A stretch of DNA of 64,000 nucleotides from Clostridiaceae bacterium (GTDB lineage Bacteria > Bacillota > Clostridia > Acetivibrionales > DUMC01): positions 1 through 64,000 of the forward strand of contig DUMC01000135.1 in assembly GCA_012840075.1 (NCBI GenBank), given 5' to 3'. Under the pieces are notes generated by a model. The model had not been told where the DNA came from. It did no database searches and worked only from the letters and a program-made list of their open reading frames with translations. Below are positions 1-64,000 of the stretch, piece after piece (positions within the stretch are counted from its first letter, which is position 1; each line of letters begins with the position of its first letter). The position numbers and the translations under genes were made by a program.

Positions 1-109
1 ATATGTTATAGACAACTTTTAACAAACTTTGAATAAGAAAAATAGGTAAACGAGGTTTTATAGGATATATATCCGATACACTGACAAAATACCCAATATA
101 CTTGAACTA

Positions 110-140
110 CAGGCAGTATTAGTTTATTACTGCCTGTTTC
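110..140 (+). terminator. hairpin terminator
   Basis: A 9-bp perfect inverted repeat (110-118 with 128-136, loop 119-127) is followed by a T-rich run on the + strand. It would end + strand transcription coming from outside the window and may also stop the leftward acetyltransferase transcript. Bases 1-109 hold nothing I can support. Confidence 0.6.
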
Positions 141-168
141 TATTTAATTCCGTATTACCGCCTGTTTT

Positions 169-678
169 CTACAACTCCATGCTCATTTTATAATCATCCA
201 TTACAAATCCGTTGCCAATGTCAGTCACCATTTCGTCAACAATCTTGAATCCAAGCTTATGATAAGCCGCTATTGAGCCTTTGTTGTTTTTATTCACTGT
301 AAGCCAGATACTATTAAATTGCGGCTTTTTGTAAAGTTCTTTAAGCATGCTTATAAATTCTTTTGCTATGCCTTTTTTCCGAAAGCTTTTTTCAACATAT
401 AGTTTACTTAAAAATACTTCTTTTGCAACTTCATCAGGCTTTATTGAAAGATAGCCTGAAAGTTTTCCTTCGCAAAACGCCATGTAATATATGTAGCCTT
501 GAGAATTAATCTGGTTGAATATCGCCTCTTCACTTTGGAATTTTTCAAGCATGTATTCAACCTGTTCTGCTCCGATTATAGGTGTATAATGCTCCGTCCA
601 TATTTCTCTTGCCAAAGCTGCTATATCCTTTGCATCTTTTTTATGTATTGCCTTTCTTATCGTAATTTGATTATCCAT
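169..678 (-). CDS. GNAT-family N-acetyltransferase
   Basis: A 169-residue GNAT-fold acetyltransferase that should move an acetyl group from acetyl-CoA to an amine; the substrate is not identifiable. The acetyl-CoA loop is visible as RKKGIA (about residue 100), and the later NKGSIAAYHKLGF is the typical motif-B segment. The reading frame is open up to 771, but a strong GGAGGT lies 8 bases before the ATG at 678 and the protein from there (MDNQITIRKA) starts like other family members, so I use 678. It stands alone and is divergent from the transporter at 1112. A cytosolic resistance or small-molecule acetyltransferase is as likely as a protein acetyltransferase. Confidence 0.85.
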   Translation of the reverse strand: MDNQITIRKAIHKKDAKDIAALAREIWTEHYTPIIGAEQVEYMLEKFQSEEAIFNQINSQGYIYYMAFCEGKLSGYLSIKPDEVAKEVFLSKLYVEKSFRKKGIAKEFISMLKELYKKPQFNSIWLTVNKNNKGSIAAYHKLGFKIVDEMVTDIGNGFVMDDYKMSMEL

Positions 679-966
679 AATGCCAACCTCCATCAATCTT
701 TTTGTATATTTGATTCTACCTTTCAAATCTTCCATCCTCGGTAGGTCTAAAACCTTGAATAAAATCTTCACCCCTTAGCCGATTATTAATGCGAAAAAGA
801 GTGAGAAATTTCACCTTACATTTTTCATTATTTCTCCAAACAATGATAATTTCAACTATATCAATATAATTAACTTCATTTTATCATCCAATTATCCCTA
901 TAAGCAACAAAATAACTTTTTGCCTCTTTGTTTCTGTCTGCAGCAGGGTTTTTCTGTAAAATTATG

Positions 967-995
967 TTGAATTTCACTTGAGTATATAATATAAT
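967..995 (+). promoter_or_regulatory. sigma-A-like promoter of the NSS transporter gene
   Basis: TTGAAT (967-972), a 17-base spacer and a perfect TATAAT (990-995) lie about 115 bases before the transporter start. The rest of the 679-1111 gap is AT-rich; a weak GGGAAA/TTTCCC inverted repeat in the leader (about 1025-1051) is the only other structure I see. Inferred by motif only. Confidence 0.6.
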
Positions 996-1111
996 CTAGT
1001 TATTTGATATATACTAAATGAGCCGGGAAAAAAATTATCTTTCATTTCCCACTCAGTTCAATGTTTACATAATTTAAAAGAATATTTACATATTTTCAAG
1101 GAGGCTGAAGT

Positions 1112-2485
1112 ATGGAAAAGAGGGAAAAGTTTGCTTCACGCTTAGGTTTTATTCTGATTTCCGCAGGATGTGCAATCGGATTAGGTGATGTTTGGCGTTT
1201 TCCGTACATCACCGGACAGTATGGTGGAGGTATATTTGTTCTGATATACCTGGTTTTTATTTTCTTTCTTGGCGTACCTATAATGACAATGGAGTTTGCA
1301 GTAGGACGTGCCAGTAAGAAAAGCATTGCTCTTTCTTTTAATGTGCTGGAGAAAAAAGGTCAAAAATGGCACTGGATGGGATATGCAGGTATAGCCGGAA
1401 ACTACATACTTATGATGTTTTATACTACTGTTGCAGGATGGATGTTGGCTTATTTTTATAAGATGGTAAGAGGACAATTTGTAGGGCTTGATCCCCAGCA
1501 GGTTGCGCAAGTATTTGGGAATTTTATTGCCGATCCCATAGAAATGACCATTTGGATGGTTATTACTACCGTTTTGTGTTTTGGAATATGCTCCTTTGGC
1601 TTGCAAGAAGGTGTTGAGAAAGTTACCAAGGTTATGATGGTAATACTGCTGTTTCTCATTATAACGCTCGCTGTTAAGTCCATGACCCTTCCAAATGCGT
1701 CAGAAGGTTTGAAATTCTACTTAATGCCTGATATTAATAGCATAAAAGAAAAAGGTATTTGGGAAACAGTATTTGCAGCTATGAGCCAAGCATTTTTTAC
1801 GCTAAGCATAGGAATCGGATCTTTAGCTATTTTCGGAAGTTATATTGACAAAGAACGCAGCCTTCTTGGTGAATCTGTTAACATCGCAACATTGGATACT
1901 TTGATTTCCCTTATCGCAGGTCTTATAATCTTTCCTGCCTGCTTTTCTTTTAATGTTGATCCAGGTCAAGGTCCGGGGCTTATATTTATAACACTTCCCA
2001 ATATTTTTAATTCAATGGCAGGCGGAAGAATCTGGGGGTCACTGTTTTTCCTCTTTATGGCTTTTGCTGCATATTCTACGGTTATCGCAGTATTTGAAAA
2101 TATTATGTCCTTCGGAATGGATCTTTGGGATTGGAGCCGAAAGAAAGCTGCCATAATTAACATTATTTTGATTATCATACTTAACATACCATGTATTCTA
2201 GGTTTCAATGTATTAAGCTGGATACAGCCTTTAGGAGAAGGTACCGGTATACTGGATCTTGAGGATTTTATAATCAGCTACAACCTACTTCCGATAGGTT
2301 CTTTGGTTTATCTTCTTTTCTGCGTCACCCGTTACGGATGGGGATTTGAAAATTATTTGGAAGAAGTAAATACCGGAAAGGGGTTGAAAGTTCCCCGCTC
2401 GATGAAAGGATATCTGACATGGGTGTTATCTATCATCATCATAGTAGTATTTATACAGGGATATATTAATCTTTTCAGTAAATAA
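1112..2485 (+). CDS. sodium-dependent transporter, NSS/SNF family
   Basis: A 457-residue inner-membrane protein of the neurotransmitter:sodium symporter family (LeuT fold), expected to import an amino acid or related amine with Na+. The first helix has the family hallmark GLGDVWRFPY (about residues 23-32) followed by GGGIF, and MEFAVGR follows near residue 60; about 11 hydrophobic segments can be counted, which fits bacterial NSS proteins. The start has AAGGAGG 8 bases upstream. It is monocistronic, with its own promoter (967-995) and a strong terminator (2611-2659). The substrate cannot be read from the sequence; members of this type include tryptophan, tyrosine and branched-chain amino acid carriers. 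Confidence 0.92.
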   Translation: MEKREKFASRLGFILISAGCAIGLGDVWRFPYITGQYGGGIFVLIYLVFIFFLGVPIMTMEFAVGRASKKSIALSFNVLEKKGQKWHWMGYAGIAGNYILMMFYTTVAGWMLAYFYKMVRGQFVGLDPQQVAQVFGNFIADPIEMTIWMVITTVLCFGICSFGLQEGVEKVTKVMMVILLFLIITLAVKSMTLPNASEGLKFYLMPDINSIKEKGIWETVFAAMSQAFFTLSIGIGSLAIFGSYIDKERSLLGESVNIATLDTLISLIAGLIIFPACFSFNVDPGQGPGLIFITLPNIFNSMAGGRIWGSLFFLFMAFAAYSTVIAVFENIMSFGMDLWDWSRKKAAIINIILIIILNIPCILGFNVLSWIQPLGEGTGILDLEDFIISYNLLPIGSLVYLLFCVTRYGWGFENYLEEVNTGKGLKVPRSMKGYLTWVLSIIIIVVFIQGYINLFSK

Positions 2486-2610
2486 CCGACCATATACCGC
2501 CGGATACATAGTATTAAGTTTAAAGATTTTACATTAGGTATAAAATTTACAAATAGGTATAAAATTTATCAAAATTGATTTACATAAGGGAAAAATTTAT
2601 TGAAATTTAA

Positions 2611-2659
2611 AGGTTTCATAGACATATCATTTATTTATATGTCTATGAAACTTTTTTTA
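2611..2659 (+). terminator. intrinsic terminator after the NSS transporter gene
   Basis: A 15-bp perfect stem (2613-2627 with 2637-2651), a 9-base loop and a run of seven T (2652-2658) make a textbook rho-independent terminator for the + strand transporter transcript. Confidence 0.9.
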
Positions 2660-2741
2660 CCACTGTTTTAGAAGTCTTTCCGAGAAATGATTAATTGATA
2701 CTATAATTTCATTTCAGTCCCATTATTATTGCTAATTATTG

Positions 2742-3407
2742 TTATAGTTCCCTGCTATTATATATCTTCACTGATATTCCATAAGATATTAATTGAAATA
2801 CAATTACCAAGGCAAGTAATATCGCCGTAATTACAATGTTTCTTTGGGAAATTGAAAAATTCATCAATAACTTGTTTAAAATGTTGTTATCATTTTGTTG
2901 AATATACTGTGCAAGGTAAGAAATTCCGGTAAATATACTAAAGAATAATATCAAGTTAAGGATTCTCGATTTCATGTAGCCTACCTTGAAGTATACCGGA
3001 AAATAAATGCCCGTCATAAGACATACTGAAATAAATCCATATAAAAATCCTTCCAAGGTAAGCATGTAAATTTTTATGTTAATCGCTGCATTTTTTAATA
3101 AACCGGTAAATAACATATAAGCCAGGGTACCTGCTATAAAGAAGATAAATACTGAAAGATATTTCATGGCTACAATATGACTTCTTCTTACAGGCAAACT
3201 GTTTATCATAACATCTGCCCTGTTTTTCTCTTCACTGGCACAGGAATATGTTGTAATTAAATAGGTAAATGCTGTAATTCCAACAATGAATGTTCCTACC
3301 CCGTTGTTTTGGAAAGCAAAAATAACAAAAAGTAGGTAGAAAAAGCCAAAAGCAATTTGTTTTTTCTGTATAAGCACATCTTTCATAATTAAATGTAAGT
3401 TAAGCAT
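2742..3407 (-). CDS. ABC-2 type transporter permease (ytr-like)
   Basis: A 221-residue integral membrane protein with six hydrophobic segments, the expected membrane partner of the ATPase encoded immediately upstream. The frame is open to 3461, but AGGAGGG sits 7 bases before an ATG at 3407, giving an N-terminus MLNLHLIMKDVLIQKK typical of ABC-2 permeases that start with a short amphipathic stretch; the start overlaps the ATPase stop by 8 bases, suggesting translational coupling. Together with the ATPase and the GntR regulator it forms an operon like ytrA-type antibiotic-response exporters. Substrate unknown; lipid or peptide antibiotic export or detoxification is the usual family role, which here is inference. 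Confidence 0.85.
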   Translation of the reverse strand: MLNLHLIMKDVLIQKKQIAFGFFYLLFVIFAFQNNGVGTFIVGITAFTYLITTYSCASEEKNRADVMINSLPVRRSHIVAMKYLSVFIFFIAGTLAYMLFTGLLKNAAINIKIYMLTLEGFLYGFISVCLMTGIYFPVYFKVGYMKSRILNLILFFSIFTGISYLAQYIQQNDNNILNKLLMNFSISQRNIVITAILLALVIVFQLISYGISVKIYNSREL

Positions 3408-4272
3408 TCTGAGCCCTCCTTGTGTGATACAACATAATATCCTCCAGGGTTGGTTTCTCAATATGAACTCTATCTCCCAACTTTCTCTTTGCTTGATTTT
3501 TATCTTTGATCAAAGCTTCAAAGCCAAACTGGTTTTCTTTAATTCCAACAAAGATTTTTCTTATATCGCTATTTAAGACTTCTTTTCCACCTTTTACAAT
3601 CCTGTAATTGTCTAATATGTCATCTTTTGCCATGCTCAATATTATCTCACCATTGTGAATAAGAGTTACAAAATCTGCAATTTTATCAAGGTCTGATGTA
3701 ATGTGAGTGGAGAAGAAAACTGCCTTATTTTCATCCTGTATGACATCAGATAAAATTTCAAGAAGCTCACTTCTGATTAGCGGATCAAGACCGGAAGTCG
3801 GCTCATCCATAATAAGCAGTTCCGCATTGTGAGAAAGAGCTATTGCCAGGGAGAATTTCATTTTCATTCCTTTTGAGAGTTCTTTGATTTTCTTCTTTAA
3901 CGGAAGATCGAATTTTTTAATATATTTGTTAAAAGCCGCTTCATCCCAAGTCTTGTAGAAAGGAGCAATAACCCATTTCATCTCTGAAACTGTCAATTCC
4001 TCATAGAAATGATTTTCATCGTACACAAAACCAATCTTATTTTTAATTTCTTGCTCATATTTCATGTGGTCTTTTCCGAAAATTTTAATTTCCCCTCCGT
4101 CCTTTCTAAGCAGGTTCATTATAAGTCTTATGGTAGTGCTTTTTCCGGCACCGTTTGGTCCTATAAAACCCATAATATATCCTCTGTCAAGTTTAAGATC
4201 AATTTCTTTAAGGCTAAAACCCTTAAATTCCTTTCGAAGCCCTTTTATTTCCAATATCGGTTCCATAATCAT
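3400..4272 (-). CDS. ABC transporter ATP-binding protein (BcrA/YtrB type)
   Basis: A 290-residue cytosolic ATPase that powers the adjacent permease. It has Walker A GPNGAGKST (residues 38-46), signature LSKGMKMK (near 132), Walker B LLIMDEPTSGLDP (near 152-164) and the switch histidine in STHIT. The C-terminal ~70 residues form the variable tail found in bacitracin/lantibiotic-type exporters. The start ATG at 4272 has AAGGTG upstream. It is the middle gene of a GntR-ATPase-permease operon read leftward, so expression is probably controlled by the GntR protein acting at 4901-4940. No feature points to a particular substrate. Confidence 0.93.
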   Translation of the reverse strand: MIMEPILEIKGLRKEFKGFSLKEIDLKLDRGYIMGFIGPNGAGKSTTIRLIMNLLRKDGGEIKIFGKDHMKYEQEIKNKIGFVYDENHFYEELTVSEMKWVIAPFYKTWDEAAFNKYIKKFDLPLKKKIKELSKGMKMKFSLAIALSHNAELLIMDEPTSGLDPLIRSELLEILSDVIQDENKAVFFSTHITSDLDKIADFVTLIHNGEIILSMAKDDILDNYRIVKGGKEVLNSDIRKIFVGIKENQFGFEALIKDKNQAKRKLGDRVHIEKPTLEDIMLYHTRRAQNA

Positions 4273-4437
4273 CTATTCACCTTCTATTTATTTTATTTAT
4301 AAATAATTAATTTTCTTTATGTTCTTTTATATCAAAACAAATTTTCTTCATGGTTTTCTTTATCACGTATATCATGCAAATCCTAAGTTTTTAAGAATCT
4401 TCATATAATTACTGTTTCTTATAATTGCCAAAATCTC

Positions 4438-4815
4438 TTACTTAGTTTCTTCATATAGAATCTCAAGAATTTCTTTTAATTCAGCAAGTGACATGTTAAT
4501 TGCTTGTGCAGCTGAAACAGCTTCTGCAAGTTTTTCTTCTATGATTCTCAGCCTTGCTTCTCTTAATAATTCTTTGTTCTGTGCAGATACATAGGAGCCT
4601 TTCCCTTGTACGCTTACTATATAGCCGGCTCTTTCTAACTCTTCATAGGCTCTCTTTGTAGTTATCACACTAATTTGCAGTTCTTTCGCCAAGCTTCTGA
4701 TAGAAGGCATCAACTCTCCTTCTTTTAACTCTCCGTTTATTATGAGGTTTTTAATTTGCTCTGCAATTTGTTCGTAAATTGGTTTATCAGATGAATTAGA
4801 AATTATGATGTTCAA
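4438..4815 (-). CDS. GntR-family transcriptional regulator, YtrA subfamily
   Basis: A 125-residue repressor with an N-terminal winged helix-turn-helix (PIYEQIAEQIKNLI through SIRSLAKELQISVITTKRAYEEL) and only a short C-terminal helical tail (about 40 residues), the size and layout of the YtrA subfamily. The frame is open to 4944, but AGGAG at 4823-4827 lies 7 bases before a TTG at 4815, and the extension would be encoded by operator repeats, so TTG 4815 is the start. It is the first gene of the operon with the ABC ATPase and permease; self-repression through the repeats at 4901-4940 is likely. Ligand unknown. Confidence 0.9.
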   Translation of the reverse strand: MNIIISNSSDKPIYEQIAEQIKNLIINGELKEGELMPSIRSLAKELQISVITTKRAYEELERAGYIVSVQGKGSYVSAQNKELLREARLRIIEEKLAEAVSAAQAINMSLAELKEILEILYEETK

Positions 4816-4900
4816 CCCTTCACTCCTCTCGCACTTTATGCTATGTATTGCTCCATATTCCTTACATTTCTTAAATCTTTGTTGTAGGTTTTGAACTATA

Positions 4901-4963
4901 TATACCGTATATACTGTATATGCTGTATATATACAGTATAACAATTATTTTACTATTTGTCAA
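4901..4963 (-). promoter_or_regulatory. promoter with GntR/YtrA operator array
   Basis: On the minus strand a perfect TTGACA (4963-4958), a 17-base spacer and TATACT (4940-4935) form the operon promoter. Overlapping the -10 and the transcript start are four copies of TATRCNGTATA at 4901, 4910, 4919 and 4930, three of them phased exactly 9 bases apart; 4910-4921 and 4929-4940 also form a 12-bp perfect inverted repeat. The placement fits repression of the ytrA-like operon by its own GntR protein. Sequence observed; binding inferred. Confidence 0.78.
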
Positions 4964-5009
4964 TATTAACAAATTATATTTTTTAATATAAGTATTATTG
5001 AATATGAAA

Positions 5010-5060
5010 ATAAAAAATACGGTAAAACATCTCAACCTTTGAAAGACGTTTTACCGTATT
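5010..5060 (-). terminator. intrinsic terminator after the alpha/beta hydrolase gene
   Basis: A 17-bp stem with one mismatch (5016-5032 with 5044-5060) is followed on the minus strand by TTTTTTATTTTC. It terminates the leftward hydrolase transcript before the ytrA-like promoter. Confidence 0.85.
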
Positions 5061-5231
5061 CGTTTTGATCATTTTTCATATTTATCTAAAAATATACTTG
5101 AGCTAAACTTATATTTTTCATGGCAAAGTATGCCTTCCTTCGCCAAACTCAATTTTTAAAACATTTTATGCTTGTCAAGTTGGCAGTTATTTATATTATT
5201 GTACACAATTGGTACAATTTACACAATTGAT

Positions 5232-6338
5232 TCATTCTCTGCCTATTATGTCTGATAAAAAATTATTAACATGCTCCCAACTTTTAATTCTATCATAAAT
5301 ACTGTAATGGTCTGCTCCTTTAATTATAATCTTAACACATTTTTCACCCCAAACTTCTTTCAATTTTTCCGAACGTTTAGGTCTTATAACACGGTCATTT
5401 TCAGCAATCAAGAATAATATTGGCGCTTTGACAAATGGTGCATCCTTTAATGCATTAAATGAATTTTTAAATATAATTGAGGTAGGTATAAAAGGTATTA
5501 TATCTTGAATAACACCACCGGCTAGTTTATCATAAGGTGAAAAAAGTATGACCCCAGCCAATGGGCGATGAGCAGCTAAATGTACGGCTACACCTGTGCC
5601 CAAGCTTCCTCCGAGAGCGAAAATTTTATCCTCAGCTATATCCGGACGTTTGGAGAAATAATCAAAGATTTCAATAGCATCACTATAAAAAGCAGTTTCG
5701 CTGGGGATACCCTGGCTCAATCCATATCCTCTGTAATTTATTAAAGCTACATGACATGCATGTATCTTTCTTGCATGTTTTATATGACCGGAAGCCTCTC
5801 CACCTTGGCCCGAAAAAACGATTACCAGAGGATATTCACCTTTATTATTTTTGCTTCCTTGTTTTACCAACCATCCGTGTAAAACCGTGTTATCCGACAT
5901 TTTAATACTTATTTCTTCAATATCTCGCTGAGTCCTTATTTCATTCAATCTTCCAGGCTTGATACTCCCCGGACTAAACAACAATTTATCTTGTAAAATA
6001 TATATGAATATGATAAATAATATCCAGGCTAACGCAAAACATACGATAAAAATCCCGGAGGCCTTTAAAGTTACATTAAGAGCTTTAATGTTACCTTTTT
6101 GGGCACTAACTCTTAAAAAACGAAAATATTCAAACAAAATTATCCCTAAAGACAAAATGAATAATGTTATTGAAGCAATCAGCACCTTAATCTTGATGTT
6201 CTTGACAGATCCAGCCAAAGGTTCCATATTTGATAAAAAAACTACAGCCATGAATCCCCATAGTGATATTACCATAAATATCACACTAAGTATGATGTTA
6301 AATTTTAACATATTTCTAGAACCTCTTGCGAATTTCAT
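5232..6338 (-). CDS. membrane-anchored alpha/beta hydrolase
   Basis: About 368 residues. Three hydrophobic segments in the first ~125 residues anchor the protein; the rest is an alpha/beta-hydrolase domain. The nucleophile elbow is GGSLG (in FALGGSLGTGVAV), the acid is the Asp in IAENDRV and the base the His in GADHYS, so the Ser-Asp-His triad looks complete. The oxyanion region VIVFSGQGG and the YRGYG motif are typical of the YqkD/BAAT-like group. Substrate is unknown (ester or acyl-lipid hydrolysis). The ATG at 6347 has AGGA directly touching it; the ATG at 6338 is better spaced (9 bases), so I use 6338. It stands alone, with a terminator at 5010-5060. Confidence 0.85.
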   Translation of the reverse strand: MKFARGSRNMLKFNIILSVIFMVISLWGFMAVVFLSNMEPLAGSVKNIKIKVLIASITLFILSLGIILFEYFRFLRVSAQKGNIKALNVTLKASGIFIVCFALAWILFIIFIYILQDKLLFSPGSIKPGRLNEIRTQRDIEEISIKMSDNTVLHGWLVKQGSKNNKGEYPLVIVFSGQGGEASGHIKHARKIHACHVALINYRGYGLSQGIPSETAFYSDAIEIFDYFSKRPDIAEDKIFALGGSLGTGVAVHLAAHRPLAGVILFSPYDKLAGGVIQDIIPFIPTSIIFKNSFNALKDAPFVKAPILFLIAENDRVIRPKRSEKLKEVWGEKCVKIIIKGADHYSIYDRIKSWEHVNNFLSDIIGRE

Positions 6339-6522
6339 CCCATTCATTCCTATATAGTATTATTAAAATTATGCCGTAAGTTCGTACATATAACCGGATA
6401 ATCCTGAAATTCTGCATCAACCGTATAATTATAATTAAGTATTCTTCCGTGCAATAACTCCCCTTCTTTGTCAAGCCTACAAAAGCCGTAAAGAAGAGTA
6501 TTATTATTAAAACCATTATTTA

Positions 6523-7440
6523 TTAATGAACTAATCTATCCGAATACACTTTAGATAAATAGTGTAGATCCTTAACTTCTATTTCATGAGACTGGTCAAA
6601 TCGAGATACATCTTTTGAACGGCTTATAAGCTGAATATTCAATCCTTCCAGTTTTAAGTAGTATTTTGCATTAATAGGATATACCTGGTATTCAATAGCT
6701 GATGAAAACCCAAGAAAATGCTGTAGTTTCTCAGCTTCTTCCTGCTTAATGCGCCAGTTTTCAATAAGCCATACATACAACTCCGGATGGAAATTAGCCA
6801 TTACCCCGCTATATCCTGCTGCGCCCATTTTCAACGTTTCCAACAGTGTGGCCGCATTAGCATTGAATAACTTTAAACTGGTATCTTTTACACTTTCAAT
6901 TTTATTCTTTATTATAGAAAGGTTACGGCATGTATCTTTAAGGAAATAGAATCTCCCCGTGGATGCACACCATTTTAACAGTTCGGGAGATACTATGCGC
7001 TTATATGGGCGAGGACATTCATATATCCCCAGCGGTATATCCGGTATCTCCTTTATAATCTTCTCAATATTTCTTTTGGCTACGCAATCAGGTTCATCCC
7101 GTGATGCCAAATTACCGCTAATTAAAACAAGAGCATCTATGCCCGTATCTGCCATTGCTTTAAGTTCATAAATCTGATCCTCCACTGTTTCTGAAATATG
7201 GCCGGAAGCAATAACAGGTATCCTTCCATTTACAGTTTTTTTTACAAAACGTGCTAATTCAACTCTTTCCTCAAGTGAAAGAAAAAACATTTCACTTGAT
7301 TGGCAAACCGCAAACAAACCGTGCACACACTTTTTTATATACCATTCTATCAGTTCTTCCAGGCAATCATAATCAATTTTGTTATTCTCGGTGTATGGAG
7401 TTATCATTGTGGGCCAAACTCCGTCGGGTATATTAAACAT
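6523..7440 (-). CDS. dihydrodipicolinate synthase / N-acetylneuraminate lyase family protein
   Basis: A 305-residue TIM-barrel aldolase of the DapA/NanA family, which cleaves or makes 2-oxo acids through a Schiff base. GVWPTMITPYTENNKID at the N-terminus is the family opening; the Schiff-base lysine is in FLKDTC (about residue 168) and the partner tyrosine in GIYECPRPYK. The usual GTTGE substrate loop reads CQSSEMFFLS, so this is not housekeeping DapA but a divergent lyase. AAGGAG lies 10 bases before the ATG. It heads a group of catabolic-looking genes on the same strand, so cleavage of a sugar acid or similar 2-keto-3-deoxy acid is plausible, but this is inference. Confidence 0.85.
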   Translation of the reverse strand: MFNIPDGVWPTMITPYTENNKIDYDCLEELIEWYIKKCVHGLFAVCQSSEMFFLSLEERVELARFVKKTVNGRIPVIASGHISETVEDQIYELKAMADTGIDALVLISGNLASRDEPDCVAKRNIEKIIKEIPDIPLGIYECPRPYKRIVSPELLKWCASTGRFYFLKDTCRNLSIIKNKIESVKDTSLKLFNANAATLLETLKMGAAGYSGVMANFHPELYVWLIENWRIKQEEAEKLQHFLGFSSAIEYQVYPINAKYYLKLEGLNIQLISRSKDVSRFDQSHEIEVKDLHYLSKVYSDRLVH

Positions 7441-7641
7441 TCATTTCCATCTCCTTCCTATACATTTTTTGATTTTCTATATATCTTTGAATTGCTTCCT
7501 GACTTACATTACCAATGGTACAATAAAAACAACTTCATGTCCAAAGGGAGGATATTCTGCTCTTCAGTTTAGGGTATTTATTTCTTAAAATTCCACTGCT
7601 TGTTCCTTTAAAATATTGTATCAATCCATACAAAGTAAGTA

Positions 7642-7658
7642 AATAACTCAAGCCTGAC
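7642..7658 (-). repeat. dispersed repeat, GTCAGGCTTGA family
   Basis: On the minus strand this reads GTCAGGCTTGAGTTATT and lies 18 bases beyond the stop of the phosphodiesterase gene. Near-identical copies occur after the stop of the isomerase gene (11971-12040) and at 59716-59731. Confidence 0.6.
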
Positions 7659-7676
7659 CACATTTAATGCTAAAGC

Positions 7677-8480
7677 TTATCTTGTCCACGTAAAAGGAAC
7701 AATTAGGTCTTCGTCAATATCTCTTCCGTGTGCGCCCAAAAGAGGACTGTTTTTATTTTCATTATTATGCTGACCGTGGTCAGCCAGAATCATTATCCCG
7801 TAGCCTTCCGACCTTAAGTTTTCGATGCACCTTGACAGCCACAAATCCGCCTTAATCACAGCTTCTTTTGCTTCGTTAGAGTATGGACCGTACTTGTGGA
7901 AAAAGTCATCTGTTTCTCCGTATTGTATTATTATAAATTCCGGTTTCTTTGTTTTTAAATAGTCAATAAAGATTTTTTCTACTTCTTCATCGCTTTCCGC
8001 TTTGCCTTCTGCTGAATAATCCGCATATCTTCCCAATAGTTCATTACCCGTATAATCTTTCCTGCCTAATCCGGCGCTTTTCATTCCATGTTTTCTTAAC
8101 ACGTCAAACAGTGTTTCGCATTCAATATTACTAAATCTTGTGGTAACTTTATGTACCTCCTGAGAAGCACCTGTAACCATGCATGTAAAGTTCACGGGTG
8201 TAATAGTTGGCATAATAGATTTTATAGTTGCAGGATTCTTTTCAAATATTGATTTCAAGCAAGGCATATAATCTTTAAAATGATTGAATATTTCATATCC
8301 AAATGCATCAATTGCCAGTATAGCAACTCCTTTAACACCTTTTAGATCTTGAACAGCCTTTTCAACATAGCCTGCTTCTGCAGAAGAAGGTGAAGGAATA
8401 TTTAGAATTCTTGCAACAGTAGGCGCTACAGACTGCATAGGATAAGTTTGTATAGGTTCGTCATTAAATTTCAAAGACAT
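7677..8480 (-). CDS. alkaline phosphatase superfamily protein (short phosphodiesterase-like)
   Basis: A 267-residue member of the alkaline phosphatase/nucleotide pyrophosphatase superfamily. Metal-site residues can be followed: Asp in LAIDAFG, the nucleophile Thr in ITPVNFTC, Asp/His in ETDDFFHKYG, DH in LADHGQH, and the last His in GAHGRD. It lacks a signal peptide, so it should act in the cytosol on a phosphomonoester or diester. It is shorter than the paralogous enzyme encoded at 10517 (434 residues) but keeps the whole metal set. AGGAGAG lies 11 bases before the ATG. It sits between the DapA-like lyase and the glycosidase-like gene on the same strand, suggesting a shared pathway. Confidence 0.82.
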   Translation of the reverse strand: MSLKFNDEPIQTYPMQSVAPTVARILNIPSPSSAEAGYVEKAVQDLKGVKGVAILAIDAFGYEIFNHFKDYMPCLKSIFEKNPATIKSIMPTITPVNFTCMVTGASQEVHKVTTRFSNIECETLFDVLRKHGMKSAGLGRKDYTGNELLGRYADYSAEGKAESDEEVEKIFIDYLKTKKPEFIIIQYGETDDFFHKYGPYSNEAKEAVIKADLWLSRCIENLRSEGYGIMILADHGQHNNENKNSPLLGAHGRDIDEDLIVPFTWTR

Positions 8481-8603
8481 TATTTTTTTGCACTCTCCTT
8501 ATATCCTTATAATTTTAACAATTCATTCAACAATTCATATAATTCTAATTCTTAATATAACTAATTCTTAATATAAATAGTTCTAATTCTTAATATAAAT
8601 TTG

Positions 8604-8677
8604 CCGTATCAAGTCTGTTTCATCAATATAAGCTGTATCAAGTCTATTTCATTTCAAAATAAATTGACCGTATCAAG
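8604..8677 (-). repeat. degenerate tandem copies of a gene's own 3' end
   Basis: The last coding bases of the glycosidase-like gene contain CTTGATACGG (8677-8668). Downstream of its stop the same word recurs as CTTGATACAG (8642-8633) and CTTGATACGG (8613-8604), each followed by an AATTTAT- or TTATATT-like continuation. The 8537-8600 stretch just beyond also carries three copies of TAATTCTTAATATAA. Confidence 0.65.
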
Positions 8678-9742
8678 CCCTAACTTCGAAAACTGGTAAA
8701 AATGTCCCGGAATGTCCGGATCATCAGCCATGATTATAGGTACTACTTTTCGGCCGTCTACTTCATCTATCACTCTCTTTGCTTCTTCGTAAACATGAAC
8801 AGTCTTAAGTCCTTGTTTTATATCTTCTGCATTATTGAACCCTTCCAGGGAAAGTCCGGTTATGGCTTGTACAATCTGTATTGCTTCTGTGGGTGAAATA
8901 TATGGATTGCCAGACAAAAGCTTTACCAACCTAGATATTTCATGGTCCATACAGGCGGGTCCTGAAGGTCTATCGTAGCGTCTGTACAGCATGGGCGAAA
9001 ATATGTCAACATATTCCCTCATTTCCGCATATCTTTGTCCTACAGCAGGAGATATAGCCGGAAAAAAGGAATACATGCACAACTTCTTGTCTTCAGAACA
9101 TCTTTTAACGGTATCCCTAGCAAGCTCCAAAAAGCCATTAACGCAAGCAGTCCTGAAATCAATCCATTCTTTAAGACCCGGCAATACACAGTATAAATCT
9201 TCTCTACTTCTGATATATTTAATTTCAACAGCAATATTGCTGTCAGTGCCGGTGATTAAATTATAAAGTTCTTTCACATCGCGTTTAATTATATCCATAT
9301 CAAAGCCTAGATCTTCGGATTTTTTACAGCAATCCGAACAAAAGCATGTAAGAAAAGCTTCAGCTTTTTCACTTGAACACGGAGAGGCAAATCGGCAGCC
9401 ATCAAGAAATACTCCTTCTACTCCGTCAATACTTGCAGCTTTCTCGATGTTGCTTATAAACCGTTCCAAAACCGGAGCCTTGTTTGGACATGGTGAACCA
9501 AACCAAATATGAGAATTACCTTCAATATCACGGCAAAGATACTCTTCATTGTCAAAATGCGGCTTTGCTGAAAAAGAATGAAGACATACGAAGGTCCTTA
9601 AACCTTCATCAACAGCCCTGTGTATCTTATTAATATCATTGCCCAAAATTACTGCTTCTATTTGCTTTCCTTCAAACAACTTATTATAGTTTTCCAGGGG
9701 CATTTTGGGATTGTGGAGCCAGATTTTTCTGATTTCATCCAT
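8654..9742 (-). CDS. glycosidase-like TIM-barrel protein (GHL-type), function unknown
   Basis: A 362-residue cytosolic protein that resembles the hypothetical glycosyl hydrolase-like TIM barrels. Hallmarks are GVFLDGCRFASPC (a beta-strand ending in an Asp and Arg), then CFCSDCCKKSEDLGFD, the Cys-rich CxCxxC-type loop seen in GHL6-like and beta-galactosidase-like proteins, and late acidic strands (FSPMLYRRYDRP, SPTEAIQI). No signal peptide. A start at 9760 is possible, but AAAGGAGG is encoded inside that extension and sits 7 bases before the ATG at 9742, so 9742 is used. It is flanked by phosphodiesterase-like genes. I cannot name a substrate; low sequence-family certainty. Confidence 0.6.
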   Translation of the reverse strand: MDEIRKIWLHNPKMPLENYNKLFEGKQIEAVILGNDINKIHRAVDEGLRTFVCLHSFSAKPHFDNEEYLCRDIEGNSHIWFGSPCPNKAPVLERFISNIEKAASIDGVEGVFLDGCRFASPCSSEKAEAFLTCFCSDCCKKSEDLGFDMDIIKRDVKELYNLITGTDSNIAVEIKYIRSREDLYCVLPGLKEWIDFRTACVNGFLELARDTVKRCSEDKKLCMYSFFPAISPAVGQRYAEMREYVDIFSPMLYRRYDRPSGPACMDHEISRLVKLLSGNPYISPTEAIQIVQAITGLSLEGFNNAEDIKQGLKTVHVYEEAKRVIDEVDGRKVVPIIMADDPDIPGHFYQFSKLGLDTVNLF

Positions 9743-10345
9743 GTAAAATCCTCCTTTCATATGGAGAAAAAACCACGGTCATATTATAACAAAACCTCTA
9801 CTAAACAACATTGTTTTTTTCTCCTTAAAAAATCCTCTGCCGATTCTTTTAATTAAATTAACCAAACAAAAAGCTGTATGCTGAACGGGGATATCCTATT
9901 CACCTGAAGATATTAAATGTGATATTGATAAGATTTTGAATAAAAAAGCTGAACGTAAAACCGGATGATAAAAATTTTTTTCTTTAGTATCTTACATAAA
10001 TTAACACTCCTGCTCTATTTTTAAATACTTAATTTAACACTAAAATTTATCGTTTACAAAAAACTTATCAGTCACAAAAATTTTAGGTTTACAAATTAAT
10101 ATTCTGCCGATATTATATAAAACATAGCGACAAAATCTTTAGTAAAATTATTTTCTTTAGTAAAATTATTTAGTCATGTAATCGCTTTAATTATACAGAA
10201 AAAAACACAATAATTCAATGATATTAGCGATATTATTGTATATTCGGATGCTGTACGCTATCCTTGATAAATATGTTTTTATCTTTTAAAATTATAAATT
10301 CATATCTTTTTAAACTTATAAATTCACTTTTACCCCAACGATAAG

Positions 10346-10375
10346 TTGTTTTTTTAAAAGATAATATGATATACT
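10346..10375 (+). promoter_or_regulatory. extended -10 promoter for the NPP-like gene
   Basis: TTGTTT (10346-10351), an 18-base spacer and TGATATACT (extended -10, 10367-10375) lie about 140 bases before the start at 10517. The rest of the 9743-10516 gap is AT-rich with short direct repeats (TTCTTTAGTAAAATTATT twice near 10135-10170; AACTTATAAATTCA-like words near 10287-10325). Nothing else is supportable there. Confidence 0.45.
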
Positions 10376-10516
10376 GTTTTTAACCATTATAACCTAATAA
10401 ATACATTTAAGATAAACTAATAAATTCATTAAGTTAAAAATTATCATTAAAAAATGAGCCTAAAATTTAAGTTTTGGTACTATTAAACAAAATACAAATT
10501 GTGAGAGGTAAAGAGT

Positions 10517-11821
10517 ATGTCGCGCAAAAAATTGATTATCATTTCACATGATGCATTAGTCTATGATGATTTAGCCTATTTAGGAAAACTTCCTGTATTT
10601 AAATCCCTTTTAGAAAACGGTGCACGAGTAAATACCCTCAGATCAATTTATCCCACTATTACTTATCCTGTACACGTAAGTATAATAACTGGGGTGTATC
10701 CTAACCGTCACGGAGTAATAAATAATGAACTGCCTGAAATTGGCGTGCTTTCATCACCTTGGCACTGGTTTTCATCCTCAATCAAAGTCCCAACCCTTTT
10801 CACAGCAGCCAAAAATGCAGGTTTAACCACTGCAGCGGTATTCTGGCCTGTAACAGGTAATGATCCTGATATTGATTATCTCATCGATGAGTATTGGTCA
10901 CAATCTGAAGACGACAACTTGGAAGATGTTTTTCGCCGTTCCGGTTCAAATGAAGAGGTAATGGAACGCGTCGTAAAGAAAAACCTTCACATGCTTAAAG
11001 GAAATGAACGAAAACATCCTGAAGCAGACGAATTTGTAATAGCTTGTGCATGTGATATAATACGGGAATTTAAGCCGGACGTGCTGGCAATACATCCTGC
11101 TGCAATTGACGGTGCACGACACAGTTCCGGTTTATTCTCGGAAAAAGTTAACCGTTCCCTGGATAACACTGAACGTTGGACAGGAATGATTATTCAGGCA
11201 ACCAAAGATGCAGGTACATATGAAGATACAAACTTTGTCATTATGAGTGACCACGGTCAGCTTGAAATCAAACGTATTATAAATCCCAATGTTATTCTTC
11301 GCGATAATGGGCTGATAATAACTGATGCGGAAGGTAATTTCCTTGATTGGCAGGCATTTTGTAAATCCGCTGCACTATCCGCACATGTTTATCTAAAAGA
11401 TCCTTCTTGCAAAGAAATATACAACCGAACATATGAACTACTCTGCTATATGCGTGATGAAGGCATATATGGAATAAGCGAAGTTTTCACTCGAGAAGAG
11501 ATTAATGAAAAAGAACATCTGGATGGAGATTTTTCTTTTGTCTTGGAAACTGACGGATACACCTCGTTCGGCAATGATTGGAGACGTCCGCTGGTCCGCC
11601 AGTTGGATATTTCCGATTATCGTTTTGGGCGGGCTACCCACGGCCATTTACCCGATAAAGGACCACAGCCAACTTTAATAGCTGCAGGGCCATCATTTAA
11701 GAAAAATGCTGTAGTCGAACACCGACCCATTGTGGATGTTACTCCTACTCTAGCCACGGCACTGGGCTTACAAATGGATAATATTGACGGTACACCTATA
11801 ACCGAAATACTGAACTTGTGA
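10517..11821 (+). CDS. alkaline phosphatase family protein, nucleotide pyrophosphatase/phosphodiesterase-like
   Basis: A 434-residue NPP-type enzyme. Metal ligands visible: the Asp of IISHDALVYDD, nucleophile Thr of YPTITYPVHVS, Asp/His of DGARHSSG, DH of MSDHGQ and the last His of ATHGHLPDKGP. Expected activity is hydrolysis of phosphodiester or pyrophosphate bonds; there is no signal peptide, so it is probably cytosolic. It is the only + strand gene in this catabolic-looking neighbourhood, is preceded by GAGAGG and its own promoter, and is followed by a hairpin (11866-11904). A phosphonate- or phosphoglycan-type substrate is possible; the family alone does not decide. Confidence 0.88.
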   Translation: MSRKKLIIISHDALVYDDLAYLGKLPVFKSLLENGARVNTLRSIYPTITYPVHVSIITGVYPNRHGVINNELPEIGVLSSPWHWFSSSIKVPTLFTAAKNAGLTTAAVFWPVTGNDPDIDYLIDEYWSQSEDDNLEDVFRRSGSNEEVMERVVKKNLHMLKGNERKHPEADEFVIACACDIIREFKPDVLAIHPAAIDGARHSSGLFSEKVNRSLDNTERWTGMIIQATKDAGTYEDTNFVIMSDHGQLEIKRIINPNVILRDNGLIITDAEGNFLDWQAFCKSAALSAHVYLKDPSCKEIYNRTYELLCYMRDEGIYGISEVFTREEINEKEHLDGDFSFVLETDGYTSFGNDWRRPLVRQLDISDYRFGRATHGHLPDKGPQPTLIAAGPSFKKNAVVEHRPIVDVTPTLATALGLQMDNIDGTPITEILNL

Positions 11822-11865
11822 ATCACGGTAAATCATGAATGATGAATTGTGCTAAACCATAAATT

Positions 11866-11904
11866 GGGTTCAGGTTTAATTATTAATAATTCAAACCTGA
11901 ACCC
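11866..11904. terminator. bidirectional hairpin between convergent genes
   Basis: A near-perfect 19-bp inverted repeat (11866-11884 with 11885-11904, one bulged C at 11892) carries GGGTTCAGGTTT on its left arm. It lies between the + strand NPP-like gene and the leftward isomerase gene. The T-run is weak on both sides, so termination in either direction is inferred. Confidence 0.6.
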
Positions 11905-11970
11905 TTTAACATTTTGTTCATTAATATGACCATTTAACATGTTATTCATTAATTTTATTAATAATAAGAA

Positions 11971-12040
11971 AATAATCCAAGTCTGATCCCAATGAATAAG
12001 TGAATAACCCAAGCCTGACACTGATAAATTCAAGCCTGAC
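11971..12040 (-). repeat. three copies of the GTCAGGCTTGA repeat after the isomerase gene
   Basis: On the minus strand GTCAGGCTTGAATTTAT (12040-12024), GTCAGGCTTGGGTTATT (12019-12003) and ATCAGACTTGGATTATT (11987-11971) follow the isomerase stop codon, the first beginning one base after it. Same family as 7642-7658 and 59716-59731. Confidence 0.7.
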
Positions 12041-12041
12041 T

Positions 12042-12857
12042 TCATTGATTTAGCATATAACTTACCATGTACTTTATATAATCCAGTTTCGCCATTCTTA
12101 TCTCAAGGGGACACCTGTTTTCCCCCGGTATTTCAAGATTAAAAAGGCCGGTATAATTGATTTCCTTTAAAGCTGATACTATTTTATCCCACTGGACATT
12201 ACCTTTTCCATAGGGCATCATATGCTGATCCGAAATTCCCTCATTATCTGCTATATGTAAAGCTTTGATAAGTGATCCACCCTTTTTAATAAATTCAACC
12301 TGGTCTATGCCACTTATGTTAGCATGTCCTGTATCTAAACATATCCCAAGTTTGGGACTCCCAACAGCATTGATTATTTTGATTAAATCATCAAAACCCG
12401 GCGCAGTTGAATTTATATTCTCCAAACAAATATACATGTCCGTATCCTTTATATATTCGAGCAACCGTCTCAAGGAATTCACACGAACATCCAAAATCTC
12501 ATCGGGATGGCAGCCCTCATTAATCATATATTTCCCGCCGGGATGAAGTACTGCGTTTTTAATACCTATTGCGTCGAAAAGCTCAAGCCAGATTTTTAAA
12601 ATATCTATTACTTCATTTTGATTAGGAGCAGTTATATCGCATACTAACCATAAGTGGCCTTGTAAGAATTTTAATCCATGCTCTTCAGCAAACTCCCTGA
12701 ATTGTTTACCAACAACATCAGGTTTTCCCCTGCCTAAAAGAGCTGCTGCATGTTCATCTGAAAGCTCCGAATACGACCATCCTTTACCGGAAAAGGCTTT
12801 AACCATATCTTCCGGTGATAAATCAATGAAATAACTTGACCATACACTCGGTTTCAT
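12042..12857 (-). CDS. sugar phosphate isomerase/epimerase (xylose isomerase-like TIM barrel)
   Basis: A 271-residue TIM barrel of the AP-endonuclease-2/xylose isomerase-like family. Metal ligands are seen in order: Glu in CLENINS, Asp/His in GICLDTGHANISG, His in KALHIADNEG, and Glu in FNLEIPGE near the C-terminus; HPGGKYM carries an earlier His. Such proteins isomerise or epimerise sugars or sugar acids in the cytosol. The frame opens at 12869, but ATGGAGGATAAT there is itself the ribosome site (GGAGG, 5 bases) for the ATG at 12857. It lies on the same strand as the lyase and phosphodiesterase genes at 6523-9742, but beyond the oppositely oriented NPP-like gene. Confidence 0.85.
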   Translation of the reverse strand: MKPSVWSSYFIDLSPEDMVKAFSGKGWSYSELSDEHAAALLGRGKPDVVGKQFREFAEEHGLKFLQGHLWLVCDITAPNQNEVIDILKIWLELFDAIGIKNAVLHPGGKYMINEGCHPDEILDVRVNSLRRLLEYIKDTDMYICLENINSTAPGFDDLIKIINAVGSPKLGICLDTGHANISGIDQVEFIKKGGSLIKALHIADNEGISDQHMMPYGKGNVQWDKIVSALKEINYTGLFNLEIPGENRCPLEIRMAKLDYIKYMVSYMLNQ

Positions 12858-13217
12858 ATTATCCTCCATTCTGCTGCTGTTGATGCAGCAAAAATTGAAA
12901 ATAATTCATTGAATATAAATAAATTGCATAAGAATATCAGTTAAACTTTATAAAAAATTGTAAATGTCTAAATTCAAAATTCTTTTAGTTGCTTTATTCT
13001 GTTATATAATAAATCTATAAATCCCTTAATAAATACTTTAAGTTAATAATATCAAATTTGCTAAGAAAATTTAATGACAATTTTACATAAAATTATAAAA
13101 TTTAAAAAAATGTTTATTAATATTAGCTGTGGGTAAATTCATAATGAGCATGAACTACTTAAAAGTATAAAGTAATAAAGAATTTATAAAAAAAATTAAA
13201 ATATAAAAGTTTGCTTA

Positions 13218-13244
13218 TAATATTCAATTTATAATTGTCGATAA
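13218..13244 (+). promoter_or_regulatory. possible sigma-D (motility) promoter of the chemoreceptor gene
   Basis: TAAT (13218-13221), 15 bases, then GTCGATAA (13237-13244) is close to the Firmicute sigma-D consensus TAAA-N15-GCCGATAT. It lies about 200 bases before the chemoreceptor start. The remainder of the 585-base gap 12858-13442 is AT-rich without other recognisable structure. Confidence 0.42.
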
Positions 13245-13442
13245 ATAGAAATCAAAGAGTATTTTTTTAAAAACACTGGATACAACATTTGGTTTTACAT
13301 AAATTCAAGCTAAATTATATAAATTTAAGTTAAACTCACTAAACCAAACTTGCTTTAATTGCTATATAGCAAAAAGTATTCTAAGAAACGGACTAAAGCT
13401 AATAACACCATACAACACGATAAGAAGAGAGGGTTAATCAAA

Positions 13443-15599
13443 ATGAAGTTAAATAGCCTTAAAACAAAAACAATATTGTTGGTGAGTAGTTTATTAATAG
13501 CAGTTTGTGCCGGCTTGGGTATAATATCTTATTACAATGCATACATTTCATTGAAGGAAACAGTAATTGAAATGTTGTCCAAGCTTGCTATTGAAGCTTC
13601 ACATATAATTGATGCAAAAGTTTCAAATCAATTCTACTCCTTGGAAACTGTTGCTACAAATGAAAAAATACTTACCCTGAACTATAGTCAACTCAGCAAA
13701 GAAAACCTATCAGACGTTATGGAATTGTTAGACCAAGAAGTAAAAAGAATGGAACACAAAGAAATGGCAATAATTGACATGCAAGGAAATGCATTCTATA
13801 ATTCCGGTCGTACAGAAAACCTTGGAGATAAAAGCTATATTCAAACAGCATTAAGCGGAAGCGATTCTTTATCAAATCCTTATCTTAGTGAAATACATAA
13901 CTCATTGGTGATAACCTACACCGTCCCTATAAAAGTTAATAATCAAGTAGTCGGAGCATTGGCAGCTATCCGTGACGGCTATGAATTGAGCGAATTTGCT
14001 AAAGAGATATCCGTAGGGAAATCCGGTAACTCTTTTATTGTTAACAAGGCAGGAAAAACTATCGCACACAGCGATATTGATCTCTTAAATAACATAATAG
14101 GATTGAAGCCCGGCGAAACAGACGCCGTAACATCTGCCACTGCTTCAGCTGATTCATCGGCAAGTACATCATCATCCGCTACTACTTCCGGCTCTTCGGT
14201 AGATGCAGTAACTTCTGCTACTGTACCAGCAAGCAATATTACAAGTGCTCAAGAAAGAATCGGCTTTAAAAACTATGATGTAGTAAGAACTCAAATGCAG
14301 GAAGGTAAAACGGGATTTGCAGAATATGAGTACCTCGGTACTGAAATGTACCTCGGATTTGCCCCAATAAAAAGTTTAGGTTGGTCTATAGCAGTGCAGG
14401 CTGAAAAGTCTGAAATGCTGTCAGGTGTAATAAAGTTACAACGTTCCGGTATAATCGTATCTTTATTGTTCTTAATAATTAGTCTCATACTTGCCTACCT
14501 TTACTCGATGAAGCTTATAAACAAAATTAAAATATTACGTAATTACTCCGTATATCTCGGCGAATATGATTTAAGCAAGGATATTCCTTCGGAATTGCTA
14601 AAGTTAAAAGATGAAATCGGAGACCTGGCAAAAGCATTTTCAATCTTTACTCAAAAGATTCGCTCAATGATTAAAGGAGTAAAAGACAGTGTTAATAAAA
14701 CATCAATAGCAGTTCAAAATATACATGCAGCTACTGAAGCTACAAGTAAAGCCGCTGAACAGATCGCTGCTTCAAGCTCCGAAGTTGCCAACAATGCATC
14801 AAAGCAAAGTCAATATGTCGAAAATATTGTTAATTTAAGTAATAAGAATAAGGATGAGGTTATAAAGGGATTTGAAATTGCTCAAAAAGCCCTGGATGAA
14901 GCAAAGAGGTCAACCTCCGATGCACATGCAGGGAAAGAGGCAATTTTTAAGGCCATAGAACAATTGATAGATGTGCGGGATAAAATGGAAACTACGGCAA
15001 AATTTGTTCAAAGCTTAGGTCAGAGGTCAGAACAAATCGGTAAGATCGTAACAATTATTACAAATATAGCCTCACAGACCAACCTGCTGGCATTAAACGC
15101 CTCAATAGAAGCAGCAAGAGCAGGAGAAAGCGGAAAAGGATTTACAGTGGTTGCCGAAGAAATTCAAAAGCTAGCAGAAGAATCCGCCAAATCAGCTAAG
15201 GAAATTAAACAATTGATCACCGATATACAAAAAGAAACTATTTTGGCTGTAAAAACTATGGAAAGCAATATGGAAAATCTAAATATTCAAATGAAACATC
15301 TTCAAGTTGAAGGAGAATCGTTGGAAAAAATTGTACAAACGGTGAAAAATACAGAATCCAAAGTTGGAAAATTATATTCCACATTAGAAACCGTACAAAC
15401 TTCATCTAGCCAAATTCTAGAAACAGTTATGGACATATCCAAAAATCTTGAAGAGACCGCCGCTTTTTCACAAGAGGTTGCAGCAGCTACAGAAGAACAA
15501 TACTCAGCTTCGGAAGAATTAACTGCAATTGCCAATGAATTATTGACAAATGCAACCAATTTACAGGAAGAAATTGAAGTGTTCAAAACTGAATTGTAA
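13443..15599 (+). CDS. methyl-accepting chemotaxis protein with dCache domain and two DAVTSAT motifs
   Basis: A 718-residue chemoreceptor. TM1 is about residues 8-30, an extracellular double-Cache sensor follows to ~334, TM2 is about 336-356, then a HAMP-like linker and the cytoplasmic methyl-accepting domain with the hairpin tip around [20 protein letters not shown]. It would signal to CheA/CheW. Within the membrane-proximal Cache half a Ser/Thr/Ala-rich insert carries two exact DAVTSAT motifs (residues 227-233 and 254-260), which match the ApbE flavin-transferase signal D-x-x-(S/T)-(G/S)-A-T; covalent FMN on each Thr is therefore possible (inference). The frame opens at 13359, but the upstream part is not hydrophobic and AAGAGAGGG precedes the ATG at 13443. 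A free-standing gene, convergent with the acetyltransferase. Confidence 0.93.
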
Positions 15600-15617
15600 A
15601 AACTTTATTATGAAGGG

Positions 15618-16094
15618 CTATTCGTATTCCTTCACTAAAAACGCCCTGATATATCCTTTATCCTTTGTAGTATGATCCACATAAAAACCCATTTTATAGT
15701 AGAAACATATAAGATCTTTGTGTTTTGCTGCAGTATAAAGGCATACTCTTTTTATATTTTTTGAAATGAGGTAGTTATCAATAAAGGATATCAAAGAACT
15801 TCCGATACCATTCTTTTGATTTTGAGGCAGGACACCAAAGCGGTAAATAAAGGCAGTTTGATCATCCTTTATCTCCACTCGTATACTGCCGACAGGAATA
15901 CCATCGCTTAAAGCAATAAAAACTTCCTTGGAGCTTATGTCACGTATTACATCCTCCAATGTTTCTTCCAATGCATCGATTTTAACAGGTATTCCTGCAT
16001 CCTTTATATATTTTTTAAAAGCTTCTTTTGTTATATTATATATAACTTCCGCATCATTTATATTCGCTTTCCGGATCTCAAAATTATAATTCAT
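15618..16094 (-). CDS. GNAT-family N-acetyltransferase
   Basis: A 158-residue GNAT protein. The acetyl-CoA-binding motif is RFGVLPQNQKNGIGSSLI (Q-x-x-G-I-G, around residues 88-105), followed by the beta-strand KRVCLYTAAKH and the helix FYYKMGF. AAGGT lies a few bases before the ATG at 16094. It is the last gene on the leftward arg transcript, 112 bases after argF, with a hairpin repeat (16146-16201) between them, so it may be only partly cotranscribed. An acetyltransferase here might recall an N-acetylglutamate synthase for the arginine pathway, but the sequence is an ordinary GNAT and no ArgA-specific feature is visible, so I leave the substrate open. Confidence 0.82.
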   Translation of the reverse strand: MNYNFEIRKANINDAEVIYNITKEAFKKYIKDAGIPVKIDALEETLEDVIRDISSKEVFIALSDGIPVGSIRVEIKDDQTAFIYRFGVLPQNQKNGIGSSLISFIDNYLISKNIKRVCLYTAAKHKDLICFYYKMGFYVDHTTKDKGYIRAFLVKEYE

Positions 16095-16145
16095 ACTACC
16101 TTACAATCAACCTCGCAGTTTTTATATAGGGAAAGCTCAGGTCAC

Positions 16146-16201
16146 GGGGACATTCCTCTCCCCAAAAAAATACTCAAAACTGTGGGAAGAGGCGTGTCCC
16201 C
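16146..16201. repeat. GGGGACA hairpin element after argF
   Basis: Arms 16146-16163 and 16184-16201 are 18 bases each and 15 of 18 positions pair. On the minus strand the element begins 5 bases after the argF stop with GGGGACACGCCTC. A related sequence, GGGGACACACCTC, occurs at 34557-34569. It may act as an attenuating 3' hairpin. Confidence 0.6.
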
Positions 16202-16206
16202 TTATC

Positions 16207-17127
16207 TTAATCTCCCATAACCATTACCATAATGGCTTTCTGTACGTGAAGCCTGTTTTCAGCTTCATCAAAAACTACCGAATTAGGTCCGTCAATAACG
16301 TCTTCCGTAACTTCATATCCTCTGTAAGCGGGTAAACAGTGTAAAAATATGGCATCTTTTTTTGCTAATGAAAATAATTCCTTGTTTACTTGGTAAGGCT
16401 TAAATACAGCCAATCTTTCGCTTCTTTCGGCTTCCTGTCCCATACTTACCCATGTATCCGTATACACAACATCCGCATTTTGTATTGCTTCCACCGGATC
16501 ATAAGTCAAGACTATTTTTGAGCCTGATAATTTTGCATCCTCTTTTGCTTCTTCAACTATTGCACTGTCACACTCATAGTTTGGCGGAGTAGCTACTGAA
16601 ATATCCATCCCGACTTTTGCACATCCATGTAATAAGGAATGAGCCATGTTGTTGCCATCACCGATATAAGCCAGCTTAAGTCCTTCCAGTTCACCCTTTT
16701 TCTCCATTATCGTAAACAAATCTGCAAGCACCTGGCAGGGGTGCATTAAATCTGTCAAGCCATTAATTACAGGAATGCTTCCGTACCTTGCCAGGTCAAC
16801 GACATCCTGATGGTCATAAGTTCTTATCATTATCCCATCAAGATACCTCGATAAAACCTGGGCAGTATCATATATGGATTCCCCTCTTCCAAGCTGAATA
16901 TCATTGGCACTTAGAAACAAAGGATATCCTCCTAATTGGTACATTCCTACTTCAAATGAAACTCTTGTACGGGTAGAAGATTTGGTGAAAATCATTCCCA
17001 GGGTTTTACCCTTTAAGAGCTTATGCTCTCTTCCCTCTTTAAGGTCTTTCTTCAATTTTTTTGACAAATCAAATATTTCGTAAATCTCTTCCTTCGTTAA
17101 ATCATGTATACTTATTAAATGTTTCAT
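16207..17127 (-). CDS. argF: ornithine carbamoyltransferase
   Basis: Catalyses carbamoyl phosphate + ornithine to citrulline, in the cytosol. At 306 residues it has family length. The carbamoyl-phosphate loop is SSTRTR (residues 50-55), LMHPCQVLADL holds the second carbamoyl-phosphate contact, DTWVSMGQE is the ornithine SMG loop and FLHCLPAYRG the catalytic Cys region. Last of the four arginine genes in the order argC-argB-argD-argF, all read leftward, 154 bases after argD. The SMG loop and HCLP separate it from aspartate carbamoyltransferase. Regulation is expected through the ARG-box promoter at 21083-21111. Confidence 0.97.
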   Translation of the reverse strand: MKHLISIHDLTKEEIYEIFDLSKKLKKDLKEGREHKLLKGKTLGMIFTKSSTRTRVSFEVGMYQLGGYPLFLSANDIQLGRGESIYDTAQVLSRYLDGIMIRTYDHQDVVDLARYGSIPVINGLTDLMHPCQVLADLFTIMEKKGELEGLKLAYIGDGNNMAHSLLHGCAKVGMDISVATPPNYECDSAIVEEAKEDAKLSGSKIVLTYDPVEAIQNADVVYTDTWVSMGQEAERSERLAVFKPYQVNKELFSLAKKDAIFLHCLPAYRGYEVTEDVIDGPNSVVFDEAENRLHVQKAIMVMVMGD

Positions 17128-17280
17128 AAAGCACCTTTCCTATTTTATTTATAGATTAATCAGACAATTAGTTTTATAGTTTACCAATCATTGGACATAT
17201 TTTTCGTTAATTGGACATTTTATTTTTGCCAATCATCAATTTTACAATTATTACAAGTTATTCAATTTTATAATTATCAA

Positions 17281-18483
17281 TCAATTTTGATATTCCGCTA
17301 AAACTTCATCCAGTACCTGAATCATACCGTCGATATCTTTTTCATTAATTATCAATGGTGGAAGTATCCTTAATACGTCATTATTGACACTGCCAACCAG
17401 ATATCTTCTTTCAAAACACTTATTTTTAACTTCATCCGCTATATCCGCATTGAACTCAACGGCAATCATCAATCCTTTGCCACGAACTTCTTTAATTACG
17501 GCATATTTTTCTGCAAGGTTATTCAATTTATCCATGAAATAATTGCCCATCTTTTCCGCATTTTCAACTAGACCGTCGTTTAAGAGCACATCCATGACTG
17601 CAAGACCTGCTGCACAAGCCAAAGGATTTCCTCCGAAAGTGGAACCATGGTCTCCCTTACTGAATGCTTGTGCTACAAAATCTTTTGCCAATAAGGCCCC
17701 TATTGGGAAACCTCCCCCAAGAGCCTTTGCCAAGGTAAATATATCGGGCTCAACTCCGTAATGCTGATACGCAAAAAGTTTACCTGTCCTTCCAAGTCCG
17801 CATTGAACTTCATCAAATATCAACAGTATACCCTTTTCATCACAAAGTTTCCTTACTCCCCTCATATACTCAACGGTAGTTAAATTAACACCACTTTCAC
17901 CTTGAATTGGTTCGATCATAATAGCGCAAGTATTCTCATTTACCGTTCTATATAAAGCATCCAAATCATTGATCGGCACACTTATAAACCTGGGAGTAAG
18001 GGGTGAAAAAGGCTTCTTATACTTTTCCTGGCCGGTTGCCGCTATTGTTGCCAGTGTTCTTCCATGAAATGATTTTTCAAGTGTTATTATATCAAACTTA
18101 TTTTCCAACCCTTTTTTCTTAAAGTAGATTCTTGCAAGTTTAATAGCACCTTCATTTGCTTCCGCTCCGCTATTAGCAAAAAACACTTTATCAGCACAAG
18201 AGTTCTCTACCAATACCTGGGCAAGTCTGGCTTGCTGTTCTATGTAGTATAGGCTGGAACAATGTATGAATTTTGCCGCTTGTTCCTGTATAGCTTTAAC
18301 AAGCTTGGGATGCGAGTGTCCCAGCGCATTAACGGCAATGCCTGCCAAAAAATCATAATACATATTTCCATCAAGATCCCACAGGTTTATACCCTTCCCG
18401 TGGGTAAAACACACAGGAGTTCTATCACCGAATGTATTCATGTAGTATTTTTTGTCCAGTTCAATTATATCCTTAAGTTTCAT
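17281..18483 (-). CDS. argD: acetylornithine aminotransferase
   Basis: A 400-residue PLP-dependent class III aminotransferase that converts N-acetylglutamate semialdehyde to N-acetylornithine. The PLP lysine is in FTLAKALGGGFPIG, the PLP-stacking region in FANSGAEANEGAIKLAR and the Asp in LIFDEVQCGLGRTG. The frame opens at 18525, but the ATG at 18483 with GGGAG upstream gives the expected N-terminus (MKLKDIIELDKKYYM). Third gene of the arg operon, 75 bases after argB. After the stop TGA, AAAATTGA recurs at 17269-17262 and 17243-17236, an example of repeated gene-tail sequence; 17150-17230 also repeats TTGGACAT. Confidence 0.96.
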   Translation of the reverse strand: MKLKDIIELDKKYYMNTFGDRTPVCFTHGKGINLWDLDGNMYYDFLAGIAVNALGHSHPKLVKAIQEQAAKFIHCSSLYYIEQQARLAQVLVENSCADKVFFANSGAEANEGAIKLARIYFKKKGLENKFDIITLEKSFHGRTLATIAATGQEKYKKPFSPLTPRFISVPINDLDALYRTVNENTCAIMIEPIQGESGVNLTTVEYMRGVRKLCDEKGILLIFDEVQCGLGRTGKLFAYQHYGVEPDIFTLAKALGGGFPIGALLAKDFVAQAFSKGDHGSTFGGNPLACAAGLAVMDVLLNDGLVENAEKMGNYFMDKLNNLAEKYAVIKEVRGKGLMIAVEFNADIADEVKNKCFERRYLVGSVNNDVLRILPPLIINEKDIDGMIQVLDEVLAEYQN

Positions 18484-18558
18484 CTTATTGCATCTCCCAT
18501 TCGTATAATATTTATAATTATACATAGTAATGCATAAATATGCAATATATTTTTATTA

Positions 18559-19437
18559 TCAATCCTTTACTATCATTGTACCTATGCCTTCATCCGTGAA
18601 TATCTCAAGCAATATGCAATGAGGAACCCTGCCGTCTATTATATGCGTCCTTTTTACTCCTCTTTCAAGTGCGTCAACACAACCGAGAACTTTTGGGATC
18701 ATTCCTCCGCTTATTACTTTCTTCTCAATTAACTCCTTAGTTTGATTAATAGTAAGTACCGGTAATATTTCCTGCTTTTCTCCTACTGTTTTTACACCTT
18801 CAACATCAGTAAGCAAGATAAGTTTTTCTGCTTTTAGTGCTATAGCAACCTCAGATGCTACCGTATCCGCATTAATATTATAGCTTTGTCCGTCTTTGTC
18901 GGTACCTATAGGTGCAATAACCGGTATATACTCATCTTCTGCAAGAAGCTCAATCAGTTTTGAATTAATATTGGTAATTTTACCCACATATCCCAAATCG
19001 GTCTCTTTTCCGTCTATCATCATTTTAAGTTTTTCACATTCTATAAGTTTGCCGTCGATTCCGCTTAATCCGATAGCCTTTCCGCCTTTTGAATTTATCA
19101 ATGAAACAATCTCTTTATTAGTCTTACCTATAAATACCATCTGGGCAACTTCTATTACGGACTGGTCGGTAACTCTCAATCCATTTACAAATTCACTTTT
19201 TATATTCAATTTTTTCAGCGCATTTGTAAGGTCAGGACCTCCTCCGTGTACCAGTACCGGATTCATACCTACATATTTAAGTAGTATTATATCCTGTATT
19301 ACCGAATTCTTCAATTCTTCATTTATCATTGCATTTCCGCCGTACTTTATCACTATGGTTTTACCATATAACTTTTGAATGTACGGAAGCGCTTCAATTA
19401 GTATTTCAGCTCGCTTGTAAGTGTTTGGGTTTGACAT
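18559..19437 (-). CDS. argB: acetylglutamate kinase
   Basis: A 292-residue amino-acid kinase that phosphorylates N-acetylglutamate. Glycine-rich ATP segments [10 protein letters not shown] (residues 28-37) and LVHGGGPDL (about 63-71) are intact, as are SGIDGK and the LLTDVEGV nucleotide loop. [18 protein letters not shown] at the N-terminus is a helix like that of hexameric arginine-inhibited forms, so feedback by arginine is likely (inference). Second gene of the operon, 18 bases after argC, with GGGGGA as ribosome site. Confidence 0.97.
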
Positions 19438-19455
19438 TGTGATTCCCCCTTTTGA

Positions 19456-20616
19456 TTATAAGTATAGTCCTGGTGTCATTAAGCCGGTTTCTTCAGGAAA
19501 TCCGCACATTATGTTCAAGCACTGTATTGCCTGGGAAGCGGCACCCTTTCCCAAGTTATCAAGTGCAGAAAGTACTATGACCCTGTTCATTCTTTTATCC
19601 AAAACTATACCGATATCAATAAAATTCGAGCCTGCTACGTTTTTTGTTTCAGGAAGTTTTCCTTCGTCTAATATCCTTACGAATTTGTCATTTTTGTAAA
19701 ATTTCCTGTATAGCTCGATTAATTTAGACGTTGTTATTTCCGCTTCCTCTTTGATTTCGCAGTTCACTCCGTTGCAGGTTGCCTTATCGGCACCTTTGCA
19801 AGAGCTTTTATTAGCTGTCAACTCGCTGTTTAAGTTTGCGTATATGGTGGCAAGAATTCCCCTCTTCATTGGCAAAAGATGAGGGGTAAAAGAAACCATA
19901 ATTTCTTTGCCTGCCAGCAGGCTCAGTTCTTGTTCAATTTCCGATGTGTGTCTGTGTGTTGCTACACCATATGCTTTAAAATTCTCCGTGCTCTCACAAA
20001 AACTATATTGAAGATCTGTTTTTCTTCCTGCACCGGTTATTCCCGAAGCAGCATCGATTATTATGTTATCGGTTTGAATCAATTTATTTTTTAATAAAGG
20101 TGCTAATCCCAAGATGGAACATGTGGGATAACAACCAGGGTTTGCAACTAAAACCGCATCTTTAATGGCTTCCCTATATAGCTCGGGTAGGCCGTATACT
20201 GCAATTTTCAGTAATTCAGGCAATTCATGTTTAGTTTTGTACCATTTTTCATATACTTCAACATTTTTATATCTGAAATCTCCACCATGGTCTATTATTT
20301 TTTTCCCTTTTTCCAGCAGAAGCGGTATAAATTCCTTGGAAATACCATGGGGCAAACAATTAATAAATACATCGGCTTTCTCCGGAAGGCTTTCTATATC
20401 AAGGCTTATACACTCCATGTCAAATATACCTCTTAAATTAGGATATACATCGGAGATTTTCTGCCCTACAAAACTTTGCCCGATTACAGACGTTATCTCC
20501 ACCATCGGGTGGTTTTGCAGGATGCGTACGATCTCAATCCCTACATAACCTGTGGCTCCAATCACCGCAACCTTTACTTTTTTCTTGTTGTCATAGCTAT
20601 TACCCACTATAGCCAT
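19456..20616 (-). CDS. argC: N-acetyl-gamma-glutamyl-phosphate reductase
   Basis: Reduces N-acetylglutamyl phosphate with NADPH. Rossmann motif VAVIGATGYVG (near residue 16) and active-site Cys in VANPGCYPT are intact, and HRHTSEIEQ holds the catalytic His. At 386 residues it is about 40 longer than usual. The excess is an insert near residues 270-305 with three cysteines (SCKGADKATCNGVNC) placed between ATIYANLNSEL and the TTSKLIELYRKFY helix, at the substrate-domain surface. First gene of the arg operon; the leader is about 460 bases from the ARG-box promoter. Confidence 0.96.
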   Translation of the reverse strand: MAIVGNSYDNKKKVKVAVIGATGYVGIEIVRILQNHPMVEITSVIGQSFVGQKISDVYPNLRGIFDMECISLDIESLPEKADVFINCLPHGISKEFIPLLLEKGKKIIDHGGDFRYKNVEVYEKWYKTKHELPELLKIAVYGLPELYREAIKDAVLVANPGCYPTCSILGLAPLLKNKLIQTDNIIIDAASGITGAGRKTDLQYSFCESTENFKAYGVATHRHTSEIEQELSLLAGKEIMVSFTPHLLPMKRGILATIYANLNSELTANKSSCKGADKATCNGVNCEIKEEAEITTSKLIELYRKFYKNDKFVRILDEGKLPETKNVAGSNFIDIGIVLDKRMNRVIVLSALDNLGKGAASQAIQCLNIMCGFPEETGLMTPGLYL

Positions 20617-20640
20617 AAATTAAACATCCCCTTTTTTCAA

Positions 20641-20694
20641 TAAATTACATGTGCTAAATTACATGTATATTGTATGTACTAAATAACATGTACA
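20641..20694. repeat. short direct repeats in the argC leader
   Basis: TAAATTACATGT occurs at 20641-20652 and 20655-20666, with a variant TAAATAACATGT at 20680-20691. The leader between here and the promoter (20700-21080) is AT-rich. A role is unknown. Confidence 0.5.
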
Positions 20695-20963
20695 GCGTTG
20701 ATTTTAATATTTAGTTGCACCTGTGCACTTACCACATACCTATGCACCTTTAACATAATATACCCGCAACATAACATACTCTCATAACAAAAAACAGCCA
20801 CATACATAATAAATAATAATAAAAAAATACACAAAATATTTAATACATTATTGTATAACTATTCTATTATTTAAACGCATTCTCCATGGTATAATGTAAT
20901 GGTTACGTTGTCATAACTTAAATTTTTTGTTAATATAAATATACTAGTACTAGGTATTTATGT

Positions 20964-20977
20964 TTAATAAATATTCA
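20964..20977. promoter_or_regulatory. second ARG box (ArgR operator)
   Basis: TTAATAAATATTCA differs at one position from the ArgR consensus TGAATWWWWATTCA. It lies about 110 bases downstream of the predicted argC transcript start, a common position for an auxiliary ArgR site. A weaker match is at 20852-20865. Confidence 0.55.
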
Positions 20978-21082
20978 TTCTCAAGCCATACACGACATGA
21001 CAACAGCAACCGGTACATTATCACAGATGTTAGGAGTTTTAGTACACATATATAATTTGCAAAACACAATGTAAGTTTTATA

Positions 21083-21111
21083 ATTATACAATCAAATGAA
21101 TAAAAATTCAA
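21083..21111 (-). promoter_or_regulatory. argC promoter overlapped by a consensus ARG box
   Basis: On the minus strand TTGAAT (21111-21106), a 17-base spacer and a perfect TATAAT (21088-21083) form a promoter. The palindrome TGAATAAAAATTCA (21097-21110) matches the ArgR/AhrC operator consensus at every defined position and overlaps the -35 and spacer, so arginine-dependent repression of argCBDF is the natural reading. Inferred from motif and position. Confidence 0.75.
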
Positions 21112-21277
21112 TAGGTTATTTAACGTTTTTGTGCAAAATATATTTCGTACTTTTATGCAAAGTCTACAAAATTAAAAAACCAATTTTGTTTAATAATGTG
21201 CTAGTTGAACAATGGCTTGGGATGGTATATTCTTAATATATAGATACGCTAAGTTAGAAATTATAGGAGGGGAAAAA

Positions 21278-22384
21278 ATGGCAAGTGTTGTATTAAAAAA
21301 TGTTACAAAGAGGTTTGAAGGTGGGGTTATTGCAGTCAGTAATTTCAACCTCGACATCGAAGACAAAGAATTTATCATTCTTGTAGGACCTTCTGGTTGT
21401 GGTAAAACTACTACATTAAGAATGATAGCAGGTCTTGAAGAAGTTACTGAAGGTGAAATTTATATCGGAGATAGACTTGTAAACGATGTTCAGCCAAAAG
21501 ACAGAGATATAGCAATGGTTTTCCAAAACTACGCTCTTTATCCGCACATGACAGTTTTTGACAACATGGCTTTCGGTCTTAAGCTCAGAAGAACTCCAAA
21601 AGCAGAAATAAAGAGAAGAGTTCTTGAAGCAGCAAAAATTCTTGAAATTGAACATTTATTAGATAGAAAACCAAAGGCATTATCAGGTGGTCAGAGACAG
21701 AGAGTTGCATTAGGACGTGCTATAGTTCGTAATCCTAAGGTATTCTTGATGGACGAACCTTTATCAAACTTGGACGCAAAATTAAGAGTACAGATGAGAA
21801 TCGAGATAAGCAAATTACATCAAAGACTTGCAACTACATTCATATACGTTACACACGACCAAACGGAAGCTATGACAATGGGTACCAGAATCGTTGTTAT
21901 GAAAGACGGTTTCATACAACAGGTAGATACTCCTCAAGCTCTGTATGAAAAACCTGTCAACCTGTTCGTAGCAGGATTTATCGGAAGCCCGCAAATGAAC
22001 TTCATAAATTCAAAAATCGAACAATTAGAAGACGGAGTATATGTAGTATTCGGAAATCACAAACTCAAGCTGCCAGAAAGCAAAGTTAAAGCTGCAAGCA
22101 ATTATATCGGCAAAGAAGTAATCATGGGTATCAGACCGGAACACATACATGATGAAGAAGTTTATATACAATCACTTCCTAACTGCGTAGCAGATGCATA
22201 TGTAGAAGTTGTTGAAATGTTAGGTTCTGAAACATTACTCTACTTAACCATCGATGAGCTAAACGTAACAGCAAGAGTCAATCCGAGAACAACTGCAAGA
22301 TCCGGAGATACAATTAAAGTAGCTTTCGATGTTAATAGAATACATCTATTTGATAAAGATACGGAAAATGTTATCACTAATTAA
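21278..22384 (+). CDS. ugpC: sugar ABC transporter ATP-binding protein, UgpC/MsmX family
   Basis: A 368-residue ATPase for carbohydrate importers of the CUT1 type. Walker A GPSGCGKTT, Q-loop VFQNYALYPHM, signature LSGGQRQR, Walker B VFLMDEPLSNLD and switch THDQTEAM are intact; the C-terminal ~130 residues form the TOBE/MOP-like regulatory domain (GIRPEHI). The frame opens at 21212, but TAGGAGGGG stands just before ATG 21278 and MASVVLKNVTKRFEGG is the family N-terminus. No permease or binding-protein gene is nearby, so it probably serves several importers, as MsmX does in Bacillus. It ends in a clear terminator. Confidence 0.94.
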   Translation: MASVVLKNVTKRFEGGVIAVSNFNLDIEDKEFIILVGPSGCGKTTTLRMIAGLEEVTEGEIYIGDRLVNDVQPKDRDIAMVFQNYALYPHMTVFDNMAFGLKLRRTPKAEIKRRVLEAAKILEIEHLLDRKPKALSGGQRQRVALGRAIVRNPKVFLMDEPLSNLDAKLRVQMRIEISKLHQRLATTFIYVTHDQTEAMTMGTRIVVMKDGFIQQVDTPQALYEKPVNLFVAGFIGSPQMNFINSKIEQLEDGVYVVFGNHKLKLPESKVKAASNYIGKEVIMGIRPEHIHDEEVYIQSLPNCVADAYVEVVEMLGSETLLYLTIDELNVTARVNPRTTARSGDTIKVAFDVNRIHLFDKDTENVITN

Positions 22385-22520
22385 TAATTAAATGCACCCG
22401 AGTTCTTATCAGTTAAATTCTTAAATTAAAACATATAATTAATTCACATTAATTTAATTGATGGTTTAAATTAATTAGTGATACAACACAAGTTAATACG
22501 CAAAATTGTAATAAATATGA

Positions 22521-22560
22521 AAAAAGAGGAAGATAATTATATCTTTCTCTTTTTATTTTT
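22521..22560 (+). terminator. intrinsic terminator after ugpC
   Basis: A 13-bp stem with one G-U pair (22522-22534 with 22541-22553), a 6-base loop and a T-rich tail close the ugpC transcript. The rest of the 22385-22757 gap is AT-rich with nothing else I can support. Confidence 0.88.
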
Positions 22561-22757
22561 TTATGTTAATATATTTAGTAAATTAATAACTTATTTGTCA
22601 ATTTAATTTTTAGTTAATTAATATTAGAAACCTAAAATTTAAGCATGATGTTTACGATTATTAAGTTGAAAAGATGACAAATTATTAGATGATATGTTTT
22701 GTAATAGTTATACACAATAATCAGATGAAATAAAACTATTTATTTGGAGTGATTAAA

Positions 22758-23864
22758 TTGTCAATTAAACTATTAAAAGAAATGTTGTATCAAGTTAATA
22801 AGATCATTGACATAGAATGCGGTGTAGCAGATGAAAACGGTATCATATTGGCGTGTACTAATGAAAGCAGAATAGGCCAAGTTGATGAAAATGTAGTAAA
22901 TTTACCGGATAACAATAATAATTCAATACACGTAATAAACGGCATAGCTTATCAGCGGGTTGTTGTAAACAGTCGTTACGAATATATAGTTTTTATATGC
23001 TCAGACACGGATGAAAGTTTAAAATACCTATCTCTAGTCGCATTAAATGTGAGAAATATAAGTTCCTATTATGATGATAAATTTGACAAGAGTAATTTTA
23101 TAAAAAATGTAATGATGAATAATATTCTACCGGGTGATATTGCCCTTCGCGCCAAAGAACTTCATGTTTCAAATAACGCAAAGAGGATAGTTTTTCTCAT
23201 ACGGACTGAAAAAGTTAACGATACCAGCCATTATGAGATAATATTAAGTATTTTCCCAAACAGAAATAAAGATTTTGTCATCGTAATAGACGAAGAGAAT
23301 ATCGCACTTGTAAAAGAATTGAAAGCTGAAGATGAAGAGAAATTAGCCAAAGAGATTGAAAGCATAGCCCGTACAATAGTAGATACCCTAAATGCAGAAT
23401 TGATGGTTAAGGCAATAGTTGGTATTGGAACAATTGTAGATAATATAAGGGATATCGCCCGTTCATATAAAGAAGCACAAACTGCTCTTCTGGTAGGCGG
23501 AATATTTGAAAATGAAAAATCCTTGGTTTATTACAACAATCTTGGCATAGGAAGGCTAATATATCAGTTACCCACGACCTTATGCAAATTATTCTTAAAA
23601 GAGGTATTTAAGGACAATTCCCTTGAACGCCTTGATTCCGAAACTATTCATACTATAAATAAATTCTTTGAAAATAACCTTAATGTAAGCGAAACTGCAA
23701 GACAGCTATATGTCCACCGCAACACCTTGGTTTACAGGTTGGACAAGATTCAGAAAATGACCGGACTTGACTTGAGGATGTTTGACGATGCCCTCATATT
23801 CAAGTTTTCAATGATGGTCAAAAAATACCTTGAAAAGATGGAAAAAGGCGATGTGATTATTTAG
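22758..23864 (+). CDS. PucR/CdaR-type transcriptional regulator
   Basis: A 368-residue regulator. Residues ~1-105 look like a sensor (ADENGIILACTNESRIG, similar to sugar-diacid/GAF-like recognition domains), the middle has a GGDEF-like CdaR region (VGIGTIVDNIRDIARSYKEAQTAL), and the end is the PucR-type helix-turn-helix (NVSETARQLYVHRNTLVYRLDKIQKMTG). GTG at 22749 is in frame, but GGAG at 22746-22749 lies 8 bases before TTG 22758, so TTG is preferred. Placed after the sugar ABC ATPase gene, it may control sugar uptake or metabolism; that is inference. Its TAG stop overlaps the first repeat word TAGACAGGG. Confidence 0.85.
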   Translation: MSIKLLKEMLYQVNKIIDIECGVADENGIILACTNESRIGQVDENVVNLPDNNNNSIHVINGIAYQRVVVNSRYEYIVFICSDTDESLKYLSLVALNVRNISSYYDDKFDKSNFIKNVMMNNILPGDIALRAKELHVSNNAKRIVFLIRTEKVNDTSHYEIILSIFPNRNKDFVIVIDEENIALVKELKAEDEEKLAKEIESIARTIVDTLNAELMVKAIVGIGTIVDNIRDIARSYKEAQTALLVGGIFENEKSLVYYNNLGIGRLIYQLPTTLCKLFLKEVFKDNSLERLDSETIHTINKFFENNLNVSETARQLYVHRNTLVYRLDKIQKMTGLDLRMFDDALIFKFSMMVKKYLEKMEKGDVII

Positions 23865-23871
23865 ACAGGGA

Positions 23872-23992
23872 GACAGGGGGACGGTTCTCTTGTCGCAGAC
23901 AAGGGGACGGTTCTTCTGTCTAGCTTTTGCCCTTGCCAGACAGAGATAGACAGAGGGACGGTTCTTTTGTCCGGCTTTTGTTTTGGCCAGAC
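23872..23992 (+). repeat. GGGACGGTTCT repeat cluster A
   Basis: Three copies of a 23-bp unit of form GACANRGGGACGGTTCTYYTGTC at 23872-23894, 23898-23920 and 23949-23971. Copies two and three are each followed by a 21-base partner with GCTTTTG and GCCAGAC (23921-23941 and 23972-23992). The array starts at the PucR-type stop codon and fills the gap before ftsE. The same unit occurs at 57008-57117. Confidence 0.85.
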
Positions 23993-24046
23993 ACAATTAA
24001 GCTAGATAATGCTATTCAGTTATTATTGTGAGGTGCAACTTCATTA

Positions 24047-24754
24047 ATGATAGAATTTATTAAAGTAAAAAAAGTATATCCTAATGACGTCGTAGCTTTA
24101 AATAACATCAATGTCAAGATTAATAAAGGAGAGTTTGTTTTTCTTGTAGGACAGAGCGGCTCCGGAAAAAGCACTTTCCTCAAGTTGATTTTAAAAGAAG
24201 AAGATCCCACGGAAGGAACTATTTTTGTAAACGGATATGAAGTTTCTGCCATGAAAAGAAGGGATATTCCTTACCTTAGGCGCAGTATAGGAGTTGTATT
24301 TCAGGATTTCAGGCTCCTTCCTGACAAAACGGTGTATGAAAATGTAGCTTTTGCTATGAGGATAACAGAAGCACTCCCAAAAGAAATCCGCAGACAGGTC
24401 CCTATGGCTCTTGGTTTGGTTGGCTTAAGCCGAAAAGCAAACGTTTTCCCTAACCAATTATCAGGCGGTGAACAGCAACGTGTTGCAGTTGCCAGAGCCA
24501 TAGTTAACAATCCTTCAATACTAATTGCAGATGAACCCACAGGTAACTTAGACCCTGAAACCTCCTGGGAAATTATGAAGCTTTTGGTAGATATAAATAA
24601 CAGAGGGACTACAGTAGTTGTAGCAACCCATGAAAAAAGCATTGTGGATTCCTTGAAAAAGCGGGTTATTTGCCTTGACAGAGGGACAATAATACGAGAC
24701 CAACAAAAGGGGACTTACGAAAATGAAGGTACGCACAATAAAATATATATTTAA
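24047..24754 (+). CDS. ftsE: cell division ATP-binding protein FtsE
   Basis: A 235-residue ATPase that pairs with FtsX to control peptidoglycan hydrolysis at the division site. Walker A GQSGSGKST (near 35-43), signature LSGGEQQR, Walker B ILIADEPTGNLDP and switch His in ATHEKS are intact; IGVVFQDFRLLPDKTVYENV is a family-specific stretch. GAGGTG lies upstream of ATG 24047. The gene overlaps ftsX by 32 bases. Order ftsE-ftsX-M23 hydrolase-S41 protease follows the arrangement in many Clostridia. Confidence 0.96.
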   Translation: MIEFIKVKKVYPNDVVALNNINVKINKGEFVFLVGQSGSGKSTFLKLILKEEDPTEGTIFVNGYEVSAMKRRDIPYLRRSIGVVFQDFRLLPDKTVYENVAFAMRITEALPKEIRRQVPMALGLVGLSRKANVFPNQLSGGEQQRVAVARAIVNNPSILIADEPTGNLDPETSWEIMKLLVDINNRGTTVVVATHEKSIVDSLKKRVICLDRGTIIRDQQKGTYENEGTHNKIYI

Positions 24755-25622
24755 CGAAGGAGTAAAAAATGTATATAAGAACAGGCTAATGTCTCTTGCA
24801 TCAATAAGTACGATAACGGCTTCTTTAATAATTTTCGGCATATTTTATTTGATAATCGCAAATATAAACCACAATATTATGAAGCTTAAAGAACAACCTG
24901 AAATGCAGGTTTTTTGCAACCCTGAATTAGATGACATGGGCGTGAAGTTGGTTCAGAACGCACTTATACGTAACAGTAATATTGCAGAAGTTACAATGGT
25001 TACTAAAGAAGAGGCTTTTGAAAAAATCAAGGAAATGTTGGATGAAGATGCTGATTTATTGGAAGGTTTAGATAGCAGTTTTTTGCCGGTGTCTTTTATA
25101 ATCAAACTAAAAGACATTGCAAACAGCGGTGAAGTAGTAAAAGAGCTTAAAAAAATAAACGGAGTTGATAAAGTTACTTATCCTCAAAAAACTATGGAAA
25201 TTATCTCCAAATTCACTAATTGGATTCATGTAATCAGCATTGTCCTCACAGCAATACTTCTGATTATTTCTGTTTTTATAATATCCAATACTATTAAGTT
25301 AACGGTCTTTGCAAGAAGAAAAGAAATTAGTATAATGAAATATATAGGAGCAACAAACTGGTTTATCCGTTGGCCGTTTATTGTAGAAGGTATATTAATT
25401 GGTTTCATCGGAGCAGCGGTAAGTTTTGTTATTTCAGGCTTTTTTTACAATAGAATCGAAAACAGGTTTACACAAGAACTTATACAAGCTGGAACGGATA
25501 TAATAACCTTATTGAAATTCAACGAAATAAATCTTCCCATGCTTGTAATGTTCATGTTCCTGGGATGTACAGTAGGGGCATTCGGAAGTATAATATCTAT
25601 TAGGAGGTACTTAAAAGTATAG
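24723..25622 (+). CDS. ftsX: cell division protein FtsX
   Basis: A 299-residue membrane partner of FtsE. TM1 is near residues 20-42, an extracellular loop of about 120 residues (EMQVFCNPELDDMG onward) follows, then three TM segments from ~165 to the end with the FtsX motif ARRKEISIMKYIGATNWFI. The loop normally contacts a coiled-coil peptidoglycan hydrolase, and such a protein is encoded next door. Starts inside the end of ftsE with AAAGGGG as ribosome site. Confidence 0.96.
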   Translation: MKVRTIKYIFNEGVKNVYKNRLMSLASISTITASLIIFGIFYLIIANINHNIMKLKEQPEMQVFCNPELDDMGVKLVQNALIRNSNIAEVTMVTKEEAFEKIKEMLDEDADLLEGLDSSFLPVSFIIKLKDIANSGEVVKELKKINGVDKVTYPQKTMEIISKFTNWIHVISIVLTAILLIISVFIISNTIKLTVFARRKEISIMKYIGATNWFIRWPFIVEGILIGFIGAAVSFVISGFFYNRIENRFTQELIQAGTDIITLLKFNEINLPMLVMFMFLGCTVGAFGSIISIRRYLKV

Positions 25623-25799
25623 TTAAAATAAAGCATTATTAAATTATTAAATAAATCTAATTCAATAGTATAACTGTAAATAATGTATAACCCAAATAAC
25701 ATAAATATATAACATAAATAACATAAATATATAAAACTTAGCATAAATAAAAGTAGATACAAAAGAAAAAAACCATTTTTTCTGCAGGGTGGTGTCAAA

Positions 25800-26936
25800 A
25801 TGTATAAAAAGAGGGCTATTTCCGTAATCTTAATAATAGTTATGTTAATTTCTCTTGCATTTCAGCCGGCAGGTGCTGATGATGAACTGGAGAAAGCAAA
25901 ACAAGAAAAACAGAATATCGATAATCAAATAAACCAGGTTAAAAATCAGAAGAAAAACGAGTTGAATGAAAAAGCTCAACTTGAAGCAGAAAAAAATAAT
26001 TTGTTAAACACAGAAAAAAAAGAAAATGAAGAATACGAAAACTTGTTAAATGAAATAAACGAATTGGAAAAAATTCTGGAAGAAGTAGAACAAGCACTTA
26101 AAGAAGCTGAGGAGAATTATGAAAATCAAGTTAATCAGTTTAAAGCACACTTAAGTGCAATGTATAAAAATTCAAACGAGACCATTCTGGACATTATTCT
26201 GGAATCCAAAAATATTATAGATCTTTTGGAAAGGATTGAACTCATATCCTTATTATCAAAAAGGGATAAACAAATTATAGACCAACTTAAAACAGCGAAA
26301 GAAGATGTAGAGTATAAAAGGCGTACATATTTGGAACAAAAAGCAGAATTACAGGAAGCCATCCGCGAAAAGAAAAACAGGCTGGAATCGCTTAAAGCTT
26401 CAAGAGCAAGTGTCGAAAGTCAGCTTCAGGAAACTCAGAGAAAAATAGAAATCCTAGAAAAACAGGAAAAAGAGCTACTGGCTAAATCTGAAGAAATCAG
26501 CAACCTGATAAAAACACTTTCTACCAGGAAAAAATATGTAGAAGGTCAGATGATTTGGCCACTGCCAAGTTCAACAAGAATTACTTCTACATTTGGCACA
26601 AGAAGGCATCCTATTTTAAGATATATCAGAACGCACACCGGTATAGATATAGCTGCAAGTAGCGGATCTAATATAGTTGCCGCAAATAAAGGTACGGTCA
26701 TAGTTGCGGGATGGCAAGGTAGCTACGGCAACGCAGTCATAATAGATCATGGAGGAGGAATAAGCACCCTTTATGGCCACTGCAGCAAACTACTTGTGAA
26801 AGTCGGACAGGAAGTTGAAGCAGGAGAAATAATTGCCAAAGTAGGAAGTACAGGTTTGTCGACAGGCCCTCATTTGCACTTTGAGGTGCGTGTAAACGGT
26901 GAACCTCAGGATCCTTTAAAATATGTATCATATTAA
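25800..26936 (+). CDS. secreted murein hydrolase activator/M23 endopeptidase with coiled coil (EnvC/PcsB-like)
   Basis: A 378-residue exported protein. A signal peptide (about residues 1-26, ending near PAGADD) is followed by a long Glu/Lys/Gln coiled coil (~27-245) and an M23 LytM domain (~255-375) with FGTRRHP, HTGIDIA and HLHFEVR carrying the zinc ligands, so the site looks catalytically competent rather than degenerate as in E. coli EnvC. It is the likely cell-wall hydrolase activated by FtsEX. AGGGTGGTG precedes the ATG. Its last bases (VSY-stop) are copied downstream at 26958-27007. Confidence 0.93.
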   Translation: MYKKRAISVILIIVMLISLAFQPAGADDELEKAKQEKQNIDNQINQVKNQKKNELNEKAQLEAEKNNLLNTEKKENEEYENLLNEINELEKILEEVEQALKEAEENYENQVNQFKAHLSAMYKNSNETILDIILESKNIIDLLERIELISLLSKRDKQIIDQLKTAKEDVEYKRRTYLEQKAELQEAIREKKNRLESLKASRASVESQLQETQRKIEILEKQEKELLAKSEEISNLIKTLSTRKKYVEGQMIWPLPSSTRITSTFGTRRHPILRYIRTHTGIDIAASSGSNIVAANKGTVIVAGWQGSYGNAVIIDHGGGISTLYGHCSKLLVKVGQEVEAGEIIAKVGSTGLSTGPHLHFEVRVNGEPQDPLKYVSY

Positions 26937-27007
26937 AAATAAAATATGCATCTTTGTATCATATTAAAAAAGCATATATCATATTAAAAAAGCATACATC
27001 ATATTAA
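26927..27007 (+). repeat. tandem copies of the M23 gene's stop region
   Basis: ATCATATTAA, which contains the last codons and TAA stop of the M23 gene (26927-26936), recurs at 26958-26967, 26978-26987 and 26998-27007. The last three are exactly 20 bases apart, with AAAAAGCATA-type spacers. Confidence 0.8.
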
Positions 27008-27131
27008 GAATATAAGAAAATATAAAACAATATTAGATGATATTATTGTTCCAAATATCATAATATTTAAAAATTCAAAACATAAAATTTATAAAAAACA
27101 TAAAATTTATAAATTGTTGGAGGAGATATTT

Positions 27132-28379
27132 TTGCAAAAAAAAAGTACACTTATATTAAGCATAATAATCATCATAATTACTACATCGGTAATTACATTT
27201 TCAATTTCAGCAGTGTTTTTCTTGGGACCTGCGTTTAATAACAAATATCAAATATTGTTCGACCAGGAAAGCGTTAATTACGAAAATATAAAAAAGTTCA
27301 ACCAAGTAAGAAATGCCTTAAAAACTTATTATTATGAAGAAGTGGACGAGAACGTTCTTTTGGAAGGCGCTATAGCCGGCATGGCTGCTTCTCTCAAAGA
27401 CCCTTACACAGTTTACTATACTAAAGAGCAAATGGAAAAAATTATGGAAATGCCTAAAAGAACCGAAGAAACTTATGTTGGGATAGGTGTTTCAATAATT
27501 ACCGATGAAAACGGCCTCGTTACGGTTGTTGAACCATTCTATGGCTCGCCTGCATATGAAGCCGGTATAAAACAGGGAGATAAAATTATAGCTGTTAACG
27601 ATGAAGACGTGACTACTTTAAAGGATGAAACAGCTATAGTTAATATGATAAAAGGTCCTGAAAATACAACTGTTAAAATCACGGTATTCAGACCTTCCGA
27701 AGGAAGATCAATAGAATTTGAACTTGTACGGAAAAAAATTACCTACCTATACAACTTGCGAAGTGAAATCTTAGACGGAAACATCGGTTATATAAGAATT
27801 ATTTCCTTTTTGGATGATAAAATAGACCAGGAATTTAAAGAGCAATTGAATAACTTTCTAAAGCAAAATATTAAAGGATTAATAATTGATGTAAGAGATA
27901 ACCCAGGCGGATACTACCATAAAGTAATTAAAATAGCAGACAGGCTGCTGCCTGATGGTAATGTAATTGTATATACGGAAGACAGAAATAAAAAAGTAGA
28001 TAAAGAATACGCTTCCGACGGTGCTGAGCTAAATATCCCTCTTGCCATACTTGTTAACGAGAACAGTGCCAGTGCTTCGGAAATATTAGCCGGTGCAATA
28101 AAAGATCACAAAAAGGGAGCAATTATAGGTATGAAAACTTTTGGTAAAGGACTTGTTCAGGATCTAAAAACCTTAGATGACGGTTCAGGAATAAAAATTA
28201 CTGTTTCCAGATATTTTACCCCATCTGGCGTATGCATTCACGGAACCGGAGTAGAACCTGATATTGAAGTAAAACTTGATGAAAAATATAATTATACTCC
28301 TATATCCCAAATTCCCAAAGATGATGATGCTCAGTTACAGAAAGCCATCGAGGTAATAAACCGTTTAGCTGGGCAATGA
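27132..28379 (+). CDS. S41-family C-terminal processing protease
   Basis: A 415-residue membrane-anchored serine protease of the CtpA/CtpB type. One N-terminal TM (about residues 8-30), a PDZ domain (~100-185, YVGIGVSIITDENGLV and GSPAYEAGIKQGDKI) and the S41 domain with catalytic Ser in NENSASASE and Lys in GMKTFGKGLVQD. GGAGGAG at 27119-27125 precedes a TTG at 27132, which I take as start over the frame opening at 27114. It follows ftsEX-M23; in spore formers such proteases process sporulation signalling or cell-wall proteins, but the target is not known here. Confidence 0.93.
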   Translation: MQKKSTLILSIIIIIITTSVITFSISAVFFLGPAFNNKYQILFDQESVNYENIKKFNQVRNALKTYYYEEVDENVLLEGAIAGMAASLKDPYTVYYTKEQMEKIMEMPKRTEETYVGIGVSIITDENGLVTVVEPFYGSPAYEAGIKQGDKIIAVNDEDVTTLKDETAIVNMIKGPENTTVKITVFRPSEGRSIEFELVRKKITYLYNLRSEILDGNIGYIRIISFLDDKIDQEFKEQLNNFLKQNIKGLIIDVRDNPGGYYHKVIKIADRLLPDGNVIVYTEDRNKKVDKEYASDGAELNIPLAILVNENSASASEILAGAIKDHKKGAIIGMKTFGKGLVQDLKTLDDGSGIKITVSRYFTPSGVCIHGTGVEPDIEVKLDEKYNYTPISQIPKDDDAQLQKAIEVINRLAGQ

Positions 28380-28425
28380 ATAAAAATCCAAAAACTTCAC
28401 ATACTACTTTGGGAGGTGGAAGAAG

Positions 28426-28608
28426 ATGGCGGAGGATAAAAACATGAAGCTCAAGTACGAAATCGCAGAAGAACTAGGGTTGTTGGAAAAAGTAATAAAA
28501 AATGGATGGAAAAGCTTATCAGCTAAGGAGACGGGACGGATAGGAGGGCTTATTACAAAAAGGAAGAAAATGCTCAGCACGGAAAAGGAGAATAATTCTA
28601 AACATTAA
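28426..28608 (+). CDS. small acid-soluble spore protein, alpha/beta type
   Basis: A 60-residue protein with the alpha/beta SASP pattern: KYEIAEELGLLEKV, then GWKSLSAKETGRIGGLITKRKK, which is the conserved DNA-binding segment. Such proteins coat and protect spore DNA and are made in the forespore. The sequence is closest in style to the SspF-like short forms. GGGAGGTG lies 7 bases before the ATG. It shows that the organism forms spores. It is 46 bases after the S41 protease gene, but a separate forespore promoter would be expected; I could not identify one with confidence. Confidence 0.93.
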   Translation: MAEDKNMKLKYEIAEELGLLEKVIKNGWKSLSAKETGRIGGLITKRKKMLSTEKENNSKH

Positions 28609-28858
28609 TAAAAATCTTCAATTTTTATATTGGACTCTTTTTTATGCTATAAAACTTTTCTGCTAAAAAACTTACACTTTAAAGCTTTATGCCATAAAAC
28701 TTATGCCATAAAACTGTGATACTGCTTTAAGTCCCTTATATGTTGGGACTACCCTTATATATAATTCTAGGTGTGCACTATATCCTATGGATTTATGCAC
28801 ACTATTATTTTTATGAACGCTAATATTTTTATTGTATGGATGGGGGTATTATTGATTT

Positions 28859-29617
28859 ATGTATGCTGATTTTGCATATGTGTATGATAAATTGATGTAT
28901 GACATAAACTACCGGCAATGGGCTGATTATATAGAAAAAATATTTGAAAAAAATAACATAAAGCCAAAAATACTAGTCGACCTTGGTTGCGGAACAGGAA
29001 GTTTTTGTATAGAGATGTGCCTCAGAGGTTATGATATGATCGGCATAGATATATCGGAAGATATGCTCTCTTGTGCCCTAACAAAGGCAAAAAAAGCAAA
29101 CATACCAGATGAAAAGCTATTACTATTAAACCAGGATATGACTGAATTTGAGCTTTATGGCTCAGCAGATGCAATTGTATCACTTATGGACAGTATTAAT
29201 TATATTATAAGCATAAAAAAGCTTAAAAGATTATTTAAGCTTGTTATGAACTATTTAAATGACGGCGGTTTGTTCATATTCGATATAAATACAATATACA
29301 AATTTGAAAATATTTTAAATAATAATACCTTTCATTATATTGATGATGACATTGCCTATATATGGGAAAATAATTACAAAAAGAAAAACAAAATCTGCCA
29401 ATTTGATATTACTTTCTTTGTAAAAGAAGGAGAACTTTTCAGAAGATTTGATGAAATTCACTATGAACGGGCTTATTCTATTGAGGAACTTACTTCAATT
29501 GCCTTAGAATCCGGGTTGAAAGTGGAAGGCATATATGATTCTTTATCTTTTAATGAACCTAATGATAAAAGCGAAAGAATCTTTTTCGTTCTGAAAAAAC
29601 TCGGGCATTTATCTTAA
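28859..29617 (+). CDS. class I SAM-dependent methyltransferase
   Basis: A 252-residue methyltransferase. MYADFAYVYDKLMYDINYRQW at the N-terminus is typical of a Firmicute group often annotated as generic methyltransferase; the SAM-binding motif is ILVDLGCGTGSF (residues ~40-51), followed by GIDISEDML and NQDMTEF. No target can be assigned. A GGGGG lies about 12 bases before ATG 28859. After the stop, TTTATAATCTATA is repeated and the 29618-29830 DNA is AT-rich. A 7-bp inverted repeat (28771-28777 with 28796-28802) lies upstream. Confidence 0.86.
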   Translation: MYADFAYVYDKLMYDINYRQWADYIEKIFEKNNIKPKILVDLGCGTGSFCIEMCLRGYDMIGIDISEDMLSCALTKAKKANIPDEKLLLLNQDMTEFELYGSADAIVSLMDSINYIISIKKLKRLFKLVMNYLNDGGLFIFDINTIYKFENILNNNTFHYIDDDIAYIWENNYKKKNKICQFDITFFVKEGELFRRFDEIHYERAYSIEELTSIALESGLKVEGIYDSLSFNEPNDKSERIFFVLKKLGHLS

Positions 29618-29832
29618 TTTATAATCTATAGTTTATAATCTATATTTATAATTTATTATAACATTTAAATAATAAATTTATTAAAAAAGGCATTAATAAT
29701 AAATTTATTAAATAATAACAAAATTTTCAAATTCAGTATGAAATCTAAATGAAACCTAAGCACTGTATTATCAGCACCCTCGGTAATATTTCCTTTATTC
29801 TAAATAAATGTACACTTTTTCATTTTATTAAG

Positions 29833-29862
29833 TTGACATTATAGCGAATAATATGATAAACT
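29833..29862 (+). promoter_or_regulatory. candidate cold-shock gene promoter
   Basis: A perfect TTGACA (29833-29838) with an 18-base spacer to TAAACT (29857-29862) lies about 165 bases before the cold-shock start, leaving a long 5' leader as is common for csp genes. The -10 match is only four of six. Confidence 0.4.
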
Positions 29863-29888
29863 AAGTTAAGCTTGTTAATTACTTTATT

Positions 29889-29973
29889 AAGACCTGTCAG
29901 TGCCTAAAGACCTGTCAGTGTTTTTAAGCCTGTCATCGGTTGAAAAACTGCCGGTTCTTAAAGACCTGTCGGT
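29889..29973 (+). repeat. four AAGACCTGTCAGTG repeats in the cold-shock leader
   Basis: AAGACCTGTCAGTG occurs at 29889-29902 and 29907-29920, with variants at 29926-29935 (AAGCCTGTCA) and 29961-29973 (AAGACCTGTCGGT). They lie in the presumed 5' leader of the cold-shock gene. Confidence 0.7.
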
Positions 29974-30026
29974 ACTTAATAAATTCGTTAACCAGCGGAA
30001 AGTTTTATTTCAGGAGGATTGTTAGA

Positions 30027-30227
30027 ATGGAAAGAGGAAGAGTAAAATGGTTTAGTGCTGAAAAAGGTTTTGGGTTTATTGAAAGGGAAAACGGAAAGGA
30101 CGTTTTCGTTCATTTTTCAGCAATAAACATGGATGGATTCAAAACTTTGCAAGAAGGCGAAGAAGTTGAGTTTGAAGTTGTAGAAGGAGCAAAAGGACCT
30201 CAAGCAGCTAATGTTCAAAAAATCTAA
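30027..30227 (+). CDS. cold shock protein
   Basis: A 66-residue single-domain cold-shock protein that binds single-stranded nucleic acid. RNP1 KGFGFIE (residues ~13-19) and RNP2 VFVHFSAI (~27-34) are intact and GPQAANV is the usual C-terminal strand. The frame is open from 29940, but CAGGAGG precedes ATG 30027, and the upstream part is made of leader repeats. Followed by a strong terminator. The long repeat-bearing leader could be involved in temperature-dependent expression; that is inference. Confidence 0.97.
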
Positions 30228-30274
30228 TCTATCAACTGTCAAACTTTATATATTAGTAATGATTTAGGCCATCC

Positions 30275-30309
30275 AACCCCGATATAGAAATATCTGTACC
30301 GGGGTTTTT
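30275..30309 (+). terminator. intrinsic terminator after the cold-shock gene
   Basis: AACCCCG (30275-30281) pairs with CGGGGTT (30300-30306), with an inner GATAT/ATATC pairing, followed by TTTTTG. Confidence 0.85.
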
Positions 30310-30340
30310 GTATAGAATAGGCCTTTATTAGTGATCGATC

Positions 30341-30883
30341 TTAAAATTTGTCTTTTAAAATGCGGCTCAAAGGTTTATAAACTAGAAGTGTAACCACTGA
30401 GTTGATTATTGCTTTCAATAGATTAAAAGGTACTATTATTGTCAATATTCCGGCTTTTACAGTTTCTAAAGGTACACCAAACATCGGTGTGAAGATTAAA
30501 TTTGCAGGTATCATTATTACAGTCATTGTTATAGTTCCCGCAATGAGAGATATGATTGCCCCTTTATACGTGTGTATCTTCTTATATATTAACGATGCCA
30601 CTATAACAAATGATCCGGTTGCAATAACATGCATAACAAAGCCTATCCAACCGCTGGAAGCGCTTACTGTGATAGCTTGAATAAAAGATACTATAACGGT
30701 TATAATCAAACCTGCAATAGGTCCGTACATAAATCCGCCGATAAATACCGGTATATCTGCAGGATCATATTCCATGTACGGTGCAGAAGGTATAAGCGGA
30801 AATCTAAGCAATATCATCAATACTATAGCCAAAGCAGACAACACGGCAATTTTAACTAATTTGTTAATATCATACTTCATCAA
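30341..30883 (-). CDS. ribU: riboflavin ECF transporter substrate-binding subunit
   Basis: A 180-residue membrane protein with about six TM segments, an S component of an energy-coupling factor transporter. The N-terminal SALAIVLMILLRFPLIP and the YDPADIPVFIGGF motif are typical of RibU. An FMN riboswitch in its leader (31201-31323) with a terminator gives strong independent support that it imports riboflavin under FMN control. The ECF energising module is not in the window and is presumably shared from elsewhere. The ATG at 30883 has GGGAGTGG upstream. Confidence 0.94.
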   Translation of the reverse strand: MMKYDINKLVKIAVLSALAIVLMILLRFPLIPSAPYMEYDPADIPVFIGGFMYGPIAGLIITVIVSFIQAITVSASSGWIGFVMHVIATGSFVIVASLIYKKIHTYKGAIISLIAGTITMTVIMIPANLIFTPMFGVPLETVKAGILTIIVPFNLLKAIINSVVTLLVYKPLSRILKDKF

Positions 30884-31033
30884 AAAACCACTCCCTTTAC
30901 TAAAAAAATTAAATTAAAGTAAATTGCATTTTAAAGTAAATTCATTATCAAAAAAATTGTCGCAGAAATCAAAAATTGAAAATTTTAGCATAAATTAAAC
31001 TCAAAAATTCAAAATCAAAAAAATCAAAAGGCA

Positions 31034-31062
31034 ATAAAAAATCCCTGAAAATCTTCAGGGAT
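31034..31062 (-). terminator. riboswitch-controlled terminator in the ribU leader
   Basis: An 8-bp stem TCCCTGAA/TTCAGGGA (31042-31049 with 31054-31061) is followed on the minus strand by TTTTTTATTG. Its CCCTGAAGAT arm repeats the P1 sequence of the aptamer, as expected for a switch with mutually exclusive structures. Confidence 0.85.
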
Positions 31063-31200
31063 TCATTTTCACATTAACATACGTGTTATTACAAGACGCT
31101 AAACGGTAAGTTTAGTAAATTTATCTTACCAATTTATTTTTATTAAGCTATTCTATAGCTGCTCCTAGTTTATTGCGTCTTGCCGCATAACCAATATGAA

Positions 31201-31323
31201 TCTTCTTTCATCCAGACTTTCACTGTCGGCTCCGGAATCTCACCGGATCAGCTTTCGCGCGCGGGCTAACGGACACACATCCGCATTACCGCCGGTCTGG
31301 GAATTTCACCCTGCCCTGAAGAT
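31201..31323 (-). ncRNA. FMN riboswitch (RFN element)
   Basis: Read on the minus strand the leader contains the conserved FMN-aptamer blocks in order: CTTCAGGGCAGGGTGAAATT, CCGGCGGTAAT, AGCCCGCGCGCG, CCGGTGAGATTCCGGAGCC, GACAGT and AGTCTGGATGAAAGAAGA. The P1 stem is formed by ATCTTC and GAAGAT. Downstream a terminator (31034-31062) suggests transcription attenuation of ribU when FMN is high. Between them, a long-range pair (31093-31099 with 31175-31181) could be part of the expression platform. Confidence 0.95.
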
Positions 31324-31393
31324 TTTTTTTAATTTATTAAATTATTATTTTATATTTTATAAGATTCATTCATAATTTAACTCATATAAAAGA

Positions 31394-31422
31394 ATATTAA
31401 CACAAATAATACCAGCCGTCAA
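31394..31422 (-). promoter_or_regulatory. promoter of the ribU/FMN-riboswitch transcript
   Basis: On the minus strand TTGACG (31422-31417), a 17-base spacer and TGT-TAATAT (extended -10, core at 31399-31394) lie about 65 bases before the aptamer. Motif-based inference. Confidence 0.55.
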
Positions 31423-31476
31423 TAGCCCTGGAAATCTTTTTTCATCGTCTTTTTTACTTCATTTTTTCTTTTTGCC

Positions 31477-32433
31477 TTATTTTTTCTTCATCTTAATTGC
31501 CTCTTTTGCCTTTTCAACAATATTTTCAGCAGTAAGGCCATATTCCTTCATAAGGGGTGCCGGTTTACCTGACTTGCCAAATCTATCTCTAATGGCAACT
31601 ATCTTTACAGGTACAGGATAATTCTGGCAAACCACCTCGCAAACCGCACTTCCTAAACCACCATACATATTATGTTCTTCAGCCGTGACAATAGCTCCTG
31701 TTTCTTCGGCTGCTTTGATAATAATCTCTTGATCTATGGGTTTAATTGTATGGATATCGATAACTCTCGCACTAATTCCTTCTTTAGCAAGCAAGTCTTT
31801 GGCTGCAATTGCTTCATGAACCATTAATCCTGTTGCAATTATGGCTACATCCGAACCGTCAGATACGGTAATACCTTTTCCCCATTCAAATTTATAAGTA
31901 GCTTCATCGTAAATAACCGGTATAGCAAGACGTCCAAGCCTTAGGTATACAGGTCCTTCGTATTCGATGGCTGCTTTTACGGCATGCCTTGTTTCAACTG
32001 CGTCAGCCGGACATATTACCGTCATATTAGGCATAGATCTCATGATTCCAATATCTTCCACCGCTTGATGGGAAGCTCCGTCCTCTCCTACAGAAATTCC
32101 GGCATGCGTAGCTCCTATTTTCACATTTAACCTCGGATAGCAAATTGAATTTCTAATCTGCTCACACGCTCTTTCTGCTGCAAAAATTGCAAAACTACTT
32201 GCAAAAACTATCTTACCGCAAGTTGCTAACCCTGCCGCTACCGCCATCATGTTTCCTTCGGCTATTCCCATATTAAAAAATCTCTCCGGATATTTCTTTT
32301 TAAATGTATCGGTTTTTGTGGATTTTGAAAGATCTGCATCAAGCACTATTATTCTATCGTTACCACCAAATTCAGCTAATGCGCTCCCATACGCTTCCCT
32401 TGTTGCTATTTTCTTAACAGCGTTATCTGCCAT
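31477..32433 (-). CDS. transketolase, C-terminal subunit
   Basis: A 318-residue protein with the pyrimidine-binding and C-terminal domains of transketolase, the partner of the N-terminal subunit encoded just upstream. GIAEGNMMAVAAGLA carries the catalytic Glu, and HAGISVGEDGASHQAVED is the hallmark loop. The two-gene split form is common in Clostridia. It transfers two-carbon units between sugar phosphates in the pentose phosphate pathway. The frame opens at 32469, but GGAGGTG precedes ATG 32433, just after the stop of the upstream subunit (stop 32435-32437), so the two are translationally coupled. Confidence 0.95.
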   Translation of the reverse strand: MADNAVKKIATREAYGSALAEFGGNDRIIVLDADLSKSTKTDTFKKKYPERFFNMGIAEGNMMAVAAGLATCGKIVFASSFAIFAAERACEQIRNSICYPRLNVKIGATHAGISVGEDGASHQAVEDIGIMRSMPNMTVICPADAVETRHAVKAAIEYEGPVYLRLGRLAIPVIYDEATYKFEWGKGITVSDGSDVAIIATGLMVHEAIAAKDLLAKEGISARVIDIHTIKPIDQEIIIKAAEETGAIVTAEEHNMYGGLGSAVCEVVCQNYPVPVKIVAIRDRFGKSGKPAPLMKEYGLTAENIVEKAKEAIKMKKK

Positions 32434-32434
32434 A

Positions 32435-33283
32435 TTACTCCACCTCCAATTTAGCAAGGTATGCATCAAGTTCCGCTATTGCCTGGTCTCTCTGCTCTTT
32501 GTTAGGTGGACTGCCATGCCATCCTGCCTGGTTCTCCATGAATGATACTCCTTTACCTTTAGTCGTTTTCGCAACTACCATTGTAGGCATTCCCTTGGTC
32601 TTCTTTGCTGTATTGATAGCATTAATTATTTGTTCGTAATCATGCCCGTCAATAATAATTACATTCCACCCAAAAGCTTTAAACTTTTCAACAACAGGCT
32701 CCGGAGACATTACTTCCGTAATTTTTCCGTCAATCTGCAAACCGTTATAATCAAGGAAAGCCGTCAGATTATCAAGCTTATAATGGGCTGCACTCATTAA
32801 AGCTTCCCAAACCTGGCCTTCCTGCAATTCTCCATCTCCAAGTAATGCATAAACTCTGTAATCTTTATTATCTATTTTCCCGGCCAGCGCCATCCCTACT
32901 GAAGCGGAAATCCCCTGTCCAAGGGACCCCGTTGACATATCAACGCCGGGTACATCTTTCATGCTTGGATGTCCTTGCAAATAACTTTCAATACTTCTGA
33001 ACTTAACAAGCTCTTCAACAGGGAAAAAGCCTCTCTCTGCCAATGTAGCGTACAGAGCAGGTGCACAATGACCTTTAGACAAGACAAACCTATCCCTGTC
33101 AGGCCAATTAGGATTTTTAGGATCTACTCTCATTTCATGAAAATAAAGGACTGTTAGTATGTCAGTACATGAAAGTGAACCTCCGGGATGTCCTGATGCT
33201 GCATGGTAAACTTCTTCAATTATATGTTTCCTTATCTTTGTAGCTACTATCCTAAACTGTTTCAATTTTTCCTTCTCTAACAT
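32435..33283 (-). CDS. transketolase, N-terminal subunit
   Basis: A 282-residue thiamine-diphosphate-binding half of transketolase. The ThDP motif is LLGDGELQEGQVWEA; HYEEVYHAASGHPGGSLS-type residues near the N-terminus (HPGGSLSCTD) and KGHCAPALYATLAERG are family markers. It forms the active site with the C-terminal subunit gene that follows at once. No promoter is assigned with confidence in the 33284-33473 gap. Confidence 0.95.
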   Translation of the reverse strand: MLEKEKLKQFRIVATKIRKHIIEEVYHAASGHPGGSLSCTDILTVLYFHEMRVDPKNPNWPDRDRFVLSKGHCAPALYATLAERGFFPVEELVKFRSIESYLQGHPSMKDVPGVDMSTGSLGQGISASVGMALAGKIDNKDYRVYALLGDGELQEGQVWEALMSAAHYKLDNLTAFLDYNGLQIDGKITEVMSPEPVVEKFKAFGWNVIIIDGHDYEQIINAINTAKKTKGMPTMVVAKTTKGKGVSFMENQAGWHGSPPNKEQRDQAIAELDAYLAKLEVE

Positions 33284-33473
33284 AAATCCGCCTCCACTTT
33301 AAATTCTTATAATAGTATACTATACAATAAATCATTAGTCTATATATGAAAGACAACTTATGGACCTTTTCCTTATATTATCCATAACAAAGAAAAAACA
33401 ATTTACACTTCCGGATTTCTATATCTGATGGTTTGAACCGTTTTGGTATTTTTATTTACATTCCGATAAAATT

Positions 33474-34418
33474 CTATTCATACGTCTTAAAACCTTCACC
33501 TAAAACCTCTCTTACGTCCGACAGAATTACAAATGCTTTCGGATCGATGCTTTTTACTATTTGCTTTAGCTGAGTTAGTTGCCCCCTACGGATTACACAA
33601 AGTAAAACGTCTCTATCCTTTCTTGTATACATTCCCTTACCTTTGAGGGATGTAACACCCCTTTCCAGTTCTTTCATTATGGCATTTGCGATCTCATCCG
33701 TTTTATCGGAAATTATATATACTGATTTCGCAAAATTTACACCTTCAACAATCGCATCAATAGTTTTTGAAGTTAAAAACAGAGTAATGATGGAGTAAAG
33801 AGCCAACAGTACACTTTTAAAGGTAACTGCAGCCAATAGAACTATGCCGCCATCTATTAACAATAAGTATTGTCCTACAGTCAGCCCGGGTACAAAATGA
33901 TTCATTATTTTTGCAGCCAAATCAGTTCCTCCGGTAGTTGCCCCTGATCTTAAAACTATACCCAAACCAATACCCATCAATACGCCTCCAAAAATTGCAT
34001 GAAGAAGTATGTCTGTGGAATAGCCGGTTGTCAGTACTGCAGCGGAAACGGAACTATCAGCAGGCAAATTAAAGCTTGTTACCAAATAATTATTGTATAT
34101 ATGTAACGATACGGAATGTGTAACATCTATTAAAAAAGATAAGAGAATGGTACTGACAAGAGTGCGTGCGATAAATCTTTTCCCAATATATTTAAATCCA
34201 ATGATAAACAACGGAACGTTTAAAATAAGCATAACTGTACCTACAGGTAAGGTTTGGTTGCTGATATAGTAAATAACGGTGGCAATTCCACTCACCCCAC
34301 CCGGTGCAATTTTATTAGGAACAATAAATATATTTATACCCAAGGCAGTTATTAATGAACCTATAAATATTAATAAATAATCTTTTACAAGTTTGTTATA
34401 ATTTATTTTTTTGACCAT
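33474..34418 (-). CDS. YitT-family membrane protein
   Basis: A 314-residue membrane protein of the YitT (DUF161 plus DUF2179) family. Five or six hydrophobic segments fill residues 10-220 (GINIFIVPNKIAPGGVSGIATV is diagnostic), and the C-terminal ~85 residues form the soluble DUF2179 domain (SDKTDEIANAIMKELERGVT). Function is unknown in the family. No ribosome-binding site precedes the ATG at 34418; instead a promoter-like TTGACA-16-CATAAT ends 6 bases before it, so the mRNA may be leaderless. It is divergent from the GT-CsaB fusion gene. Confidence 0.88.
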   Translation of the reverse strand: MVKKINYNKLVKDYLLIFIGSLITALGINIFIVPNKIAPGGVSGIATVIYYISNQTLPVGTVMLILNVPLFIIGFKYIGKRFIARTLVSTILLSFLIDVTHSVSLHIYNNYLVTSFNLPADSSVSAAVLTTGYSTDILLHAIFGGVLMGIGLGIVLRSGATTGGTDLAAKIMNHFVPGLTVGQYLLLIDGGIVLLAAVTFKSVLLALYSIITLFLTSKTIDAIVEGVNFAKSVYIISDKTDEIANAIMKELERGVTSLKGKGMYTRKDRDVLLCVIRRGQLTQLKQIVKSIDPKAFVILSDVREVLGEGFKTYE

Positions 34419-34424
34419 ACTTTA

Positions 34425-34452
34425 ATTATGCGACTTTTTTCGTGAGTGTCAA
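34425..34452 (-). promoter_or_regulatory. YitT promoter placed for a leaderless transcript
   Basis: On the minus strand perfect TTGACA (34452-34447), a 16-base spacer and CATAAT (34430-34425); the ATG begins seven bases below the last -10 base. Transcription would start at or beside the A of the start codon. Confidence 0.5.
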
Positions 34453-34459
34453 GGAGTTT

Positions 34460-34548
34460 TTGACAATATTGTGTGGGCGCATTTAATAAATATGAAAAAA
34501 TACACCCATATTGTGCTTATTGACAAAAACCCAGTCATAAAATAAAGT
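34460..34548 (+). promoter_or_regulatory. two candidate promoters for the GT-CsaB gene
   Basis: TTGACA at 34460-34465 with a 16-base spacer to TTTAAT (34482-34487), and TTGACA at 34520-34525 with a 17-base spacer to TAAAGT (34543-34548). Both point toward the fusion gene at 34665. Between them and the gene lies the GGGGACACACCTC sequence (34557-34573). Confidence 0.45.
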
Positions 34549-34556
34549 AAGGTATG

Positions 34557-34620
34557 GGGACACACCTCCTTCGAGCAAGATGTATTCCTTTAAAGGGGAG
34601 GATATATTCCTTTAGGGGAG
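34557..34620 (+). repeat. GGGGACACACCTC sequence and related GGGGAG words
   Basis: GGGGACACACCTCCTTC (34557-34573) resembles the minus-strand reading of the hairpin after argF (16184-16201). It is followed by two copies of a TATTCCTTTA-AGGGGAG-type word (34582-34600, 34605-34620). Confidence 0.5.
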
Positions 34621-34664
34621 AGGAAGAAAAAAATATTTGTATTTAAGGAGATAACGGATACGAT

Positions 34665-36923
34665 ATGAAAGTGCTTCATTTAATCGGCGGTGGAGATGTT
34701 GGCGGTGCTAAAACCCATGTTTTGCACCTTGTAAAAGAATTAGGCAAATACATTGATGTTAAAATAGTCAGCTTCCGTGAAGGTGTTTTTGCAGAAGATG
34801 CAAGGCAGATGGGTATTGATATAGAAGTTGTAAAAAGAGGAAATGTCTTTAAAGATATAAAACGGGTTATACAGATTGTTAAAGAAGGCGGTTATCAAAT
34901 TATCCATTCCCACGGTGCAAAGGCAAACATGATTTCCATAATTGTCAAGTTTTTTACTCATGTGGCTACGGTGACTACGGTACATAGCGACTACAGGCTG
35001 GATTACATGCATAGCATAGTTAAAAGTCTTACTTTCGGCATGATCAATACCATTTCCCTTAGATTTATAGATTTTTACATCGGAGTATCCAGAAATTTTA
35101 AAGAAATGCTTATTAAAAGAAAGTTTAATCCGGTAAATATATTTACGGTGTATAATGGCGTAGATTTTAATGAACCGGCAAAGAATTATTCAAGAAAATC
35201 TTTTGCAGAAAAATATCATATTCCGATAAAAGAAAATGATATCATTGTAGGAATTGCTGCCCGTCTGTATCCCGTAAAAAATATCGGGACCTTAATCGAT
35301 GCAGCAAGAATAGTAGTAGACTCCAACCCAAATGTTAAGTTTATCATCGGTGGTGACGGAGAAGAAAGGAAGATGCTTGAAGATAAAGTTTCCTCGTTAG
35401 GTTTAAATAAAAATGTATTTTTCACAGGATGGTTAAACGATCCCTATGAACTAATGAGTATTGTTGATATAAGCGTATTGACATCTATCAGTGAAAGTTT
35501 TGCCTATTCCATACTCGAAGGTGCAAGGTTTAAAAAAGCGACAATCAGCACATGTGTAGGTGGTATTCCCGACTTGATTGAAAGCGGAGAAAACGGATAT
35601 TTGTTTAACCCAGGGGATTATAACAAATTAGCGGAATATATACTTGAACTTGCGAGTAACAAGGAAAAACGGGATTTAATGGGCGAAAAGATATATGAGA
35701 AAGCCAAGAAAGATTTTTCTTTGGAAAATATGTGCAAGACCCAGTTGGATATATATCATAAGGTATTAAAAAGAGTTGAATATATCAAAAAAACAGGCTT
35801 GACATATGATCTTGTAATTGCCGGGTATTACGGGTTTAACAATATTGGCGATGAAGCTCTCTTAATGGCAATCATTCAGAATCTGAAATTGTATATTGAT
35901 GATGTTAAAATCATTGTGTTATCAAATAATCCGGAAGAAACAAAACTTTCCTACGGAGTCAATGCAATAAACCGCTTTAATATAATAAAGATAGCTAAAG
36001 CAATGAGAAAATCCCGAATGTTCATGTACGGAGGCGGTACACTGATTCAAGAAAATACCAGTACACGTTCCTTGATTTACTATCTTGGAATGATATGGGT
36101 AGCTAAAAAAGCAGGAATTAAAGTTATGCTTTATGCCAACGGTATTGAGCCGATAAATAAATATATCAATAAAAAGCTTACCCGAAATATCATGAATCAT
36201 GTTGACATTATAACCTTAAGGGAACAGGCTTCAAAAACGGAACTTCAAAAGCTTGGTATAAACAAGCCGCAAATAATTGTAACTGCTGATCCTGCTTTTA
36301 CGATAGAACCATGCAGTCCAAACGAAGTTGACAGAATCTTTGATAAGGAAGGAATCGGTCATGACGGTCCTTTTATAGGTTTTTCCGTTAGAAAATGGGA
36401 TGGTTATAAGAACTATATTAACGTAATCGCTCGAGCTGCTGATTATGTTTGCCGCAAATACGGTGCCAAACCGGTTTTTATTCCGATGCAGCATCCTGAT
36501 GACCTTAAAATGATCAAGTTAATAGCATCTAAAATGGAATGCAAAGGATACATAATTGAGAACAAATATAGCATATCCCAAGTCATGGGCATCATTTCAA
36601 GGCTTGATATGCTTGCAGGTATGCGGCTTCACGCACTTATATTTGCAATAAGCCGGTGTGTTCCCGTTGTAGGTCTTGTATACCAACCTAAAGTCGCCTG
36701 GTTGTTGGATTATATTGAACAGCCCTTTGCATCAGCAGGAGATGTGAAAACCTTAAATTACGAAAATTTTAAAAATGTCATAGATTATGTATGGGAAAAC
36801 AGGTTTACATTAAAAGAGCACCTTATAGAAGTAACCGACAATTTAAAGAACAAATCCATAGAGAATGCACAAATTGCAGTATCTGTTTTAGAAAGCGATA
36901 ATCATTATAATAAAAAGAAATAA
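34665..36923 (+). CDS. csaB: glycosyltransferase family 4 fused to CsaB polysaccharide pyruvyl transferase
   Basis: A 752-residue two-domain protein. Residues 1-~375 are a GT-B glycosyltransferase (GGDVGGAKTHVLHL at the N-terminus, EX7E-type region SVLTSISESFAYSILEGARF). Residues ~385-745 are CsaB (DLVIAGYYGFNNIGDEALL, MYGGGTLIQENTS, and MRLHALIFAIS near the end), which adds a ketal pyruvate to a ManNAc-containing wall polymer so that SLH-domain proteins can bind. CsaB is usually a free enzyme of about 370 residues, so fusion links sugar addition and pyruvylation. AAGGAG lies 14 bases before the ATG. It is followed 23 bases later by the TagA/WecG gene. Confidence 0.93.
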   Translation: MKVLHLIGGGDVGGAKTHVLHLVKELGKYIDVKIVSFREGVFAEDARQMGIDIEVVKRGNVFKDIKRVIQIVKEGGYQIIHSHGAKANMISIIVKFFTHVATVTTVHSDYRLDYMHSIVKSLTFGMINTISLRFIDFYIGVSRNFKEMLIKRKFNPVNIFTVYNGVDFNEPAKNYSRKSFAEKYHIPIKENDIIVGIAARLYPVKNIGTLIDAARIVVDSNPNVKFIIGGDGEERKMLEDKVSSLGLNKNVFFTGWLNDPYELMSIVDISVLTSISESFAYSILEGARFKKATISTCVGGIPDLIESGENGYLFNPGDYNKLAEYILELASNKEKRDLMGEKIYEKAKKDFSLENMCKTQLDIYHKVLKRVEYIKKTGLTYDLVIAGYYGFNNIGDEALLMAIIQNLKLYIDDVKIIVLSNNPEETKLSYGVNAINRFNIIKIAKAMRKSRMFMYGGGTLIQENTSTRSLIYYLGMIWVAKKAGIKVMLYANGIEPINKYINKKLTRNIMNHVDIITLREQASKTELQKLGINKPQIIVTADPAFTIEPCSPNEVDRIFDKEGIGHDGPFIGFSVRKWDGYKNYINVIARAADYVCRKYGAKPVFIPMQHPDDLKMIKLIASKMECKGYIIENKYSISQVMGIISRLDMLAGMRLHALIFAISRCVPVVGLVYQPKVAWLLDYIEQPFASAGDVKTLNYENFKNVIDYVWENRFTLKEHLIEVTDNLKNKSIENAQIAVSVLESDNHYNKKK

Positions 36924-36946
36924 TTATAAGGAGTAGATACACGATT

Positions 36947-37756
36947 ATGAGAAAAACCGTAAATATACTCGGTATACCTGTTGATAAAATTACTATGGAA
37001 GAAGCAGTAGAAAGAGTAGGATTTTTTTTGGGCAAATACAATATGGATAAAGGTAAGGATAACGAAATTGATAACAACTATGAGAATATTAAAAATAATC
37101 ATGTAAAAACCGTATATACACCAAATTCCGAAATTATGATGGCAGCCCAAAGGGATGAAGAGCTTAGAAAGATTCTTTGTTCCGGCAATATGCTGGTACC
37201 TGATGGGGCAGGAGTTGTCCTTGCCGCAAAAATTCTGGGATATTCACTTCCTGAACGAGTCGCAGGTTTTGACCTTGTTGAAAACATACTTGCAAAATTC
37301 AGCGGCAGCGGTTTGAGAGTATTTCTTTTGGGAGCTAAACCCGGTGTTGCTGAAAAAGCAGCTATTAACATTATTACCAAATACAAAGGCATAGAAATAT
37401 CAGGATACCACCATGGCTATTTTACTGAAGAAGAAGTAGAAACTATTATTAACAAAATTAATGAAAGCAGTACAGATTTACTCCTTGTTGCATTAGGAGC
37501 GCCTAAGCAAGAAAAGTGGATTCACAGACATAAAGATCAGCTTAAAGTAAAAGTATGCATTGGTGTAGGGGGAACTCTTGACGTTTTTGCCGGTGTGGCA
37601 ACCAGGGCTCCTAAATTTTTTCAAGACCATGGGCTGGAATGGTTATATAGACTGTATAAAGAACCACGCCGTTTTTGGAGAATGCTTGATATTCCGAGGT
37701 TTCTGCTTTTAGCGGCGAAAACCAAATTCATGCAAATTTTCCAAAGCAGAAATTAA
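36947..37756 (+). CDS. WecG/TagA/CpsF-family N-acetylmannosaminyltransferase
   Basis: A 269-residue enzyme that adds ManNAc (or a related sugar) to an undecaprenyl-diphospho-GlcNAc carrier. VYTPNSEIMMAAQRDEELR, LVPDGAGVVLAAKILG, GAKPGVAEKA, LLVALGAPKQEKWI and DVFAGVATRAPKFFQDHGLEWLYRL are the family blocks. A poorly conserved Asn/Asp/Lys-rich insert (about residues 28-46) interrupts the N-terminal part. It is in an operon with the GT-CsaB fusion, and together they suggest a pyruvylated secondary cell-wall polymer. GGAG lies 13 bases before the ATG. Confidence 0.94.
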   Translation: MRKTVNILGIPVDKITMEEAVERVGFFLGKYNMDKGKDNEIDNNYENIKNNHVKTVYTPNSEIMMAAQRDEELRKILCSGNMLVPDGAGVVLAAKILGYSLPERVAGFDLVENILAKFSGSGLRVFLLGAKPGVAEKAAINIITKYKGIEISGYHHGYFTEEEVETIINKINESSTDLLLVALGAPKQEKWIHRHKDQLKVKVCIGVGGTLDVFAGVATRAPKFFQDHGLEWLYRLYKEPRRFWRMLDIPRFLLLAAKTKFMQIFQSRN

Positions 37757-37781
37757 AAGTAAGCATAAATAAAAGTAAAAG

Positions 37782-37820
37782 CAAAAAAAACAGCAAGAAG
37801 TAAGAATATGCTTCTTGCTG
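37782..37820 (-). terminator. intrinsic terminator of the leftward secreted-protein gene
   Basis: CAGCAAGAAG (37791-37800) pairs with CTTCTTGCTG (37811-37820), and on the minus strand the stem is followed by TTTTTTTTGC. It may also stop the rightward TagA/WecG transcript. Confidence 0.88.
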
Positions 37821-37963
37821 TGATGTTTTATATTTGCTCTCATTTATATTTTGATTCATTTATAATTGCTCGGATTTAGTAATTGCTCGGATTTAGGCTG
37901 ATTTTTCCTATTCATTTACGAGTGTTCGCTTGCAGGTTACTTTACCGCTTTAAGGTTATTTCC

Positions 37964-38725
37964 CTATTCATTTTCCTGTTCAACTTGCTGTTTTGTTTCT
38001 TGGGTTGTTTGGTTTGTCTCTTGCTCTGTCTCTTGTTCAATATCTTGTTTTGTCTCCTCAATATCTTGTTTTATCTCCTGGTCAGTTTCTATTATAGTAT
38101 AGCTTCCTTTTACAAGGACATATAGCTTTGTAATCGCTTTAAACCCTCTTCCGTCATCCCTGGAAATTAACAAAAGATGATTTGGGGGGACTATATCATC
38201 GGTGACAAGATTATTCTTGTTGCTGTCTGTTGTGACATCTGCCAAGCCGTCTCCTTTTTTACCTGCTATTGCAAGAGCTTTACCGCTTCTTAAAATAACT
38301 TCCGAACTCTCACCAAAAATAATCTTTTGACCTGCTTCTACTTCAACAACCTCAAATTTCAAATACTTTTCCTGTTCTTTAAGCTGCAATGTCAAGCTAT
38401 CAACTGTCCTGCTTAACTCTATAATTTTCTCAGCCATTTTTTCAATTACTTCATCTTTTTCTTTACTTGCTTCAGCATCCCCGATTAAGGATTTTAAATT
38501 GTTAAACCTGGAATTTATATTTTCTTCAAGTTTCTGAATAACATAATCCACATAACTTTTGGAAACCAGTGGATCTTCTTCAGTACCCGGTTCAATTGTT
38601 TTGCCGCTTGCAATATGTGCAATCGATAAACTAAAAATTAACCCAAAAATAAGTATAAAAAAAGTTTTTTTCGATATTTTCAATTTTTTCAGAAACTTTA
38701 AATCAAATTTTCCCAGCAGCTTCAT
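37964..38725 (-). CDS. secreted or membrane-anchored protein of unknown function with Glu/Gln-rich tail
   Basis: A 253-residue protein I cannot assign to a named family. It has a basic N-terminus and one hydrophobic segment (about 20-42) with an alanine/serine-rich end (IAHIASGKT), so it is exported or anchored. A coiled-coil-like part (~55-110, EKMAEKIIELSRTVDSLTLQL) leads to a beta-rich domain (~115-210, with GQKIIFGESSEVILRSGKA and LLISRDDGRGFKA). The last ~40 residues repeat Glu, Gln, Thr and Lys (IKQDIEETKQDIEQETEQ) with internal duplication. Ends at a terminator (37782-37820). Function unknown. Confidence 0.72.
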   Translation of the reverse strand: MKLLGKFDLKFLKKLKISKKTFFILIFGLIFSLSIAHIASGKTIEPGTEEDPLVSKSYVDYVIQKLEENINSRFNNLKSLIGDAEASKEKDEVIEKMAEKIIELSRTVDSLTLQLKEQEKYLKFEVVEVEAGQKIIFGESSEVILRSGKALAIAGKKGDGLADVTTDSNKNNLVTDDIVPPNHLLLISRDDGRGFKAITKLYVLVKGSYTIIETDQEIKQDIEETKQDIEQETEQETNQTTQETKQQVEQENE

Positions 38726-38926
38726 CTTTTGTATACCTCGTATGTAAATTATTTGTTTAACAATTTATTTTGTATATATTATATAGCTAAATTCCCTTCT
38801 TCGAGATGCAAATTTGCTGTCCTCATAAATCAACTTTATAACTCACGAATTCTTTATAATTTAAATTAATATCAATAAAATTCATTTCAACAAAATTCAT
38901 ATATCATCATTTGCACATCATCAAAT

Positions 38927-39277
38927 TTATATATCAACCAATCCAACACTGATTACTAAAGCATCATTTACTTGTTCCATTAGTTTATCGTCAAGATGTC
39001 CGATTTTTTCTCTCAGTCTTTTCTTATCTATGGTTCTGATCTGTTCGAGCAATATAACCGAATCTTTTTGTATTCCGTACTCGTTAGCTTTTATTTCCAC
39101 GTGTGTCGGCAGTTTTGCCTTATTAATCTGAGAAGTAATAGCTGCTACAATCACTGTGGGACTGAACTTATTTCCTATATCATTCTGAATTACGAGTACA
39201 GGTCTAACACCCCCTTGTTCGGAACCAACAACGGGGCTTAAATCTGCATAAAATATATCTCCTCTTTTTATTACCAA
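38927..39277 (-). CDS. ndoA: mRNA interferase EndoA (MazF family)
   Basis: A 116-residue endoribonuclease toxin. [36 protein letters not shown] and PTHVEI are the MazF/EndoA blocks with the catalytic Arg (in GGVRP) and Thr/Ser (in AAITSQ). In Bacillus it cuts mRNA at UACAU. The antitoxin gene lies immediately upstream with a 3-base gap, in the EndoAI-EndoA order, and alr is the next gene upstream as in many Firmicutes. Confidence 0.95.
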
Positions 39278-39280
39278 ATC

Positions 39281-39556
39281 TTAATCCAACTCCCCTAGCC
39301 TTTTCTCATATTTTTGCTGAAGGTCATTATCAACATTAAACCAAATTTCAGAAAGTTTAATATTAATTTCAGCCATTTCCTGATAACCTTTAATCAATCT
39401 GTCCCTCACCTCGATTTTCCTTCTCTCCCTTATATATAGCTGAATTGTCCTCCTGACAAACTCACTCCGGTTTGTTTTTTCCATATTAACTATAGAATCG
39501 ACCTCTCTAAGTAAGCTTTCCGGAAGACTTATAAGAATTTTACGTGACTCTGCCAA
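39281..39556 (-). CDS. ndoAI: EndoAI antitoxin, ribbon-helix-helix protein
   Basis: A 91-residue CopG/ribbon-helix-helix protein that neutralises EndoA and probably represses the pair. RKILISLPESLLREVDSIVNMEKTNRSEFVRRTIQ is the DNA-binding fold (given here in segments: KILISLPESLL, TNRSEFVRRTI). The frame opens at 39580, but GGGGGGG is encoded inside that extension and lies 6 bases before TTG at 39556, which gives an N-terminus like known EndoAI. A possible operator is at 39584-39601. Confidence 0.9.
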   Translation of the reverse strand: MAESRKILISLPESLLREVDSIVNMEKTNRSEFVRRTIQLYIRERRKIEVRDRLIKGYQEMAEINIKLSEIWFNVDNDLQQKYEKRLGELD

Positions 39557-39583
39557 AATTAACCCCCCCAAAAGGAACATCTA

Positions 39584-39601
39584 GTATCCCACAAAGGATA
39601 C
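39584..39601. promoter_or_regulatory. inverted repeat upstream of the antitoxin gene
   Basis: GTATCC (39584-39589) and GGATAC (39596-39601) form an inverted repeat with a 6-base spacer, 28 bases before the antitoxin start. It may be the autorepression operator. Confidence 0.4.
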
Positions 39602-39650
39602 CACCTTGCAGCAAGCTGAACAGTATTATTTTGTTTCTTCTATTTATTAT

Positions 39651-39718
39651 AAATATGTTAAATTATTATAATTATGTTAAATATGTTAAATATATTAATA
39701 TGTTATTATGTTAAATAT
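39651..39718. repeat. ATATGTTAAAT repeats between ndoAI and alr
   Basis: ATGTTAAAT or close variants occur about five times between 39651 and 39718 (for example around 39654, 39673, 39682 and 39708). The rest of the 39557-40051 gap is AT-rich; 39895-39990 holds weak repeats of AATCAAA-type words. Nothing else supportable. Confidence 0.55.
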
Positions 39719-40051
39719 GGTGCGTTATATAACCATGAAATAATTATAATAATTAAAAACATAATAATTACATATATTATACACGTTAAGTTTACTCAGG
39801 TCAATTAAAAAAACATTTTTCTGCTTTTGCCGTTCTCTTCTTTACTGCGATTTTCTCCTTCACTTTAACTATTTGACAAAAATTAAATATTCACAACTGT
39901 TTTCGGATTGTAATCAAAATTTAAAATTATAATCAAATCAAAAGCTTTTAATTACAATCAAAGTTAAAACTGCGAGCAAAAGCTTTTGAATTACGGTAAA
40001 GGATTTTCAAGTCTTAAAATAATCCTAAGCCATAAAATAATCAATCAGATA

Positions 40052-41221
40052 TCAAACCAGATAATTAAGTACGTTTTGTATCTTTCCTTCATGCAAATAA
40101 ACTCTTGGTATTCTTTTCCCTACAAGAGCAACTATTTCATAATTAATTGTCCCCATTAAAGATGCTATTTCTTCAACCTTGATTTCTTTATCACCTTGTT
40201 TACCGAAAAGTACGACTTCGTCGCCTACTTTCACCTCACTTTTCAAATCCGTAACATCAACCATACATTGATCCATGCATATGGCACCTACTACCGGGGC
40301 ATATTCCCCATTAATCAGAACCCTCGCTTTTCCTGTTAATAGCCTTGAATATCCGTCAGCATATCCAATCGGTAAAGTTGCAATTTTACTATAACGCCGT
40401 GTTGTAAATAACCTTCCATAACTAATCGGCGTATCCGGTTCCACATCCTTTACAAGAATTACATTAGCTTTCAGGCTCATTGCAGGTTTTAACGAAATCT
40501 TACTTTTATCCATATTATTCGAAGGATATAAACCATATAATATAATACCCGGCCTCACCATATTCATATGCATTTCAGGAAAATTTATTATTGCTGCACT
40601 GTTAGCAACATGTTTGATGGGAATATGAATGCCTATTCGTTGAAGCTCAGACACAATACTCATAAATCTTTCGAATTGGATATAAGTATAAGTTTTATCA
40701 TCTTCATCAGCTGATGCAAAATGAGTAAACAGTCCCTCAATTATTATTCCTGGGAGTTCACTTATTTTTACAACATCTTTTACGGCATTAAAACCGGGCA
40801 TAAAGCCTACCCGCGTCATTCCTGTATCAATTTTAATATGGATCTTTACTTTGCGCCCCATTCTTACTGCCACATCAGATAATGCTTTTGCCAAGTCATG
40901 GCTGAAAACCGTTTGAGTTACATTGTATTTGATAATCTCTTCGGCTCTAACAGGATCTGTATAACTCAAAATCAGTATTGGAACCTTCACACCATGTAAG
41001 CGCAGTTGAATAGCCTCATCCAGCATGGATACTGCAAGGTGGGTTACACCGTTTTCCACCAAGGTTTTCGCAATTTCTATGGCTCCATGGCCATAAGCAT
41101 CTGCCTTCACAACGCCCAAGATTGCTGTCCTGTTATTTACAATTCTTTTAACTTCTCTTACGTTGTGGGCTATGTTATCAAGATTTATTTCTGCCCAAGC
41201 CCTATTTAATTTGTATTCCAT
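40052..41221 (-). CDS. alr: alanine racemase
   Basis: A 389-residue PLP enzyme that makes D-alanine for peptidoglycan. The PLP lysine is K39 in VVKADAYGHG, the catalytic tyrosine lies in ISYGRLF (about residue 270), and ICMDQCMVD and RPGIILYGLYPS are family signatures. ATG 41221 lies 20 bases inside the end of nnr, so the two are coupled. After the stop, TATCTGATTGAT (40051-40040) echoes the last coding bases TATCTGGTTTGA (40063-40052). Confidence 0.97.
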   Translation of the reverse strand: MEYKLNRAWAEINLDNIAHNVREVKRIVNNRTAILGVVKADAYGHGAIEIAKTLVENGVTHLAVSMLDEAIQLRLHGVKVPILILSYTDPVRAEEIIKYNVTQTVFSHDLAKALSDVAVRMGRKVKIHIKIDTGMTRVGFMPGFNAVKDVVKISELPGIIIEGLFTHFASADEDDKTYTYIQFERFMSIVSELQRIGIHIPIKHVANSAAIINFPEMHMNMVRPGIILYGLYPSNNMDKSKISLKPAMSLKANVILVKDVEPDTPISYGRLFTTRRYSKIATLPIGYADGYSRLLTGKARVLINGEYAPVVGAICMDQCMVDVTDLKSEVKVGDEVVLFGKQGDKEIKVEEIASLMGTINYEIVALVGKRIPRVYLHEGKIQNVLNYLV

Positions 41222-42875
41222 TATTTCTATCCCTGCCTGCTTTAATTACATATGGTATTTCTTCTACCAGATCTCCTGCAATTAACCCGTGTTCTCCTAT
41301 TCTGGAGGCAACCCTATCTCCTGCATTTCCGTGGAGGAAAACTCCGGCAACTGCCGCCTGTTCCGGTGTTAAACCTTGTGCTATGAGACCTGCTATTATT
41401 CCTGTAAGTACATCACCGGTACCCGCTGTTGCCATACCCGGATTCCCGCTTGTATTAATAAAGATGGTGCCATCAGGCAGACCAACTATTGTTCGCCACC
41501 CCTTAAGTACAGTAACCACTCCCCAGCGGCATGCGAAATTTCTTGCAGTTTCAACACGGTTAGCTTGTATCTCCTCAATCGACAAATTGGTAAGCCTAGC
41601 CATTTCTCCAGGGTGAGGAGTTACAACGGCTTTTGTCTTAAGCTTGCCTAGGATTGATACGTCCCGAGAAATCACATTTAATGCATCTGCATCAAGCACC
41701 AAGGGCACTTGAGAATTCTCAATCAACCAGGCAGTAATATCAAATACGCCGCCTTTTACAGACAAACCGGGTCCAACTGCTATAACATCTTTATTCTTAA
41801 TATATTCGCCAAGCATGCTAATGTTACTTGAAGAAAGATATCCTGTTCTTTTTGATGGACAATGTACTTCATTTAGATAGCGATATTCTTCCTTTTGATA
41901 ATTGTCTTCGTTGCTTTTATCTGAAAAATCCATATCTTTCATAGAAATTGTTATAGCTTCCGTCACATTTATGTCGTAAATATGTGCAAGGGTTGAGGGA
42001 ACACCCAAGTATACAAGCCCTGCACCCGTACGAAGGGCGGCTTTAGCTGCAAGGCATCCAGCCCCCGTCATACCGGGGGCTCCTGTAATAATCAGAACTC
42101 TGCCGTAATCACCTTTATTTGTTTCTTTTGGTCTCTTTGGTATGAGTGATGAAAAAATATCAAAATCTACTATGTTGTTTTTCAAATTCATGATGTGGAT
42201 AATTTCATGAGGAATGCCTATATCAGCAACAATAATTTCTCCTGCATACTCACAACCCGGATGCAATAAAAGACCAACTTTAGGTAATCCAAAAGTTACT
42301 GTTTTATCCGCCTTAACACATACACCCATAACTTGACCGGTACTTCCATTTAACCCGGATGGTATATCAATAGATAATACAAATTTTCCTGATTCATTTA
42401 TAATTTTAATAACATCACTTACCAAGCCGGTAACTTCACCTTTCAGACCCGTACCTAATATGCCGTCTACAATCATATCAGCTTCATTAATATACAGCAT
42501 CATATTCGATATGTAGTTGAAATCGCTGTTAATTTGCTCACCTTTAAGTTCTACAGGTTTTAGCCCGATTTTCCGCACAATGTCCAAATTTATCTTTGCA
42601 TCGCCCATTATTGCATTAGCATCGCCTACTATATATATATTCACATAAGCTCCTCTGTTATGAAGATGCCTTGCCACTGCCAAAGCATCTCCCCCGTTAT
42701 TCCCTTTACCGGCAAAAACAATCACTCTTTTATCAGAAATACTACCCAGAGTATTTTTTATCTCCTCTACTACACTGAGCGCAGCATTTTCCATCAGTAC
42801 AATTCCGGGAATCCCATACTCCTCTATGGCCGTCTTATCTATTTTCGCCATCTCTTCCGGTTTTACAACTTTCAT
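41202..42875 (-). CDS. nnr: bifunctional NAD(P)H-hydrate epimerase / ADP-dependent dehydratase
   Basis: A 557-residue repair enzyme for hydrated NAD(P)H. Residues 1-~215 are the YjeF N-terminal epimerase (GKGNNGGDALAVARHL), and ~230-550 the ribokinase-like dehydratase (TGAPGMTGAGCLAAKAALR, LDADALN, TPHPGEMARL, and GNPGMATAGTGDVLTGIIAG near the ATP site). A stretch of about 40 residues near 300-345 is an unusual insert rich in Asn, Tyr and Lys. Encoded upstream of alr with overlap, a common Firmicute arrangement. Ribosome site GGAGG lies before ATG 42875. Confidence 0.95.
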   Translation of the reverse strand: MKVVKPEEMAKIDKTAIEEYGIPGIVLMENAALSVVEEIKNTLGSISDKRVIVFAGKGNNGGDALAVARHLHNRGAYVNIYIVGDANAIMGDAKINLDIVRKIGLKPVELKGEQINSDFNYISNMMLYINEADMIVDGILGTGLKGEVTGLVSDVIKIINESGKFVLSIDIPSGLNGSTGQVMGVCVKADKTVTFGLPKVGLLLHPGCEYAGEIIVADIGIPHEIIHIMNLKNNIVDFDIFSSLIPKRPKETNKGDYGRVLIITGAPGMTGAGCLAAKAALRTGAGLVYLGVPSTLAHIYDINVTEAITISMKDMDFSDKSNEDNYQKEEYRYLNEVHCPSKRTGYLSSSNISMLGEYIKNKDVIAVGPGLSVKGGVFDITAWLIENSQVPLVLDADALNVISRDVSILGKLKTKAVVTPHPGEMARLTNLSIEEIQANRVETARNFACRWGVVTVLKGWRTIVGLPDGTIFINTSGNPGMATAGTGDVLTGIIAGLIAQGLTPEQAAVAGVFLHGNAGDRVASRIGEHGLIAGDLVEEIPYVIKAGRDRNNGIQIK

Positions 42876-43105
42876 GGTTAACCTCCGTTTTGCAAATAAA
42901 CTCTTACAAACTACATTTTAACAATTTTAATATTATCATTGCAATAGGAAATGGGAGCAAGCTTAAGTTTAAATTATTTCAATTATAAGACAATAAAAGT
43001 TTAATCCTAAATTACTTAATTATTTATAATTGTAAAACTATGCCAGACTAAAATGAATTAGGAATAAGCAAAACATATTACATGTGGACATATGTAATTA
43101 AATTA

Positions 43106-43135
43106 TTGTTTAATTACAAAACTTTATGCTATAAT
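43106..43135 (+). promoter_or_regulatory. extended -10 promoter of the HAD phosphatase gene
   Basis: TTGTTT (43106-43111), an 18-base spacer and TGC-TATAAT (43127-43135). It lies about 200 bases before the HAD gene. The 462-base gap 42876-43337 otherwise contains AT-rich DNA and a short duplication (AAAATATTCCAATGCC/AAATATTCTGG near 43166-43195). Confidence 0.5.
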
Positions 43136-43337
43136 TAATCCCAATAAAATAATTAACATAAATGCAAAATATTCCAATGCCAAATATTCTGGTGTAAATT
43201 ATTTATGTAGTTAAATAATTCATGATATAAATACTAATTTGTATGATATAAATATTTATGTAAAATACTATTCATTCGATTAATTTTATTAATTTTTATA
43301 TAATAACGTAATATTGGATTCATAAGGATGTGGTCAG

Positions 43338-43970
43338 TTGTTAAAACACTTGATATTTGATTTTGACGGAACTGTGGTTGACTCCGCAGATCTATATATA
43401 AATTTATGCAATGAGATGGCAGATGAACTGAAGGTACCTCGTGTAAACATTGAAAGTTTAAAGGAACTGGCGAATCTAACCATAAGGGAAAGATGCAAAA
43501 AACTAAACATTCCTTTATACCGTCTGCCCTTTTTGAGTGCAATAGTCCAGGAAAAGATTGCCGATCACATACATGAACTTAAATGGGTAAAAGGGATGGA
43601 AGAAGAGATCATAAAATTGAAAAGCATGGGATACGATTTGAAAATAATATCATCGAACACTGTCAAAAATATTTTAAGCTTTTTTGAAAATAACAATCCC
43701 AACCTTTTTAAAGATATTTACTCTTCAAAAGGGATTTTTAATAAGCACCGCTCAATAAAAGCATTATTGAAAAAATACAAAATTAAGAGGGATGAGGCTA
43801 TCTATATAGGTGATGAATATCGTGATATTAAAGCTTGTAAGAAAGCAAAAATACGGATAATAGCCGTTACCTGGGGATATGATCCTAAAGAGCTGTTAAT
43901 AAAAGGTGAACCTGATTTTATAGCTGATACCCCGTCGGAAATGACGGATATCATTCGCAGTATAACCTGA
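43338..43970 (+). CDS. HAD-family hydrolase, phosphoglycolate phosphatase-like
   Basis: A 210-residue haloacid-dehalogenase-type phosphatase. Motif I is FDFDGTVVD, motif II IISSNT, the Lys of motif III lies in the KHRSIKALLK region, and motif IV is IGDEYRDIKACKKA. The cap is a short helical C1 type. It could dephosphorylate phosphoglycolate or another small phosphomonoester. The start is TTG at 43338 after AAGGATG. GTATAACCTGA, which includes its stop, occurs again at 44008-44018. Confidence 0.87.
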   Translation: MLKHLIFDFDGTVVDSADLYINLCNEMADELKVPRVNIESLKELANLTIRERCKKLNIPLYRLPFLSAIVQEKIADHIHELKWVKGMEEEIIKLKSMGYDLKIISSNTVKNILSFFENNNPNLFKDIYSSKGIFNKHRSIKALLKKYKIKRDEAIYIGDEYRDIKACKKAKIRIIAVTWGYDPKELLIKGEPDFIADTPSEMTDIIRSIT

Positions 43971-44018
43971 TGTACAGATTAATATGTAGCCTGCTATATA
44001 GTCTGTTGTATAACCTGA
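43960..44018 (+). repeat. repeated gene tail after the HAD gene
   Basis: GTATAACCTGA at 43960-43970 contains the TGA stop and recurs exactly at 44008-44018, with degenerate relatives (TGTAGCCTG, ATAGTCTG) between. The remaining DNA to 44258 is AT-rich. Confidence 0.6.
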
Positions 44019-44258
44019 GGCATAATTCGATTTATAAATAATAAAATGCGAACTTTTCAGAAGAAGATAAATTTGATTATTGCCTAGGATAAAATATTGT
44101 ATTAAATTAAATATTGTATTTGATTAAATTAAATTCAAATTATTTCAAATTTTTTAGTTTAAATCAGAGATTTTTTAGTTAGTTAATTAATGGAAATTCT
44201 TAATAAGAAGTAAATTTATAAAATGATATAAAAAATAAAACAAGAAGGAAGAATTCAA

Positions 44259-45818
44259 ATGGATAATCAGACGTCTGGTAATATGGCTGTGACTAATAAT
44301 AGTAATAATAACTCTATAAATAGTAATAATAACCCTATAAACGGCATAAATAGCACAAATGCTAGAAGCAACATGGTGAAAGACACATTCTTATACCTGC
44401 CTGCTAAGATCATAGAAGGTGCTGTCGGTGTTGTTACTCTTTCGCTGCTAACCAGGCTTTTTAAACCAGACGATTATGGAAACTACCATCTTGCAGTTAC
44501 CACCGTAAGCATCGTTTCCCTTTTTCTTCTGGGATGGCTTTACCAAGCTGCCTTCAGATATGTTAACAACTTTACGGGAAAAAGAAAAGTTGTTGTTTTT
44601 TATTCCACGATATTCGTTGTTTGGGCAGTCATAAGTGTGTCAATAACTATTTTAGGTCTTATTATCCTGTTCTCTCTCAGAAATAGATTTGATGCATACA
44701 CCTTGAAGCCGGTGCTGTTCAGCATATTTATGTTCTTTAGTTACAGTCTGGCTCAAATTCTTTTATACATGTTAAGTGCGGCAAGAATAATTAAACTTTT
44801 TGTGGGACTATCCGTGCTTTCCGCAATTCTTAAACCTATTTTTCTGATACTATTTGTAAAAGTATTTTATACCGGCGTTTCAGGTGCAATTATAAGTTTA
44901 ATTCTTATAGATGCCTTGGTTATTGTAGTAATAATTTATAGGTTAAGAATATACAGATACATAAATATGCGCTTTTTCTCTTCCAGGGTGGCGAAAAAGT
45001 TTAGCAGGTATGGCATTCCTCTTGTTGGAGTAAGTCTTTCAGCAAGCCTTCTTAATTACTCGGATAATTATATCCTCAAATTTTTCCGGGGCTCTGATTA
45101 TGTCGGAATTTACTCTGCAAATTATTCCATAGCTTCTTCTGCATTCACAGCCTTGCTTTTTGCCATTATGAGAGGTGTTTATCCAACCATACTCAAGACT
45201 TGGAAGCAAAATAATAAAACTCAAACTGAAGGTCTTTTATCAAATGCAGTACGATATTTTATGATTATAACCGTTCCTGCCGTTGTGGGTATCAGCGTTC
45301 TATCACATGTTATCTCCAATATTCTCGACCCTTTATATGTAGAAGGAAGCAGTGTTATGATTTTCGTTTCAATAGGAATGTTCTTTTACGGACTTTCAGA
45401 GTATAATAACAAAGCTTGGGAACTTACATCCAATACCGGTGTAATATTCAGAAATATATTATTCTGCTGCCTTTTTAATATAATTATCAATATTATAACA
45501 ATACCCTTCGGGGGATATATGGCAGCGGCAGTCAATAAGGCATTGGCATTTATGTTTTATTTTCTGCTTTCATATTTACGCGGTAGAAAAATTTTAAAAT
45601 GGCATATCGCACCGGCAAGTCTTATGAAAATATTCGGCTCGGCAGCACTTATGGGGCTTATTATTTATATCGCCGTTTCTTCGTTTGAATCGGTAAGTAT
45701 CCTGCATCTTTTGATTCTGGTGCCTTTAGGTGTAGTAGTGTACGGAATCGGTTTATATCTTACAGGAGAAATTAAACAGGAATTTAAGCAACTGGTTGCA
45801 TTAAAAACAAAAAAATAG
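44259..45818 (+). CDS. Wzx-type polysaccharide flippase
   Basis: A 519-residue membrane protein with about 12-14 TM segments of the MOP superfamily (polysaccharide transporter family). From residue ~45, FLYLPAKIIEGAVGVVTLSLLTRLFKPDDYGNYHL is the family opening (seen in segments such as LTRLFKPDDYGNY), and YSDNYILKFFRGSDYVGIYS is a typical mid-protein loop. It would flip undecaprenyl-linked repeat units. The first ~42 residues are a hydrophilic Asn/Ser-rich run made of AAT/AAC codons that is not part of the fold. GAAGGAAG lies before the ATG. Confidence 0.9.
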   Translation: MDNQTSGNMAVTNNSNNNSINSNNNPINGINSTNARSNMVKDTFLYLPAKIIEGAVGVVTLSLLTRLFKPDDYGNYHLAVTTVSIVSLFLLGWLYQAAFRYVNNFTGKRKVVVFYSTIFVVWAVISVSITILGLIILFSLRNRFDAYTLKPVLFSIFMFFSYSLAQILLYMLSAARIIKLFVGLSVLSAILKPIFLILFVKVFYTGVSGAIISLILIDALVIVVIIYRLRIYRYINMRFFSSRVAKKFSRYGIPLVGVSLSASLLNYSDNYILKFFRGSDYVGIYSANYSIASSAFTALLFAIMRGVYPTILKTWKQNNKTQTEGLLSNAVRYFMIITVPAVVGISVLSHVISNILDPLYVEGSSVMIFVSIGMFFYGLSEYNNKAWELTSNTGVIFRNILFCCLFNIIINIITIPFGGYMAAAVNKALAFMFYFLLSYLRGRKILKWHIAPASLMKIFGSAALMGLIIYIAVSSFESVSILHLLILVPLGVVVYGIGLYLTGEIKQEFKQLVALKTKK

Positions 45819-45842
45819 AATATAAAAAGCAGGAAGTTATAA

Positions 45843-45866
45843 TAGTATTATAGTATTATAGTATTA
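45843..45866. repeat. 8-bp tandem repeat spanning a stop codon
   Basis: TAGTATTA occurs three times in tandem (45843-45850, 45851-45858, 45859-45866). The leftward M55 peptidase gene ends inside it; its TAA stop is 45858-45856 and its last codons are part of the repeat. Confidence 0.8.
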
Positions 45867-46671
45867 TACCCTTTGAATTCAACATTTTGATTATATCATC
45901 CGGATGTTCCTTAACCTCTGTAAATCCCCGTTTTCCTCCTGCAGGTCTGTATCTTGTAATCATCTTATATGGCGGTTTTATATCAAGCAATTGGAAAGCT
46001 TCCTTATTCTCCTTAAACTTGATAAGTGCTTTTCTCGCACCTTCTCTAATTAGTTCCCTGGCCTTTTTGGGATGCAAATGTATAGCTGCTGTGTTTCTAT
46101 CTTTATATTCCTCAAAAGTACACTCTTCACCTGTTCCCGGTGTTAGCCCCCTCTTTACGGAAACAGTCTCAATTCCCTTGATTAAAGCTTTTGCTTCTTT
46201 GGTAAAAGCTTCATCCCCTGAACCAAATATGGCTCTCACTCCCAGGGAAGCGGCACACATAGCCAGTTGCCCAAACTCACCAACAGATATTCCATTTATA
46301 GTGCAATCTATAACATGATGGGAACCGGTATGCGGTATGTGGGCATAAGGAGTGCTTGCTTTTGCATGCTGTCCCACCCATGCAATGGCATCAAAACTTG
46401 CATCCAGACCAAAAGGCCATGGATCCGGGAAACCTCTAATCAGCTCAACCCTTGGATCCAAGAGAAGCTGATTTATTCCGCCGTAGCCATGACCGTCAGC
46501 TACAAGAATATAACCGGCACCGGCTTCAAAAAAACCTTCGATAGCTGCATTTACTTCTTCAGTTAGCAACTCCTTGCTCAGTTCATAGTATCTGCTATCG
46601 AACAACACATAATTTTGCCTGTCCATCACACCGGCTACTCCTTCAAGGTCAGTCATGAGATAAATTCTCAT
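45856..46671 (-). CDS. M55-family metallopeptidase (D-aminopeptidase DppA-like)
   Basis: A 271-residue zinc peptidase of the DppA family, which releases D-amino acids from short peptides. The metal-binding DxE is in MTDLEGVAG (residues 8-10), followed by VADGHGYGG, GQHAKAST and HTGSHHVID. No signal peptide, so it is probably cytosolic. AAGGGATG lies before the ATG. It is the last gene of a leftward group with two amidohydrolase-family genes (32-base gap), suggesting breakdown of a D-amino-acid-containing or amide-linked compound. Confidence 0.9.
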   Translation of the reverse strand: MRIYLMTDLEGVAGVMDRQNYVLFDSRYYELSKELLTEEVNAAIEGFFEAGAGYILVADGHGYGGINQLLLDPRVELIRGFPDPWPFGLDASFDAIAWVGQHAKASTPYAHIPHTGSHHVIDCTINGISVGEFGQLAMCAASLGVRAIFGSGDEAFTKEAKALIKGIETVSVKRGLTPGTGEECTFEEYKDRNTAAIHLHPKKARELIREGARKALIKFKENKEAFQLLDIKPPYKMITRYRPAGGKRGFTEVKEHPDDIIKMLNSKGIIL

Positions 46672-46703
46672 ATATACATCCCTTCTTTTATATGTTTTTC
46701 TGC

Positions 46704-47489
46704 TTAGAGTTTAAGCAATTCCTTCAAATTCTTATACATGATCTTTTCTTTGTCTTCATTGCTGATCTTTGAAAAATACAGCTTTGCAAATTGGGTATCT
46801 ACATATTGGAGCGGCATTACGGAGCCAAATACCACATTGTCTGCACCAACACTTTTAACAAAATTATCAAAGTTGAAATACAATAAGTCAATTCTGCAAA
46901 AGTCATACAATACCTTACCTTGTCTGTTCTTAGACAAAGTAGCAAGTTTACCGGCAATGGTACTTGTTGGACCATTTGTTATAATAAAATCAGTATTTGG
47001 GCATAAGGACAGCACTTGAGCAACACTTTCAGCAGTTATATCTTCCTTTGTGTCCATCCAATGTCTTTGCCTTATGTTTTCTATTGCACACGGAAGATGA
47101 ACAGGGATACCTCTTTCTGCAGCCATATTAAGAAGTTCAACAGCATTTTCATGTGTAAGATTATACTGATGGTAGGTAGGATACAATTCCAACCCCTTCA
47201 TTCCAAGGTCATCTATGCAATGAATAAAATCCTTTTTCCATCCGGGATATAAAGGATTAATAATTGCAAATGGAATCAAACGGTCCTTGAACTCTTTGTC
47301 GGCACCTATCTGATATGCAAGTTCTTCATTTCCGTCCTGAACATTTCTATAAAAAATGGCATTTAAATTTGAAACACATGCCATATCAATACCTGATTTA
47401 TCCATTAAATTAATAAGTCCTTCGGGAGTGCTGTCTAAAACTTGTCTGAAAGGCCAATGTCCAATATACGTATTAACATCTATAATCAT
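46704..47489 (-). CDS. amidohydrolase-family protein with degenerate metal site
   Basis: A 261-residue TIM barrel of the amidohydrolase-2 (PF04909-like) family. The canonical N-terminal HxH reads NTY (IIDVNTYIGHW), the usual LHGH strand reads IITNGPT, and the last Asp position reads FGSVMP. Only VHLPCA keeps its His. Thus most metal ligands are replaced, and the protein may be non-catalytic or use another chemistry. Its ATG overlaps the TAA of the next upstream amidohydrolase gene by one base (TAATG), so the two are coupled, and a heteromeric complex is a fair guess. Confidence 0.8.
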   Translation of the reverse strand: MIIDVNTYIGHWPFRQVLDSTPEGLINLMDKSGIDMACVSNLNAIFYRNVQDGNEELAYQIGADKEFKDRLIPFAIINPLYPGWKKDFIHCIDDLGMKGLELYPTYHQYNLTHENAVELLNMAAERGIPVHLPCAIENIRQRHWMDTKEDITAESVAQVLSLCPNTDFIITNGPTSTIAGKLATLSKNRQGKVLYDFCRIDLLYFNFDNFVKSVGADNVVFGSVMPLQYVDTQFAKLYFSKISNEDKEKIMYKNLKELLKL

Positions 47490-48304
47490 TACTTCATCCC
47501 CCTTTCAAGATATCTTTCGAATCTTGGATTGTTTAGTATTTTTATCTTATCTTCTTCAGGTATATCCGCACCCAGAATCTTACCAATTCCGCTGGCAAAA
47601 GAACCGTCCGTGGCAAATAACATTCTGTCTGCGCCCATCATTTTATAAGTTGTTTCCATAATTCTTGTATCATGTACACTTCCGCTTATATCAGTGAATA
47701 TATTAGGATAGTCAGCCATAGCTTTCAAAGACCATTGCCAGTCTCCTCCACCCCCGATATGTCCGTGCAAAATTACTGCTTCAGGATAAGCTTGGGCTAC
47801 TTTTGCAAAATGCTCGCCGTTTGAAAGAAACGGTTGGGATTCCGGATTTACTGTGAGTTTACCTGCGTGCCAAAGCATTGGAATATCAAGATCTATACAC
47901 TTTTCTATGATCGGCCTCACAACCGGGTCAGATGCAAAGTAATGATTATAGAGTTTTACTCCTATCATGCCAAGCTCGTTTATACACCTGTCAATCTCAT
48001 CAAGCGCTTCCCTTGTATATCCGGGATTTATAAAAGCCAAACCTTTTATTACTTTAGGATGTCTCTTCATTGCCTGGTAAACGGCATCATTACATAATTT
48101 AATATCCTCCGGGGTAGGCATACCACCTGCTATCGGCAGTGAACAAACAAGAATATCCATGCCGACTTCACTTGCATATTGTACTAACTGATCGCATTGT
48201 TCTACATTTAATTCCCTTGTTCCTGGTTTGAACCACACATGTTCATGCCAGTTAACTACCTTATTCTTCTTAAATAAATCCATTTTATTCCGGAAATTTT
48301 TCAA
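47489..48304 (-). CDS. amidohydrolase-family protein, intact metal site
   Basis: A 271-residue amidohydrolase-2 family TIM barrel. The N-terminal HxH is H20-E-H22 (NWHEHVWF), then LWHAGK, LHGHIGGG and FATDGSF supply the other His residues and the catalytic Asp, so a mononuclear metal hydrolase or decarboxylase is expected. AGAGGTG lies 8 bases before the TTG start at 48304. It is the first gene of a three-gene leftward group (active amidohydrolase, degenerate amidohydrolase, M55 peptidase). Substrate unknown. Confidence 0.87.
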   Translation of the reverse strand: MKNFRNKMDLFKKNKVVNWHEHVWFKPGTRELNVEQCDQLVQYASEVGMDILVCSLPIAGGMPTPEDIKLCNDAVYQAMKRHPKVIKGLAFINPGYTREALDEIDRCINELGMIGVKLYNHYFASDPVVRPIIEKCIDLDIPMLWHAGKLTVNPESQPFLSNGEHFAKVAQAYPEAVILHGHIGGGGDWQWSLKAMADYPNIFTDISGSVHDTRIMETTYKMMGADRMLFATDGSFASGIGKILGADIPEEDKIKILNNPRFERYLERGMK

Positions 48305-48615
48305 TATGTATCACCTCTGATAAACTATTTGCAAAATTAGCATAAAATATAATTTACATGTTATGTATTATTTATCGTATTAATCGTGACAACATCATTT
48401 CACACATTATCATTCCATCTTAAGTAATTTGTAAAATAATTTATTAAATGTAAAAGCTAACTTTGCACTCCTTTAATTAGGTAATTATAACAAGGTAATT
48501 ATACTCTTTTGATTTGTTTTATTCAATAGATAATTTATAATAGCAGGTTCAGATAATTAATGATAAATTCATAAAATCAATGGTAAATTCATAGTAAGTT
48601 CATTTTACAGATATA

Positions 48616-48646
48616 TTGATAAAAAATACGTCATGTATACTATAAT
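48616..48646 (+). promoter_or_regulatory. weak candidate promoter
   Basis: TTGATA (48616-48621) and a perfect TATAAT (48641-48646) with a 19-base spacer precede the pyruvate-kinase-like gene by 54 bases. The wide spacing makes this tentative. The rest of 48305-48699 is AT-rich with AAATTCAT-type repeats near 48568-48600. Confidence 0.35.
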
Positions 48647-48699
48647 TAAGATAGGAGATATTTTTAGTGAAAATATATACTATGAAGGAGGTATACATT

Positions 48700-49263
48700 G
48701 TGGAAAATACTATAACGTATTTTAAAGAAAGTGGAAAGACTAACACCTTAAATACCTTGCAAATTGCTAAGAAAAGAGCGTTAGAGCTGGGAATTAAAAA
48801 AGTACTGGTAGCTTCAACCCACGGTTATACAGCCCTCGAAGCAGCCAAGGTATTCCAGGGAACCGATATTGAAATACTGGCTGTGAGCATCTCTAATTCC
48901 TTTGAAGATCTGGGTTGGGCAATGACTCAAGAAGAAAGGAATAGAATAGAGAAAGCAGGAATCAGAGTGTTAACCTGCCTCCATGGGCTGGCCGATGGTG
49001 TGGCAGAAGGTTTTTGTGGTGAAAATACACCAGGAAGCATTGTTGCCGACACCCTGCGCATGTTTTCTCAAGGGACAAAAGTAGCTGTTGAAATAGCTAT
49101 CATGGCTGTGGAAGCCGGTTTTATTTCGCCAGGCTCAGAAGTTATCTCCATTGCCGGAACCAATGAAGGCTGTGATACTGCACTTGTAGTGAAACCATCA
49201 TTTGCCAGAAAAATTAAAGATTTCATAATTTGCGAGATTCTTTGCAAACCCAGAATCCCCTAA
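48700..49263 (+). CDS. free-standing pyruvate kinase alpha/beta (C-terminal) domain protein
   Basis: A 187-residue protein equal to the C-terminal domain of pyruvate kinase without its barrel. The core KKVLVASTHGYTALEAAKVF, VLTCLHGLADGVAEGF and ISIAGTNEGCDTALVV show the family. Such stand-alone domains are common in Clostridia and may bind an effector, but their function is unknown. The frame opens at 48667, but AAGGAGGT lies 7-9 bases before a GTG at 48700, so this is preferred. It is divergent from the amidohydrolase/M55 group and might act with it. Confidence 0.8.
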   Translation: MENTITYFKESGKTNTLNTLQIAKKRALELGIKKVLVASTHGYTALEAAKVFQGTDIEILAVSISNSFEDLGWAMTQEERNRIEKAGIRVLTCLHGLADGVAEGFCGENTPGSIVADTLRMFSQGTKVAVEIAIMAVEAGFISPGSEVISIAGTNEGCDTALVVKPSFARKIKDFIICEILCKPRIP

Positions 49264-49490
49264 TCAATGAACTAATCAGTGCAAGCGAATGATCCGGACC
49301 TGACCCTTGACCCTATGCATTAGATAAGATCTGCAGCTCCATTAATAATTTAATCCATTTTCTCCTAATTGACAGTTTAATATCAAAATGCTACACTTAA
49401 CTCGATAATCTGAATGACAAATAAACGAAAATGACTAATAATTTTTTATTATTGCATTGCTGATATAAATCAGCAAGAAACGGAGGAGCT

Positions 49491-50783
49491 ATGAAAAAGA
49501 AAATTTGTATTATCGGTTTAGGATATATAGGTTTACCTACGGCAGCTATGTTTGCAACGCATGGTCATAAAATAGTAGGTGTTGATATTAACAAGAAAGT
49601 GGTAGATGCTTTAAATAACGGAAAAATAACAATATACGAACCATATCTGGATATTATGGTGCAAGCTGCAGTTACATCAGGAAACTTAATCGGCAAAACC
49701 GAGCCTGAAGAAGCAGATGCCTTCATAATTGCCGTACCGACTCCCATTACATCCGATAAAAAAGCTGATATGTCTTATGTAAAAAGTGCAGCAGAAGCTA
49801 TTGTACCTCATCTTCGCCAAGGCAATATGGTTGTTCTTGAATCCACCTCACCGCCAGGAACAGTTAAGAATTTACTTGTGCCAATACTTGAACGTTCGGG
49901 GCTAAAAGTAGGAGAAGATTTGCTGGTAGCCCACTGCCCTGAAAGGGTATTGCCCGGGAAGATCCTTATAGAATTAGTTGAAAATCCTAGGATTATCGGA
50001 GGAGTCAACAGAAAATCCGCTGAAGCTGTTATGGAACTTTACCGAACCTTTGTAAGAGGTGAAATCTATCTGACAGATGCTACAACTGCAGAAATGTGCA
50101 AGCTTATGGAAAATACCTACAGAGATGTAAATATAGCATTAGCTAATGAATTAGCCTTACTTTGTGAAAAAATCGGAATTAATGCATGGGAAGTTATCCA
50201 GCTTTCCAACAAGCATCCAAGAGTAAATATTCATCTGCCGGGTCCCGGAGTCGGAGGGCACTGTTTGGCTGTCGATCCTTGGTTTATTGTAGAAACCGAT
50301 CCTGAAACCGCAAAAATCATAAAACTAGGCAGGCAAATAAATGACAGCATGCCTTATAATGTTTTTAAAAGGGCCATTGAAATACTGTCCGAAAAAGACA
50401 GCCATTGCATAAAAGTCGCTATTTTGGGTATTACTTACAAATCTAATATTGATGATACAAGAGAAAGCCCAATAATTGAGCTTATAAAGCTGTTTGAAGA
50501 AGACGGTAAGTACCAGGTAAGCATATATGATCCACATGTATCTAGCTATAACCATAACGGTTACAGTATTAATATGAGCAAAGATGTTTATAGTGCTGCT
50601 GAAGGCAGCGATCTTCTGATATTAGCCGTCAATCACGACCTCTTTGCTAAAGTTGATTTCGAGCTACTTTATAAGAAAATGGCCTCACCAAATATTCTTG
50701 ACACTAGGAATTTCTGGGATAGAAAAATGCTTAGCAAAATAGGATTCAATTATTATCTCCTTGGTGACGGCAGTACCTTGTAG
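49491..50783 (+). CDS. wecC: UDP-N-acetyl-D-mannosamine dehydrogenase (nucleotide-sugar dehydrogenase)
   Basis: A 430-residue NAD-dependent dehydrogenase that oxidises UDP-ManNAc to UDP-ManNAcA (or a related UDP-sugar). IIGLGYIGLPTAAMFA is the N-terminal Rossmann motif, VVLESTSPPGT and HCPERVLPG are family blocks, the catalytic Cys is in PGVGGHCLAVDPWF, and ILGITYKSNIDDTRESP marks the C-terminal domain. GGAGGAG precedes the ATG. It opens the second surface-polysaccharide region. Upstream (49264-49490) is AT-rich with a GGACCTGACCCTTGACCC sequence at 49293-49312. Confidence 0.93.
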   Translation: MKKKICIIGLGYIGLPTAAMFATHGHKIVGVDINKKVVDALNNGKITIYEPYLDIMVQAAVTSGNLIGKTEPEEADAFIIAVPTPITSDKKADMSYVKSAAEAIVPHLRQGNMVVLESTSPPGTVKNLLVPILERSGLKVGEDLLVAHCPERVLPGKILIELVENPRIIGGVNRKSAEAVMELYRTFVRGEIYLTDATTAEMCKLMENTYRDVNIALANELALLCEKIGINAWEVIQLSNKHPRVNIHLPGPGVGGHCLAVDPWFIVETDPETAKIIKLGRQINDSMPYNVFKRAIEILSEKDSHCIKVAILGITYKSNIDDTRESPIIELIKLFEEDGKYQVSIYDPHVSSYNHNGYSINMSKDVYSAAEGSDLLILAVNHDLFAKVDFELLYKKMASPNILDTRNFWDRKMLSKIGFNYYLLGDGSTL

Positions 50784-50956
50784 CGTTCCAATTTTAATAG
50801 CCCAAAATATTCAGGTTAAGCAAACAAAAGGCATTTTAGCAATCCGGAACAATTGAATTTAAATAGCGAATGATTTTTGATTCAAGCAAACTTAAGCAAA
50901 CTCTTTTGAAATAAACAAAATATAATATTGGGAACATCTTACAAAAGGAGAGTTGT

Positions 50957-52327
50957 ATGAAGAAAGTACTTATGATCGCGTATTCCTTCCCTCCGGCAGG
51001 AGGACCGGGAGTACAAAGAACATCAAAGTTTGTAAAATATTTGCGAGCATATGGTTGGGAACCCGTAGTTTTGACGAGAGATGACAATAACATACCGTTA
51101 AAAGACGAATCACTGATAAAAGATATACCTGAAGATGTTAACGTAATTCGCACCAAAGCATGGGATCTGAGTGCTTATCCCGGAATATTGGGGCTTGTAG
51201 GCAAATTAATAGGTCGCAAAATTCTGATACCTGACAGTGAGAGACTATGGGAGATATTTTCCCGTAAGAGAGCAGAAGATATAATAAAATCTCATAATAT
51301 AGATCTTATATATACTACGTCCTTGCCATACAGTTCACATCTCATGGCAATTCATCTTAAGAAAAAGTTTCCGGACATACCATGGGTTGCAGATTTTAGG
51401 GACGAATGGACTAATAATCCATATATTCTTGATAATCCTTACAATCCAATCCGCATGAATATAGAACGTAAAATGGAGCGCAAGGTGCTGCAAACAGCAG
51501 ATTACTTAATAACTAATACACCTGTTATGCTTAGAAATTTTATTAACAATAATCCGGATATGAACTTGGACAAAAAATTTTGTGTAATACCAAACGGTTA
51601 TGATCCGGACGATTTCAAAATTTTACTAAATGGATCCAATAGCAAAGTCAATAACAGAGATGACAATAACAATGGCAGCATACTTGTTACTAGTGATAAT
51701 GGAGTCAAGTACCTGGGTGTTAATAATAAAAACAATGATGGTTTCCGTAATCCTTCCAAATTCACCATAACGTATACAGGTGCATTTTATGGAAGAAGAA
51801 AACCCGATATATTCTTTCATGCTATTGGGGATTTAATTAAAGAGGAAAAAATCGACAGAAACAAGTTACAAATTAAACTTATGGGCAGTTTTAAGAAAGA
51901 ACAAATTCAAAAGCTTATAGATTTACATAATCTTGACGGGGTTGTGGAAATATTTCCTTATATTCCACATGAAGAATGCCTTAAGCACATGATTTCATCC
52001 GATTGCTTGCTCCTTATCGAGGGTGCAGGACCCGGAGCCGAAGCTTTTTACACAGGCAAAGTTTTCGAGTACATGATCGCAGGAAGACCCATACTTGCAA
52101 TTATACCTGTAAACGGTGCTGCAGCAATGCTAATAAGGGAAACATCTACAGGCTTGATATCCGATTGTACGGACCTTAAAGGAACAAAGGATAATATAGA
52201 AATTTTGTACAATGCCTGGCTAAAAGGAGAGAATATTTATTCCCCAAATATAGAAGAAATTAAAAAATATGAACGTAATGCTCTAACTGCCAAGCTGGCT
52301 GAGGTTTTTGAAAAAGCTACTCGGTAA
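50957..52327 (+). CDS. glycosyltransferase family 4
   Basis: A 456-residue GT-B glycosyltransferase. It starts with VLMIAYSFPPAGGPGVQRTSKF, typical of WcaI/WbuB-like members, has VADFRDEWTNNPY in the N-terminal domain, and the EX7E-like nucleotide region GPGAEAFYTGKVFEYMIAGRPI near the C-terminus. An Asn/Asp/Ser-rich insert of about 45 residues (near 225-268) separates the two domains and is absent from ordinary members as far as I can judge. AAAGGAG precedes the ATG. Its TAA stop is immediately followed by repeats of the AGGGATGGTT type. Confidence 0.9.
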   Translation: MKKVLMIAYSFPPAGGPGVQRTSKFVKYLRAYGWEPVVLTRDDNNIPLKDESLIKDIPEDVNVIRTKAWDLSAYPGILGLVGKLIGRKILIPDSERLWEIFSRKRAEDIIKSHNIDLIYTTSLPYSSHLMAIHLKKKFPDIPWVADFRDEWTNNPYILDNPYNPIRMNIERKMERKVLQTADYLITNTPVMLRNFINNNPDMNLDKKFCVIPNGYDPDDFKILLNGSNSKVNNRDDNNNGSILVTSDNGVKYLGVNNKNNDGFRNPSKFTITYTGAFYGRRKPDIFFHAIGDLIKEEKIDRNKLQIKLMGSFKKEQIQKLIDLHNLDGVVEIFPYIPHEECLKHMISSDCLLLIEGAGPGAEAFYTGKVFEYMIAGRPILAIIPVNGAAAMLIRETSTGLISDCTDLKGTKDNIEILYNAWLKGENIYSPNIEEIKKYERNALTAKLAEVFEKATR

Positions 52328-52328
52328 C

Positions 52329-52432
52329 AGGGATGGTAATAGGGATGGTTCACTCAATAAAAGGGATGGTTCATTTTGCTTTCCTACAAATGTATTTCCC
52401 GGCAAATGAACCATCCCTTATTTTCTCTTGTT
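52329..52432. repeat. AGGGATGGTTCA repeats forming a bidirectional hairpin
   Basis: AGGGATGGT occurs at 52329-52337, 52341-52349 and 52362-52370. The last one begins an arm, AAGGGATGGTTCATTTTGC (52361-52379), that pairs with 52402-52419 over 18 bp with one bulge, followed by T-rich DNA. It lies between two convergent genes and likely terminates both. The word resembles the GGGACGGTTC unit at 23872 and 57008. Confidence 0.8.
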
Positions 52433-52455
52433 TTTTATGCTTTCTCTTGTTTTTC

Positions 52456-54024
52456 TTATGCCCTGTCTTCTATGCACTGTTGTTCTTGCTTTTCGTGTGC
52501 AATTTTATTTGCGGCAAATAATAAACCTACAACTACCCAGAATATAATCATCACCCGAGGATAATACCACACATATTCAGCCAAACCTACTGTTAATATT
52601 CCTACCAGTGATGATATCCCTCCGATAATAATATATTTAACATAATTACCACTGTTATCCGTATTGCCACCGGTATCCGCCATTCCCTTTACGGTTTTTA
52701 TGGCTCTCTTTATAGTATTTATAACGAATCCTAAAAACACTACAATACCTACCAAACCTGTTTCTATCCAAATTTGCAGGTACAAGTTGTGGGAGTGAGG
52801 AGGAACAACTCCTGTATGTAAAGGATAATTTCTCACAATGTTCATGAAAACATCGGTCCCAAGTCCAACTCCCGTAAACCAATATTTTTCAAACATTGGT
52901 TCAACGGTTGCATATATCAAGCTCCTGTAGCTTACGGAGCTGTCACCTGTAAAAATAGTTAAAATCCTGTTGTATATCGTTTGCGGTAAAACAGGTATCA
53001 TTGCAATACCGCCTAAAACAAACAAAGGTGTGAGCCTCCAGTTGGTAAGCACAACAAACATAAACATAGCAACTGCAAAGCCTACCCACGACGACCTGGA
53101 ATAAGTAAGTGCAAGAGCTAACAGCGGGGGTATTGCAAATCCGAATACTATGAAACGTTTAATAAATGTTTTTGCCCCCATGAAAATAGCCACATAGAAA
53201 GGCAACATCATCATGAGCACTTGTCCGAAATTATTGGGATTTTCCATCGTGGAATAGACTCGTCCCGGCATTCCTGGGTTGGCCGCCAAATCAGTCTGGG
53301 ACGGATTAACAGGTACACCTTTGATAGCTTGATATATGGCATACAGTCCAATAACCGTAACTCCCATAAAAATAATTTCTATAACCGTTACAAGCTGATC
53401 ATCGTTCTCAATTGAATTAACTAGAACAAAAGCAAAAATCAGGCAGGTAATATGAAATACCAGGAATCGTAGGCTTAATGCAGGAAAAAGTGAAAATATC
53501 TGGGCTAACAGAATACACAGCATAAATACCGCCAGATAAAATCCTATATACTTTAAATTAAACGCTTTATCTTTTTTCGTAGCATTTCGGACATATAGCA
53601 AAAAAAGCAAACCTACAGCCATTAATGTACCAAAAATATTATACCAAAAACTATGTGGTATAATCAGCGTGATGAATAGAGCCAACGCCGTGATTATGTG
53701 TAAATTATCGGCTGCAAGCATTATCAGCTTGAACATTTTGCTATTCTCAAAAACCTGGTATCTTTTAATGTATAACTTTCTAACTATTTCAGCCGGCAAT
53801 TGTATCACTTGAAAAAGAAATTTATACGTTTTGCTTTTATCCCATATTTCATCCACCCTGCTATCCTTCTTAATGATAGCTATAAAGCGGCTTTCCTTGA
53901 AACATTTCCTAAACCAGTCCGCAATCTTCTTTAATATCCTGTAAGTTAAGCTATCGCTTAAAACTCCCAATAAGTAGCCGGCTAATTTGTATAGTAAACT
54001 TAAAACATAACTATCCGAACCCAA
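52456..54024 (-). CDS. O-antigen ligase/polymerase family membrane protein
   Basis: A 522-residue membrane protein with about 12 TM segments and the Wzy_C (O-antigen ligase) signature: a periplasmic-type loop with PHSHNLYLQIWIETGLVG and preceding YSRSSWVGFAVA, TGVGLGTDVF. It would polymerise or attach a surface polysaccharide. The first ~110 residues are mostly hydrophilic. The start is TTG at 54024 with AGGAG 8 bases before. Followed upstream-to-downstream by the DUF4330 gene before it on the same strand, so the region 56444-52456 is probably one leftward operon. Confidence 0.9.
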   Translation of the reverse strand: MGSDSYVLSLLYKLAGYLLGVLSDSLTYRILKKIADWFRKCFKESRFIAIIKKDSRVDEIWDKSKTYKFLFQVIQLPAEIVRKLYIKRYQVFENSKMFKLIMLAADNLHIITALALFITLIIPHSFWYNIFGTLMAVGLLFLLYVRNATKKDKAFNLKYIGFYLAVFMLCILLAQIFSLFPALSLRFLVFHITCLIFAFVLVNSIENDDQLVTVIEIIFMGVTVIGLYAIYQAIKGVPVNPSQTDLAANPGMPGRVYSTMENPNNFGQVLMMMLPFYVAIFMGAKTFIKRFIVFGFAIPPLLALALTYSRSSWVGFAVAMFMFVVLTNWRLTPLFVLGGIAMIPVLPQTIYNRILTIFTGDSSVSYRSLIYATVEPMFEKYWFTGVGLGTDVFMNIVRNYPLHTGVVPPHSHNLYLQIWIETGLVGIVVFLGFVINTIKRAIKTVKGMADTGGNTDNSGNYVKYIIIGGISSLVGILTVGLAEYVWYYPRVMIIFWVVVGLLFAANKIAHEKQEQQCIEDRA

Positions 54025-54085
54025 AGTAATTACTCCTTTTCAATATACTTAATTACCCTTTTTAATCTTAGTAGAATATATATTA

Positions 54086-54577
54086 TTAAGCTTCTACCCT
54101 ATTAATAGCTTTGATACGGGTCCAAATAACACCGTTTCCTGCCCTTAATTCAAGAGATCTGCCAACATAATAATCGGTATTATTTATTAAAACTCCTGTA
54201 TCGGTGTAAATTGCTTCTGCTCTTACAGTTAGTACCATGGATACATACCCCGGTCTTGTAGTTTGACGTAAAACACCCTGGTCATCCACTCCGAAAACAA
54301 CCGAAGGTTTAACTTCCTTATCTATGACTTCACCAAATACGGTATTTTTAACGGAATCTTTCACTTTATCCCCAATGTTTATGGAATCTGCAACATATCC
54401 TGGTAAATCTTCATTATAGAATTGAATTTCTATTATCTCGGTTTTCTTAAATAAGGTAGTTGACGAACTGAGAAATTTATAGCCGACGCCTAAAATCCCC
54501 ATGATTAGCACGACAACTACAATAAAATCTACAATATTTACTTTGCCAAATAATCTTCCCTTTTCATCAATTAGCAT
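54086..54577 (-). CDS. DUF4330 domain protein
   Basis: A 163-residue protein with an N-terminal TM (about 15-35, VNIVDFIVVVVLIMGILGVG) and an extracytosolic beta-rich domain, matching the DUF4330 pattern MLIDEKGRLFGKVNIVD. Its function is unknown; it is repeatedly found beside polysaccharide genes, as here between the GT4 and O-antigen ligase genes. GAAAGGAAG lies before the ATG. The 54578-54762 gap has degenerate TTTAGTATT/TTTAGCATT repeats. Confidence 0.85.
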   Translation of the reverse strand: MLIDEKGRLFGKVNIVDFIVVVVLIMGILGVGYKFLSSSTTLFKKTEIIEIQFYNEDLPGYVADSINIGDKVKDSVKNTVFGEVIDKEVKPSVVFGVDDQGVLRQTTRPGYVSMVLTVRAEAIYTDTGVLINNTDYYVGRSLELRAGNGVIWTRIKAINRVEA

Positions 54578-54721
54578 AAAATTCTTCCTTTCTTTTTAGT
54601 ATTTTTCATTTTTTGTTAGATTTTCTTTAGCATTTTTTGTTAAGAATCCTTTTTAGTATTGACTGTTGGCGTTTCTTATTAGCATTTCTTAATTATTGGA
54701 TGCCGGCATTATTTATTACTT

Positions 54722-54764
54722 TTACTTAATTAACTTAATTTAAATTACTTAATTAACTTAATTT
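54722..54764 (-). repeat. 20-bp duplication at a gene end
   Basis: TTACTTAATTAACTTAATTT occurs exactly at 54722-54741 and at 54745-54764. The second copy contains two bases of the TAA stop (54765-54763) of the leftward glycosyltransferase gene. Confidence 0.85.
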
Positions 54765-55863
54765 ATACTTGCAAACTTTTTTCATATAAATTATATGTTT
54801 TATCGACAACTTTATCAAGATTAAAGAATTCATCAACAGCTTTATATGCATTCTCTTTGAATTTTCTATAAAGATTTTCATCTTCCATCAACTTCAATAT
54901 TCCTTTAGCCATGGATTCAGGATTATTATACTCAACAAGAAGTCCGCAATTTGTTATCGGATTGATAATATCAGAATTACCACCCATATTTGTTGCTACG
55001 ACCGGAAGTCCTGAAGCCAAAGCTTCAATTATAAGAAAGCTTAATGCCTCGTGCTCGGACGAATTTACATATAAGTCGCTTCCGGTATACAGGTTTTTCA
55101 TGTCACTCCTGAATCCAATGAAAATAATGTCATCCTGCAGTCCCAACTCAGCAACCTGCTTCTTAATATCATCAAGAAGAGGTCCGTCTCCTGCAAGAAC
55201 ACATTTGAATTTCCTATTTGTCATATCCTTAAGCAGTTTTATAGAATCCACAAGGTATTTATGCCCTTTATCATGAGCAAACCTTGAGGCACAAAGTATC
55301 ACAAATTCATCCCCGCCTATTTTTAACTCCTTCCTTAAAGTTGATTCTACGGGCTCTTTCCAGTATGCAACATCCACTCCGTTAAAAATAACTTCGATTA
55401 TGGAAGCTTTATTTCCATTTGAAATCAGCATATCCCTGCCTACATTGCATACGGCAATAATGCCGGAATTGAATTGAGTCATTAATCTATTAAAAAACTT
55501 TTGTATCCTGTTATTTGCCATAACAAAATGATTGGTATAAATTACCTTGATCCTGGGATTAAATATCTTGGAAAGGATTGCTATGTAGTTTTCCCTCAAG
55601 AACTGCGTGTGAATCAAATCTATACCCAATTTTTTACACAGTCGGCTTAATTCAAAAGCAGCTTTAACGTCGAAGGGATTTTTCATCTCAATTACAAAGG
55701 TTTCAACTCCGATATTTTTCAACCTTTCAACAAGCAAACCTTCCTCATTATAGGCAAAATATGCTTTAATCCTCTTATTATTTAACTTTTCTATGAGTGT
55801 ATATACGTATCTTTCAGTACCGGCTTTGCCTGCGTGGTTTAATAAGTATAATACCTTTATTAT
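54763..55863 (-). CDS. glycosyltransferase family 4, apparent ATA start
   Basis: A 366-residue GT-B glycosyltransferase if read from 55863. The N-terminal block KVLYLLNHAGKAGTERYVYT is the family GT4 opening and would be lost if the first standard start (TTG 55737) were used, which removes 42 residues. AGGAGG at 55876-55871 is 7 bases before ATA at 55863 (ATA ATA AAG), and no ATG, GTG or TTG is in frame between. The C-terminal EX7E-type region reads NSSEHEALSFLIIEALASG. Either a rare ATA start or an ATG to ATA mutation. It follows the acetyltransferase gene by 17 bases. Confidence 0.85.
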   Translation of the reverse strand: MIKVLYLLNHAGKAGTERYVYTLIEKLNNKRIKAYFAYNEEGLLVERLKNIGVETFVIEMKNPFDVKAAFELSRLCKKLGIDLIHTQFLRENYIAILSKIFNPRIKVIYTNHFVMANNRIQKFFNRLMTQFNSGIIAVCNVGRDMLISNGNKASIIEVIFNGVDVAYWKEPVESTLRKELKIGGDEFVILCASRFAHDKGHKYLVDSIKLLKDMTNRKFKCVLAGDGPLLDDIKKQVAELGLQDDIIFIGFRSDMKNLYTGSDLYVNSSEHEALSFLIIEALASGLPVVATNMGGNSDIINPITNCGLLVEYNNPESMAKGILKLMEDENLYRKFKENAYKAVDEFFNLDKVVDKTYNLYEKSLQV

Positions 55864-55880
55864 ACTACCACCTCCTTTAA

Positions 55881-56444
55881 TTAAGACTTTTCAAGCTTAT
55901 TACCATCTTCAGGCTTCCTTCCGTCTCTAAATTTTATTATCTTAGCAGGATTGCCTCCTACAACTGCATATTCGGGAACATCTTTTGTTACAACAGCACC
56001 TGCTCCTATTATAGCTCCTTTTCCTATTTTCCTCCCAGGTAAGATTATAACTCGGGCGCCTATCCAGACATCATCCCCTATCTCAACGGGAATTTTAGGT
56101 GCCGTTTGCAATCTCATAGGAATATCAAGCCTTGAGGTTTCATGATTTTGTGTGAAAATCATAACATCCGGTCCCATCATTACGTCATTACCTATTTTAA
56201 GCGGACCATATACTCTACAATTTAAACCAATCCCCGAATTATCCCCTATTTCAATATCCTTGCCTGAGCCGAAATAAGCACCATGTTCTATGTTAACATT
56301 CTTTCCCATGTATTTAAATATTCTTCGGCACAAGAAAGCTCTTATAGCCTTCGATCCTAAGCTATAAGGCATGTCCGAAGCAGGTAAATGCCTCGCTATC
56401 AAATAATATAAAGCAGTACATAAATAACGGATGATAGTTTTCAT
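55881..56444 (-). CDS. hexapeptide-repeat acetyltransferase
   Basis: A 187-residue left-handed beta-helix acyltransferase (WbbJ/maltose acetyltransferase-like) that would O-acetylate a sugar. Hexapeptide repeats run from ~45 to 165 ([20 protein letters not shown], then [39 protein letters not shown]), and the catalytic-type His is in [11 protein letters not shown]. First gene of the presumed leftward operon to the O-antigen ligase gene. GGGGTAA lies before the ATG. Confidence 0.92.
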
Positions 56445-56679
56445 TGTTTGTTACCCCATTTACCTTATTTACTCTGTTATATGTGCGTTATTTGTACATA
56501 TACATGGCGCATTTTTGCACGTTTGTGCGTAAATAATATTAAATAATATTTAATAAATAATATTTAACTTATAAAGCATTTACCTCAATATAGCACATGT
56601 TATACTGTAACATATATGATATATTTTATACAAACCAATATGTTAAAGGCAAGGGGTTATTGCCTTAAATTCTTGTTAC

Positions 56680-56850
56680 ACAATATTTAGTCGCAAAATT
56701 AGCTACAAAATTAAGAAAGAAATCTATGTCTATGTTTTTGAAAATCATGATATAAAAGATTATACTGCCTATAAGGCTTCTGACATCTTGAAATCAGAGA
56801 CCTTTGAAGGTTTGGAAATTAGCCTTAAGGAGATATTTAGCGGTTATTAA
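56680..56850 (+). pseudogene. remnant of a Uma2-type nuclease gene
   Basis: From 56713 to the TAA at 56850 a 45-codon frame reads KEIYVYVFENHDIKDY then ASDILKSETFEGLEISLKEI, the C-terminal pattern of Uma2 (DUF820) proteins. There is no start codon, and the sequence before 56713 is not convincing, so the gene is truncated and dead. The remainder of 56445-56985 is AT-rich. Confidence 0.55.
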
Positions 56851-56986
56851 CAGTTAATTAACAGTTTATTAACTGTTTATTATTCATTAAATGTTTAAAA
56901 AAATAAAACGTCATCTAAAATAAAGATTCAGTTCTTACAAATAAAAGATCATTCTTGCTCTAATCCTTAAAAAGCAATAAAAAAGC

Positions 56987-57117
56987 AAAGGGGCGGCTCT
57001 CAAATAAGACGAAAGAACCGTCCCCCTGTCTACCAAACAAAGGGACGGTTCTCGAATGAGACGAGAGAACCGTCCCTTTGTCTATTGGAATGAGACGGGA
57101 GAACCGTCCCCCTGTCT
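56987..57117 (-). repeat. GGGACGGTTCT repeat cluster B
   Basis: On the minus strand GACAGGGGGACGGTTCTCCCGTC (57117-57095), GACAAAGGGACGGTTCTCTCGTC (57081-57059) and GACAGGGGGACGGTTCTTTCGTC (57030-57008) match the unit of 23872-23971. Two opposite-oriented units (around 57039-57053 and 56987-57010) let 57039-57053 pair with 57065-57079 over 15 bp. The array begins at the TAG stop of hsp20. Confidence 0.88.
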
Positions 57118-57595
57118 ATTGTATTTCAATTCTTCTGCTTCTCTTTTTGGCATCATCTGATTTAGGTAAATTAATTGTCAGGATACCATCTACATATTTA
57201 GCTGTTATTTCATCGTGCTTTACATCCGGTACGTAGAAACTTCTTCTGCAAGAGCCGTATCTTCTTTCTCTTCTGATATAATTATCTCTTTCTTCGTTCA
57301 CAATTTCGTCTTGCTCAACATATACATTCAAGACATCATCTCTTAAGTCCAGCTTTATATTTTCCTTTTTGACTCCCGGTATTTCAATGTCAATTACATA
57401 TTCCTTGTCAGTTTCTCTAATGTCTGCTTTCATGGGGCAGAATTCATTTCTCAGATAATTAATTCCTGATACAAACGGAGCCATTATTGTCTCAAATGGT
57501 TCATTGAAAAAATTATCAATAAAATTGTTTATATCTTCAAATGGATCCCTTCTCCTTAAACCGGAATTTCTTCTATACGGTGTTAAACCGAACAT
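57116..57595 (-). CDS. hsp20: Hsp20/alpha-crystallin small heat shock protein
   Basis: A 159-residue small heat-shock chaperone. The alpha-crystallin domain covers about 48-150 (IRETDKEYVIDIEIPGVKKENI, then VDGILTINLPK), preceded by MFGLTPYRRNSGLRRRDPFEDI. The frame opens at 57631, but AAGGAGGCGC lies before ATG 57595. A CtsR operator (57734-57750) overlies its promoter. The stop codon TAG is the first three bases of repeat cluster B. Confidence 0.96.
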   Translation of the reverse strand: MFGLTPYRRNSGLRRRDPFEDINNFIDNFFNEPFETIMAPFVSGINYLRNEFCPMKADIRETDKEYVIDIEIPGVKKENIKLDLRDDVLNVYVEQDEIVNEERDNYIRRERRYGSCRRSFYVPDVKHDEITAKYVDGILTINLPKSDDAKKRSRRIEIQ

Positions 57596-57733
57596 AAAAT
57601 GCGCCTCCTTAAAATTTTTTTGTAATATCATTTTGATATTACTTATGTACAGCTCCGTTTTCAGCTTAATTTATATATACGCTGTTGCCTGCTACATTGT
57701 CTGAATTTTTCAAATCCGGATCATCAATTTGTC

Positions 57734-57789
57734 TTTGACTTTCTTTGACCTTCTGATTTCTTTATATTATATTTTTTATAATAGTGCAA
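57734..57789 (-). promoter_or_regulatory. CtsR operator and promoter of hsp20
   Basis: On the minus strand GGTCAAA-GAA-AGTCAAA (57750-57734) matches the CtsR heptad repeat (A/G)GTCAAA-NAN-(A/G)GTCAAA. Just upstream TTGCAC (57789-57784), a 17-base spacer and TATAAA (57766-57761) form a promoter, so CtsR would block initiation. The leader to ATG 57595 is about 150 bases. The 57596-57940 gap contains nothing else notable; no CIRCE element is seen. Confidence 0.8.
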
Positions 57790-57940
57790 CATTGATTTTT
57801 ACCAAATAAATCATATTATACGATTATATCATTGATTATCAAGCTTTTTCTTACATTTTCGAACTATTTCTTATAATTTGAAAACAAATTCATCCTATTC
57901 CTTTTTCTTTTTTGTCTACACCATCTTGCCATTTTTGGTT

Positions 57941-59626
57941 TTACATCGTCCTCATCTTTTTTAAATAAAGTATGCGTAATTTTGTGATAAACCAGGAGTT
58001 TTCAAGACCTACCATTTTTATTATATCCATTATATTTATAGAACCTGTTACTATCATAAGAATACATCCTGCTGCAAAAGTGCCCATTATTGCTGATATA
58101 TTTAAGAGGAATTTATTATCTACAAAAATTGTGAAAAAGCTTTGTATATATTTACCGGATAAACACATTATAATGCATATAATCCCAGGCTTCACGATCC
58201 AGTTACGTAAATCTACAGCCATACCTGTTGTCTTGATTACCAAAGCCAGATCCAGTAAACATACAATTGTTGAACTTAAAATTATTGCCACTACATAACT
58301 TTTAATTCCATAAATAGGTAAGAGAAAATAAACGAAGGCAATTCTTATTAAATATCCAATAATTGCATTTCTTAGGATCTTGCCCTCTTTTCCAAGCCCG
58401 TTAAGTATGCCGTTTAAAGTTTGCTGCAAGTAGAAAAACAAGCAAGTAAAAGATAAAATAAATATTAAATCTCCAACATTATCCCTTCTGTAGATTAATC
58501 CGCTTATCTCATAAGGATACCCTATAAATATCGCCATAAAAAGAAAGCCCAAAACAAATGTTAATTGCATGGATTTTGTAATCCTGTAGTTTATGGCTCT
58601 GAAATTTTTAAGGGATAAAGCTTCAGATATAGCCGGTACCAGAGTTGTTGCCAGTGAGGAAGTCACCAATGCCGGAAAAGTAATAATCGGCATGGCCATT
58701 CCTGCCAGTTTTCCGTATAGTTCAACACTGTTCTGGTAATCCATTCCTCCATGCATAAGCCTAGCCGGTATCATTATTAACTCAATTGCAGACATTAGTG
58801 ACATGATGAGCCTATTTGCTGAAATTGGTGCCGCTATCTTAATTATTTCAATAATTATGCGTCTCTTCTTCATCAGCCCTCTTCTGTGTGTAGTTTTATA
58901 TGCTGTCTTATTCTCACTCTTCTTCCCTACTTTATTTCCTTCCTTTACTACAGATACTTTGAGTGCATTATTTCCATATGCTTTGATCTTTTGCACATTT
59001 ATCGCATACACAATTAGAAGAATCAACATATTAGCTATCTCGCCTAAAGCAAGGGAAGCAGTTGCCGCGGCACAAGCATATTCAAGCCCTCTGCTTGCAT
59101 ACTTACTTAACGCCAATAGCGTAAATGTTATTTTTACAGCTTGTTCCACTATTTGCGACCATGCAGTCGGAGTCACATTCTGCATTCCGTAAAAATATCC
59201 CTTTAAAACCGATGATACTGCAATCGCAGGTATGCAAGGAACTAAAAAAAGTATGGAATTATATGTTCGCCGGTCTTTTAAAAAGTTATTAACTATAAAA
59301 TCTATGTTTATGAATATGAGAAGGGAAACAAGAAGACCACTTAAGATAACAAGTATAATGCCGCATTTTGTAATACGGCTTATATTTACATAATGGCCTT
59401 TTGCCGTCTCCTGAGCCGTTAATCTGGATACGGCTATATTAAATCCTGACGTCAAAGTCATTATTATTAACGAATACACAGGTGCTACAAGCTGGAAAAG
59501 CCCCATACCTTCAGCACCTATTAGATTTGACAGGTATACTCTGTAAACAAATCCTACCAACCGGACAACCAGTCCGGAGATTATTAAAATAATTGCACCA
59601 CTTATAAAAGTTTTGTTTTTTTTCAT
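57941..59626 (-). CDS. SpoVB-like polysaccharide/lipid II flippase (MOP superfamily)
   Basis: A 561-residue membrane protein with about 14 TM segments. KTFISGAIILIISGLVVRLVGFVYRVYLSNLIGAEGMGL is the SpoVB/MurJ-like N-terminus (seen in parts such as GLFQLVAPVYSLI), and SGLIYRRDNVGDLIFILS a later hallmark. Likely moves lipid-linked wall precursors, possibly during sporulation. A basic insert (about residues 240-280, EGNKVGKKSENKTAYKT) sits in one loop. The frame opens at 59680; GAGG at 59635-59632 best fits ATG 59626. Confidence 0.88.
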   Translation of the reverse strand: MKKNKTFISGAIILIISGLVVRLVGFVYRVYLSNLIGAEGMGLFQLVAPVYSLIIMTLTSGFNIAVSRLTAQETAKGHYVNISRITKCGIILVILSGLLVSLLIFINIDFIVNNFLKDRRTYNSILFLVPCIPAIAVSSVLKGYFYGMQNVTPTAWSQIVEQAVKITFTLLALSKYASRGLEYACAAATASLALGEIANMLILLIVYAINVQKIKAYGNNALKVSVVKEGNKVGKKSENKTAYKTTHRRGLMKKRRIIIEIIKIAAPISANRLIMSLMSAIELIMIPARLMHGGMDYQNSVELYGKLAGMAMPIITFPALVTSSLATTLVPAISEALSLKNFRAINYRITKSMQLTFVLGFLFMAIFIGYPYEISGLIYRRDNVGDLIFILSFTCLFFYLQQTLNGILNGLGKEGKILRNAIIGYLIRIAFVYFLLPIYGIKSYVVAIILSSTIVCLLDLALVIKTTGMAVDLRNWIVKPGIICIIMCLSGKYIQSFFTIFVDNKFLLNISAIMGTFAAGCILMIVTGSINIMDIIKMVGLENSWFITKLRILYLKKMRTM

Positions 59627-59715
59627 CATGACCTCTCTCAAAAAAATTGTCATGATATTAATATTAATAAGTTGGTGCAATTATGACTAATTTAATGAAT
59701 TTTGGATTTATTGAG

Positions 59716-59731
59716 GTCAGGCTTGAATTTT
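59716..59731 (+). repeat. dispersed repeat, GTCAGGCTTGA family
   Basis: GTCAGGCTTGAATTTT, 15 of 16 bases identical with the copy at 12040-12025, in the gap between the SpoVB-like and thioesterase genes. Confidence 0.6.
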
Positions 59732-59739
59732 ATGAATTA

Positions 59740-60438
59740 TTAAGTCGTTTCCCTGCGTGCCAGGCGCTCTTCTCTTCTTATTTTTGCCTGCTCGTATTCA
59801 ATTTTTTCTTCTTCCGTCTCAGGTATCAGTTCAGGTACAGGAGTAGGTCTACCTTCATCATCCAAGGCCACGTAGGTTATATATGCTTTATTCGTTTGGA
59901 TAACAGCACCTGTCCTGTAGTTCTCAGCAAATACTTCCACTTTTACTTCCATGGACGTTCTACCAACCCAGGTCAATTTGGCTTTCAAAATAAGCAGTTC
60001 GCCACACCTTACAGGATGCCTGAAATCCAGGCTATCCAAAGCTACTGTTGCTACAACTCTGTTGGAGTGCCTTGATGCCGCCATTGCACCTGCTATATCT
60101 ATCCAATGCATAAGTCTTCCGCCAAGCAAGTTTCCTAAGATATTAGTATCATTAGGCAAAACAAGCTGAGTCATTTCAACTGCAGATTCCGACGGAGTCT
60201 TCTGCTTTTTAGGTGTAATGCTTTTATCATTTTGAATATTGTTTCCAGTCATTGAACACCTGTTTATTGCACAAAACCTATTATTACTTGCAATATTGTG
60301 GTTATTGACTATATTGTTAATAACATTACTGATTTTTTCCGTAGTATTGCCGACTTGTTCGACATTATTGTTATTTTGTTTTTCCTTTTTGCTGTTTTGT
60401 TCTGCACTATTGCCGATTTGTTCTACTCCATCATGCAT
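59740..60438 (-). CDS. hotdog-fold acyl-CoA thioesterase with Asn-rich extension
   Basis: A 232-residue protein whose last ~160 residues form a BACH/YkhA-type acyl-CoA thioesterase (LPNDTNILGNLLGGRLMHWID with the active Asn/Asp, ALDSLDFRHPVRCGE, VGRTSMEVKVEV). Residues 1-~62 are a hydrophilic Asn/Glu-rich extension with an internal repeat (VEQIGNSAEQ and VEQVGNTTEK). The ATG at 60438 overlaps the yprB-like stop by 8 bases and has GGGGAAG upstream; an alternative ATG at 60252, with AGGTG 4 bases before, would remove the extension. Confidence 0.9.
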   Translation of the reverse strand: MHDGVEQIGNSAEQNSKKEKQNNNNVEQVGNTTEKISNVINNIVNNHNIASNNRFCAINRCSMTGNNIQNDKSITPKKQKTPSESAVEMTQLVLPNDTNILGNLLGGRLMHWIDIAGAMAASRHSNRVVATVALDSLDFRHPVRCGELLILKAKLTWVGRTSMEVKVEVFAENYRTGAVIQTNKAYITYVALDDEGRPTPVPELIPETEEEKIEYEQAKIRREERLARRETT

Positions 60439-61756
60439 TTTTCATCTTCCCCGCCTTTGCCCTTAGTCTATTTAAGCGTTTTTTCAAATCATCCTTATAT
60501 ATGCTATTATTAATACCCATTTTATAAGAAATTTGAAACGCTTTTTCCGTAATTTCCAATGCCTTTGCTACGTTTTTTTCCTTATGCTCGTAGTATTTGG
60601 CTAATTCAATCATGGCAAACAAATTAAAAGTGCCATCTTGCTCAAGCACTCTATTCCAATGTTCAACGGCTTTATCATACTCTCCTTTTCTTTTGTAAAG
60701 TTGGGTTAATTTCTTTAATGCTGCATCTCTTACTCTCTTATTATCTGATTGCACACATTTTTCCATACATTCTATGAAATTATCACTTTCCCCGCAAGCT
60801 TCGAAAATCCTGCTCAATCCTAGAAGTTCTTGCCCATCTTCTGCATTTTCTATTGGACTCTGCAGCAATTCGTTGATTTTTAAGAGCAGTGATACCATTG
60901 ACAGAATATCCTGTTCATTATGCTTAATTACTCTTTTTATTTCTCTCGCATCTCTGTCCATAAGATATTTAAAATATATGGAAGGAATCATCGAGCCCGG
61001 TATGTCATCAATCCTGAATTCTCCAAGGATATTTTCTTCAAGTGAAGAAAGAGAGCAGCTTTCCAGTTTGAATTTCCATATTTTCCTTGCAGGGAATAAA
61101 AGGTCGATGTGTATAAAATCTTCTAATGGTACTTTTAACCTATTGAAAATATACCTGGTTTGAAGCAAATTCCAGTCGAATGCTTTTCCATTGAAGGTCA
61201 CAATACCTTTACATGAAGCTAAAAGTTCGGATAACGCTTCTAACATGGCAATCTCTTCATCATAATCACGCATAAAATACTGTCTAACTACAAATGAATC
61301 TTCAGTAAAGAAGCCTGTTCCTGCAAGAAAAACAACTGTCCCTGTACCGCCTGATAAACCGGTTGTTTCAGTGTCTAAGAAAATGAGGTCTTGAATAGTA
61401 ATTTCTGAGGGCTTAACAGAACATATATCAATAAACATATTGGAAGTTTCAGAAGATATACCTATATCGAAAGTATCAGAAGATATACCCGGACAAATCC
61501 TTTTTAAAGAATCTTTGGTGACGGTTAAAGCTTCCCCTAAGGCATATCCCCCGTATATATAAGTTAACGGGAATCTTTTTTCCATTATAAAGCAGGAATA
61601 TCCCGATGAAGCACTTTCATAACCGTCCATTATATTATGAATCTCGTATTTGTCATACTGGGACGGTATTCTTGAAGGTTTTTGGATATTATTTTCTGTC
61701 TGTTCTACATATAATTTTAATCTACTTACTATGTCTCTTTTTGCATCCTTTTCCAT
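60431..61756 (-). CDS. RNase H-like exonuclease domain protein with TPR tail (YprB-like)
   Basis: A 441-residue protein. Residues ~120-300 hold a DnaQ/RNase H-like exonuclease fold: LIFLDTETTGLSGGTG (DxE motif), VTFNGKAFDWNLLQTR, and IKRVIKHNEQDILSMVSLL with the late Asp. The C-terminal ~130 residues are tetratricopeptide-like helices (GEYDKAVEHWNRVLEQDG, VAKALEITEKAFQI). Similar to B. subtilis YprB; role unknown. The ATG at 61756 has GAAGGGATG well upstream. The gene is coupled to the thioesterase gene. The 61757-62042 gap is AT-rich without further features. Confidence 0.87.
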   Translation of the reverse strand: MEKDAKRDIVSRLKLYVEQTENNIQKPSRIPSQYDKYEIHNIMDGYESASSGYSCFIMEKRFPLTYIYGGYALGEALTVTKDSLKRICPGISSDTFDIGISSETSNMFIDICSVKPSEITIQDLIFLDTETTGLSGGTGTVVFLAGTGFFTEDSFVVRQYFMRDYDEEIAMLEALSELLASCKGIVTFNGKAFDWNLLQTRYIFNRLKVPLEDFIHIDLLFPARKIWKFKLESCSLSSLEENILGEFRIDDIPGSMIPSIYFKYLMDRDAREIKRVIKHNEQDILSMVSLLLKINELLQSPIENAEDGQELLGLSRIFEACGESDNFIECMEKCVQSDNKRVRDAALKKLTQLYKRKGEYDKAVEHWNRVLEQDGTFNLFAMIELAKYYEHKEKNVAKALEITEKAFQISYKMGINNSIYKDDLKKRLNRLRAKAGKMKNA

Positions 61757-62042
61757 GAGGATTTATAACATCCCTTCTTGTTAGGATTTACAATATCCCT
61801 TGTGTTCTGTTTTCAAAAGCCTTCATTCGCTGCCTAGGATATCAATTATCTCGTACTATTAAATCAATTATATCAACTAAATTAATTGTATCAATTATTT
61901 TATTATCACTAGCTTGCATTTTTTATGAAGAAATATTTGCCAAGAGACATAAGTGGTAATATTTTCGTCGATATTTTCTTCTTTATAATAAATGTATCCT
62001 CTTCTCAGATCAACTATTATTTATATTATACTTTCCGATCAA

Positions 62043-64000
62043 TTAACCCTGCTTTACAACCATATCTTTTCTTATATACATGGCAGGCACTACACCTACC
62101 TCTTTCATATCGGCAAGTTTATGATATACATACCCATCTTTTCCTACCACTCTCACAACATTCTCATTGGTGTACGGAGTTCTCAACCAATACATTGCAC
62201 CCTTTTTCTTATCAAATTTATAACTTTCCCATTCCTTGATGCTTAATAAAAATACTCTCTCTTCCGAAACCATGGCGTAAGAATTATCATAATTTTGAAT
62301 TGTCTTTCCAGGTACACTAAACCAATAGTGAGGCTGATAACCTGATTCAGCATATTTTTTATATGCAGGAGCCAGTACTGTTTTTAATTGAACGGTTTTT
62401 ATCGCCATTTTTTCATTATTGTTAAATTGGCTTAAAAACCCACCTTCATCTTCATCATTAAGCCATTTCCTTATATCCGATTCTATCCATAAATTACTGC
62501 ACTCACTAGAAAAGGCACGCTTTGCAACTATATCCTTGCATATTACAAAATAATACTCGTCAGTTTCCTCAACTATTTCCCAAACTAATGTTTTTCCTTC
62601 AAATTTTCCGAAACTTAAAGTATCGTTTTTATTATGTGCCTGGAATAAGAAAATTCCGGCTATAATAGCAGCTAAAGGAACAAATACCAAGACCTTCGCA
62701 ATCTTATGATTTTTAATATGATTTTTCACATATTCGGCAATAATCCTATATCTAGGTACTATAATAATAATCTCCACTATATCAACAAACATCACAAACA
62801 GCATCATATCAAAAAATACATTAAACAGAAACATATGCTTTGCCAGGTCAGCTTCTCCATTTCCTACAACAGGTATTATGAATTGTGCAGCAGCAAACAA
62901 AAGCAACATGACCCTGGCAGAAATATCAAGATAATATTCTTTTAATACGTATTTATTTTTGTATTCCCAAAGCTTATGCAATGCTAAGCATATGTATATC
63001 AAAAAAACTGCAATTATCGTCGGAAGTGCAAAACCTGTAAAGGATTTTCTTATGTTTTCCCACATTGAGAATTTTGTGCAGTGTTTTACTATTTCCTCAC
63101 TTGCTTCTTTTGTATAATTTCCCAGATACGGCGGACGCAGTGACAAACTTGCTTCTGCACTTATATCCATTTTTTCAAGTAACCTGGAAGGATGAGTGAT
63201 GTAATATCTTAAAATATTAAAAGTTCCCGCTTTTTCATATACATCTTTACTGAATTCATCGCTGTCAATATCGTATTCGCCATGATTCCCATAAGCGTTA
63301 GTATCCGCTAAAACCGCATACTTCTTATCGATTCCGAGAAATTCCAGATCTTTTTCGGGCTCTTCCGAACCTTTAAGAATTCCGTAAAAAACCGTATGAT
63401 ACCTGGTTACATTGTGTATCCACTTAGGTATTGCCATGTAATAATATATGGATGCTGCACTTAAAAATACCACTCCTGCTAAAATTAACAGGCGTTTCCC
63501 TGCTTTCTTTTCTTTAAATAGCAGCAATAACGAGAATATCACCACAAATACAGCTAATGGTACATTTGCAGCTTTCGCACCTACAAGTATGATAAACGAG
63601 ATAAAGTACAGCAAAAGCATTGAATAGCTATAACCGGTTTTTTCCTTTTTAATTAAATACAGCACTGAAGAAAACCATAATAAAAAACCTACTAAATTTA
63701 TAGCTTCCCCAAAAAATGAGTTATAGTAAGCCAAATAGCCTACATCAAAATATATCAGTATTAATACCAATAGAAAAATTACATTCCACCATTTGTGCTT
63801 GCTTCGAATATTCTTCCATATCATAACAACAGCAGCACAATGAATCAACAATAGCAATACTCCCAGTACCTTTATATCAAATGTTGCAATTGTTTTATCT
63901 TTTAAATAACATAATATTCCATTAATCAGTTGCGCTGTCTTTAAAAATAAAAACTGTGTACTTTCATACGCAGTTATATTTCCAACACCCGGATTTATAA
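62043..64000 (-). CDS. membrane protein with DUF6273-like C-terminal domain (5' end beyond the window)
   Basis: The frame is open to the right edge with no convincing start: upstream of a TTG at 63857, codons continue through NPGVGNITAYESTQFLFLKT to base 64000. So the protein is at least ~652 residues and truncated by the window. About nine to ten TM segments lie before residue ~440, resembling large membrane glycosyltransferase/hexosyltransferase proteins. The last ~190 residues match the DUF6273 pattern (KTLVWEIVEETDEYYFVI, IESDIRKWLNDE, AMYWLRTPY). Probably a surface-polysaccharide enzyme; unproven. Confidence 0.75.
   Translation of the reverse strand, partial: INPGVGNITAYESTQFLFLKTAQLINGILCYLKDKTIATFDIKVLGVLLLLIHCAAVVMIWKNIRSKHKWWNVIFLLVLILIYFDVGYLAYYNSFFGEAINLVGFLLWFSSVLYLIKKEKTGYSYSMLLLYFISFIILVGAKAANVPLAVFVVIFSLLLLFKEKKAGKRLLILAGVVFLSAASIYYYMAIPKWIHNVTRYHTVFYGILKGSEEPEKDLEFLGIDKKYAVLADTNAYGNHGEYDIDSDEFSKDVYEKAGTFNILRYYITHPSRLLEKMDISAEASLSLRPPYLGNYTKEASEEIVKHCTKFSMWENIRKSFTGFALPTIIAVFLIYICLALHKLWEYKNKYVLKEYYLDISARVMLLLFAAAQFIIPVVGNGEADLAKHMFLFNVFFDMMLFVMFVDIVEIIIIVPRYRIIAEYVKNHIKNHKIAKVLVFVPLAAIIAGIFLFQAHNKNDTLSFGKFEGKTLVWEIVEETDEYYFVICKDIVAKRAFSSECSNLWIESDIRKWLNDEDEGGFLSQFNNNEKMAIKTVQLKTVLAPAYKKYAESGYQPHYWFSVPGKTIQNYDNSYAMVSEERVFLLSIKEWESYKFDKKKGAMYWLRTPYTNENVVRVVGKDGYVYHKLADMKEVGVVPAMYIRKDMVVKQG

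Follow-up and report, generated by a model that had tools for sequence, protein, structure and literature searches.

Conserved ApbE-type heptads in a clostridial family of double-Cache chemoreceptors: a candidate flavin-based sensor of extracytoplasmic redox state

Background

A stretch of clostridial DNA of 64,000 nucleotides, called the window in what follows, encodes a methyl-accepting chemotaxis protein (MCP) whose sensor contains the heptad DAVTSAT twice. The heptad resembles the signal at which the enzyme ApbE attaches FMN to proteins. The published motif is D-x-x-[S/T]-G-A-[S/T]; seven residues are enough for modification, Thr is preferred over Ser, and a seven-residue tag placed in surface loops is functional but less completely modified (PMC12052999). 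The locus therefore raises two questions: are the heptads of this receptor sites of covalent flavin attachment, and what would flavins fixed to a chemoreceptor be used for?

Results

Architecture of the receptor and position of the heptads

The open reading frame of the receptor starts with an ATG at 13443 and ends with a stop codon at 15597-15599. The features on which the analysis relies are the following.

13443..15599, + strand: MCP coding sequence, 718 aa (open reading frame and translation, Pfam, AlphaFold model, PDB matches)
13551-14396, + strand: dCache_1 sensor, residues 37-318 (Pfam, E 9.7e-16)
14106..14258, + strand: tether rich in Ser, Thr and Ala and predicted to be disordered, residues 222-272, inserted in the membrane-proximal Cache (pLDDT <50; orthologue alignment)
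14121..14141, + strand: heptad 1, D227-A-V-T-S-A-T233, predicted FMN acceptor Thr233, codon 14139-14141 (sequence; equivalent motif in orthologues)
14202..14222, + strand: heptad 2, D254-A-V-T-S-A-T260, predicted FMN acceptor Thr260, codon 14220-14222 (sequence; column conservation across 27 receptors)
14442..14510, + strand: approximate second transmembrane helix (TM2), residues 334-356 (hydrophobic stretch within the modelled long helix 327-374)
14898-15440, + strand: MCPsignal domain, residues 486-666 (Pfam, E 2.4e-38)

Two transmembrane helices around a double-Cache sensor, together with a cytoplasmic MCP signalling domain, identify the protein as a dCache MCP. The corresponding Pfam scores were 58.5 bits for dCache_1 (cut-off 45) and 132 bits for MCPsignal. 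AlphaFold2, run on a 27-sequence alignment, produced a confident double Cache, and the Foldseek/PDB matches of this model were the dCache receptors Tlp3, PctA and CtaA. Neither a LOV- or BLUF-like domain nor a PAS domain was present among the Pfam matches of the receptor, which is thus not of the Aer type. PF04205 (FMN_bind) gave no match in the receptor at E-values up to 1, and the receptor was absent from the FMN_bind matches of the genome.

Both heptads lie within residues 222-272, which were modelled with a pLDDT below 50, as against about 90 in the flanking Cache blocks. In this model the tether is disordered, so that it would be accessible, and flexible. It leaves the membrane-proximal Cache between the second strand and the helix preceding QMQEGKTGF. 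The heptads are in frame in the MCP and are located between TM1 and TM2, therefore outside the cytoplasm. This agrees with the sequence-only reading, which had placed two DAVTSAT copies at 14121-14141 and 14202-14222, in an extracellular insert of the membrane-proximal Cache before QMQEGKTGF. A recent DNA duplication was considered as the origin of the two copies and ruled out: their codons differ (GACGCCGTAACATCTGCCACT versus GATGCAGTAACTTCTGCTACT), so that the heptads are not a recent DNA repeat. When the 3.78-Mb genome was searched with a degenerate DNA pattern of the heptad, four matches were obtained: two are the receptor sites, a third is the RnfD FMN site, and the fourth lies antisense in an unrelated open reading frame.

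Conservation of the heptads among orthologues

Eleven orthologues were first found in genomes of the same order, and 26 named loci, partly in the same genomes, were then collected by a profile scan. Scanning the contigs with the single protein gave no matches, whereas the loci were recovered with the alignment as query. Altogether, 28 distinct full-length receptors were analysed, including that of the window. The orthologues are 30-47% identical to the window receptor; Ruminiclostridium cellobioparum, Anaerobacterium chartisolvens, Thermoclostridium caenicola and Maledivibacter halophilus are among their hosts.

Although the insert differs greatly between receptors, both in its length and in its sequence, nearly all of the 28 have one to three D-x-x-[ST]-[SGT]-A-[TS] heptads. 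The commonest number is two, and the spacing ranges from 8 to 27 residues. The two sites proposed earlier thus hold for the window receptor and most of its relatives, but not as a fixed number for the family. Strict D..[ST][GS]A[TS] copies were counted 50 times in the 28 receptors, against 0.28 expected and a maximum of 4 from 2000 shuffles per linker; for the window linker alone, shuffling gave a mean of 0.017 strict motifs against 2 observed. Among the 59 tabulated heptads, position 5 is a Ser in 49, and the acceptor position is a Thr in 42 and a Ser in 17. The pattern used for this table demanded D/E, A and T/S, so that these columns are conditional on it, and the unbiased figure is that of a motif-blind alignment of 27 receptors, in which A259 is invariant, D254 and S258 are conserved in at least 90% of the sequences and little else is conserved in the region. 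The sequence-only reading had proposed to follow the D, A and T residues through an orthologue alignment; in this comparison the heptads are kept while the rest of the linker varies, the opposite of the outcome that it had named as refuting.

An Ala was observed at heptad position 4 in three receptors: L045 (DANATAT/DTIANAT), L053 (DAAATAS/DTVASAT) and L057 (DAAATAS beside an intact DTITSAT). These heptads may or may not be modified, and as natural variants they could serve to test the tolerance of ApbE.

In a maximum-likelihood tree, a single branch (support 100/99) separates the 27 motif receptors from the rest. For this tree the linker had been removed from all rows of the alignment but eight, two of which belong to the motif clade. 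L057 and L059 both carry the motif, although their sequences in the tree start late. None of 18 further dCache MCPs from this order has a heptad. This distribution points to a single origin of the motif receptors, followed by retention. The family is also sharply delimited: in an order-wide profile search its members were retrieved with E-values below 1e-140, whereas the best E-value of the other dCache receptors was 5.6e-69. Among 398 genomes sampled across the phylum, a threshold of E <1e-75 returned the window genome and no further member. The family is narrow, being found mostly in one order and in Maledivibacter.

Comparison with the FMN sites of RnfD

The FMN sites of RnfD proteins of the same order read DAVSSATPL, DAITSATPL and DAISSATPL, the same heptad types as in the receptors. 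In the structure of RnfD from Acetobacterium woodii, FMN is covalently bound to T156 (PMC11889175), which a residue count along the chain sequence identifies as the last residue of DTVTTAT. Because the RnfD heptads have Ser or Thr at position 5 and T156 is modified, Gly is not required at this position in the Rnf lineage. The precedent for Ser or Thr at position 5, where the published consensus has Gly, is confined to these Rnf homologues; among the remaining FMN_bind proteins of the order, SGAT prevails.

Judging from the motif, it is highly probable that the receptor is flavinylated at its heptads. The earlier interpretation of DAVTSAT as an ApbE signal is supported as regards the heptad, which fits D-x-x-[ST]-[G/S/T]-A-[ST]. 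It has to be amended as regards the context, the site being carried by a free, predicted disordered tether and not by an FMN_bind domain.

Two further observations concern the flavoproteins of the order. Two heptads in tandem are found in RnfD of several genomes, namely L116 (G001, which belongs to the family of the window genome), L113 (G035) and L039:10249-11235 (Anaerobacterium chartisolvens), with DAVSSATSVADAVSSATPL, DVVSSATSIDAISSATPL and DPISSATYAGADAVSSATPL as examples; such tandems hint that RnfD may offer FMN more than one site, or that the same peptide has slipped. The order also encodes FMN_bind open reading frames of about 890 to 1700 aa (L136 in Ruminiclostridium cellobioparum, G051; L147; L153), which are probably multi-flavinylated surface proteins.

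Flavinylation genes and gene neighbourhoods

The search for apbE, proposed earlier as a check, with absence of the gene as a refuting outcome, recovered it in the window genome (G000, contig C27) with an E-value of 4.2e-67; its product has an N-terminal hydrophobic segment. The same genome encodes rnfG, rnfD and a small FMN_bind protein, as well as CheW-domain genes, one of them of CheA size. All receptor-positive genomes of the order that were examined contain apbE. However, so do 55 of the 58 genomes of the order, and the co-occurrence is for this reason uninformative beyond the availability of the enzyme. At L001:424-2403 (contig C27), the gene in front of the single apbE encodes a secreted lipoprotein that resembles FMN_bind proteins in appearance but has no flavinylation motif.

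In Anaerobacterium chartisolvens, an FMN_bind lipoprotein carrying DTISGAT is encoded 121 bp downstream of the receptor and is followed by rnfC-D-G-E-A. At the other named orthologue loci, a tblastn search detected neither rnf nor FMN_bind nor apbE around the receptor, the rnf linkage being found in Anaerobacterium only, and no orthologue locus, Anaerobacterium included, had apbE beside the receptor. The lists of open reading frames around the Ruminiclostridium, Thermoclostridium and Maledivibacter receptors likewise contained no rnf, FMN_bind or apbE genes. A conserved rnf/apbE neighbourhood of the receptor was accordingly rejected, the rnf link existing in one genome only.

Discussion

A mechanism for the tethered heptads

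The motifs are conserved, are located outside the cytoplasm and are identical to the FMN heptads of RnfD, and apbE, Rnf and CheA/CheW-type genes are present. The explanation that best accounts for the whole, with a probability of roughly 0.62, is that the receptor bears an ApbE-flavinylated tether used for the sensing of extracytoplasmic redox state or electron acceptors. The membrane-proximal Cache of a dCache receptor would have gained a flexible extracytoplasmic tether with short ApbE-recognition heptads. After export of the protein, ApbE would move FMN from FAD to the last Thr or Ser of each heptad, resulting in a receptor with one to three covalent flavins, two in the present case (on Thr233 and Thr260). 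The tethered flavins could exchange electrons with an extracytoplasmic partner, for example flavoproteins of the Rnf/FMN_bind pool, oxidants, minerals or soluble shuttles. The redox state of the flavins would be sensed through docking on the proximal Cache or through altered dynamics of the tether, and would shift the output of TM2, HAMP and CheA and thereby the swimming bias.

The steps of this scheme differ in strength. As to the function of the receptor, we lean slightly towards redox or electron-acceptor sensing; the docking step is proposed with less support than flavinylation itself. No isoalloxazine-binding pocket was identified in the receptor, which counts against the scheme. That the heptads vary in number and spacing speaks for a flexible antenna rather than for one precise pocket, and the linkage in Anaerobacterium points to the Rnf/FMN_bind pool as the electron partner. 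For the multi-flavinylated protein SaFMN3, whose chemistry is similar, the midpoint potential is -184 mV, and its reduced form reacts readily with dioxygen (PMC10339131). By analogy, a potential in this range would be suitable for a redox or oxygen sensor of an anaerobe.

Alternative explanations

The heptads could be mere accidents of a low-complexity linker, since partial matches arise easily in an insert rich in Ser, Thr and Ala. We reject this explanation, to which we give practically no weight, because the heptads are kept in excess of the shuffled expectation (50 against 0.28) and across the whole clade, with near-invariant D, S and A columns. Shuffling, conservation and tree thus bear out the earlier argument that two exact copies are unlikely by chance. 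If not accidental, the heptads might still be conserved without flavinylation, as an O-glycosylation, peptide-binding or proteolytic site or as a small structural repeat. The Ser/Thr-rich nature of the linker, the prevalence of Ser at position 5 and the few heptads with Ala at position 4 would be compatible with such a role. However, glycosylation is not expected to need an Asp at position 1 and an Ala at position 6, the linker varies freely around the heptads, and RnfD of this order carries these very heptads where its FMN is attached, all of which make a non-flavin role improbable.

Other alternatives accept the flavin and assign it a different use. It might be a bound ligand or structural clamp in a pocket of the proximal Cache, where it would lock or tune the protein, the distal Cache sensing a small molecule and no redox sensing taking place. 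A precedent exists in Flavodoxin_4 and FMN_red proteins, whose sites for non-covalently bound flavin have gained flavinylation motifs (PMC11334425). In the receptor alignment, R177, D178, G179, E181 and L182 of the distal Cache are strongly conserved, which suggests that an ordinary ligand pocket has been kept. One to three copies spaced by 8 to 27 residues fit poorly with one precise pocket, as does a tether modelled as disordered, and we consider this possibility unlikely, though worth keeping in mind. The flavinylated receptor might instead detect blue light or oxygen/ROS, for instance through O2-reactive reduced flavins eliciting avoidance in an obligate anaerobe. Clostridial hosts are anaerobic, which speaks for this use. 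So does the reaction of reduced SaFMN3 with dioxygen (PMC10339131). Against it, the Pfam matches offered no photoreceptor domain of the LOV or BLUF kind, and oxygen sensing is hard to tell apart from redox sensing at the sequence level; we regard it as quite unlikely.

Relation to known systems

The window receptor shares its fold, topology and signalling domain with the dCache MCPs PctA and Tlp3. The latter bind free small ligands and, unlike the window receptor, the related receptors that we examined have no flavinylation heptads. Known ApbE substrates (RnfD, RnfG/NqrC FMN_bind, multi-flavinylated, Flavodoxin_4 and FMN_red proteins) likewise carry the motif D-x-x-[ST]-[GST]-A-[TS] outside the cytoplasm, frequently in several copies. 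They are however electron-transfer proteins or reductases, whereas the present protein is a signalling protein without an FMN_bind domain. In the open-access literature we found no signalling receptor among the described ApbE substrates and no flavinylated chemoreceptor or other receptor, and the main texts of two ApbE-substrate surveys contain no word starting with "chemo". The sequence-only reading had already remarked that no such system was known to it; a description elsewhere is possible.

Aer is a chemoreceptor that reads redox through a flavin (PMC12540587), a role that we only infer for the window receptor. The FAD of Aer is held in a cytoplasmic PAS domain, whereas the sites described here are of the covalent type and lie outside the membrane. 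A second parallel is provided by a 2026 preprint reporting Cache domains with covalent c-type heme and noting that such domains had been believed to lack cofactors (PMC12889525). Like the receptor family as we interpret it, sCache_heme is a Cache sensor that acquired a short motif for a covalent cofactor (PMC12889525). It differs in its cofactor, a heme held by CXXCH, and in having one Cache only; the flexible tether that bears the flavin-type heptads here belongs to a double Cache.

We see even odds that these receptors form a clostridial chemoreceptor family which uses covalent, ApbE-attached flavins on its extracytoplasmic tether to steer motility by cell-surface redox state or extracellular acceptors. 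It would then be an outward-facing, flavin-based equivalent of Aer, and signal transduction would have its first ApbE target. If this is true, ApbE flavinylation would extend from electron-transfer chains and reductases to signal transduction, and flavin would join the cofactors that Cache sensors can gain through short attachment motifs, as a counterpart of the Cache heme. It would also offer cells a direct and testable route for sensing extracytoplasmic redox, a problem of long standing in the study of energy taxis and of taxis towards solid electron acceptors.
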